In this document: piece after piece, positions 1-39,016 of the stretch
Layout of the letters: each line of letters starts with the position of its first letter
Position numbering within the stretch: position 1 is the first letter of the stretch
NCBI RefSeq assembly: GCF_913775425.1
Contig: NZ_CAJYIS010000031.1
Coordinates: 1-39,016, forward strand
Source of the DNA: an uncultured Enterococcus sp.
GTDB taxonomy: Bacteria; Bacillota; Bacilli; Lactobacillales; Enterococcaceae
DNA: 39,016 nt
Reading direction: 5' to 3'
Position numbers and translations under genes: made by a program
Notes under the pieces: generated by a model
The model's database searches: none
Told to the model about the DNA's origin: nothing
Seen by the model: the letters and a program-made list of their open reading frames with translations, nothing else

Positions 1-59
1 CAACTTCATAACTCATGCAATACAAAAGAGAAGTAACATGATCTTGACCTTTTAAAGAG

Positions 60-284
60 AGCTGCCACTAGTGAGAATGCAGTAAAGGCAAACATGCGAA
101 TGGACTTTTGGCTATCGTGCTGAACACTAGATCAGTAGGTGCGATCGGGTACTCCCGTTATAGAGAAAGGCCATTGTTGGATGGCTGATCAGAGAAGGAT
201 ATGGTTTTTTTGCTGTATCCACATATGAGGTGGCACCGTGTAGCTTACGCCCTCAATAGTCCATGGACTATTGAGGGCTTTTTT
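60..284 (+). promoter_or_regulatory. Tryptophan T-box leader of the trp operon
   Basis: This untranslated leader precedes trpE. It carries the conserved T-box core AGGTGGCACCGTG at 228-240, which pairs with the free 3' end of uncharged tRNA to form the antiterminator. Upstream, GAATGGAC at 98-105 reads as the specifier loop: UGG (101-103) followed by the usual purine matches tRNA-Trp. CGGGTACTCCCGTTATAGAG around 147-166 resembles the conserved central stem of T-boxes. A terminator hairpin follows at 249-284. T-box leaders raise transcription when the cognate tRNA is uncharged, so low tryptophan should switch the operon on. The Trp specificity rests on the UGG in the right context plus the trp genes downstream. 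The promoter itself cannot be placed with confidence in the first 60 bases. Confidence 0.9.
249..284 (+). terminator. T-box intrinsic terminator
   Basis: A perfect inverted repeat runs from 249 to 278, with each arm beginning GCCCTCAATAGTCC or its complement, and is followed by six T residues. It directly follows the T-box core and is the terminator alternative to the antiterminator. Confidence 0.93.
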
Positions 285-307
285 GCATTTAAGAAAGGAT
301 GACCACA

Positions 308-1663
308 TTGAAAAAAAGACTATGTTTTACCCAAAACTTAACCGATACACAATTCTACGAAGCATTAGCTTCCCATACGCCATGCTTGTTCCACTACAAA
401 AAAAACATAGATGAAGCTGGAATCACGATCATCGGTTTTGATCCGATCACACATTTAGCCTTTCAAAATGATCAATTTTTTGTCGATGGACAGCAGATTA
501 TCTCAAAAGATCCACTAAAAACATTAGAACAGTATACTTATACCACAGAAGAACTCTTTCCAGACCTTGATTTTCAAGGTGGTGCGATTGGGTATACGAG
601 TTATGATCTAGCATTTTTTTACGAACCTATAACGCATCAAGCGATTGATTTTTTTGAATTACCTGATCTTCAGTTTTACTTATACGAATCTTTTATTTAC
701 GTGGACCATCACACAAACACACAGTATATCGTGACGAGTAACATGTATAGCCACGTTACCAAAGCGAAACTAGATCTTCGCTTAAATGAAATAAGCGAAC
801 ACTTAGCTAACTATCAGCCGACGCACAAAACTACAGCATTAACATCAGAGCCATTTACAAGTACACTACAGCCAAATGAATTTATGACGATCGTAAGACA
901 AGCCAAAACTTATATTAACGATGGGGATCTTTTTCAAGTCGTTCCTTCACAACGCCTAAGTGCACCATTTACCGTCGAACCACTAGATTACTTTGAAGAA
1001 TTGGCTAGACAAAATCCATCGACTTATTTATATCTACTCGAATTTCCTGACGTCACGATCATTGGCAGTTCTCCAGAAACGCTAGTTCAGGTAAGTGGCA
1101 ATACTGTCCAAACCAATCCGATCGCAGGGACTAGAAGACGTGGACAAAATGTTTTAGAAGATCAAGAATTAGCAACTGATTTACTCAATGATCCTAAAGA
1201 ACGTGCAGAACATCAAATGCTGGTCGATCTTGGCCGTAATGATCTTAGTAAAATCAGCCGGATTGGTAGTGTAAGGTTGCCATTGTTTATGCAAGTCAAA
1301 CGCTATCAACACGTCATGCACCTCGTGTCGATCGTCACTGCCACTTTAAATGAGAACAGTACACCGATCGCTGCGTTAAAAGCCACTTTGCCTGCTGGAA
1401 CAGTTAGTGGTGCACCAAAAATTCGCGCGATGCAACGTATTTATGAATTTGAAGCGACGAAACGTGGTATTTATGCTGGTGGGATCGGTTTTTTGACTCA
1501 CGATCAGCGCTTAGATATGGCCATTGCGATTCGCACAATGCTGATCAAAGATCATACTGCCTATGTCCAAGCTGGTGCTGGAATCGTTCATGATTCTGAT
1601 CCGTTAATGGAATATCATGAAACGCTAAATAAAGCCAAAACACTACTGGAGGTTCTTGTATGA
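308..1663 (+). CDS. trpE: Anthranilate synthase component I
   Basis: TrpE converts chorismate plus ammonia to anthranilate, the first committed step of tryptophan synthesis, with TrpG supplying the ammonia. The chorismate-binding domain is clear: PIAGTRRRG, then DLGRNDL, LPAGTVSGAPKIRAM and YAGGIGF in the usual order. Length (451 aa) is normal. An ATG lies at 299, but it overlaps the strong Shine-Dalgarno AGAAAGGA at 292-299, so the TTG at 308, about 8 bases downstream, is the better start. The N-terminal LLES motif, known from feedback-sensitive TrpE enzymes, is not recognisable here; the equivalent region reads roughly CLFHYKKNIDEAGITIIGF. Altered tryptophan feedback is possible but is inference. 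The stop overlaps trpG by an ATGA junction. Confidence 0.96.
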   Translation: MKKRLCFTQNLTDTQFYEALASHTPCLFHYKKNIDEAGITIIGFDPITHLAFQNDQFFVDGQQIISKDPLKTLEQYTYTTEELFPDLDFQGGAIGYTSYDLAFFYEPITHQAIDFFELPDLQFYLYESFIYVDHHTNTQYIVTSNMYSHVTKAKLDLRLNEISEHLANYQPTHKTTALTSEPFTSTLQPNEFMTIVRQAKTYINDGDLFQVVPSQRLSAPFTVEPLDYFEELARQNPSTYLYLLEFPDVTIIGSSPETLVQVSGNTVQTNPIAGTRRRGQNVLEDQELATDLLNDPKERAEHQMLVDLGRNDLSKISRIGSVRLPLFMQVKRYQHVMHLVSIVTATLNENSTPIAALKATLPAGTVSGAPKIRAMQRIYEFEATKRGIYAGGIGFLTHDQRLDMAIAIRTMLIKDHTAYVQAGAGIVHDSDPLMEYHETLNKAKTLLEVLV

Positions 1664-2220
1664 TTTTATGCATCGATAATTACGATTCATTTACGTATAA
1701 CTTGGTCCATTTATTTCACGATCAAACTGTCGTGGTTTGCCGTAATGATGATCCACAACTCTTTACACTTGCCGCACAAGCTCATGCCTTGATCTTATCT
1801 CCAGGACCTGGCCATCCGAAAGATGCTGGACATTTGGAAGAAGTGATCCGTACCTTTTATCAAACCAAACCGATTTTAGGGATCTGTCTAGGTCATCAAG
1901 CGATCGCTGAAGTATTTGGTGCAACGATCACGAAGGCACCTGAGATCTTACATGGAAAACAATCTGAAATTATTTGTCAGAACACTCCTTTATATGACGG
2001 GCAACCGGATACACAACTGGTCATGCGCTATCATTCTTTACTCGTTGCTAAAGAGACATTACCTGATGAACTAGAATTGATTGCTGAAACAGCTACAGGT
2101 CTAGTCATGGGGATCAAACATCGAGATTATCCTGTATATGGTATCCAGTATCATCCAGAATCGATCGGAACCCCTTCAGGACAACAATTAGTCACAAATT
2201 TTTACCGCGAATTCATTTAG
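1660..2220 (+). CDS. trpG: Anthranilate synthase glutamine amidotransferase subunit
   Basis: TrpG hydrolyses glutamine and channels ammonia to TrpE. It is a class I glutamine amidotransferase of 186 aa with the oxyanion-strand motif LSPGPGHP, the nucleophile in LGICLGHQ (Cys76), and the catalytic His-Glu pair in QYHPES (His165, Glu167). GGAGG precedes the ATG, which overlaps the trpE stop codon, so the two subunits are probably made in equal amounts by translational coupling. In Bacillus subtilis this subunit is encoded outside the trp operon in the folate cluster and shared with PabB; here it sits within the trp operon, so it is probably dedicated to tryptophan, although sharing with folate synthesis cannot be excluded. 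Confidence 0.96.
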   Translation: MILCIDNYDSFTYNLVHLFHDQTVVVCRNDDPQLFTLAAQAHALILSPGPGHPKDAGHLEEVIRTFYQTKPILGICLGHQAIAEVFGATITKAPEILHGKQSEIICQNTPLYDGQPDTQLVMRYHSLLVAKETLPDELELIAETATGLVMGIKHRDYPVYGIQYHPESIGTPSGQQLVTNFYREFI

Positions 2221-2235
2221 AAAGTAGGAAATCAG

Positions 2236-3252
2236 ATGCATATTCTTTTAGAAAAACTTTACGCTCAAGAAGACCTAACACAAGCTGAGATGCACACGCT
2301 AACCGAGCAACTCATCTCCAATACATTGTCAGAAGCCCAACTTAGTGCCGCACTGATCGCACTTAAGATCAAAAAAATCACCGCTCCAGAACTCACTGGT
2401 CTGATTCAAGTATTGCAAAAACAAGCGACAATACAACCAAGTACCACACTAAAACTGATGGATAATTGTGGAACTGGTGGAGATCATTTGCAGACATTTA
2501 ATATTAGTACGATTAGTGCATTTATGTTAGCTGCAGGTGGAATCAAAATGGCCAAACATGGAAACAAAGGTGTTTCCAGTCGCTCCGGTAGTGCAGATCT
2601 ATTGGCCTCATTTGGACTCGGATTTACAGAAGATCAAGCGCTGATCGAGTATCAATTACAAGAAGCCGGTATCGCATTTTTATATGCACCAGCTTTTCAT
2701 CCGATCATGAAACAATTCGCACCGATCCGACAAGCATTAGCAACTCCTACTTTGTTCAACCTGATCGGACCACTGCTTAATCCCTATCCCTTAACGAACC
2801 AATTGATGGGAACATTTGATGCAACCTCTCTTTCATTATTACGCGATACTTTGAAAACATTAGGACGTCAGAACATCGCTATCGTCCATGGCGCACATGG
2901 TATGGATGAAGCCAATCTAGCTGGTGAAACGACTTGCTTATTTTATCAAAATGGTCAGGAGCAAACTGTTCAGATTCGACCTGAAGAAGTTGGCTTATCT
3001 CGTATTCCAATAAGTGCGATCACGATCAATTCGGTTGCGCAGAGTCATCAAATCACTGAAGATATCTTAGCTAGCCGGCCTTCTGCACATCTAGATACCG
3101 TCTGTTTAAATGCTGCTCTAGGTTTTTATATCGCCAATAAAGTCGACACGATCGCTGAAGGTGTAACGTTTGCTAAACAACTTCTAAGAGACGGTGCAGT
3201 ATACGATTGTTTCCATGCCTTATTAGATACCCAAAAGGAGCGAGTTTCATGA
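2236..3252 (+). CDS. trpD: Anthranilate phosphoribosyltransferase
   Basis: TrpD transfers the phosphoribosyl group of PRPP to anthranilate. The 338-aa protein has an N-terminal helical domain and the diagnostic PRPP/anthranilate motifs DNCGTGGD near residue 76 and KHGNKGVSSRSGSAD around 105-120. A ribosome site (AGTAGGAAA) lies just upstream, 15 bases after the trpG stop. The final ATGA couples it to trpC. Nothing looks broken. Confidence 0.96.
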   Translation: MHILLEKLYAQEDLTQAEMHTLTEQLISNTLSEAQLSAALIALKIKKITAPELTGLIQVLQKQATIQPSTTLKLMDNCGTGGDHLQTFNISTISAFMLAAGGIKMAKHGNKGVSSRSGSADLLASFGLGFTEDQALIEYQLQEAGIAFLYAPAFHPIMKQFAPIRQALATPTLFNLIGPLLNPYPLTNQLMGTFDATSLSLLRDTLKTLGRQNIAIVHGAHGMDEANLAGETTCLFYQNGQEQTVQIRPEEVGLSRIPISAITINSVAQSHQITEDILASRPSAHLDTVCLNAALGFYIANKVDTIAEGVTFAKQLLRDGAVYDCFHALLDTQKERVS

Positions 3253-4007
3253 ACTTTTTAACACAAATTATCGAAACTAAACAAAAAGAAGTCGCAAAAA
3301 TGACGACTATTACCCAAACACCAAGCACTAAACGTCCTATCCTTGCAACACAGATCAAAGAAAATCCTAAACAGATCCATTTGATTGGTGAAATCAAACG
3401 TGCCTCTCCTTCTAAAGGAACAATCAACGAATCAGTTGATCTCAAAACACAAGTTACTCGCTATGAACAAGCAGGTGTGAGTGCGATTTCGGTCTTAACC
3501 GATCCTGTATTTTTTCAAGGTTCGATCGATGACCTTAAAACAGTAGCCAATTTGACCACCTTGCCACTATTATGTAAGGATTTTATCATCGATGAAAAAC
3601 AAATTTTACGAGCCAAAGCTGCTGGAGCAAGTATCGTTTTATTGATCGTGGCTTGTTTGTCTGCTAAACAGCTTCAGCACTTATTTACTTTTGCAACAGC
3701 AAACGGTTTAGAAGTTTTAGTTGAAACGCACGATCTCATTGAACTACAACAAGCGCAAGCATTAGGTGCAACGTTGATTGGAGTCAACAATCGCAATCTT
3801 GAAACGTTTGAAGTGTCACTTACAGTTAGTGAACGCTTGGCTCCATACAAAAAAGAGCATGTATTGATCAGCGAATCTGGATTTAAAACTCCTGAAGACG
3901 TTCAACGTGTAGCCGCAACTTACGACGGCATTTTAGTCGGTGAAACATTAATGAAAAGTTCTGATATTTTAACAACTGCTAAAGCTTTACAGGTAAAAAG
4001 AATATGA
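3249..4007 (+). CDS. trpC: Indole-3-glycerol phosphate synthase
   Basis: TrpC closes the indole ring, turning carboxyphenylamino-deoxyribulose phosphate into indoleglycerol phosphate. The 252-aa TIM barrel starts MNFLTQIIETKQKEV and shows LIGEIKRASPSKG (catalytic Lys and Glu region), LCKDFIID, VETHD, GVNNRNL and ISESGF, the expected phosphate- and substrate-binding loops. A longer reading frame opens at 3207, but the ATG at 3249 overlaps the trpD stop (ATGA), follows an AGGAGCG ribosome site and matches the family N-terminus, so it is chosen. It is a single-function protein, unlike the TrpCF fusion of enterobacteria. Confidence 0.95.
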   Translation: MNFLTQIIETKQKEVAKMTTITQTPSTKRPILATQIKENPKQIHLIGEIKRASPSKGTINESVDLKTQVTRYEQAGVSAISVLTDPVFFQGSIDDLKTVANLTTLPLLCKDFIIDEKQILRAKAAGASIVLLIVACLSAKQLQHLFTFATANGLEVLVETHDLIELQQAQALGATLIGVNNRNLETFEVSLTVSERLAPYKKEHVLISESGFKTPEDVQRVAATYDGILVGETLMKSSDILTTAKALQVKRI

Positions 4008-4594
4008 CAAAAATTAAAATATGTGGTGTTCAAACTGTAGAAGATATTCTTTATGCAGATGCTTATGGTGCGAGTTATGTAGGGTTTGTCTTTGCAAAAA
4101 GCCCCCGACAACTTTCTTTAAAACAAGCACAAGCACTGGCAAGCATCGTACCAAAACACATAAGTATCGTAGGCGTGATCGTATCACCAAGCCCTACGTT
4201 ACTTGCAAAAATCGAAACACAAGTACCGCTTGATTTTTGGCAGATCCATGGCTCAATGCCAAATTATACTAGCTCGCTACCTAAAATCACTGCACGCTCT
4301 CTTGATACACTAGAATCTAATCATTATCCCTCTTTATTACTAGACGCAAAACATAGTGGTCAAGGAAAACCTTTTGATTGGTCAAAAATTGAGCCTTCAA
4401 GATTAAATACCGATGAGCTATGGATCGCGGGTGGCTTGGATGCTAGTAATGTCAAACAAGCGATTCACTATTTCCATCCAGCTGTCGTCGATGTATCAAG
4501 TGGAGTTGAAACCAACTATAAAAAAGATCCAAAAAAAATCCGCGCTTTTTGTAAGGCGGTCAAGGAGGAATATCATGTACAATCAACCAAATGA
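4004..4594 (+). CDS. trpF: Phosphoribosylanthranilate isomerase
   Basis: TrpF performs the Amadori rearrangement between the TrpD and TrpC steps. The 196-aa TIM barrel begins [13 protein letters not shown] (catalytic Cys in KICG), carries [13 protein letters not shown], and ends with AGGLDASNV and VDVSSGVE, the phosphate-binding end of the family. It is slightly short for TrpF (about 200-210 aa) but complete. The ATG overlaps the trpC stop, and the 3' end overlaps trpB by 20 bases. Gene order E-G-D-C-F-B-A is the classic Gram-positive order with trpG added. Confidence 0.94.
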
Positions 4595-5765
4595 ACAAGG
4601 TTTTTATGGCGACTTTGGAGGCCAATTCGTCCCAGAGACACTGATGTATGCGTTAAAAGAATTAGAACAAACCTATCGCACTTCGCAACAAGATCGGATC
4701 TTCCAAGAAGAACTAGCCTACTATTTAGCTCAATATGTCGGTCGTGAAAATCCTTTATACTATGCAAAACGCTTAACCGAAACACTAGGTGGGGCCAAGG
4801 TCTATTTAAAACGCGAAGATCTCAATCATACTGGAGCACACAAAATCAACAATGCTATCGGACAAGTCTTACTCGCAAAAAAAATGGGAAAACATAAAAT
4901 CGTAGCTGAGACAGGTGCTGGTCAGCATGGCGTAGCAACGGCAACTGCTGCAGCACTGTTTGGGATGGAATGTATTATCTTTATGGGTGAAGTCGATGTG
5001 AAACGTCAAGAACTAAATGTCTTTCGAATGGAACTCTTAGGTGCTAAAGTACAGCCGGTCACTTCTGGTAGTCATACGCTAAAAGATGCCGTCAATGAGG
5101 CCTTACGTTACTGGGTTGCTCACGTAGAAGACACGCATTATGTGTTAGGATCGGTTTTAGGTCCACATCCTTTTCCTGAAATCGTTCGTGATTATCAAAG
5201 TGTAATCGGCAAAGAAGCACGTGCGCAATTACTAGCTTCAGAATCTGTGCTGCCAGACATCGCGCTTGCTTGTATTGGTGGCGGCAGTAATGCTATGGGT
5301 TTATTCTATCCTTTTTTAAATGATCCTGTACGTTTGATCGGTGTCGAAGCAGCTGGAAAAGGACTAGATACCAAAGAGCACGCTGCTTCTTTGACTAAAG
5401 GTGAAATCGGAATCTTGCATGGCACAAAGATGCATGTACTACAAAATAGCGATGGTCAAATAGAAGAAGCCTTCTCGATCTCAGCTGGTCTCGACTATCC
5501 AGGGATCGGTCCTGAACATTCATTTTTACACACGACTGATCGAGTAGAATATACTTCTGTGACCGATGAAGAAGCACTTGAGGCATTTCATTTATTAGCA
5601 CAAACAGAAGGCATCATTCCTGCTTTAGAAAGTGCGCATGCTATCGCTCACGTGATGAAATTAGCTCCTACACTCGATCGTTCAAAACGTATCGTTGTTT
5701 GTTTATCTGGTCGCGGCGATAAAGATGTCCATCAAGTCAAACAATATATGGAGGAAATGCAATGA
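4575..5765 (+). CDS. trpB: Tryptophan synthase beta chain
   Basis: TrpB condenses indole with serine using pyridoxal phosphate. The 396-aa protein starts [17 protein letters not shown], typical of the family. It shows the PLP lysine in [13 protein letters not shown], the active-site glutamate in [11 protein letters not shown], and the phosphate loop GGGSNAMG. The frame is open from 4413, but GGAGG at 4565-4569 places the start at the ATG at 4575, inside the end of trpF. It is a TrpB1-type beta chain, as expected next to trpA, and its stop overlaps the trpA start. Confidence 0.96.
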
Positions 5766-6514
5766 AACTCGAGACAACTAAAAAACAATTCATTCCCTAT
5801 CTGATGGCTGGCGCCAATGGATTGGATCGCTTAGCCGATGAAATCAGACTCTTAGAAAAGCATGGTGCGACTGCTATCGAGCTTGGGATCGCTTTTTCTG
5901 ATCCAGTGGCTGACGGCCCGGTCATTGAACAAGCTGGGATCGAAGCGCGCAAAAAAGGCGTGACATTGCAAAAAGTCCTCGACTTTTTACAAACACACAC
6001 CTTTCATGTTCCGATTATTTTAATGGGATATGCCAATTCATTTTTTCATTACGGGATCGAGCCCCTCATAAAAGCTTTACAATCCACTCAAGTGGAAGCA
6101 TTGATCATCCCAGATCTGCCTTATGAGCACCGACAACTTGTAACCACTCACTTACCCAGTGATTTCACCTTGATCACGATGGTCTCTTTGACCAGTCCTC
6201 AATCACGAATCGCTACATTGACAAAACAAGCTACTGGATTTATTTATGCTGTAACCGTCAACGGCATCACCGGTAAGCAAAACGAAAGACAAGACTTAGC
6301 GCCTTACTTCAAACAGATCAAATCGACCACTGATTTACCTGTGTGTGCAGGATTTGGGATTACGAATGCTGCTGATGTTGCTTATTTTTTATCGATCTGC
6401 GATGGTATCGTGATCGGCTCAGCGATCGTGGAACAATTTGCTACACAAACTCTCGAGGCAGTTGATTTGTATCTGACTGAGCTACTCGCGCCCTTTCACG
6501 CGCTTACTGACTAA
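5762..6514 (+). CDS. trpA: Tryptophan synthase alpha chain
   Basis: TrpA cleaves indoleglycerol phosphate to indole and glyceraldehyde 3-phosphate and passes indole to TrpB. The 250-aa TIM barrel has both catalytic acids in context: the Glu of [11 protein letters not shown] and the Asp of [10 protein letters not shown]. The phosphate-binding loop [10 protein letters not shown] and IVIGSAIV follow. The ATGA overlap couples it to trpB. Its last 11 bases overlap the end of the opposite-strand lipoprotein gene, and no intrinsic terminator is visible after it. Confidence 0.95.
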
Positions 6515-7550
6515 TCTCTCCGGTCATAAACTTCGCTAACGGTTGTGCTAATTCATCTGAAATATTTTCGATGGAAATCGTTTGTGCTTGATCGATGATC
6601 TCATTAGCCATTTGTTTCCCTTTGACAGGATCATCCCAGTTTTTATCTTGAAAATGAGTCGGTACAGGATAATCGATCACTGTGCCGTCTTCGTTATTAT
6701 GATAAGTCACCATACCACCAGCTAATGGCGTAGCGGTGATATACGTTACGGATTTATTGACTACAACACCTGTGTTCCAGATCTGTAGTGAAGGTGTACT
6801 GTAAACATCAAGTGCATCAAGTGATTTCATTGAGCTTTCAACTTGTTCTTTCGTAGTCAGATTATAGTGTTTGATCCATACTTTTGCTGCAACTAACTTG
6901 CTATTAGGGATAACCTCTTTTGCTGGACTCACACTTGTAGTGGTCGTACTTATAGGCTCATTGGCGATTTTAGCGAAACCATTTTTCAACTCTTGATTTT
7001 TTGTTACAGTAAAATGCAAGCGATTGTCTGGTGTCGCTTGGTTTTGTTCGGTAATCAAGACGACTGGTTGTTGCTCTTTGAAAGCAAATAAATATAGATG
7101 TCCGCCGATCGTCCCGCCATCGACATCACAATAGACCGCTACCACATTATACTCTGCTTCACCTAATCCATTTGTTGACCAAGCAATCGTAGTCGTGATG
7201 TCATCGACTGCCATGGTATATTTATCAAAATCGGCTGGAAAATGTAAGCCCGCATAATTAGAACTGTTGGCTTCATCATAGGATGTGTACGATTGATTCA
7301 TCGTTTTTCCCCAACGTTGCATAAAACTTGCTAATTCTTCTTTTTTCTTATTATCCCATAACAATGCTTGTGTCGCTTGTGTAGTTGTGGTGGACGTCGC
7401 TTTTGTACTTGTTGCAGTCGTTTCACTCATTGAAGACGTCGTACTCGTTTGAGTTGCTTGTGTAGTCGACTTAGTTTTCGCTGTCGTTTGTGAACAAGCA
7501 CTTAACGCAACACAACAAGTCGCTAGCGCTAACCAAGGAAATATTTTCAA
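6504..7550 (-). CDS. Secreted lipoprotein with DUF4767-type domain
   Basis: The 348-aa protein has a lipoprotein signal peptide with lipobox LSAC (Cys19), then a Ser/Thr-rich spacer to about residue 62. A domain of roughly 140 residues follows (ELASFMQRWGKTMNQSYTSYDE...), resembling DUF4767 of lactobacilli and enterococci. The C-terminal half (about 215-348) is a separate domain I do not recognise by function. Translation probably starts at TTG (7548-7550), preceded by AAAAGGAGC. A TATACT -10 box is at 7582-7587. The protein should be lipid-anchored on the outer face of the membrane; its role is unknown. It is transcribed alone and converges on trpA with an 11-base overlap. Confidence 0.85.
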   Translation of the reverse strand: MKIFPWLALATCCVALSACSQTTAKTKSTTQATQTSTTSSMSETTATSTKATSTTTTQATQALLWDNKKKEELASFMQRWGKTMNQSYTSYDEANSSNYAGLHFPADFDKYTMAVDDITTTIAWSTNGLGEAEYNVVAVYCDVDGGTIGGHLYLFAFKEQQPVVLITEQNQATPDNRLHFTVTKNQELKNGFAKIANEPISTTTTSVSPAKEVIPNSKLVAAKVWIKHYNLTTKEQVESSMKSLDALDVYSTPSLQIWNTGVVVNKSVTYITATPLAGGMVTYHNNEDGTVIDYPVPTHFQDKNWDDPVKGKQMANEIIDQAQTISIENISDELAQPLAKFMTGEISQ

Positions 7551-7620
7551 ACTAATCGGCTCCTTTTTATCGTTTACTTTTAGTATACGTGATTTTTTTA
7601 AGCACGTGTACTAAAACAAC

Positions 7621-7656
7621 AAAAAAACAACCGTCTTTTTCAGACGATTGTTTTTT
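7621..7656 (-). terminator. Intrinsic terminator after the GST gene
   Basis: Read on the minus strand, an A-rich stem ending in CGTCT pairs with AGACG across a GAAAA loop and is followed by a long T run. It lies just after the stop at 7659. The A-rich left arm could let it work in both directions. Confidence 0.75.
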
Positions 7657-7658
7657 GT

Positions 7659-8444
7659 TTAACGTAAAGGTTTATACTCAACATTCAAGCCGTTTTGGAC
7701 CCCTGGACGCTCATTGATGCGGTGTGCCCATTCTAATACATGTGTGTATTCATCCATATTTAAAAATTCATATGAACCAGCATATAATTTATCTAAGGCT
7801 AATCGACCATACCATGACCAAATCGCAATATCGGCAATCGTGTACTCATCGCCTGCAATATACGGACGTTTAGCTAACGTTTGATCTAATAGATCTAGTT
7901 GACGTTTTGTTTCCATTGTAAAACGATCGATCGCATACTCGATCTTTTCTGGTGCATAGTTGAAGAAATGACCGAAACCACCACCGACGTAAGGACCTGA
8001 ACCAATTTGCCAAAATAACCAGTTCATCACTTCTGTGCGTTTATGGATTTCTTTGGGTAAAAAATGTCCAAATTTTTCAGCTAGATAGACTAAGATCGAA
8101 CCAGATTCAAATAAATCTACTCGTGGTGTTTGACTTTGGTCAAACATCGCAGGAATCTTAGAGTTAGGATTGATGTCCACAAAATCTGAACCAAATTGAT
8201 CTCCTTCACCAATATTGATCAAATAAAGATCATAATCAGCTTCTGTTACACCTGCTTCTTTTAACTCTTCAAACATGATTGTTGCTTTGATTCCATTAGG
8301 TGTTCCTAATGAATAGAGTTGAAAAGGGGCATCGCCGACGGGTAAATGTTGCTCAAAACGACTACCTGCCGTTGGACGATTTCCCGTTTTATTTTCATTC
8401 TCATCTTCCCATTTCCAAACTTTGGGCACTTGATATTCTGACAT
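7659..8444 (-). CDS. YghU-type glutathione S-transferase / disulfide reductase
   Basis: The 261-aa protein matches the E. coli YghU family along its length: PKVWKWEDEN at the N-terminus, FQLYSLGTPNGIKATIMFEEL opening the thioredoxin-like domain, NPNSKIPAM (cis-Pro loop), LFESGSILVYLAEKFG, then the helical domain with MNWLFWQIG, GGGFGHFF, YAIDRFTMETKRQLD and AGDEYTIADIAIW. Family members bind two glutathiones and reduce disulfides rather than conjugating xenobiotics. It is shorter at the C-terminus than E. coli YghU, which extends about 25 residues further. The start follows AAAGGAGCGG. Low-GC Gram-positives often lack or import glutathione, so its presence suggests the host makes or takes up glutathione. 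Confidence 0.93.
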   Translation of the reverse strand: MSEYQVPKVWKWEDENENKTGNRPTAGSRFEQHLPVGDAPFQLYSLGTPNGIKATIMFEELKEAGVTEADYDLYLINIGEGDQFGSDFVDINPNSKIPAMFDQSQTPRVDLFESGSILVYLAEKFGHFLPKEIHKRTEVMNWLFWQIGSGPYVGGGFGHFFNYAPEKIEYAIDRFTMETKRQLDLLDQTLAKRPYIAGDEYTIADIAIWSWYGRLALDKLYAGSYEFLNMDEYTHVLEWAHRINERPGVQNGLNVEYKPLR

Positions 8445-8513
8445 ATGACCGCTCCTTTTATTTTGATACCATTATGATACTATGGAACCTAAAAATCCCC
8501 AAAAGATTGGCCT

Positions 8514-9839
8514 TTATTCTAAAGAATATACCGCTGCAGCTTGTCTGAATGTGGTCATTTGATGGTCCAATGTCGTTCGTAATTCTGATAAGCGATGCTC
8601 TATTAGTTGTTTATCTTTTACAACTTGCTTACCATTAACCCAAACTGAATGCACATTACCACTATTAGCAGAATAAACTAGCACTGCATAGGGATCATAG
8701 ATAGGAAACATATTGACTGATTGGGTTTCCACCAGTGTCAAGTCAGCTTGTTTGCCAATTTCAATCGACCCCACTTGATCTTCAATTCCTAATACTTTGG
8801 CACCAGATGATGTAGCGAGTGCTACGATTTCTTCAGCTTTAAAACAAGCACGATTTTTTTCTGTTGTTTTATGAATATTCGCAAACATGCGCATTTGTGT
8901 GAATAGATCTAGCGTATTGCCACTACTTGGACCATCAGTTCCCAGACCAACTGTCAGATTTTTAGTTAGCATCGTAGAAACCGGAGCGACCCCTTTAGCA
9001 GATTTTGTATTGGCTCCAATGCAATGCGCGATTGTAGTTGTTTGCGTATAGTTTGCCAAGCAATCCAAATCGTCCTTATTTGCAAAAATGGCATGAACTA
9101 AAATAAAGCGTTGCGTGAAAAAATCCAAGCTTTCTAAATAACGGATCGGTGTTTGTCCAAATTTCTCTTGAAAATAGTCCATTTCATAATCCATTTCAGC
9201 AACGTGCATCATCACAGGAACCTTATAGCGCTGAGCCAATTGTTGTACTTTTTTCAATCCCTCAGTCGTGTTTGTATTTGGTGCATGAGGTGCGATCATT
9301 GGGGTAATCAAAGGATGATCGTGCCATTTTTGAATCAATTGTTCTGCGTTTTTTAAAGCACGATCGACAGTTTCGGCATCACATACTGGCATATCAATAA
9401 TCGTTTCACCTACAAATCCACGCATCGACATTGCTTCAGCAGCTTTTGCGACCTCCTCTTCGAAATAATACATATCGGCAAACGTCGTCACACCTGCTAG
9501 TAACATTTCCGCCATAGCATACTTGGAAGAAGCATAGACTAATTCCGGTGTCATTTTTTGTTCTAAAGGAAATAAAAAACGTCGCAATCGGTCTGGCACA
9601 TCATCGCCCAAAGAACGAAAGGGAATCATACCACAATGTGTATGTGTATTGATCATTCCTGGCATCAAAATACCTTTTTGACCGTCAATCATGATTTCAG
9701 CTTCTGGAATAAAGGCATCTTTCATATTGCCGATTTGTTTGATTACAGATCCTTCAAGATACACATAACCATTTTGAAAAATAGTTTGTTGCGCATCCAT
9801 CGTCAAAATCGTACTATTATAAATCAATTGTGTCGTCAT
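8514..9839 (-). CDS. TrzA/AtzB/MtaD-type amidohydrolase (probable purine-related deaminase)
   Basis: The 441-aa metal-dependent hydrolase has the amidohydrolase barrel: PGMINTHTHCG (His66, His68), APHAPNT, MMHVAEMDYE (His212, Glu215), VHAIF (His249), and GLGTDGPSSGN (Asp302). The HxxE pair marks the clade of TrzA, AtzB, MtaD (methylthioadenosine/SAH deaminase) and 8-oxoguanine deaminases, which mostly remove an amino group from a heteroaromatic ring. Where MtaD-like enzymes carry an HNPxSN-type loop, this one has HCIGANTKSAKGVAPV, so the substrate is probably not the standard one. It is the last gene of the PurBox operon, overlaps the upstream deaminase gene by 23 bases, and has a strong GGGAGGG ribosome site. 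The exact substrate is unknown. Confidence 0.85.
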   Translation of the reverse strand: MTTQLIYNSTILTMDAQQTIFQNGYVYLEGSVIKQIGNMKDAFIPEAEIMIDGQKGILMPGMINTHTHCGMIPFRSLGDDVPDRLRRFLFPLEQKMTPELVYASSKYAMAEMLLAGVTTFADMYYFEEEVAKAAEAMSMRGFVGETIIDMPVCDAETVDRALKNAEQLIQKWHDHPLITPMIAPHAPNTNTTEGLKKVQQLAQRYKVPVMMHVAEMDYEMDYFQEKFGQTPIRYLESLDFFTQRFILVHAIFANKDDLDCLANYTQTTTIAHCIGANTKSAKGVAPVSTMLTKNLTVGLGTDGPSSGNTLDLFTQMRMFANIHKTTEKNRACFKAEEIVALATSSGAKVLGIEDQVGSIEIGKQADLTLVETQSVNMFPIYDPYAVLVYSANSGNVHSVWVNGKQVVKDKQLIEHRLSELRTTLDHQMTTFRQAAAVYSLE

Positions 9840-11559
9840 GATTTCCCTCCCTTTCCTCTTTCATAATCACGGATTGAAATCGTTGCGTTTTGGTTTCTAA
9901 TAAACCAAAATCCGTCACTTTATACGCTGGTGAAACAGGTAAAGAAAGCGTCGAAAACGACATGATCTCATTAGCATGATAATAGCCCAACTTATTCATT
10001 GCATGACGCACTTCTTGCAAGCGTTGACCTAAAATCGCGATTGGTTCTTGAGAAATAATTCCACCGATCGGCAACGGGCATTCTGCAATCACTTCCCCTG
10101 CTTTTACAACAACATATCCACCTTGTAATTCAAGCAAACGCTTTTGAGCACAGATCATCGATTCTGCATCATTTCCCATAATCAATAGATTATGATGATC
10201 ATGAGCCCAAGTCGTAGCGATACATCCTTTGTCGGTAAACGACTCTTTGATCAATTGTTTAGAAATACGATGTTGTTTCGTATACCGTTCTTGCACAAGT
10301 AAATAACACGTATTTAAAGGATCAATCTGTACTTTTTGATCTGCTACTGGAAATTCTTCAACAACAAGTGAAGTAAAGGTCCCAACTGCTTCTCTTTTGA
10401 TGATGCGGCAACGTACACTAGTCTGTTTAGTCGACGTTGACAATTGACAGTCAGCTTTAGTTAATGGTTCACACTCTAGACTATGATAAAAAGCTGCTGG
10501 GAATGTTTGCAGCACCTCATACATAGTCTCTTGATCTTTCCTATATGCGATCACACCTGATTTGATCACCATATCCACTTGCCAATTCTCTAGCGAATCG
10601 AGTAATACGATATCTGCTAATTGACCAGGTGCGATTCGTCCGCGATCCGTTAAGTGCATCCTTCTAGCAGGTGTATAAGTTGCTAAGTAAAGCGCATCTT
10701 CTATCGGCATACCTAGTTCGACCAGTTTTTGTACCAACAAATTCAAATGACCATGTTGCAATTGATCAGCCATCACATCATCCGTTACGATACATGCATG
10801 ATCGAATAAACGATGCTCCATCAAGCATTCAACGATTTCTTTAGTCAATGATTTTTCTTGTAATTCGATAAATAAGCCTGCTTCCATTTTTTCAATTAAA
10901 TGTTCAGCAAACTGATGGGTGTGATCAGAGGTAATCTTGCTACTTAAAAAGTCAGCTAACTCACGCTCGTATATTTTCGGGATATGTCCTTCGATCGGCA
11001 TCGTGTTATTAGTTGTTAAACAAAGTTCGATGATTTGCCGAATCAGCGAGTCTTTTTCATAAGCGATCCCTTTAAAATCCATCGCTTCTCCCAAACAAAT
11101 CATTTTTGGCCAAGTAAGCAACTCGGTTACTTCAGCTAATCCAATTTTACCACCAGTTGTCTCAAGCTCTGGTTTAGTCGATGGCACTGATGATGGGATT
11201 GCTTGAAAAATATCAAGCACTGTCGAACAGTCAAAAAAGTACCTTAGTCCTTCAATTCCAAAAACATTCGCCATTTCATGAGCGTCTGCTACAACGGTTG
11301 TGACTCCATAAGGCAGTACTGTTTGCGAAAAAATCTCTGGTGTCGTCATTGAACTTTCGATATGCATATGGATATCAATCAAGCCGGGAATCAAATATTG
11401 ATCCTCGGCTTCGATAGTTATTTTAGCACTTAGCGTATCATCTAATTCAGTGGCGACATAGTAGATGCTATCGTTTAAAAGATAGACTTGTTTTTTTTCA
11501 AATACTCGGCGAACGGTTTGATAAACCCACGCATCTTTGATCAACATATCTACTTGCAT
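9817..11559 (-). CDS. ade: Adenine deaminase family protein
   Basis: The 580-aa protein follows the adenine deaminase (Ade/AdeC) pattern throughout: LIPGLIDIHMHIESSM (metal ligands), PYGVTTVVADAHEMANVFG, GEAMDFKG, EGHIPKI, VTDDVMADQLQHGHL, ATYTPARRMHLTDRGRIAPG, and the C-terminal domain with WAHDHHNLLIMG and GGYVVVKAGEVIAECPLPIGG. Members convert adenine to hypoxanthine. The start is taken at 11559 because the upstream ATG at 11568 abuts the AAGGA ribosome site. One deviation: after EGHIPKI..., the sequence is SDHTHQ where relatives usually keep His-Glu (DHE or CHE), so activity or specificity may differ. It sits between a Pot-like binding protein and a second deaminase-like enzyme. Confidence 0.88.
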   Translation of the reverse strand: MQVDMLIKDAWVYQTVRRVFEKKQVYLLNDSIYYVATELDDTLSAKITIEAEDQYLIPGLIDIHMHIESSMTTPEIFSQTVLPYGVTTVVADAHEMANVFGIEGLRYFFDCSTVLDIFQAIPSSVPSTKPELETTGGKIGLAEVTELLTWPKMICLGEAMDFKGIAYEKDSLIRQIIELCLTTNNTMPIEGHIPKIYERELADFLSSKITSDHTHQFAEHLIEKMEAGLFIELQEKSLTKEIVECLMEHRLFDHACIVTDDVMADQLQHGHLNLLVQKLVELGMPIEDALYLATYTPARRMHLTDRGRIAPGQLADIVLLDSLENWQVDMVIKSGVIAYRKDQETMYEVLQTFPAAFYHSLECEPLTKADCQLSTSTKQTSVRCRIIKREAVGTFTSLVVEEFPVADQKVQIDPLNTCYLLVQERYTKQHRISKQLIKESFTDKGCIATTWAHDHHNLLIMGNDAESMICAQKRLLELQGGYVVVKAGEVIAECPLPIGGIISQEPIAILGQRLQEVRHAMNKLGYYHANEIMSFSTLSLPVSPAYKVTDFGLLETKTQRFQSVIMKEEREGNHDDTIDL

Positions 11560-11570
11560 ATTTCCCATCC

Positions 11571-12635
11571 TTAATTATTCATTAGATTGTTCCATTGATC
11601 GACCCAACTTGTCATTTGTTGATTGATCAATGTAAAATCGACTGGTTTTGCTCGATTAGCAATTTCACCATATGTTTTATTCGCAGATTCTTCATCTGTT
11701 AATACAACCTCTTTGTTCGTTGGCGCTTCGTTCAAAGAAGTGGCTTTTGTTTTTTGTGATTGTTCACTAATACGATAGTTAATAAATTTCAATGCTAACT
11801 CTTGATTTTGACTAGTTTTCGGAATATTTACCGTATTAAAATTCGCATATGTTCCAGATTCTGGCACGACATACGTTGCATCTGGAGTGGAAGCTTTGAT
11901 CATGTCTACACCAAAGTCAGCTACAACAGCGACACTTACTTCTCCCGATTGAAACATATTAGCTAAATCAGATGATTTTGAGTAAGTTTTAACAATATTT
12001 GGTTTTAGTTCTTCTAAGGCTTTAAATGCAGCTTTTCCATCATCTTTCACAACTGGTGTTTTCGCATAATCGCCTGCTACATATAAAAATAGCGGACCTG
12101 CTGTAACCGAGATATCTGGAATGGCGATTTTCCCTTTTAGATCCTCTGCCCATAAATCTGACCAATCTGAGATTTTATGTCCGACCTTAGCTTCATCATA
12201 AATGATCCCGATACTGTTTACCGCGATCGGAACACCAGCTCCACTATCTAGTACTTCTTTCGCATTGTCTGTTAATTGCGCGATATTTGGAACATTCTCT
12301 TCAGTTAATTTAACAAATAAATCATCTTGTGCACCTTGAGTCGCATTGTTTTGTGCCAATTCGATAACATCAATACCTGAATTTGGATTGTTTTTCATTT
12401 TAGTAAAACGATCAGAACTATTCCCAATATCCAAAGTGATCTTCACATCATTTTCAGACTCGAATGGTTGGATAATATCTTTTTTCACGATATCTTCGCT
12501 CAAACCAAATGTCGAAACAACTAAAGTATCTTCTTTACCATTAACAGTTGAAGAGGACGTGTTCGCCTCGCTATTCCCACAAGCTCCTAAAACTAGCGCA
12601 CATAACCCTAATGTTGCATATACGATTTTTTTCAT
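11571..12635 (-). CDS. PotD-like extracellular substrate-binding lipoprotein
   Basis: The 354-aa lipoprotein has a signal peptide ending in lipobox LGAC (Cys19) and a periplasmic-binding fold of the spermidine/putrescine-binding (PotD) type: LVVSTFGLSEDIVKKDIIQPFE, FTKMKNNPNSGIDVIELAQNN, GKIAIPDISVTAGP, and a C-terminal FINYRISEQSQ region. The frame opens with GTG at 12644 over the ATPase stop, but the ribosome site AGAAGGG lies too close to it; the ATG at 12635 has normal spacing. It should present a small solute to the adjacent permeases. PotD-like proteins bind polyamines, but this family also covers other ligands, and the neighbouring deaminases and PurBox point to a purine base or derivative (inference). 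Confidence 0.87.
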   Translation of the reverse strand: MKKIVYATLGLCALVLGACGNSEANTSSSTVNGKEDTLVVSTFGLSEDIVKKDIIQPFESENDVKITLDIGNSSDRFTKMKNNPNSGIDVIELAQNNATQGAQDDLFVKLTEENVPNIAQLTDNAKEVLDSGAGVPIAVNSIGIIYDEAKVGHKISDWSDLWAEDLKGKIAIPDISVTAGPLFLYVAGDYAKTPVVKDDGKAAFKALEELKPNIVKTYSKSSDLANMFQSGEVSVAVVADFGVDMIKASTPDATYVVPESGTYANFNTVNIPKTSQNQELALKFINYRISEQSQKTKATSLNEAPTNKEVVLTDEESANKTYGEIANRAKPVDFTLINQQMTSWVDQWNNLMNN

Positions 12636-12640
12636 TTTTT

Positions 12641-13669
12641 TCACCCTTCTAATAAGACTAATTTTTCTTTTGGTAATGCTAAATGAATCTCATCTTGAAC
12701 TTCATAAATCTTCGTATCATCACTTGTCACTAAAAGCGTTCCGATTGCTGTTTCTACTTCGTATTGATAACTCTTGCCTAAGAACGTACGGACCAATACA
12801 GTTCCTTTGATCGGACCTGAAGCTGTAACTACAATATCTTCTGGGCGAATCGTACCAATCCCTTGAGTTTGTGTTAGATCAGAAATCGTCGACTCGACAA
12901 CCAACCCATTTTCCAAGGTATAGTGATCTTGTTGTTTGTTGATTGTAAAAAAGTTTTCAAAACCAATAAATTCTGCGACAAATTTCGTTTTTGGTAAACG
13001 ATAGATTTTTTCTGGTGTATCGTATTGTTCGATGACCCCTTTATTCATGATTGCTACTTTATCTGAGATCGAAAAACATTCTTCTTGATCATGTGTGACA
13101 AAAACAGTCGTGATCCCTAATTGCTGTTGAATACGTTTGATTTCGATCCGCATCCCCACACGTAACTTAGCATCTAAATTCGATAAAGGCTCATCTAACA
13201 ACAGCAGTTTAGGTTCAATAATCAATGCTCGAGCTAACGCGACACGCTGACGTTGCCCTCCTGATAATTGTTTTGGATAACGTGTTCCTAAATTTTCTAA
13301 GCCACACACTGTTAACATTTCCTCTACACGACGTTTGATTTCAGATTTACTGACTTTGCGTAATTTTAAACCAAACGCTACATTATCAAAAATCGTCAAA
13401 TGTGGAAACAACGCATAACTTTGAAACACCATCCCAAAATTCCGTTTATGTACCGGCACATGCGTCAACTCTTCTTGATCGACTTTAAACGTCCCTTCGT
13501 TTGGCTCAATCAAGCCTGCAATCACACGTAAAGTCGTTGTTTTCCCACAGCCACTAGGTCCTAATAACGATACAAGCTCACCTTTTTCCATCGAAATCGT
13601 AAGCTCTTCTAAAATATTTTGCTTTTGATCATAACTTACTCGAATATTATCTAATTCTACAAATGACAC
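12641..13669 (-). CDS. ABC transporter ATPase (PotA-like)
   Basis: The 342-aa cytoplasmic ATPase powers the adjacent importer. Walker A GPSGCGKTT is at residues 37-45, Q-loop FQSYALFPH near 82-90, signature LSGGQ at 135-139, Walker B LLLLDEP at 155-161 and the switch histidine in VTHDQEE at 193. A C-terminal TOBE-like domain (about 240-342) is typical of PotA/FbpC ATPases. Translation starts at GTG, 8 bases after AGGAGG. Its end overlaps the region that starts the binding-protein gene. Confidence 0.93.
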   Translation of the reverse strand: MSFVELDNIRVSYDQKQNILEELTISMEKGELVSLLGPSGCGKTTTLRVIAGLIEPNEGTFKVDQEELTHVPVHKRNFGMVFQSYALFPHLTIFDNVAFGLKLRKVSKSEIKRRVEEMLTVCGLENLGTRYPKQLSGGQRQRVALARALIIEPKLLLLDEPLSNLDAKLRVGMRIEIKRIQQQLGITTVFVTHDQEECFSISDKVAIMNKGVIEQYDTPEKIYRLPKTKFVAEFIGFENFFTINKQQDHYTLENGLVVESTISDLTQTQGIGTIRPEDIVVTASGPIKGTVLVRTFLGKSYQYEVETAIGTLLVTSDDTKIYEVQDEIHLALPKEKLVLLEG

Positions 13670-13681
13670 AAGATATCCTCC

Positions 13682-14461
13682 TTAAGAAATCGCTGCTAAC
13701 CCTAATGTTTTTTCAATCACGATCATCAAGACAATGGTCAATACCATCAACATTACTGAAATCGCTGAAACAGTCGGATCGTAATTGTATTCCATATAAC
13801 TTAACAATGAAGTCGGAAGCATCGTCACTCCCGGCCCGGATAAAAACATCGACACCGGCACATTATTGAACGAGTTGACAAATGCTAACATAAACGCTGC
13901 AAAGATCCCAGATGTGACATTTGGCAATACGATTTTCATAAACGCTCGTATTTTTGTACATCCCAATGACCAAGCGACTTCTTCAATCGAGTAATCTAAC
14001 TGTTCCATCGATGAACCCACAACGCGAATAATATACGGTAAACTGATCAAAAAATGACCGATCAATAAACCTTGAGCGATTGGGAGACCTAATGATAAAA
14101 CGATAAACTGAAACAAAATATAGCCGACTACAATTCCTGGAATGATCGTTGGCGATAAGAAAAAACTTTTCAATAGTTTTTTTCCTTTAAATGAATAACG
14201 CGATAAAGCATAAGATGCTGGGATTCCAATCACTAAAGCCAACACTGTTGCAAGTAATCCGATTCGCAAACTTAAAAAGAAACTTTGGACCATTGACTCA
14301 GATCGCAAGGCATTCGCATACCAATCTAGTGTAAAACCTTTGATTGGAAATTTAATTGCAGCCTCCGTTCCAAATGAAGTAACGACAATCAAAACTAAAG
14401 GGAAAAATAAGAATGCAAAAACTAGCATCGCAATCCCCATACTTAATTTATTTTTTCTCAC
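13682..14461 (-). CDS. ABC transporter permease (PotC-like)
   Basis: The 259-aa integral membrane protein has about six hydrophobic segments and the EAA loop near residues 160-180 (SIEEVAWSLGCTKIRAFMKIVLPNVTSGI) that contacts the ATPase. The order PotB-like then PotC-like permease matches the polyamine-type transporter family. It starts with GTG at 14461, only 2 bases after the stop of the first permease, with GAAGGGAAG as ribosome site inside the end of that gene. Confidence 0.92.
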   Translation of the reverse strand: MRKNKLSMGIAMLVFAFLFFPLVLIVVTSFGTEAAIKFPIKGFTLDWYANALRSESMVQSFFLSLRIGLLATVLALVIGIPASYALSRYSFKGKKLLKSFFLSPTIIPGIVVGYILFQFIVLSLGLPIAQGLLIGHFLISLPYIIRVVGSSMEQLDYSIEEVAWSLGCTKIRAFMKIVLPNVTSGIFAAFMLAFVNSFNNVPVSMFLSGPGVTMLPTSLLSYMEYNYDPTVSAISVMLMVLTIVLMIVIEKTLGLAAIS

Positions 14462-14463
14462 AA

Positions 14464-15288
14464 CTAAGCTTCCCTTCTATCTAATCTTTTTGCCAATACA
14501 TCTAATAGTTTCATAACGATCACCGTCGTTACGATCATAATAAAGGCGATCACAGCTACTCCATTCCAATCACCTAAGGTCGTTGCCCGTTGGTAGAGGA
14601 AAGTCGCCAGCATCATTTTTTTATTTCCCCCTAGTAATTGTGGTGTTGTATACGCAGTCAACGTTCCCGTAAAAACTAAAATACTTCCTACTACAGCACC
14701 AGGCAAAGACAACGGGACTACGACTTTGAAAAAAGCCGTAAGCGGTGACGCACCCAATGTTTCAGCAGCTTCCATCGTATCGCCTTCGATCGTTTCCATT
14801 ACACCAATCAACGTCATGATCATCGTTGGGAGAAATAAATAAATCGAACCGATAATAATCGCAAATTCTGTATACAATAATGCAATTGGTGTTTCGATGA
14901 TGTGTAGTTTTAGTAGGATGGTATTGACTAACCCATTTTTCCCTAAGATATTGATCCAAGCAAAACTACGAATCACTGAGTTGGTCAGCAAGGGAAACAA
15001 CGTCATCGCCATTAGAATCCCACGCCATTTTTTGGATAAGCTCGCCATGTAATACGCAGTTGGGATCCCAAGAATCAAACAACAAATCGATACGATCACA
15101 GATACCCGAATCGTACGGAAGAAAACCGAGCGATTGAACTGATTTTCAAAAAAATTCGTATAGTTGCCCACCCCACCATGGCTAGTAAAAAAAGTTGGTA
15201 CAATCGTCGTTATTAAAGGGATAAACATAAAAAACAACAGTAGGATCGCACCGGGAAACAGAAGGAAATAATGAACATTTTTCCTCAT
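14464..15288 (-). CDS. ABC transporter permease (PotB-like), first gene of the purine-type operon
   Basis: The 274-aa membrane protein has about six predicted transmembrane helices and the EAA loop TMEAAETLGASPLTAFFKVV around residues 190-215. It is the first gene of a six-gene operon (permease, permease, ATPase, binding protein, adenine deaminase, amidohydrolase) with short gaps or overlaps. An AGGAGTG ribosome site precedes the ATG. A sigma-A promoter and a PurBox lie upstream. Confidence 0.92.
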   Translation of the reverse strand: MRKNVHYFLLFPGAILLLFFMFIPLITTIVPTFFTSHGGVGNYTNFFENQFNRSVFFRTIRVSVIVSICCLILGIPTAYYMASLSKKWRGILMAMTLFPLLTNSVIRSFAWINILGKNGLVNTILLKLHIIETPIALLYTEFAIIIGSIYLFLPTMIMTLIGVMETIEGDTMEAAETLGASPLTAFFKVVVPLSLPGAVVGSILVFTGTLTAYTTPQLLGGNKKMMLATFLYQRATTLGDWNGVAVIAFIMIVTTVIVMKLLDVLAKRLDRREA

Positions 15289-15323
15289 CTAAACACTCCT
15301 CGTTCGTTTTTAAACACAACCGT

Positions 15324-15351
15324 ATTATAAAATAACAAAATCGATAAACAA
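15324..15351 (-). promoter_or_regulatory. Promoter of the PurBox operon
   Basis: On the minus strand a perfect -10 TATAAT (15324-15329) sits 16 bp from TTGTTT (15346-15351). Transcription would begin near 15317, about 29 bases before the first start codon. The weak -35 fits an activator-dependent promoter. Confidence 0.72.
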
Positions 15352-15386
15352 ACAAAAACTTAACAAATAAAGCATTAAAATTCTTT

Positions 15387-15399
15387 AATGTTCGGATTT
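15387..15399 (-). promoter_or_regulatory. PurBox (PurR activator site)
   Basis: The minus strand reads AAATCCGAACATT, a 13/13 match to the PurBox consensus AWWWCCGAACWWT known from Lactococcus lactis PurR. The central G lies about 76 bases upstream of the start point inferred from the TATAAT box, the distance described for PurR-activated lactococcal promoters. This suggests the operon is switched on with purine synthesis genes when PRPP is high, that is, when purines are short. Confidence 0.75.
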
Positions 15400-15412
15400 T
15401 AAAATAAAAATA

Positions 15413-15449
15413 AAAAAAGCTATCTCATTTTTTTGAGATAGCTTTTTTT
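15413..15449 (-). terminator. Intrinsic terminator after the transketolase operon
   Basis: A symmetrical hairpin (GCTATCTCA pairing with TGAGATAGC) flanked by A and T runs lies just after the stop at 15452. It should end the ascorbate-type PTS/transketolase transcript and insulate the PurBox promoter. Confidence 0.88.
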
Positions 15450-15451
15450 AT

Positions 15452-16405
15452 TTATACAATTGGATCGATTTGTTTTAAGATTTGTTCAGTTGTTAATCCA
15501 TACTCTTCTTGCAGAAATGCTGGAGTTCCAACTTGGCCGAAACGATTATCAATACCGATTCTTGTTAACTGAATTCCTAGACCATTATCAGCTAGTACTT
15601 CTGCAACAGCACTACCTAAACCATTGATTACCGAATGATTCTCAATAGTAATGACTCGTTTTTTACCGATTACTCTTTCTAGAATCAGTTCTTTATCTAA
15701 AGGTTTGATCGTAAACATATCGACCACATCAGAAGTGATTCCTTTTTTCTCAAGTTCTTCAGCAACTTCTAGTGTTTCCGTGACTAACTGCCCACTAGAG
15801 ATCAGCAAGTATTCTTCACCTTCACGTAATAGATTGCCTTTACCAAGTTCAAATGTCGAACCAGGTAAATAGATGTTTCTTACAGCTTTTCGATTTCCAC
15901 GGACATAATGCACACCGGTCATTTTAGCAAATTCAGTAATGATCCACTCCATCTGAACCGCATCTGCTGCATCACAAATCACAATATCCGGAATCGCACG
16001 CAACAATGCGATATCTTCAAATGTAGTATGCGTCCCTCCATTATGTCCTACAGCAAAACCTGGATCTGAACCATAAATATTTAGTGTATTTTTAGAATAA
16101 GCGCCTGAAATAAATAGTTGATCAAACGCTCGTCTAGTCGCAAACGGTCCAAAGGTATGCAAGAACGGAACGTATCCAGTCAAACTAAGACCAGCTGCCA
16201 CGCCCATCATATTCGCTTCAGCGATACCGACATTAATAAATCGTTTACCAAATTTTTTTTGCAGATCGCTCCATTTTGATGCCGATGCAAGATCGGCATC
16301 GAGCGCAATCAACTTATCATTTTTTTCCATTTCTTTTGTTAAAGCATCGACAACTGCAACACGAAGTTCTTTTCCCATTTCTCGGTTCGAATCTAAAGTA
16401 AACAT
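15452..16405 (-). CDS. Transketolase, C-terminal (pyrimidine-binding) subunit
   Basis: This 317-aa protein is the C-terminal half of a split transketolase. It has the pyrimidine-binding domain (ADLASASKWSDLQKKF, INVGIAEANMMGVAAGLSLTG, HTFGPFATRRAFDQL, AVGHNGGTHTTFED) and the transketolase C-terminal domain (about 185-317: LLISSGQLV, DMFTIKPLD). The Glu of GIAEANM is the cofactor-activating residue. The frame opens with GTG at 16414, but AAAGGAGC is spaced for the ATG at 16405. With the N-terminal subunit upstream it forms a heteromeric TPP enzyme that moves two-carbon units between sugar phosphates. Confidence 0.94.
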   Translation of the reverse strand: MFTLDSNREMGKELRVAVVDALTKEMEKNDKLIALDADLASASKWSDLQKKFGKRFINVGIAEANMMGVAAGLSLTGYVPFLHTFGPFATRRAFDQLFISGAYSKNTLNIYGSDPGFAVGHNGGTHTTFEDIALLRAIPDIVICDAADAVQMEWIITEFAKMTGVHYVRGNRKAVRNIYLPGSTFELGKGNLLREGEEYLLISSGQLVTETLEVAEELEKKGITSDVVDMFTIKPLDKELILERVIGKKRVITIENHSVINGLGSAVAEVLADNGLGIQLTRIGIDNRFGQVGTPAFLQEEYGLTTEQILKQIDPIV

Positions 16406-16406
16406 T

Positions 16407-17258
16407 TTATTCACGCTCCTTTAGACTAGCTTTTAATTCCACTAGAATATTCTCAGTTATACGATTGATTTCATCATGATCAAATTTTACAGAATGATTG
16501 TCTGCCATTTCCTCAAAGTAAGGAATCCCTTGACCTTTGATTGAATCGAGCACTAAACATACTGCTTGATCTTCAATGCTTTTCAATTCATCGATTGCTT
16601 GATCGATTCCTTCAACGTCATCACCTTTAGCACTTGTCGTATAAAAACCAAAAGCACGCATTTTTTCTTGGATATCAAAAGGATTCATGATATCGCGGTT
16701 TGGACCATCCAATTGCTTTTTATTCTCATCGATAATAACGATACAATGATTTAATTTAAAATGTGCTAAATACTGAAATGCTTCCCAGCATTGACCTTCA
16801 TTTAATTCACCATCACCAACAATCAAATACACATAATTGTTTTTATTTTGTAAATTTAAACCTGTAGCAATACCAGCTGCTACTGAAGTCCCTTGTCCTA
16901 AAGAGCCTGTTGTAGCATCCACTCCAGGTGTTTTATTACGATCAGGATGAGACGGTAAATTCGTCCCACCTTGATTGATTGTAAGTAGCCATTCTTTCGG
17001 GAAAAAACCTACTTCAGCCAAAGCACTATACCAAGCTGTTCCAGCATGCCCCTTAGACATAACCAAACGATCGCGTTCTTCCCACTGAGGATTTTTAGGA
17101 TCATACTTCATTTGTTTACCATACAATACTGCTAATAGACTCGCCACTGATAACGAACCTCCAATATGTCCGGCTCCCATATGCTGAATGGCTTCTACTG
17201 AATCTATTCTAATTCTAGTTGCTAGATTTTCTAATTCTATTTTCTTTTCGATTTGCAT
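16407..17258 (-). CDS. Transketolase, N-terminal (TPP-binding) subunit
   Basis: The 283-aa protein is the N-terminal half of a split transketolase: IQHMGAGHIGGSLSVASLLAVLY, DRLVMSKGHAGTAWYSALAE, the cofactor motif GDGELNEGQCWEAFQYL, and IIDENKKQLDG. Split transketolases are common beside PTS genes in Firmicutes and actinobacteria. The ATG follows AAAAGGAGC. The pair is encoded downstream of an ascorbate-type PTS, so it probably processes pentose phosphates made from the imported sugar; the intermediate enzymes (such as an UlaD/E/F set) are not here. Confidence 0.94.
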   Translation of the reverse strand: MQIEKKIELENLATRIRIDSVEAIQHMGAGHIGGSLSVASLLAVLYGKQMKYDPKNPQWEERDRLVMSKGHAGTAWYSALAEVGFFPKEWLLTINQGGTNLPSHPDRNKTPGVDATTGSLGQGTSVAAGIATGLNLQNKNNYVYLIVGDGELNEGQCWEAFQYLAHFKLNHCIVIIDENKKQLDGPNRDIMNPFDIQEKMRAFGFYTTSAKGDDVEGIDQAIDELKSIEDQAVCLVLDSIKGQGIPYFEEMADNHSVKFDHDEINRITENILVELKASLKERE

Positions 17259-17281
17259 AGAATTATTGCTCCTTTTACTAT

Positions 17282-18640
17282 TTATTTAGATACTGCAGCT
17301 TTCTTTTTACCAAAGATTGTTAGCCCGATCAAAACAAGCAAAACTGCTACGATTCCAGTAATCACTAAGATTTGACCGCCATAATTAGCTAAGTTTCCTA
17401 AGAAAATACCTGTTACACCATAGTCTGTATCTGAGAATGAAGAACCTTGGAAACCAAGATCACCCATGACTGGCATCAATAGTAGTGGCATAAAGCTGAT
17501 AATGATTCCATGGATAAATGAACCTGCTAATGCGCCACGTACGCCACCTGTTGCATTTCCATAAACACCAGCTGTTGCACCACAGAAAAAGTGAGGTACG
17601 ACACCTGGAATGATAACCGTACTACCTGTTAATACCATGATGATCAAACTTACGATCCCACCAGCAAAACTCGTTAGGAACCCAATCAAAACAGCATTTG
17701 GTGCATATGGGAATACGATTGGACAATCTAGTGCTGGAATTGAGTTTGGTACTAATTTTTCAGAAATCCCTTTAAATGCTGGAACGATTTCTGCTAAGAT
17801 CAAACGTACACCAGCTAAGATGACGAATACACCTGCAGCAAATGTTCCTGCTTGTTGCAATGCATAGATAATATAGTTTGTTCCATTACTTAGATTTTCA
17901 GTAATATAAGCATTTCCTGTAAATAATGCTACAATCACATAAACTACTGCCATCGTGATTGTGATACTTACTGTTGAATCACGTAAAAAAGATAATCCTT
18001 TTGGAAAATTGATATCTTCTGTTGATTTTTCTTTATTTCCCACCACAGAACCGATCAAACCACTTAACGCATAACCAAAATCACCTGTATGCCCTAAAGC
18101 TACTGTGTTATTTTTTGTAATTTGTTTAGTAAAAGGTTGTGTAATCGCCGGGAAAATCGTATTAGCCAAACCTAATGCCAATCCACCAAATAATACTAGC
18201 GGAACCGCTCCCATTTTTGTAACACTTAAAATTACTGCAATCATACATGCCATATACAATGTTGCATGACCTGTTAGATAGATATACTTAAATCTAGTAA
18301 TACGTGCAATCAAAATATTGAACGCCATTCCAAAGAGCATAATTAGTGCTGTATATGTTCCGAATTTCTCTAAGGCAACAGCTACGATAACTTCATTATT
18401 TGGCACTACACCTTGCATGTTGAAGGCTACTTTAAACATTTCACCAAATGGCGCTAAGGCATTTTCAATAATGCCCGCACCAGAAGTAACCACTAAAAAA
18501 CCGACAAATGTTTTAATACCGCCCTTTACGACCGAAGCGATATCTTTCTTTTGCAATACGTTACCTAAAATCGCAATCAACGCAACTAAAATAGCTGGAG
18601 TACTTACTATATCAATAATAATATCTAAAAATCCTTGCAT
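17282..18640 (-). CDS. PTS ascorbate-type transporter subunit IIC (UlaA family)
   Basis: The 452-aa membrane permease belongs to the ascorbate/galactitol-superfamily IIC: about ten hydrophobic stretches, with TSGAGIIENALAPFGEMF near residue 53, GHTGDFGYALSGLIGSVVG near 183, and VPHFFCGATAGVYGNATGGVRGALAG near 345. It imports and, with IIB, phosphorylates a sugar or sugar acid. L-ascorbate is the textbook substrate, but the family is wider and the downstream transketolase does not settle the question. GGAGGG precedes the ATG. Confidence 0.92.
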   Translation of the reverse strand: MQGFLDIIIDIVSTPAILVALIAILGNVLQKKDIASVVKGGIKTFVGFLVVTSGAGIIENALAPFGEMFKVAFNMQGVVPNNEVIVAVALEKFGTYTALIMLFGMAFNILIARITRFKYIYLTGHATLYMACMIAVILSVTKMGAVPLVLFGGLALGLANTIFPAITQPFTKQITKNNTVALGHTGDFGYALSGLIGSVVGNKEKSTEDINFPKGLSFLRDSTVSITITMAVVYVIVALFTGNAYITENLSNGTNYIIYALQQAGTFAAGVFVILAGVRLILAEIVPAFKGISEKLVPNSIPALDCPIVFPYAPNAVLIGFLTSFAGGIVSLIIMVLTGSTVIIPGVVPHFFCGATAGVYGNATGGVRGALAGSFIHGIIISFMPLLLMPVMGDLGFQGSSFSDTDYGVTGIFLGNLANYGGQILVITGIVAVLLVLIGLTIFGKKKAAVSK

Positions 18641-18670
18641 TTGATTTCCCTCCTATTTTTGCCTATATGA

Positions 18671-18952
18671 TTACATCAATCCTTGTTTTTCGCACTCTGC
18701 TTGAACTTTTTCTTTTAATTCATCCATATCAATAATACTATCCAAAATAATGACATTTCCTAAATGTTGAGCACTATCTGCTAAATCTGCTCCTACAAAA
18801 AAGGCATCTGCGGCATCTGGTGTCGCACTTCCCATATCAAAATGAGTCACTTCTACACCTTGTACACCTAAATCATTTAATACACTTTGAATATTCATTT
18901 CTACCATAAAGCTTGATCCTAATCCTGAACTACATACGGCTGCAAATCTCAT
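18671..18952 (-). CDS. PTS ascorbate-type subunit IIB
   Basis: The 93-aa cytoplasmic phosphocarrier has the P-loop-like phosphorylation motif AVCSSGLGSSF with Cys7 as phosphocysteine. It passes phosphate from IIA to the sugar on IIC. No separate IIA gene follows; the only IIA domain nearby is the C-terminal part of the upstream regulator. Its ATG overlaps the regulator stop (ATGA). Confidence 0.93.
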   Translation of the reverse strand: MRFAAVCSSGLGSSFMVEMNIQSVLNDLGVQGVEVTHFDMGSATPDAADAFFVGADLADSAQHLGNVIILDSIIDMDELKEKVQAECEKQGLM

Positions 18953-20991
18953 TTTTCATCTTCTCCTTTAAGTATAATATTTACAATTTCTTGTTTTGTT
19001 TTGGCTTGAGTCAATTCATTTAATTTTTCTTTATTAGATAAAATCTTTGTTAGACTAGCTAGTGCTTTTAAATGAGTTTCATTGTCGATAGCTGCTAAAC
19101 AAATAAATAAATGAATCGCATGTTTTTCTTCATCTAAAAGTAAAACAGGCTGTTCCACTTTCAATAAAGACATTCCTAAATGATGAACACCATCTTCAGG
19201 ACGAGCATGGGGAAGTGCAATTCCTTGACCGATATGGATAAATGGACCGTAATCTTTGACCTTATTGATCATCGCATCGATATAACGCTCTTCAATATAA
19301 TCTTGAGCCAGTAGAGGTTTTGCTGCTAGCGCAATCGCTTCTTCCCAGTCTAATCGTTGATCTGTAATTTCGATCATGTCTTCGGTTAATAATTCAGATA
19401 ACATAGGGCGATCATCTTCCTTTCTTTTCATTTTTAAATTTAATTTTTTCTCGACTAAACGATATAATTTATCCCGATTCATCCCATTTTTAAATACGAT
19501 GTAAGGAGCTACCGTATCTAAAATATCATCAAACGTAGGAAACCAGATCTTAGATAAAAAAAAGTCTTCTTGAATTTGTCTTACCAAGAGATTTTTCTCT
19601 AGAGTAGTTAAGATAGGATCGATGACATAAAGCTTTTTGTCAGTCTTAACGGGAACACTTGAAAAAATCAAATCATACTCTTCTGAATGTTGTGCGTTGT
19701 ATTGCTCGATCGAATTTGTTTGAAAAAAATTGATCTGTGGAAATAAAGATTGTAATTCAGATTTCATGATCAAAGATGAACTGATTCCACTAGGACATAA
19801 AATCAATGCTTTCAGAGAGCTAAAATCTTTTCGTTTACGCTGTGAATTGATCTCACCACCAAAAAGAATGGTCAAATAGCCGATCTCTTCATCTGAAATC
19901 ACTTGTGTCGTAACTTTTTTTAATGGAAATAATGCACGTTTAGTTAGTTCAAACATTTCAGCATATTGGATCTTGATTTCTTCAATTAATTCATTTTCCA
20001 ACACTAATTGGTATTCGATTCTAAAAAATGCTGGAATCAGATGATGAACCAAATTCAATAATAATGCGCGAAAATCTTTAAATTGAATCGCAGCTAGCCT
20101 TTCCATTTCATAGATCATTTCGCTAGCACAATCCACTAAGAAATCAAGCGATGCTTCATTCTGATTGTTTTGTAAAAACGTCATGAAGATCATTGTGATA
20201 TAACAAATTTCTTCTTCTGAAATTTTACAATCAGATAAGATCATAAGTAATTCTTTACTATACTGAAATGAAGCTAGACTCATAATCAATTCTTTATTTG
20301 AAATCTGCCAATCTAATTCGTACTGTTGATAGCGAGTCAATAAATAGGTGATAAAAAAACTTGCTTCTTTCAAACGACTAGGTACGATCGATAATTGATA
20401 CGATTGAATAATATCTAATAACCGTTGATGGATTTCAATATAAAATAAAGCATCAATTCCTAAATAGGTTACCAGTTCTCCATTATCGCCATTCATTAAT
20501 TTTTGTAAGTAAGAATATGCGATGGAACGAATGGTCAATTCATTTCCTTCTAAATAAAATCCTGTCTTCCGCGTATAGTTTAATCCAACACCTTCCTTTT
20601 CGAGGTCCTCTCTTAATTGTTTGATATCTTTTAGGACCGTATTCTTGCTGACTTTCATGATATCTTGAAAGGAATAAATAGATAGTTCTTCTTTTTTGGC
20701 AAAGCTTATTAGATAAATCAAATATCTTCTTTCTTCTTCATTGATGAAAAAATTTTGAGGATCTTTATCGAATAACAAATATAATCCGTTCTTCACGATT
20801 CCTTTTGGCACTATGATCTGCTCATCTTTTAATGTGATCGTTTCGCCAATTGTTTGTTGGGCCACTTGATTGAACGATTTGATATTTTCGATAATTTCTA
20901 ATTCTGACATACCTGTTTTTTCAGACATATAAGATAAAGAAACTTTTTCCTTATCAAGAAAAATCAAGAATTTAAATCTGTAATCTATCAT
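18949..20991 (-). CDS. PRD-containing transcriptional activator with EIIB-like and EIIA domains (MtlR/BglG family)
   Basis: The 680-aa regulator has N-terminal helix-turn-helix regions (about 1-140), two PRD domains (about 170-280 and 290-385), a Gat-type EIIB-like domain with Cys399 in LILCPSGISSS, and an EIIA (mannitol/fructose type) domain with phosphorylatable His595 in GIALPHARPEDG. Such proteins read PTS phosphorylation state and activate the adjacent sugar operon. PRD1 shows no canonical regulatory histidines, and PRD2 keeps only the His316/His317 region, with GYLTILFGG where the second histidine would stand. Control may therefore rest on PRD2, the EIIB cysteine and the EIIA histidine, as in MtlR. 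The EIIA domain may also supply phosphate to IIB. An AGGAGC ribosome site precedes the ATG. Confidence 0.9.
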   Translation of the reverse strand: MIDYRFKFLIFLDKEKVSLSYMSEKTGMSELEIIENIKSFNQVAQQTIGETITLKDEQIIVPKGIVKNGLYLLFDKDPQNFFINEEERRYLIYLISFAKKEELSIYSFQDIMKVSKNTVLKDIKQLREDLEKEGVGLNYTRKTGFYLEGNELTIRSIAYSYLQKLMNGDNGELVTYLGIDALFYIEIHQRLLDIIQSYQLSIVPSRLKEASFFITYLLTRYQQYELDWQISNKELIMSLASFQYSKELLMILSDCKISEEEICYITMIFMTFLQNNQNEASLDFLVDCASEMIYEMERLAAIQFKDFRALLLNLVHHLIPAFFRIEYQLVLENELIEEIKIQYAEMFELTKRALFPLKKVTTQVISDEEIGYLTILFGGEINSQRKRKDFSSLKALILCPSGISSSLIMKSELQSLFPQINFFQTNSIEQYNAQHSEEYDLIFSSVPVKTDKKLYVIDPILTTLEKNLLVRQIQEDFFLSKIWFPTFDDILDTVAPYIVFKNGMNRDKLYRLVEKKLNLKMKRKEDDRPMLSELLTEDMIEITDQRLDWEEAIALAAKPLLAQDYIEERYIDAMINKVKDYGPFIHIGQGIALPHARPEDGVHHLGMSLLKVEQPVLLLDEEKHAIHLFICLAAIDNETHLKALASLTKILSNKEKLNELTQAKTKQEIVNIILKGEDEK

Positions 20992-21028
20992 CTCTTTCAG
21001 CTCCTGTCTTTACTATATAGCAGCAATT

Positions 21029-21043
21029 ATGATAACGCTATCT
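21029..21043 (+). promoter_or_regulatory. cre-like site upstream of the ascorbate-type PTS operon
   Basis: ATGATAACGCTATCT matches the Gram-positive cre consensus WTGNAANCGNWNNCW at all but one fixed position. It lies about 38 bases before the regulator start, so CcpA could repress the operon when glucose is present. Single-mismatch sites need testing. Confidence 0.45.
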
Positions 21044-21094
21044 TATTTGAGCCCATTCTAAATCTAAATTTTTGAATATAATGGACCGAACTTT

Positions 21095-21110
21095 TTTAAA
21101 CCGTTTTAAA
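21095..21110. promoter_or_regulatory. Possible operator: TTTAAA inverted pair
   Basis: TTTAAACCGTTTTAAA is a short inverted repeat about 105 bases upstream of the PRD activator gene, where an activator of this family could bind. The sequence is low in complexity, so this is weak. Confidence 0.3.
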
Positions 21111-21151
21111 TAAGATTCTATGTACAGCATAGCATAACTAGAGCTCCAAAA

Positions 21152-21194
21152 TAAAAGAGATCAAAATGAGTTTCCTCATCTTGATCTCTTTTTA
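21152..21194. terminator. Bidirectional hairpin in the intergenic scar
   Basis: AAAAGAGATCAA and TTGATCTCTTTT pair across a stem-loop that also contains ATGAG/CTCAT. It ends in a T run on the plus strand and has A residues on the other side, so it could work in both directions. It overlaps the end of a small minus-strand reading frame. Confidence 0.7.
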
Positions 21195-21265
21195 CTAACA
21201 CCATCCCATAATTTTACTAACACAGCAGCAACGACTACCATAATAAAGCCATACAGTGGCGTCAT
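21176..21265 (-). pseudogene. 29-codon membrane-like reading frame, probable permease tail
   Basis: On the minus strand an ATG at 21265 opens a 29-codon frame, MTPLYGFIMVVVAAVLVKLW followed by DGVSKKRSR. It has one hydrophobic helix and a basic tail, like the last helix of a transporter. No ribosome site is evident, and the stop lies within a terminator hairpin. I think it is the remnant 3' end of a deleted membrane-protein gene; a real small membrane protein is possible but less likely. Confidence 0.4.
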
Positions 21266-21275
21266 CTTCAAACCT

Positions 21276-21418
21276 TGATATATGCATCTAAAGTAGAATA
21301 CTCACTAAGCAAATATGGTAAAACACTAAATACAATCTTAGATCATCTTTGCACTTGGGGTGAAGCGCATGCACAAACGGTCGATAACATTGAATTCTAT
21401 GAAAAAATCGAAGCCTAA
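21276..21418 (+). pseudogene. Remnant 3' end of an HxlR-family regulator gene
   Basis: In the frame ending with TAA at 21416-21418, the sequence reads KVEYSLSKYGKTLNTILDHL then CTWGEAHAQTV. This is the characteristic C-terminal end of HxlR-type winged-helix regulators (KVEYSLTxxGxxLxPVLxxLCxWG). The helix-turn-helix portion is missing, and the frame upstream of about 21276 has no resemblance to the family. It is therefore a truncated gene, cut near 21276, still followed by its terminator. Confidence 0.75.
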
Positions 21419-21452
21419 AAAGAGCCGTCTCAAAAGTGAGATGGCTCTTTTT

Positions 21453-21455
<3 letters not shown>
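21417..21455. terminator. Bidirectional terminator of the glucosidase operon
   Basis: GAGCCGTCTCA pairs with TGAGATGGCTC around an AAAG loop, with A residues on the left and seven T residues on the right. It abuts the stop of the minus-strand glucosidase (21453) and would also have ended the lost HxlR gene. Confidence 0.88.
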
Positions 21456-23090
<1,635 letters not shown>

Positions 23091-23100
23091 CTACTATTTT

Positions 23101-23952
23101 TTATTTTACTGCTCCATCAGTTACACCAGCTATAATCCACTTTTGGAAAAAGATATAAATCAAAAGTACAGGTAAAATAACCATTAAATACGATGCAAAT
23201 GCCATATTGTATTGAGTTGAAAATTGTCCTTGAAAAATATATTGAGATAGTTGTAACGTTTGTTGATTTGGATTACTTAAAAAAATCAATGGCATTAAGA
23301 AATCATTCCAAGTCCACATAAAGCTCAAAATTGCTACAGTTGCATGAATCGGTTTGAGCATAGGGAAGATTACATGGTAAAAGATTTGCCAGGGTGTCGC
23401 ACCGTCGATTGCTGCTGCTTCATCTAATGCTTCAGGAATCTTCTTAATAAATCCTGTATATAAGAACGTGTTCATCGGTAATCCAAAAATAATATACAAG
23501 AAGGTTAAACCAAAGATATTATCCATGTTAAAAATTGAGGCCTGTTTTACTAATGGTAACATCAAAACATTAAAAGGGATAAACATTGCACTGATAAAAT
23601 AGTAATAGAGTAAGTTAAAGAGTCTCGACTTAGAGCGATTACGCGTAATTGCATAAGCTGCTAAACTATTAGTAAAAATCGTGAATACTAAATTTATCGC
23701 TGTGATAAATAAAGTATTGCCAAATTTACGTGGGTAATCCGTCAACGTCCATGCTTGACTAAAATTTTCCCAATGAAAGGTCGATGGCCATTTTAAAATA
23801 TTATCCATTTGAGAAGGATCTTTCACAGCAATCATCAAGGTCATATAAAGTGGACCAAAAATCGTGAATATCGCCAAAGCCATCAAAAGTATCGTTAAGG
23901 GCCAGTTGACGGCTCCATCATGTTTACGTAAAAATTTTTTACTTGAATTCAT
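23101..23952 (-). CDS. Sugar ABC transporter permease (MsmG-like)
   Basis: The 283-aa inner-membrane permease of the MalG/MsmG type has about six hydrophobic helices and the EAA loop ALDEAAAIDGATPWQIFYHV (about 185-205) followed by IFPMLKPIHATVAI. It forms the importer channel with the MsmF-like partner. Its ATG overlaps the end of that gene (ATGA). Substrate is inferred from the binding protein and glucosidase beside it. Confidence 0.92.
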   Translation of the reverse strand: MNSSKKFLRKHDGAVNWPLTILLMALAIFTIFGPLYMTLMIAVKDPSQMDNILKWPSTFHWENFSQAWTLTDYPRKFGNTLFITAINLVFTIFTNSLAAYAITRNRSKSRLFNLLYYYFISAMFIPFNVLMLPLVKQASIFNMDNIFGLTFLYIIFGLPMNTFLYTGFIKKIPEALDEAAAIDGATPWQIFYHVIFPMLKPIHATVAILSFMWTWNDFLMPLIFLSNPNQQTLQLSQYIFQGQFSTQYNMAFASYLMVILPVLLIYIFFQKWIIAGVTDGAVK

Positions 23953-24818
23953 CGCATATTCGCCTCTCTTTTCTCAAGAATGCGTAACTGAATGATCGAA
24001 ATCGTTACGACGACTAAAAACAAGACTACAGAGTTTGCAGATTGGTATGCAAATTGACCACCAGTAAATCCTTTTTTATAGATCAATAACGAAATCGATG
24101 TTGTAGATACTCCTGGCCCACCACCAGTCATAGCAACGATTTGATCAAACGCCATTAAAAATCCTTTGGCAGATAATACCATATTGATAGTAAAAAAAGG
24201 TGCTAGTAACGGAAACGTCACTTTTCTAAAAAGCATAAATCCACTTGCTCCATCGATATCCGCTGCTTCATAAATATCTTGATCAATCGTTTGTAGTCCA
24301 GATAAATAAATCAATGTGGTAAAAGCTAATGATTGCCATACTGTAACAACTACAATCCCGATCCAAGCGTGTTCTGTTCCTAATATATTCACACTTAAAG
24401 ATTCAACTCCTGCTGCAATCCCAAAACTTGGAAGAAGTTGTGCAAAAATAAAATTAAAAATAAATCCTACTATCAATGTCCCTAACATATAAGGAAGAAA
24501 ATAGACGGCTTTCAAAAACTTTTGAAATTTGATTTTAGCATTCAAACCTAATGCAATCCCTAGTCCAATGATATTAACTAAAATAGTTGAAACAATTGCA
24601 AATTTAAATGTAAATAAGTAGCTTTGCGCAATATCAGGATCTTTAAACATATGCAAATAATTACGAATTCCAACAAAGTTCCATTCACCATATCCGCGCC
24701 AATTTGTAAAGCTATAAAAGATACCTTGTAAAAAAGGTATCGTATGAAATAAGAAGAATACAGCAACTAATGGAAGTGTCATCCAATAAAAAGCTTTATG
24801 AATTTTCATATTTTTCAT
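23949..24818 (-). CDS. Sugar ABC transporter permease (MsmF-like)
   Basis: The 289-aa permease of the MalF/MsmF type has about six helices, the EAA loop DIYEAADIDGASGFMLFRKV, and the typical MTGGGPG segment near residue 232 before TTSISLLIYKKGF. It starts 15 bases after the binding-protein gene. No ATPase gene is present in this operon, so it probably shares a MsmK/MsiK-type ATPase encoded elsewhere. Confidence 0.92.
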   Translation of the reverse strand: MKNMKIHKAFYWMTLPLVAVFFLFHTIPFLQGIFYSFTNWRGYGEWNFVGIRNYLHMFKDPDIAQSYLFTFKFAIVSTILVNIIGLGIALGLNAKIKFQKFLKAVYFLPYMLGTLIVGFIFNFIFAQLLPSFGIAAGVESLSVNILGTEHAWIGIVVVTVWQSLAFTTLIYLSGLQTIDQDIYEAADIDGASGFMLFRKVTFPLLAPFFTINMVLSAKGFLMAFDQIVAMTGGGPGVSTTSISLLIYKKGFTGGQFAYQSANSVVLFLVVVTISIIQLRILEKREANMR

Positions 24819-24832
24819 GTCTTTTTCCCCTT

Positions 24833-26083
24833 TTATTTAATATTGGCTACATCGTAGGTATCATCCATTTTATTTAATATACGGTCGGTATTCAATTTTA
24901 GATCTTTAGAATTTTTAGTTTGATCTAATGCAAATTCAGATAGCATAGACGCAAGGTCGTATCCATTTGGTAATAAATGATCAATAAAATCGGTCACTTT
25001 TCCACCTTCAATATATGGACTGATTCCACTTAAGGAAGGTTCTGTTTGTGATACTCCTTTGATTGCTGAAAAAGCAAATTGATCATCACAATAACGAGCA
25101 AGCTGTTCCTTTTCTAAAAGAAAGTGGATAAATTCTTTTGCTTCTTTTTGATTTTTAGTTCCTTTTCCAATCATAAACATGACATCAACTCCACTTGTGA
25201 CTACATTTTTTGATGATTCATTACTAGCTGGAAGTGGAAAAATATTTATCTTTAACTCAGGATTTGCTTTCACAACTTCTGGGATCGCCCATGTTCCGTT
25301 GATTAACATTGCTGATTCTCCTTTAGCAAATGCTTGAGTACCATCTGCATAGCTTGTTCCCATTGCATCTTTTTGAGTATACGTCATTGCTTCAGCCATT
25401 TTTTCTAATACTTCCGGCCATTCATCTTGAAATTTCGTTTTGTTTTCTTTGCGATCACGTATCATTTCATCTGGAGATAATGTACCTGCGATTGGGTTGA
25501 ATAAAGCTTGTAAGGTCCAAGCGTCCTTAAAAGTACCTTCGATTGGTGTGATATTATTTTCTTTGAAAATTTGACAAACTTGAATAAATTCGTCCCAAGT
25601 TTGAGGGATTTCAAGATTATATCGCTTGAATAATTCTTCGTTATAAATGACACCAGATGCATTCGCTACATAAGGAACACCATAAAGTTTTGTCCGATCT
25701 TGTTGTAGATCTTGAGTCATTTTTTTATACGCTGGGAGAATATCTTGAACAAAGGATTCGTCGGATAGATCTTCTAACATTCCTACATTGGCAAGCTCAG
25801 TATATGTCACATCTCCACCGTACGCAATAATCGTTGGAATATCATCTTTAACTAAACGCGTACGTAAAACCGTTCCCGCATCTGCAGGTGTACTTAAGAC
25901 AATTTTAACATCTGGATGACTGGCTTCATATTCATCAACAAACTGCTTTAAAATAACTTGATTTTCTGATTTACTACTGAAAAATTCTACTTTTTTTTTC
26001 CCTTGATCTGCAGTAGAACTACAACTAGACAAAAAAATGGTAGCGATTACACTGAAAGCCAAAAAAATAATTTTTTTATTCAT
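24833..26083 (-). CDS. Sugar-binding lipoprotein of the ABC importer (MsmE-like)
   Basis: The 416-aa extracellular solute-binding protein (family 1) has a lipoprotein signal peptide with lipobox LSSC (Cys21). The mature part shows KVEFFSSKSENQVILKQFVD, IPTIIAYGG, LYGVPYVANASGVIYNEELF, GESAMLINGTWAIPEV and FIHFLLEKEQLARY, the usual sequence landmarks of carbohydrate-binding SBPs. It delivers an oligosaccharide, probably alpha-1,6-linked given the downstream glucosidase. It is the first gene after the operators. Confidence 0.91.
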   Translation of the reverse strand: MNKKIIFLAFSVIATIFLSSCSSTADQGKKKVEFFSSKSENQVILKQFVDEYEASHPDVKIVLSTPADAGTVLRTRLVKDDIPTIIAYGGDVTYTELANVGMLEDLSDESFVQDILPAYKKMTQDLQQDRTKLYGVPYVANASGVIYNEELFKRYNLEIPQTWDEFIQVCQIFKENNITPIEGTFKDAWTLQALFNPIAGTLSPDEMIRDRKENKTKFQDEWPEVLEKMAEAMTYTQKDAMGTSYADGTQAFAKGESAMLINGTWAIPEVVKANPELKINIFPLPASNESSKNVVTSGVDVMFMIGKGTKNQKEAKEFIHFLLEKEQLARYCDDQFAFSAIKGVSQTEPSLSGISPYIEGGKVTDFIDHLLPNGYDLASMLSEFALDQTKNSKDLKLNTDRILNKMDDTYDVANIK

Positions 26084-26099
26084 CCTTAATCCCTCTCCC

Positions 26100-26117
26100 A
26101 GGTGTTACGTCACACCT
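26100..26117. promoter_or_regulatory. Operator 1 of the msm-like operon
   Basis: AGGTGTTACGTCACACCT is an 18-base inverted repeat, palindromic at 16 of 18 positions, with the central CG typical of LacI-family operators. It lies between the promoter and the SBP start codon, and shares its half-site AGGTGT with operator 2. Confidence 0.82.
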
Positions 26118-26131
26118 AACTTTATTTTTAA

Positions 26132-26151
26132 AAGGTGTCACGTGACACCTT
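26132..26151. promoter_or_regulatory. Operator 2 of the msm-like operon
   Basis: AAGGTGTCACGTGACACCTT is a perfect 20-base palindrome with a central CG. It begins 8 bases downstream of the -10 box, across the transcription start. Centre-to-centre spacing to operator 1 is about 33 bp, near three helical turns, so the LacI protein could bind both cooperatively. Confidence 0.88.
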
Positions 26152-26159
26152 ACGGGAAA

Positions 26160-26188
26160 AGTATAGCATCTGACAAATAAATGGTCAA
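26160..26188 (-). promoter_or_regulatory. Promoter of the msm-like operon
   Basis: TTGACC (26183-26188) and TATACT (26160-26165) are separated by exactly 17 bp on the minus strand, a near-consensus sigma-A promoter. A strong promoter under two operators fits negative control by the LacI-type repressor. Confidence 0.85.
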
Positions 26189-26196
26189 GATGCTTT

Positions 26197-27219
26197 TTAA
26201 ATTTTCGTAACAGACTCTCCGATGATCAATTCAACTGGAATTGATACTGAAGACAAATTATTTTTACCTTCTTTAATTGCTTGCAATACTAATTGGATGG
26301 CCGCATTTGCTTTTGCTATTACATTTTGTTTTATAACTGTTAAGCGTGGTACTGCGTATTGCGAAAGTAAAGTTCCGTCAAAACTGATAATTGATAGTTC
26401 AGATGGGATGCCTATTTTTGCTTCATGAAATTTTGATATCGCTTGTACTGCTAATAAATCAGATGCAAAAAATAATGCTGTATAGGACTGGATTTTGGTA
26501 GCGATAAAATCATCTAAATATGTGTGATAGTCTTTTCTCATAGCTGGAACTGGTAGCCATTTAGCATCACACTGCCCACTAACAAAGGTATCGATAAATC
26601 CTTGTCCTCTAACTGCATCTAAACCTTCTATTATCTCTTCTTCACCCGCTTGTGCTAAAAATGCTACACGTTTGTGTCCGTTTTTCATCAAATATTTACC
26701 TGCTAAGCAACCACCATGATAATCATCGATTCCAACGTTCATCTGGGATAACTGTTTACCTTGTTGATACATATCTAAAAAGACAACAGGTACATTGAGT
26801 TTTTCACGCCAGACTTCTACTTCTTTTATATGCGATCCGGATATAATCAATCCTTCTAAATTCCACATTTCTACTAAACGTAGACCTTCTTCAACCGTAG
26901 AAATACGCCGAAACATCATAAAGTAACCGGCATCTGAAATACTACGTTCAACTGCTTGTAAAAATTCACCTTGGTAAGGGTTGTCATAAACATGATCTGT
27001 GACTGCAGTAGAATCTTGAATAATTACTCCGATGATTTTCGATCCATGTTTTGCCAGTAACCGCCCACCCATATGTGCAGTATAGTTAGTTTCTTTTAAT
27101 GCTTTGTTCACTTTATCTTGAGTCTCCTTAGATACTTTTCCTACTCGACCATGGATTACATTAGCAACAGTAGTGGGACTCACACCAGTCATCGCAGCAA
27201 TATCTTTAATTGTTGTCAT
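26197..27219 (-). CDS. LacI-family transcriptional repressor
   Basis: The 340-aa protein has an N-terminal LacI helix-turn-helix (TTIKDIAAMTGVSPTTVANVI, residues 2-22) and a periplasmic-binding-type effector domain (about 60-340: KIIGVIIQDSTAV, GLIISGS, VVFLDM, VGIDDYHGGCLAGKYL, ALFFASDLLAVQAI, LSIISFDGTLLS). It probably represses the downstream importer/glucosidase operon through the two CG-centred palindromes, released by the imported sugar or its product. It has its own promoter, and the operon promoter begins just after its stop. Confidence 0.93.
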   Translation of the reverse strand: MTTIKDIAAMTGVSPTTVANVIHGRVGKVSKETQDKVNKALKETNYTAHMGGRLLAKHGSKIIGVIIQDSTAVTDHVYDNPYQGEFLQAVERSISDAGYFMMFRRISTVEEGLRLVEMWNLEGLIISGSHIKEVEVWREKLNVPVVFLDMYQQGKQLSQMNVGIDDYHGGCLAGKYLMKNGHKRVAFLAQAGEEEIIEGLDAVRGQGFIDTFVSGQCDAKWLPVPAMRKDYHTYLDDFIATKIQSYTALFFASDLLAVQAISKFHEAKIGIPSELSIISFDGTLLSQYAVPRLTVIKQNVIAKANAAIQLVLQAIKEGKNNLSSVSIPVELIIGESVTKI

Positions 27220-27253
27220 CTCTTCACATCCCTTATATGTACTCTTATTTTTC

Positions 27254-27281
27254 AGTGTAACAGGATTTTAACTTTTTTCAA
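27254..27281 (-). promoter_or_regulatory. Promoter of the LacI-type gene
   Basis: TTGAAA (27276-27281) and TACACT (27254-27259) with a 16-bp spacer on the minus strand, about 35 bases before the start codon. No AGGTGT half-sites are seen here, so autoregulation is not indicated. Confidence 0.6.
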
Positions 27282-27289
27282 ATCCAAAG

Positions 27290-27319
27290 AGCCACAGCTA
27301 ATAATTTTTTGCTGTGGCT
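27290..27319 (-). terminator. Hairpin after the surface-protein operon
   Basis: AGCCACAGC (27290-27298) pairs with GCTGTGGCT (27311-27319) across an AT-rich loop just after the 801-aa gene. The following T run on the minus strand is weak (CTCTTTGGATTT), so termination efficiency is uncertain. Confidence 0.6.
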
Positions 27320-27327
27320 AGCTCGAA

Positions 27328-29733
27328 TTATTTAAATGTTGCAGTAAACGTCACATTACCAGTATATTCCTTGTTCTCATGTTTAAATGCATCTTTGTTT
27401 ACTTCCAAATGCAAGAGATAATTTGGTGTATCTTTTGACAAAGTAGTAAATGGTGTAGCATCTACCACCGGAGTTTTATCATCTTGTTGTAAAACATTGA
27501 CTGCAACACTGTCTTTTTCGTCATCTGCTAGTTTGAATTCGTGTTGGGTTGAAACATCGATTTTCGGTTCTGTAGTCGAATCATCTAAACTGTGGTATTT
27601 CAATTCTAACTTTCCTTTTGCTTTATCTTCTTGATTGTACATCGTAACGTTTGTCGGAACTTCTAAATAAGCACTTGGTTCAACCGGAGCTTTATCATAG
27701 ATGTAGGTAACAACTGTACCCTCTTTACTGAAAGTCCCAGTCATATTATCAGGCAGCTTATTTTTATCCAATTTATAACCTGGGATTTCTATTTGAAATT
27801 TTGGTCCACTCACATCATAAGGTTCTCCTTCATGCCCATCTTCTAAAATTTTATCTGAATGGATAGAATTTCCTTCTTCATCTCGATAACGAACAACAAC
27901 ATCATTAGGAATTACATTATAATAATAATAAACATCGATAGGATAATCATCAAATTTCCCTGATGCATTCGAAGGTAAATGATTTGCATCTAAATCGTAT
28001 CCATCAAATAATAATTTATACTCTGGCGTCCCCACATTATATGACTCTCCTGATTTACCATTCAATACTATCGGTTTATGCAGATCTTCTCCCTGATTAT
28101 CGATATAGTGAACGGTTACCATAGATTTTTTTTGAATTGGTTGAATTTGCACATCGTATCCAAAAGTGTAACTAGAATGACTACTTACATTTATCTTAGA
28201 ACTAAACATAGACATAGCATTAGGTGAAACTACATCTTCGGGTTTTAAATGTTCACCCAACAGTAAATTTTGAGAAGAAAGTGGCTCAACATCTCCATTA
28301 GCAGTTCCTGAATATGTTGAATCGTAATTTCCGTAGCTCATTATTCCGTCTTCTGAGATAGGATCTGCTAAAAACGACACTCTATATTGTTTTGATAAAG
28401 TTCGAAAATACCAACCTTTTCCCTTACCCAATGAAAATGAAGGCAATGTAGGAGAAAAAGTATTAGGACCCAAATAATTTGTACGCATAGGAATAGCATC
28501 ACCTAAAGTATAAGAACCCGAAAAGTTATTAAATTGATAGTTATTTTTCACAGAAACTATTCCATCTCTAAAATAATGGATTATTCTGGAAAAATTTATA
28601 TCGATTTTTCCATTATTGATATAAGCAGATTTTAACATTAGCGCTCTCTGCCCTGATGATAACGTTTTATAATATAGTCCTAATATAATATTAGGAGTTA
28701 TTTGCGAAGACCCATTCACCACACGTAAGTGAGCAGAACTCAATTGACAAGCACTATGAGTATCGTAAGGTCCATTTACACCGTCGTAGTATTCGTAATC
28801 TGCCACAGATTTTATCATACCAATATTCCACCCCGCTTCTTGCGGTTGTGTCGAGCTATCATTTATACTACCTACCTCATAAAATCGGAGCTTTGAAATA
28901 AAACTAGGGTAATAGTCCGAATTATATACATTAGCATCCCCAAAAGTATAAACTATATCCGTACCATCTGATAAAGCAGCTTTTCCTATTCCGTATTTAG
29001 ACAACATTGAATCTTCATTTAGTCCCATACCGAAATTCGCTTTCGGATCCAAATCCTTATTCTCATACAACGCTGTCCAGCCATTTGCTGGGTCAAAATC
29101 ATTATCGATCGTTGTCGGTTCAATAGCTTTGTTTTGTTTTTCTTGTATTTGCTCACTAGATAGCGTTGGTGTCGAAGATTCTTTAACGGCTTCACTACTT
29201 TGTTCACTACTACTCTCAGAATTTGGATTCGCTGTAGTGGATTCTTCATCTTTAGTCGTTTCACTAGAAGAAACTTTTGTCGAAGATTCTTGTTCTGTAG
29301 TCGTTTCCGATGACTTACTCGTTGTAGATTCTTCTTGACTATTTTTAGCTGTGGATCCGGTTGTGACTTGTTCCGTTAAACTAGAACTTGCTTCGATCGC
29401 TAATACAAACTCGGTCGGAAATAACACTGTGACCGCTAAAGCTAGGTATACGATTTTTTTCAAGTGTTTTCGTTTGGCATACAATACAAATAAAATCAAC
29501 GCGATTCCTAATACGACCCACCAATATTGGATTAACTCATTGGTATTTGGTAAAACCTTATGTGTTAGAGCCGGTCGTGAATGATAGTCCGGTGTCAAAG
29601 GCGAATCGGGTGTCGTGATTGATGTCTGATATGAAATTACGTCTTTTGTAAGCTCAGAAGCGTAGACTTTATTTTTTAAAACAGACAGACAAACACCGGT
29701 TGCTCCCATCGCATTTACGATTTGTTTTTTCAT
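27328..29733 (-). CDS. Fused LPxT-anchored protein and MucBP-containing surface adhesin
   Basis: The 801-aa product looks like two proteins joined. Residues 1-25 are a signal peptide-like leader. A short proline-rich segment leads to LPNTN (61-65), a hydrophobic helix (67-85) and KRKH, which is a complete sortase sorting signal. Without a stop, LKK and a second hydrophobic segment ending FVLA (94-112) follow, a typical signal peptide. Then come a Ser/Thr/Glu-rich stretch (about 113-205), a 300-residue domain I do not recognise, possibly lectin-like, two MucBP repeats (535-608, 609-681) and a C-terminal beta domain (682-801) ending YTGNVTFTATFK, similar to WxL-type ends but without the WxL motif. 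In related csc/WxL clusters a small LPxTG protein and the large surface protein are separate genes. AAGGGA precedes the ATG. It should be exported to the surface. Confidence 0.8.
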   Translation of the reverse strand: MKKQIVNAMGATGVCLSVLKNKVYASELTKDVISYQTSITTPDSPLTPDYHSRPALTHKVLPNTNELIQYWWVVLGIALILFVLYAKRKHLKKIVYLALAVTVLFPTEFVLAIEASSSLTEQVTTGSTAKNSQEESTTSKSSETTTEQESSTKVSSSETTKDEESTTANPNSESSSEQSSEAVKESSTPTLSSEQIQEKQNKAIEPTTIDNDFDPANGWTALYENKDLDPKANFGMGLNEDSMLSKYGIGKAALSDGTDIVYTFGDANVYNSDYYPSFISKLRFYEVGSINDSSTQPQEAGWNIGMIKSVADYEYYDGVNGPYDTHSACQLSSAHLRVVNGSSQITPNIILGLYYKTLSSGQRALMLKSAYINNGKIDINFSRIIHYFRDGIVSVKNNYQFNNFSGSYTLGDAIPMRTNYLGPNTFSPTLPSFSLGKGKGWYFRTLSKQYRVSFLADPISEDGIMSYGNYDSTYSGTANGDVEPLSSQNLLLGEHLKPEDVVSPNAMSMFSSKINVSSHSSYTFGYDVQIQPIQKKSMVTVHYIDNQGEDLHKPIVLNGKSGESYNVGTPEYKLLFDGYDLDANHLPSNASGKFDDYPIDVYYYYNVIPNDVVVRYRDEEGNSIHSDKILEDGHEGEPYDVSGPKFQIEIPGYKLDKNKLPDNMTGTFSKEGTVVTYIYDKAPVEPSAYLEVPTNVTMYNQEDKAKGKLELKYHSLDDSTTEPKIDVSTQHEFKLADDEKDSVAVNVLQQDDKTPVVDATPFTTLSKDTPNYLLHLEVNKDAFKHENKEYTGNVTFTATFK

Positions 29734-29734
29734 A

Positions 29735-30235
29735 CTATCCCTTCTCTTCTGGTTTTAATACCATTAATTTAAATGAAGTTTTATAATCATTAAGTTTTGC
29801 TGTTTTATCATGTGGCGGAAAAGGTTTGATCCGCAGAAAAACCATATGTTCACCAGCGGTTAGATCTTTAGGTAGTGAAACTTGAGTGATGGCTTCGCCC
29901 GGTTTAACTAAGTCACTATCTAGTAATTCATGCTCCTTATCTTCATGATCGATATAGACTTTAAATTTAAAATTCGCTTCATTAAACGATGGATTGCTTA
30001 AAGCGATATATAGCTCTTTGTCTCCTTCCATGATTTTTGTGTCTTTATAACCCGGAAAAGCGATTCGCGTATTTGTCCAATCCTGTGGCTTTTTGATTTT
30101 GGCATCGTATTTTTTTGCAGAAGAATCAAATACTAGACCATTGTCTTTATGTAATAATCGATACCCAATCAAACCGCTAATCAATAGCAATAATAAAACA
30201 ACAATGATTGTCATTCTTTTTTGTTTTGTATTCAT
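29735..30235 (-). CDS. Membrane-anchored extracellular protein of the surface cluster
   Basis: The 166-aa protein has an N-terminal basic segment (MNTKQKRM), one hydrophobic helix (about 9-27, TIIVVLLLLLISGLIGYRLL) and an extracellular domain of about 130 residues with beta-rich, immunoglobulin-like character (ELYIALSNPSFNEANFKFKV, GEAITQVSLPKDLTAGEHMVFLRI). No cleavage site or sortase motif is seen, so it probably stays anchored by its N-terminus. I do not recognise a function; its place between two surface-protein genes suggests a partner in display or assembly, similar in position to the accessory proteins of csc/WxL clusters. Confidence 0.72.
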   Translation of the reverse strand: MNTKQKRMTIIVVLLLLLISGLIGYRLLHKDNGLVFDSSAKKYDAKIKKPQDWTNTRIAFPGYKDTKIMEGDKELYIALSNPSFNEANFKFKVYIDHEDKEHELLDSDLVKPGEAITQVSLPKDLTAGEHMVFLRIKPFPPHDKTAKLNDYKTSFKLMVLKPEEKG

Positions 30236-30250
30236 ATCTATCCTCCAATT

Positions 30251-30277
30251 AAAAAAAGAGCAAACAGATCTGCTCTA
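30251..30277 (-). terminator. Internal terminator between the first and second surface genes
   Basis: Read on the minus strand, AGAGCA and TGCTCT pair across an 8-base loop, followed by a T run. It lies 22 bases after the first gene stop and before the second gene. No promoter is obvious between them, so it may lower the output of the downstream genes relative to the first. Confidence 0.75.
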
Positions 30278-30298
30278 TTTACTCTTTTTTCAACATGT

Positions 30299-30847
30299 TT
30301 ATTTTCCAGTAGCTGATGAAACAGTATACGTTACAGTATCTTGATAGACACCAGCACTTTTTGCTTGGCCAGTTAATTGATAGCGTAGTTTGATATCATT
30401 TGCTGTTTTACTTAATTGACCTAAATCATTTTCGCTAGTTCCCGTTAATGCAACTGCAGGTGTTTTTGATAGATCAATAAGTTTATAAGACACGGTATCT
30501 TTTTCATCTTTTACATTTTTCAATTGGAAACCGTTAGATGATTTTACAGAGATATTTGCTTTTTTATCTCCATCGTAATCTTCTTTACCATCTGGTTTGT
30601 ACATGTGAACTGAACGGTCATATTCTTTATGATCATCAGTAAATGTGATGTTCCCTGGAGTAGAAATCACATATTCTGGATTATCTGGATTATCTGGATC
30701 AGGAATATCATTGTTGCTACGATAAGTTACTGTAGTATCCGATTTTTGAGATGTTTCATCAGCAGATACTGTCGAAACAGTCGCTAAAACATTTCCTCCC
30801 ATCAATGCAAGCATAGATAATCCAACGATTTTTTTGTTAACAAACAT
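30299..30847 (-). CDS. Small secreted WxL-like surface protein
   Basis: The 182-aa protein has a signal peptide (MFVNKKIVGLSMLALMGGNV..., cleaved near VSA-DET at about residue 29). A linker with DPDNPDNPEY follows, then a beta-rich domain (VISTPGNITFTDD ... GVYQDTVTYTVSS) resembling the C-terminal domain of WxL-family proteins but without the double WxL motif. The frame extends to 30910, but the ATG at 30847 gives a proper signal peptide and follows GAGGAAG. It probably binds the cell wall or the large adhesin encoded downstream. Its own terminator suggests it is the most abundant product of the cluster. A TATACT -10 box lies at 30902-30907. Confidence 0.75.
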   Translation of the reverse strand: MFVNKKIVGLSMLALMGGNVLATVSTVSADETSQKSDTTVTYRSNNDIPDPDNPDNPEYVISTPGNITFTDDHKEYDRSVHMYKPDGKEDYDGDKKANISVKSSNGFQLKNVKDEKDTVSYKLIDLSKTPAVALTGTSENDLGQLSKTANDIKLRYQLTGQAKSAGVYQDTVTYTVSSATGK

Positions 30848-30901
30848 TGTAAACACTTCTCTTCCTCTAAGATTTTTGTTGGCCCTTGATCCAACGAGTA
30901 C

Positions 30902-30956
30902 AGTATACAAAGGAAAATCGATCTTTGGAAATAACGTTTCATGATACTACTATAAT
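30902..30956. promoter_or_regulatory. Divergent promoter region: surface cluster and LysR gene 1
   Basis: A minus-strand TATACT (30902-30907) serves the surface cluster and a plus-strand TATAAT (30951-30956) serves the LysR gene. Convincing -35 boxes are not seen for either, which fits activator-dependent transcription. The divergent layout makes the LysR protein the obvious candidate regulator. Confidence 0.5.
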
Positions 30957-31031
30957 GATCTCTTATGCATTTTTTCATTCAACTTCACTTACAATATGGA
31001 CAAGTTCTATTAAAAAAGAGAGGAATTTTTA

Positions 31032-31925
31032 ATGATGTTAGATTACCATTTCAAAACATTTTTAGTTGTTTGCGAATCAAAAAATTACACCGAAGCTGCT
31101 CAAAAACTTCAAATGACGCAGCCTGCAATCAGTCGTCAAATGGAGCAATTACAAGAACAATTACAACTAGAATTGATTACCATCAACAATAGAAAAATGA
31201 CTTTGACGAAGGAAGGTAAGTATCTTTATCGTCTGATCTCTAGTATGAAAAATATGGTGCATAAAAAACTATATTCTCTAACACATAACAGACCACAACT
31301 ATTGATTGGAGCAACTCCTTTTATTAGTCAATATCTGTTAGAACCGTTACTTACACAATTTCTTAGAGACAATAAAACTGTGTCGATTAATTTATATGTA
31401 GAAAATACGCCTTCTTTATTAAAAAAACTCCAGTTAGGTGCATTAGATTGTGCTTTGATTGAAGGTGATGTGGATCCATTAGTGTTTGATTCGATTTTTT
31501 TACGCAATGAACTATTACTCCCAATCTGCGCAACACAATCAAAACTGGCACACCACTCACGAAGTTTGGCTGATCTAGTAACTTCTGACTTGATTATAAG
31601 AGAACCTGAATCTACTATTTACCATGAAATCAAGCATTATTTTGCCAAACGTACGATTGCTCTAAGTGATTTTCATGCAGTTAATGTTGTTGAAGATTCT
31701 AATTTAATCAAACAACTTATTCGATCTGACTGGGGAATCGGTTTTTTGTATAAGCATGAAATCGAAAAAGAAGTGAGACAACAATCACTTTGTCCACTCT
31801 ATCTAGATCAAGCGCATATCGTGGTCCCACTTAATTTTGTATATCTTTCAAAAAAACAACATACACAAGCGATTCATACTCAATTTGATCTATCAAACTA
31901 TAAATTATCTAAAAAATTAGTTTAA
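31032..31925 (+). CDS. LysR-family transcriptional regulator 1
   Basis: The 297-aa protein has a LysR winged helix at residues 3-60 (FLVVCESKNYTEAAQKLQMTQ, AISRQMEQLQ) and an effector domain (about 90-290) with NLYVENTPSLLKKLQLGALDCALIEG and NVVEDSNLIKQLIRSDWGIGFL. It is divergent from the surface-protein cluster and is its likely regulator (inference from position). Start is at ATGATG; the second ATG (31035) would align its N-terminus (MLDY) with the two other LysR proteins nearby. AGAGAGGA precedes it. It shares the INLYVENT segment with LysR gene 3, so the two are close paralogs. Confidence 0.92.
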   Translation: MMLDYHFKTFLVVCESKNYTEAAQKLQMTQPAISRQMEQLQEQLQLELITINNRKMTLTKEGKYLYRLISSMKNMVHKKLYSLTHNRPQLLIGATPFISQYLLEPLLTQFLRDNKTVSINLYVENTPSLLKKLQLGALDCALIEGDVDPLVFDSIFLRNELLLPICATQSKLAHHSRSLADLVTSDLIIREPESTIYHEIKHYFAKRTIALSDFHAVNVVEDSNLIKQLIRSDWGIGFLYKHEIEKEVRQQSLCPLYLDQAHIVVPLNFVYLSKKQHTQAIHTQFDLSNYKLSKKLV

Positions 31926-31933
31926 GCTATACA

Positions 31934-31970
31934 AAAAGACTCGATCTTTAAATTAAGATCGAGTCTTTTT
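31934..31970. terminator. Bidirectional terminator between convergent LysR genes
   Basis: AAAAGACTCGATCTT pairs with AAGATCGAGTCTTTT across TAAATT, flanked by A and T runs. It follows LysR gene 1 and includes the last codons and stop of LysR gene 2, so one hairpin serves both. Confidence 0.9.
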
Positions 31971-32781
31971 TCGTTGAAAAATAAATTGGGATTGATGGTA
32001 GAGACGCTGAAAAATCAAAAATCAAAAAATCTTCAGCCTTAACTTGATACTCTCGCAAAGAAGATTCTTCTAAAAAACTAATTTTTCGATGATGCTCTAA
32101 AAGTTGTAAAATCAATCGTGTTTCTCCGACGATATCTATTTCTGAAAAATCAGAAAATGTTAATCCCTTTGTTCGTAAATAGGTACGTATTTGTTGATAA
32201 AGTGGTGAAGTCGGTTCACGTAAAAGTAAAGACTCAGTTTTCATATCCTGTATACGTTTAAATGATTCACGATAAAAACCTTTCGAACAAATCGCTATAA
32301 TCTTCTCTGTTTCGATTTCATAGGTAGTAAAATCTGGAAGATCAACAGGAAAATCCGTAATTAAAAAATCAAGTGGGATTTTTTTGATATCCTCTAAAAA
32401 TCGGCATGCTGTCGTTTGCTTGATAGTATAAATTTTATTTTTCAACTCTGTCTTCGTATCCAAGATTTCCATTGCCTTACTTGGTTGAATCGTATTTGAA
32501 ATCATGATTTGATAATTCCGTTCGTGTAACTTTTGTAACTCTTCATACCCCTTTTCTCTATAGGCCAACATCTCTTTGACTAACAAGTAAAGTTCTTTCC
32601 CATCGTTAGTTAGTGATAATTTATTTTTTCGATATAAAAATAATTTAAGTCCTGATTGCTCTTCAACATAAGCAATATGTTGACTAACAGTTGGTTGGGT
32701 CATATTTAATGCTTGCGCTGCTTTTGTAAAATTCAATAAATCAGCGACTTTAATGAATGTTTCGTAACGGTAATCAATCAT
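31948..32781 (-). CDS. LysR-family transcriptional regulator 2
   Basis: The 277-aa protein has the LysR helix-turn-helix (FIKVADLLNFTKAAQALNMTQ, TVSQHIAYVE) at residues 9-40 and a shorter, more diverged effector domain (LLLREPTSPLYQQIRTYLRT, ETRLILQLLEHHRKISFLEE). It is convergent with gene 1 and divergent from gene 3. Its last four codons lie within the shared terminator stem. No metabolic gene is adjacent, so its target is unclear; the other LysR genes or the surface cluster are the nearest candidates. Confidence 0.91.
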   Translation of the reverse strand: MIDYRYETFIKVADLLNFTKAAQALNMTQPTVSQHIAYVEEQSGLKLFLYRKNKLSLTNDGKELYLLVKEMLAYREKGYEELQKLHERNYQIMISNTIQPSKAMEILDTKTELKNKIYTIKQTTACRFLEDIKKIPLDFLITDFPVDLPDFTTYEIETEKIIAICSKGFYRESFKRIQDMKTESLLLREPTSPLYQQIRTYLRTKGLTFSDFSEIDIVGETRLILQLLEHHRKISFLEESSLREYQVKAEDFLIFDFSASLPSIPIYFSTKKDSILI

Positions 32782-32798
32782 CTTTTTCCTCCTAATAG

Positions 32799-32808
32799 CT
32801 ATCGATAG
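32799..32808. promoter_or_regulatory. Short palindrome in the LysR 2 / LysR 3 divergent promoter
   Basis: CTATCGATAG is a perfect 10-base palindrome 18 bases from the LysR 2 start codon and 62 bases from the LysR 3 start. A TATACT (32829-32834) may be the -10 of LysR 3. A regulator site is possible but short. Confidence 0.35.
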
Positions 32809-32869
32809 TGTTTTGCTATATTTTTCTTTATACTGTTTTTAAACTAGGCACTTCAAAGGAGCGAGTTAT

Positions 32870-33745
32870 ATGTTAGATTATCGATACCAAACTTTTATTG
32901 AATTGTGTCATACAAAAAATTATACTCGAACAGCTGAGCGACTTAATTTAACTCAGCCTGCGGTTAGTCAGCATATTTCCTATTTACAAGAACATCTGAA
33001 TACTCAACTAGTCTACTACGAGAACAAAACAGTCCATATCACCGAAGCTGGTTATTACTTATATGAGATCATTCAAAATATCAACAATTACACTGCTAAA
33101 AGCTTACAAGAATTCCAGTTGTTAAATAAGCAAATTTATATCACATTCGGTTCTACTCAAACACTTGCAGAATATATACTAGCTCCCCTTTTGAATGACT
33201 TTTTCGATTTATATCCTCATATTAAAATCAATCTTTACGTGGAAAATACGGCACATTTATTAGAAAAAATAAAGACTGGTGAACTTGACTGTGCATTTAT
33301 CGACGGGATATTTGACCAAGATATATTTTCCTCATTCCCTTTCAAACATGATGAGATCGTCTGCGTTTGTTCACCAAAACATCCTGCTGCATCTACACAG
33401 AAAACTTGGTCAGAATTGTTCACAGAATCGATTTTTTTCCGAGAACCGGGATCAGGAATTTTTAATGCCTTTCACCAACTGATCAGCCAGCAACAAATTA
33501 GCTTGGAAAGTTTTAAGGATCTTACAACGGTCGGAAATACGAATGTAATCAAGTCGCTCATCCAAGCAAACCAAGGAATCTCATTCGTCTATCGTTCTAC
33601 TGTGGAAAAAGAACTAGAAGAAAATACTCTCAGCCTTATTGAACTTCCAAATAACACACTCAAATTTACTTTCAATATGGTGTCTATCGGCGATCATCCA
33701 AAATTAGCTCCTGTGCGTGAGTACATCATAAAAAAAATGATGTGA
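32870..33745 (+). CDS. LysR-family transcriptional regulator 3
   Basis: The 291-aa protein begins MLDYRYQTFIELCHTKNYTR and has the LysR DNA-binding helix pair at 9-40 (RLNLTQPAVSQHISYLQEHL) and an effector domain with KINLYVENTAHLLEKIKTGE and REPGSGIFNAF, closely paralleling LysR 1. AAAGGAGCG precedes the ATG. It is divergent from LysR 2. The downstream GNAT gene is on the same strand but 186 bases away and probably separately transcribed. Confidence 0.92.
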   Translation: MLDYRYQTFIELCHTKNYTRTAERLNLTQPAVSQHISYLQEHLNTQLVYYENKTVHITEAGYYLYEIIQNINNYTAKSLQEFQLLNKQIYITFGSTQTLAEYILAPLLNDFFDLYPHIKINLYVENTAHLLEKIKTGELDCAFIDGIFDQDIFSSFPFKHDEIVCVCSPKHPAASTQKTWSELFTESIFFREPGSGIFNAFHQLISQQQISLESFKDLTTVGNTNVIKSLIQANQGISFVYRSTVEKELEENTLSLIELPNNTLKFTFNMVSIGDHPKLAPVREYIIKKMM

Positions 33746-33931
33746 CCCTTCGACTTTTATTAGCATACGCTAACAAGAAAGTAGTCGTAAAATAAACATT
33801 TATTATTCAACCATTACAAACTCTTATTAAAATAGTGTTTAACATTTACTAAAGAATTTTAAGCCGCCAAAAATTTTGCTGACATTTTTTATTTATTCTT
33901 GGTAAAGTAAAGAAAAAAATGAGGTTTTAAC

Positions 33932-34462
33932 ATGATGATTGTTCACACTAAACGTTTGATATTACGTCCTTTTAAACGAAGCGATGCTGCTGAATTATTA
34001 GATTATCTAAAAGATCCTGTTGTCCATTGCTTTGCTGATGAAAAAATTTCTACTCTAACTCAAGCACAAGAAAAGATCCAACAAAAATTAAGTAAGCCTG
34101 GACATCTTGCTGTTGCTTTGAAAGAATCAGATACGGTTATTGGTGATCTATTTTTTGACTTTGAAGAACCAGATACCTATTCAGTTGGTTGGAATTTTAA
34201 TCCTAAATACGCGAAACAAGGTTATGCTTTTGAGAGCGCATTTGCTTTATTTACAGAGCTTTTCAAAAAAGATGCACGTCGAATCTATGCTTACGTCGAA
34301 GAGGATAATTATTCTTCACAAAAATTAGCTGAACGTTTAGGAATGCGACAAGAAGGGTTATTTTTAGAGTTTATCTCCTTCATTAAAGATGACAATGGCG
34401 ATCCAATTTATGAGAATACCTTTGAATATGCTCTATTGAAACATGAATGGAATCGTAAATAA
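33932..34462 (+). CDS. GNAT-family N-acetyltransferase (RimJ/RimL-like)
   Basis: The 176-aa protein has the GNAT fold of the RimJ/RimL group: TKRLILRPFKRSDAAELLDYLKD at the N-terminus, GDLFFDFEEPDTYSVGWNFNPKYAKQGYAFESAFAL around the acetyl-CoA loop (the usual RxxGxG is replaced by KQGYA), and RRIYAYVEEDNYSSQKLAERLGMRQEG near the end. Targets in this group include ribosomal proteins, small amines and antibiotics; none can be assigned. GAGG precedes ATGATG. The palindromic element directly after its stop supplies a terminator. Confidence 0.87.
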   Translation: MMIVHTKRLILRPFKRSDAAELLDYLKDPVVHCFADEKISTLTQAQEKIQQKLSKPGHLAVALKESDTVIGDLFFDFEEPDTYSVGWNFNPKYAKQGYAFESAFALFTELFKKDARRIYAYVEEDNYSSQKLAERLGMRQEGLFLEFISFIKDDNGDPIYENTFEYALLKHEWNRK

Positions 34463-34466
34463 GAAA

Positions 34467-34635
34467 AAGGGGCTGTGACAAAAGTCTGTCACAGCCTCTT
34501 ATAAATAGAATAAACGGTGCTCCAGAAGTAGCTCCTTCGAAAAATAAGCAAAATCATTACCGAAATAGGCGAACCTATTGTCGGAATGATTTTGCTTATT
34601 TCTTGGAGCTGCCCACTTCTGTCACAGCCTCTTTT
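34467..34635. repeat. Composite intergenic palindrome (enterococcal-type interspersed repeat)
   Basis: Nested inverted repeats fill the gap between two convergent genes. GGCTGTGACA/TGTCACAGCC (34471-34480, 34487-34496) form a first hairpin. AGAAGTAGCTCC (34524-34535) pairs imperfectly with GGAGCTGCCCACTTCT (34605-34620). The core arm AAATAAGCAAAATCATT (from about 34541) pairs with AATGATTTTGCTTATTT (34585-34601), continuing through CCGAAATAGG to a CGAA loop. A second GTCACAGCCTC (34621-34631) then repeats the first hairpin arm. The structure resembles the interspersed palindromic repeats described for Enterococcus faecalis (EFAR-like); the family name is from memory. It may act as a bidirectional terminator or RNA-stability element. 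Confidence 0.8.
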
Positions 34636-34636
34636 T

Positions 34637-35725
34637 CTATGCTTTTTTCGTAAAGCGAAATTTACTCCAATGATGGATATATTTCAGTAGTCGAATTTCT
34701 TCAGGATCGATTTTGCCGATTAAATTTTTACGCGAATCCTCATGTGGTACGAGTACGACTTGTAATTCATTTTTATATTTGCCAAAGGTATCGTTACACA
34801 AGACGATATCGCCACGCTCAAATGTAGCTGGATTTGATGTTGCTGGGTTTTCTTCCTTCGCATATTTTACCCGAACTTGCGTGGAACGGATCACTTCTTC
34901 AGTAATATCCCCGCGACGATAGTGTTGTTCACTTAAAATCGCTTCTTCAAGCGGTGTTTGCGGATCGATTGTTTGATAAGAAAATTCCACTTGCGTACGA
35001 TTCAATGCTGCCATTTCAGCTAATTCTTGATCACTGGCATAGCCATTACCAATAATGACAACATCGATCAAATTGGTGGCAAATAGTTGTTTGACTTGTG
35101 TCGTTAAGGACAATGTTCGATGTTCTTCTAAAGTCGGTAAGCCATCATTGATGTCCCAAGGTCCTAAATTTCCATGCGCACATGTCACAAAAGCAGCTGT
35201 TTTTAGACCATGCTGTTTAAATCGTTTGCTACAACGTTCAAAAAAGTCATAAGGTAGTCCAGTGCGTGCTTGTGGATAAAAATTATGACATCCATATAAA
35301 GCTGATGTATTGGCTTGATAACTCAAAATATTATCTAAATATGCGATATCGTGACTCATATTCAATTCGATTGTTAGACCATACTCGTTATAAGTCATCA
35401 TCGCTTCTTTAAATCCATCAAATCCTACGTCTAAACGAATTCCATTGGCGCCGATTTCTGCAAAAAAAGATAGGTCATCATACGAGATTTCTAAATCATC
35501 AAAGATCGCCGGTGCAACATCTAAAATAACTTCAAAGCCTAGATTACGACTAAACGTGATCAACTCTTTAAATTTTCGGGTGACGTTCTCTTTTGTATCG
35601 GTTACTTCTAACATACTGATAAATAAACGTGTAAATCCTAATTTAGCTGCTTTTTCCAAATAGTTATGGTCAGCTTTTTGATCGCTATGATCTGGATAGA
35701 TCGAAATCCCAATTTCTTTTTTCAT
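34637..35725 (-). CDS. DUF871 / MupG-family TIM-barrel protein
   Basis: The 362-aa protein matches the DUF871 family: MKKEIGISIYPDHSDQKADH, LGFTRLFISMLEV, IRLDVGFDG, IELNMSHDIAYLDNI, YGCHNFYPQARTGLPYDFF, AAFVTCAHGNLGPWD, plus a C-terminal cyclophilin-like domain (about 240-362: RGDITEEVIRSTQVRVKYA, ERGDIVLCNDTFGKYKNELQVV). A Staphylococcus aureus member, MupG, is a 6-phospho-N-acetylmuramidase that splits MurNAc-6-phosphate-GlcNAc taken up by a PTS. Here it is encoded after a PTS EIIC, so a phosphorylated disaccharide is the likely substrate; which one is open, because the transporter is of a different family from MurP. Confidence 0.88.
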   Translation of the reverse strand: MKKEIGISIYPDHSDQKADHNYLEKAAKLGFTRLFISMLEVTDTKENVTRKFKELITFSRNLGFEVILDVAPAIFDDLEISYDDLSFFAEIGANGIRLDVGFDGFKEAMMTYNEYGLTIELNMSHDIAYLDNILSYQANTSALYGCHNFYPQARTGLPYDFFERCSKRFKQHGLKTAAFVTCAHGNLGPWDINDGLPTLEEHRTLSLTTQVKQLFATNLIDVVIIGNGYASDQELAEMAALNRTQVEFSYQTIDPQTPLEEAILSEQHYRRGDITEEVIRSTQVRVKYAKEENPATSNPATFERGDIVLCNDTFGKYKNELQVVLVPHEDSRKNLIGKIDPEEIRLLKYIHHWSKFRFTKKA

Positions 35726-35739
35726 AATAGCTCCTCTAC

Positions 35740-37158
35740 TTAATTTATTGATGAATCCACTAGATCATCAGTCGTGACGTTATTCATTTTATTCGCTGTC
35801 ATTACAAATGGTGCCCAGATTGCTAATGCTAATAAAATATTGATGATCGATAGTACGATCGCGCGCCAATCACCTGCTGTTGCTAAAAATCCACTCAATA
35901 TTGGTGGCATCACCCACGGCACAGTGACGACGACCGGATCGACTAAACCTGTCATAGTCGCTACGTAAGAAAGCGTTGCTGTACATAACGGTGCCAAAAC
36001 AAATGGAATCATATAAATTGGATTCAATACGACGGGCAAACCAAACATGATCGGCTCATTGATATTAAATAACCCTGGAGCAAGTCCTAGTTTCGCAACA
36101 GTCCGTTGATCAGCTCGTTTTGAAAACCAAAGCAACCCAATAATCAATGCTAATGTAACACCAGCTCCTCCAGGCCAAACAAATACATCAAACGAAGCTG
36201 CTGACCATTTATATGGAATCTTGTCCCCATTTTGGAATGCATTCGTATTGGCAACCATTGCTGTTCCATAAAGTGATTGTAAGACGGCTCCCATAATATT
36301 TGTACCATGTAATCCAAATACCCATAAGACATGAACAAGTAAGGTTACAACGATAACTGCTAGATAGCCTTGAGATAGATTGATCAGTGGTGCTTGGATC
36401 GCATTTGTGATCCAGTCGATCATACTTTGTGCTGTAACGCGTTCAAATACATAATAGATCACACCACAAACATACAGCGCGACCGTTCCAGGAATGATCC
36501 CAGCGAAGGCTTTTGATACTGCAGGTGGAACTGAATCTGGTAATTTGATAATAATATTTTTCTTTAATAAGTAAGCGTAGATCAATACTGAAATAAAACT
36601 AAAAATCATTGCGGTAAATAGACCTGTCCCACCAAAATACTGATTAAAAGAGAAAAAGCCCCAGCCACTTGTAGCAATTGTCGATACATCATTGGCGGTT
36701 GTTACTGTTCCACCAGCTTCAGTAATCAATTTTGTAGCATCGTTTGTCAAGGTTCCATTTAATACAGTTGAAATATTCGCGACTTGTGGCACACCCATGA
36801 CAAAAGCTGAAAGTGAAACAAACATTCCACCAATCGGATTGACGTTGTAGGCTTTTGCGAGTTGATAACCCAAAGATCCCGAAAAAACCAACGCCATAAT
36901 CGCTAAAGATCCCGTCCAGATCAAGCCATTTACTGCAATCAATGGTTGGAAAAATGTAGTGATCGCATTATTTTCACCTAGATACTGATTGGGAAAATCA
37001 CGGACAAAGGCATTTAGTAAAACTGCGATCGCTCCAGCCATCGTGATTGGCATCATCGTAATAAATGCATCCCGTATCGCAAGTAGATGCTTCTCATTTC
37101 CGACCTTCATCGCAACTGGTAAAATGTATTTTTCGATGCTTTGAGATAATTTATTCAT
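35740..37158 (-). CDS. PTS lactose/cellobiose-family EIIC
   Basis: The 472-aa membrane protein belongs to the Lac/Cel EIIC family: MNKLSQSIEKYILPVAMKVG, AIRDAFITMMPITMAGAIAVL near the N-terminus, WVFGLHGTNIMGAVLQSLYG near residue 290, and LAPGLFNINEPIMFGLPVVLNPIYMIPF near 365-395 with the substrate-binding NEP motif. About ten helices are apparent. The frame is open to 37188, but GAGGAGGAA points to the ATG at 37158. No EIIA or EIIB gene is nearby, so it must borrow them from another locus. The downstream DUF871 gene, 14 bases on, probably acts on its product. Confidence 0.92.
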   Translation of the reverse strand: MNKLSQSIEKYILPVAMKVGNEKHLLAIRDAFITMMPITMAGAIAVLLNAFVRDFPNQYLGENNAITTFFQPLIAVNGLIWTGSLAIMALVFSGSLGYQLAKAYNVNPIGGMFVSLSAFVMGVPQVANISTVLNGTLTNDATKLITEAGGTVTTANDVSTIATSGWGFFSFNQYFGGTGLFTAMIFSFISVLIYAYLLKKNIIIKLPDSVPPAVSKAFAGIIPGTVALYVCGVIYYVFERVTAQSMIDWITNAIQAPLINLSQGYLAVIVVTLLVHVLWVFGLHGTNIMGAVLQSLYGTAMVANTNAFQNGDKIPYKWSAASFDVFVWPGGAGVTLALIIGLLWFSKRADQRTVAKLGLAPGLFNINEPIMFGLPVVLNPIYMIPFVLAPLCTATLSYVATMTGLVDPVVVTVPWVMPPILSGFLATAGDWRAIVLSIINILLALAIWAPFVMTANKMNNVTTDDLVDSSIN

Positions 37159-37194
37159 ATCAGTTCCTCCTCTTACTCCTTGGTACAAATAAAT

Positions 37195-37281
37195 TGTGCT
37201 AGCGAAATCCTATTTGCATGTTTATCTTACGACTTAAAGATACCGTTTTCAATAACAGTGATATCAAACAAGACTAGCACA
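37195..37281. promoter_or_regulatory. Inverted TGTGCTAG pair in the divergent promoter region
   Basis: TGTGCTAG (37195-37202) and its exact complement CTAGCACA (37274-37281) face each other about 79 bp apart, centre to centre. One lies between the EIIC promoter and start codon, the other at the -35 position of the MocR gene. This is a plausible operator pair for the divergent MocR-type regulator, allowing looping (inference). Confidence 0.55.
37224..37252 (-). promoter_or_regulatory. EIIC promoter with overlapping cre site
   Basis: On the minus strand TTGAAA (37247-37252) and TAAGAT (37224-37229) are 17 bp apart. The 15 bases 37238-37252 read TTGAAAACGGTATCT, matching every fixed position of the cre consensus WTGNAANCGNWNNCW and covering the -35 box. 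CcpA binding here should block transcription when preferred sugars are available. Confidence 0.72.
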
Positions 37282-37293
37282 GATTAAAAAGTA

Positions 37294-37302
37294 TGCTATA
37301 GT
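37294..37302 (+). promoter_or_regulatory. Extended -10 promoter of the MocR-type gene
   Basis: TGCTATAGT is an extended -10 element 29 bases before the ATG at 37331. The -35 position (about 37274-37279) has no consensus and instead carries CTAGCACA, the half-site of the inverted pair. Confidence 0.55.
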
Positions 37303-37330
37303 AAAACTAATAAAATCGGAGGCGTTGACT

Positions 37331-38677
37331 ATGGAAAAATATTTGGAAATCAGTAACGAGATCGCACAACAGATCCACGAACAATACTATCCAGTCGGTA
37401 CTAAGCTCCCCTCGATCAATACTCTAGCCCACAAGTATAACTGTAGTCGCGGAACGATTATTCGCGCTTATCGTCAACTACTCGAACAAAATCTGGTTCA
37501 TGTCCGAAAAAAAAGTGGATACTATTCTTCTTATTCACCTGCTGTTGAAGCCAAAGTCGAAGGTTACCATTTAGAATCAGGAAATCCTACAGTTGGTAGC
37601 TTTCATTTGCCTTTTGCTAAACAAAGTTTAGCCTTAGCCCTAGACCATTATCAGTTAGAATCATTAGATGTAGGTGCCAACGGTGTTTCTTCTGTGATAC
37701 AAGCATTGACTCGTTCATTAGAAGATATTGGTGTGTATACAAAATCTGATCATGTCTTTTTGACGATGGGCATTCAGCAAACAGTTCACGCCCTGTGTAA
37801 GATGACATTCCCAAGTGGGCATAAAGCGATTTTGATCGAAGAACCGACCTATCGCTTTGTGATCGAATCGTTAAAAGCTCAACCTGATTTGATCGTATAT
37901 ACGATTAAACGTGATGAAAATGGGATCGATGTAGCACAATTAGAAAAAATGTTTAAAGAAAAAGCGATTAAATTCTTTTATCTCGTACCACGAAACCATA
38001 ATCCTTTGGGTACGACACTCCCATTGACCCAACGAAAAAAAATCGTTCAGTTAGCCCAAAAGTATCATGTCTATTTAGCTGAAGATGACTATTTTTTAGA
38101 TGCTTACGCAACAGCAAATTATACGCCACTTTATTATTTAGCAGCTGGTAGCTATGGTATTTATCTCGGTTCATTTACAAAGATCCTACCTTATTTGAGA
38201 ATTGGCTTCGTCAGCTTACCTCCTGAGCTTCATCCCTTTTATATGGATACGGTAAACGAGATCATGCACTTGCATTACTACACGCCTCCATTGATTTCAC
38301 AATCAATGCTAGGTGTTTTGATCCACAATCAGTTTCTAGACAAAAGCAAACAAATGATCAACCAAGATCTCAAGAAAAAACTTAGAAAAATCAAATTGCT
38401 CACAAAAAAATGGGATAATCGTATCGCTGTCTATACAGGTTCTGACGGATACTATGCAACGATCCGCCTTCATCCAAAGCTTTCTGCGACATGTTTAATC
38501 GACACTTTAGCTTCAAAACATATTTATGTCGTCAGTAATCAGGCGAATTTTTTCCATGCCGCACACTTTGATAACTCCATTCGACTTTCGATCGCCAAAA
38601 TCACAGTCGATGAGATTTCATATGTATATCCTAAGATTTATCAAACGATCGTCGCATTAGAGAACGCTACTGTGTGA
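37331..38677 (+). CDS. MocR-type regulator (GntR winged helix fused to aminotransferase fold)
   Basis: The 448-aa protein joins a GntR helix-turn-helix (PVGTKLPSINTLAHKYNCSR, GTIIRAYRQL, residues 22-48) to a fold-type I aminotransferase domain (about 95-448). PLP-binding landmarks persist: PRNHNPLGTTLP, LAEDDYFLDAY, and GSFTKILPYLRIGF with the putative PLP lysine Lys284. MocR proteins use PLP or an amino compound as effector; they usually govern vitamin B6 or amino-acid genes. Here the gene is divergent from a PTS/MupG-like operon, so an amino sugar or its aldimine is a possible signal (inference). The frame opens with TTG at 37325, but GGAGG is spaced for the ATG at 37331. Confidence 0.92.
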   Translation: MEKYLEISNEIAQQIHEQYYPVGTKLPSINTLAHKYNCSRGTIIRAYRQLLEQNLVHVRKKSGYYSSYSPAVEAKVEGYHLESGNPTVGSFHLPFAKQSLALALDHYQLESLDVGANGVSSVIQALTRSLEDIGVYTKSDHVFLTMGIQQTVHALCKMTFPSGHKAILIEEPTYRFVIESLKAQPDLIVYTIKRDENGIDVAQLEKMFKEKAIKFFYLVPRNHNPLGTTLPLTQRKKIVQLAQKYHVYLAEDDYFLDAYATANYTPLYYLAAGSYGIYLGSFTKILPYLRIGFVSLPPELHPFYMDTVNEIMHLHYYTPPLISQSMLGVLIHNQFLDKSKQMINQDLKKKLRKIKLLTKKWDNRIAVYTGSDGYYATIRLHPKLSATCLIDTLASKHIYVVSNQANFFHAAHFDNSIRLSIAKITVDEISYVYPKIYQTIVALENATV

Positions 38678-38736
38678 TCGATTTGATCGATCTAGCTGCG
38701 GATCTAATGCTTTTCACTTCCTTTTTGTAAGTATTG

Positions 38737-38745
38737 TGATATACT
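38737..38745 (+). promoter_or_regulatory. Extended -10 promoter of the NmrA-like gene
   Basis: TGATATACT is an extended -10 element 33 bases before the start codon at 38779. No clear -35 is seen. Confidence 0.5.
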
Positions 38746-38778
38746 CACTGTAATCAAAAATGAAATGAGGCAAAAGAG

Positions 38779-39016
38779 ATGAAGTATTTAGTAACGAGTG
38801 CCACTGGAGATTTAGCGTTCCAAAGTGTCCAATTTTTAATTGATCTAGTAGGTAAAGATCAAGTCGCAGTAACGGTTCGTTCATTAGAAAAAGCAGATGC
38901 TTTAAAAGAACTAGGCGTCGACATTCGTCAAGCTGATTATTTAGATCCAGAATCCTTGCTTTCAGCTTTTACAGGAATCGATCGCGTTTTATTTGTCTCT
39001 TCAGGTGACCTTGAGA
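38779..39016 (+). CDS. NmrA-like NAD(P)-binding oxidoreductase, 5' part only
   Basis: The gene runs off the window after 79 codons. It starts MKYLVTSATGDLAFQSVQFL, a Rossmann-type nucleotide-binding opening, and continues with VTVRSLEKADALKELGVDIRQADYLDPESLLSAFTGIDRVLFVSS, the pattern of NmrA-like/QorB atypical short-chain dehydrogenases. These are quinone or NADPH-sensing reductases; the product cannot be narrowed from this fragment. GAGG precedes the ATG by 8 bases. Confidence 0.82.
   Translation, partial: MKYLVTSATGDLAFQSVQFLIDLVGKDQVAVTVRSLEKADALKELGVDIRQADYLDPESLLSAFTGIDRVLFVSSGDLE

Follow-up and report, generated by a model that had tools for sequence, protein, structure and literature searches.

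An 801-codon gene on the reverse strand of the window, by which we mean the whole stretch of DNA analysed (39,016 nucleotides from an uncultured Enterococcus sp.), is read here as a natural two-product precursor in which a CscD-like anchor peptide is fused to the neighbouring adhesin. We give this reading a probability of roughly 60%. It rests on an uninterrupted frame, the lack of a second ribosome site, the unfused relatives, the recurrence of the layout in other proteins and a cleavage-like site at the second helix.

As we infer the topology, the two cuts, the enzyme of each and the mode of attachment, the chain would be exported by its first signal peptide, would halt once the sorting-signal helix spans the membrane, leaving KRKH inside, and would then turn and leave the cell again through the second helix. 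Cleavage at LPNT|N by sortase would join residues 26-64 to peptidoglycan, whereas cleavage behind FVLA by signal peptidase I would release the MucBP adhesin, and the freed adhesin would be kept on the surface by non-covalent contacts. The gene has probably arisen from a small CscD-like wall-anchor gene with a large adhesin gene behind it, once overlapping and then brought into one frame, and the second start would have decayed after this joining. Normally, sortase and signal peptidase are viewed as enzymes of the two opposite protein termini. If both act mid-chain, this would be a simple polyprotein route that couples how much wall-anchored peptide is made to how much free adhesin.

The fused frame and its parts

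The gene is a single ORF (29733..27328, reverse strand, as are its parts and the cluster genes given below) that starts at ATG and has zero internal stops. The order of parts claimed for this chain by the initial annotation was confirmed: a signal peptide, 35 residues, the LPNTN sorting signal, KRKH, LKK and a second signal-peptide-like helix ending in FVLA follow each other without a stop. The range first assigned to them, 29401-29733, covers these parts except for the codon of the last A of FVLA, which reaches to 29398.

The first signal peptide (residues 1-25, 29659..29733), recognised from the sequence, is of moderate hydrophobicity with a possible cleavage at VYA|S. It is followed by a short CscD-like segment predicted to be exported (residues 26-60, 29554..29658), by the LPNTN sortase motif (residues 61-65, 29539..29553), by the sorting-signal helix, which hydropathy scans place at about residues 70-86 (29476..29526), and by the basic tail or loop KRKH (residues 87-90, 29464..29475). 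Codon 91 is a TTG (29461..29463) at the place where, from the relatives, the large gene would be expected to start. The second hydrophobic stretch, IVYLALAVTVLF (residues 94-105) together with PTEFVLA (residues 106-112), covers 29398..29454 and is a candidate internal signal peptide, called helix 2 below. FVLA itself occupies residues 109-112 (29409..29398), and the predicted cleavage would fall after A112 (or A115).

Downstream of FVLA, the protein consists of a Ser/Thr/Glu-rich linker (about residues 113-190, 29164..29397), a middle domain (about residues 191-537, 28123..29163), two MucBP domains (about residues 538-686, 27676..28122; PF06458, E 3.6e-28, two stretches) and a C-terminal domain (residues 685-801 plus stop, 27328..27681). 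MucBP was the only Pfam family above cut-off in the 801-aa protein, and the Gram_pos_anchor model did not report the LPNTN signal. The middle domain matched none of the ORFs taken from 11 cluster sources, and single-sequence structure prediction gave no usable fold for it (mean pLDDT 30). LPSTNE/FPSTNE signals are present in three other ORFs of the same genome, which also has six sortase-family matches, and N is the second commonest fifth motif residue in csc-like loci (15, G being first with 51, under a loose pattern). No Rfam match was found over 25500-32000.

Recurrence of the layout and the nature of helix 2

The same order of parts in one frame was found in the MucBP proteins of loci L068, L069, L204, L205, L210 and L221, and the layout is also present in genome G006, in a group of Listeria-type genomes, in others and in M26 (IgA1-type) proteases. 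We built a profile of the MucBP-type junction, A3, and searched it against 395 genomes of the order. Its best matches among those listed lie in frames of 450-1100 aa and others in frames of roughly 2000 aa; the matches in at least 146 of the 395 genomes include ordinary C-terminal anchors and are not a count of fusions. The loci that were read gave 58 fused ORFs, some fetched twice, and 36 remained after removal of near-duplicates, the window included. This set comes from fetched loci and is not a census; some of its members run off the end of a contig or stretch, L221 belongs to it although its first signal peptide lies in another frame, and L255 belongs to it without a cleavage-like site. 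The MucBP fusion gene of L221 (7200-7600, genome G041) appears to be frame-broken between the first signal peptide and the sorting signal. Among the long fused proteins, those of L261 and L262 are M26 IgA1-type proteases, with M26 and G5 found by Pfam, and other long ones carry HExxH by pattern. The case is thus less singular than the initial annotation had claimed, given the IgA1-protease precedent and the many relatives with the layout.

The junction is conserved in one group of these proteins. For six MucBP orthologues from six species of genus g8, presumably Enterococcus, dN/dS was 0.10-0.30 in the sorting-signal helix (computable in 6 of 7 pairs) and 0.19-0.25 in helix 2 (computable in 3 of 7 pairs, the rest having saturated dS). 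Purifying selection therefore acts across the junction of the g8 MucBP protein, which supports the layout and not the single-copy protein of the window itself.

The Listeria-type MucBP group matches the L. monocytogenes protein WP_014601749.1 (full-length tblastn), whose annotation says no more than MucBP domain-containing protein; the match, together with a GntR-like neighbour that is also similar, makes it probable that the Listeria-type genomes are Listeria. Their proteins have LLKTG, LLKAG or LIKTG in place of the motif, so that the proline is lost while both helices are kept. Motifs of the form LLKTGD, LLKAGD, LVKAGD or LIKTGD with both helices and an AxA-like end were seen in L233, L234, L235, L237-L243, L245-L248 and L256; this set is mostly Listeria-type, with L247 (G108) coming from the same family as the window. 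The proline-less motifs suggest that sortase recognition may have been lost in a lineage. Since both helices are kept there, the sortase step would not be universal, and with the sortase half possibly gone, the Listeria-type proteins would offer natural variants for testing the role of each half.

The same proteins bear on the best-surviving alternative, an uncleaved hairpin anchor in which there is no cut at helix 2, the two helices tether the adhesin and LPNTN is a relic or used occasionally. Proteins that hold both helices without the motif proline speak for such an anchor. Against it, the core of helix 2 in the window spans about 12 residues and is followed by P and an AxA-like end, the pattern of a cleaved signal peptide. 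An [AVSLITG]xA end closes helix 2 in 35 of the 36 non-redundant fused proteins; of 146 control helices, taken from multi-pass proteins, 91 have one too (Fisher p 1.1e-5). Strict AxA was seen in 17/36 against 18/146 (p 1.3e-5). Because the 36 proteins are related and the profile by which most were found itself covers helix 2, part of this enrichment is built in and the p values are overstated. The candidate site lies 48-56 residues past the motif T in all 35 proteins that have one, and 49 or 52 past T64 in the window, a spacing partly set by the method, as the scanned span starts at a fixed place in helix 2. In the window, the candidate site has A at -1 and V at -3 and is not a strict AxA. An IgA1 protease is also reported, in the available part of PMC9637739, to be cut downstream of its motif. 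Taken together, we hold the uncleaved hairpin to be unlikely.

Gene cluster, unfused relatives and translation starts

The putative two-product precursor is encoded by the third gene of a small cluster. The first gene (30299..30910) encodes a small secreted protein; its 203-aa ORF opens at TTG, and an ATG at codon 22 is the likelier start. The second (29735..30235) encodes a 166-aa membrane-anchored protein with matches in 34 of 105 family genomes (E<=0.01, own genome counted), and it was through these matches that related clusters were reached. In a small local set, phmmer gave the first-gene protein E values of 2e-31 to L114 and 3.9e-29 to L098. No WxL Pfam match was obtained for the three cluster proteins, the likeness of the C-terminal domains being judged by eye only, and no DUF916 match for the 166-aa protein or a 183-aa stretch of the first gene. 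Between the first and second genes (30257-30276), the reverse strand has a terminator-like hairpin with a T run; it may be there by chance, as the region holds three of this kind where 1.8 would be expected. At 31032-33745 stand three adjacent LysR-type-looking regulator genes, the middle one on the opposite strand, with Pfam run on the first only.

The unfused relatives were informative. The E. faecalis plasmid LR962603.1 (L114) has, in this order, genes for the secreted protein, the membrane protein, a 113-aa LPVTG protein and a 1306-aa MucBP protein; the last two genes are separate, in different frames, with an 8 bp overlap. In L124 (genome G214, from another family of the order), the gene of a 104-aa protein, with signal peptide and helix and without an LPxTG motif, overlaps a 1154-aa large gene by ATGA. 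In both, the large gene starts with ATG at a place comparable to TTG-91. A paralogous cluster in the window's own genome (L072) has a separate 84-aa LPSTN protein. The earlier statement that these are separate genes in related clusters thus holds for L114, L124 and L072 and fails for L098, L100 and L101, where no small LPxT gene was seen in a scan. Together with the proline loss of the Listeria-type proteins, the motif-less small protein of G214 indicates that the sortase half can go without the rest. A small ORF ending in a sorting-signal-like stretch was found in 69 of 100 csc-like loci, under a loose pattern that includes chance matches, one stretch being counted twice (L104 and L115, the same plasmid). 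The large proteins vary between related clusters: the middle and C-terminal domains of the window protein have no match to the large protein of L114, and only its C-terminal domain matches that of L124 (phmmer E 2.7e-6, small local set).

Two further observations were made in these loci. L099 (G105) has tandem large proteins on its reverse strand (4899-7538 and 7999-11502) with near-identical beginnings, compared over the first ~75 residues, and different ends. L108 (contig 3 of G088) has ORFs with the strings MCIRDR/MCIRDS and SYTHPDVYKRQ beside masked runs, which we take to be a sign of adapter contamination in assemblies.

The fused protein itself is known as one copy in a single genome. 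A motif scan of 147 loci (146 and the window) showed no other fusion inside a csc/elr-like cluster; of its 14 rows, three were the window and two copies of it (L078 and L123), two were MucBP loci (L068 and L069), and the remaining nine were judged by eye to be either chance matches or multi-pass membrane proteins and were discarded. No relative was found in one scan each of genome contigs and viral contigs, no orthologue in two other genomes of the genus, and none by residues 212-578 in the other 104 family genomes. This last query gave MucBP matches and weak matches in ORFs of ~705-718 aa in G059, G063, G065, G068 and G108, which were dropped as penicillin-binding-protein-like by eye. A query with the 83-residue junction alone matched 6 of the 394 other genomes of the order (E<=0.001), and among the matches listed none reached past position 66, short of FVLA. 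A 1016-aa protein of L098 with LPFTE near its start, at first read as a second fusion, was dropped as no helix follows. A literature search did not find the layout described for csc proteins in the text available, and a search for an LPXTG sorting signal combined with an internal signal peptide found no paper.

A sequencing or assembly error, or a fresh mutation, could have joined two normal genes: the draft assembly has 90 contigs, there is a run of seven A at the junction, the fusion is known from one genome, and two related clusters have separate genes. A single-base change, however, would not also delete the ribosome site, and the frame retains KRKH, as expected of a sorting tail, followed by a second signal peptide. 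The ribosome site of both unfused relatives is absent here and the start is TTG, and we therefore regard an assembly error or a freshly lost stop as unlikely. The initial annotation had held that a stop at the junction, both in close relatives and in this strain, would speak against the fusion; relatives do have stops, which is half of that pattern, and a second strain was not found.

This absence of a ribosome site before TTG-91, already noted in the initial annotation, was borne out by anti-Shine-Dalgarno pairing, the best value there being 0 kcal/mol. The ATG of the fused ORF reached -5.4 kcal/mol, the gene upstream -9.3, and the large genes of L114 and L124 -7.1 and -10.3. Among 20 other ORFs of the window, 18 were at -3.8 kcal/mol or better and two near 0, so that a missing site is unusual and not unheard of. 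An adhesin translated separately from TTG-91 or another internal start, the fused frame being incidental, is the least probable explanation: TTG-AAA-AAA would open a good signal peptide, the large genes of L114 and L124 begin with ATG at a comparable place, two of the 20 ORFs also do without a site, and an in-frame TTG at 29499 pairs at -4.2 kcal/mol, weakly and from inside helix 1, but TTG-91 itself stands at 0 kcal/mol with no preceding stop for re-initiation, and the start-type codons of the six g8 orthologues are scattered across the junction stretch, with ATG absent there in two of six. Slippage on the A7 run as a source of two products was not supported, as such a run lies in the region of only 4 of the 36 fused genes, the window included.

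Comparison with IgA1 proteases and csc/elr operons

The closest described layout is that of the IgA1 proteases. ZmpB, ZmpC and ZmpD have an N-terminal LPXTG, according to the accessible portion of PMC7939560. For IgA1 proteases with an N-terminal LPXTG, the accessible portion of PMC9637739, with reference to Bender and Weiser 2006, reports a cut 56 residues past the motif and ascribes it to sortase A; that of PMC7695701 describes covalent linkage of the mature enzymes by sortase A and gives the mature form as residues 154-1963. Bender and Weiser 2006 is cited also by PMC7695701 and, in its available text, by PMC2225412. Like the window protein, the M26 IgA1 proteases have a signal peptide, a short segment, an LPXTG signal, a basic loop, a helix 2 with an AxA-like end and a large extracellular part, all in one frame. 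They carry M26 and G5, whereas Pfam found neither in the window protein, nor YSIRK. Against the reported distance of 56 residues, the window's candidate site lies at 49 or 52 after T64. Signal peptidase as the enzyme of the second cut is suggested by the sequence of the site, and the cited papers, as far as available, do not state it. Two products from one chain, as first proposed, is the best-supported reading, and it is only partly supported because these papers ascribe the IgA1-protease cut to sortase; both cuts in the window protein are putative.

The MucBP module proteins (WP_014601749.1 and the 501-503-aa proteins of L068, L069, L204 and L205) have the window's order, with MucBP behind helix 2. 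They differ in an ..LVYQK-like motif in the first segment and GYxYVGY after helix 2, both absent from the window, and in standing outside csc-like clusters, although in L204 and L205 such a cluster is ~5 kb away. In hhalign, the window N-terminus aligned with A3, the MucBP version and the only one compared, at a probability of 44% and E 2.4e-4, over the sorting signal, the loop and the start of helix 2 only. This limited alignment favours an independent origin of the window's module, and the fused N-terminus is best read as probably converging on that of the IgA1 proteases. On this comparison, the layout seems to reach beyond the IgA1 proteases, for which it was described, and to be able to arise anew from neighbouring genes. 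We advance more tentatively, as possible and still rather doubtful, that Gram-positive bacteria have a general cassette, a sorting signal directly before an internal signal peptide, which has evolved repeatedly and yields a wall-linked peptide and a free surface protein at a fixed 1:1; the window would be an independent origin of it by fusion of overlapping genes.

On the side of the WxL operons, residues 1-90 of the window protein resemble a CscD unit. In the available text of PMC1534035 and PMC4522977, the small LPxTG protein is a separate gene in csc (CscD) and in elr (ElrB), and the former gives CscD a length of 90-140 aa and a spacing of 40-60 residues from its signal peptide to LPxTG. 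The window unit has a 35-residue segment and is fused. As in the csc and elr operons, it adjoins a large MucBP protein, a small secreted protein and a membrane protein; in contrast to them, the window cluster gave no DUF916 or WxL Pfam match. L114 shares the window's gene order, with 50% identity of the membrane protein over residues 35-161, whereas its last two genes are separate and overlapping, and MucBP is all that the large proteins have in common, as far as compared. The fusion to a MucBP adhesin in a csc-like cluster is a variant of the layout already described for IgA1 proteases.
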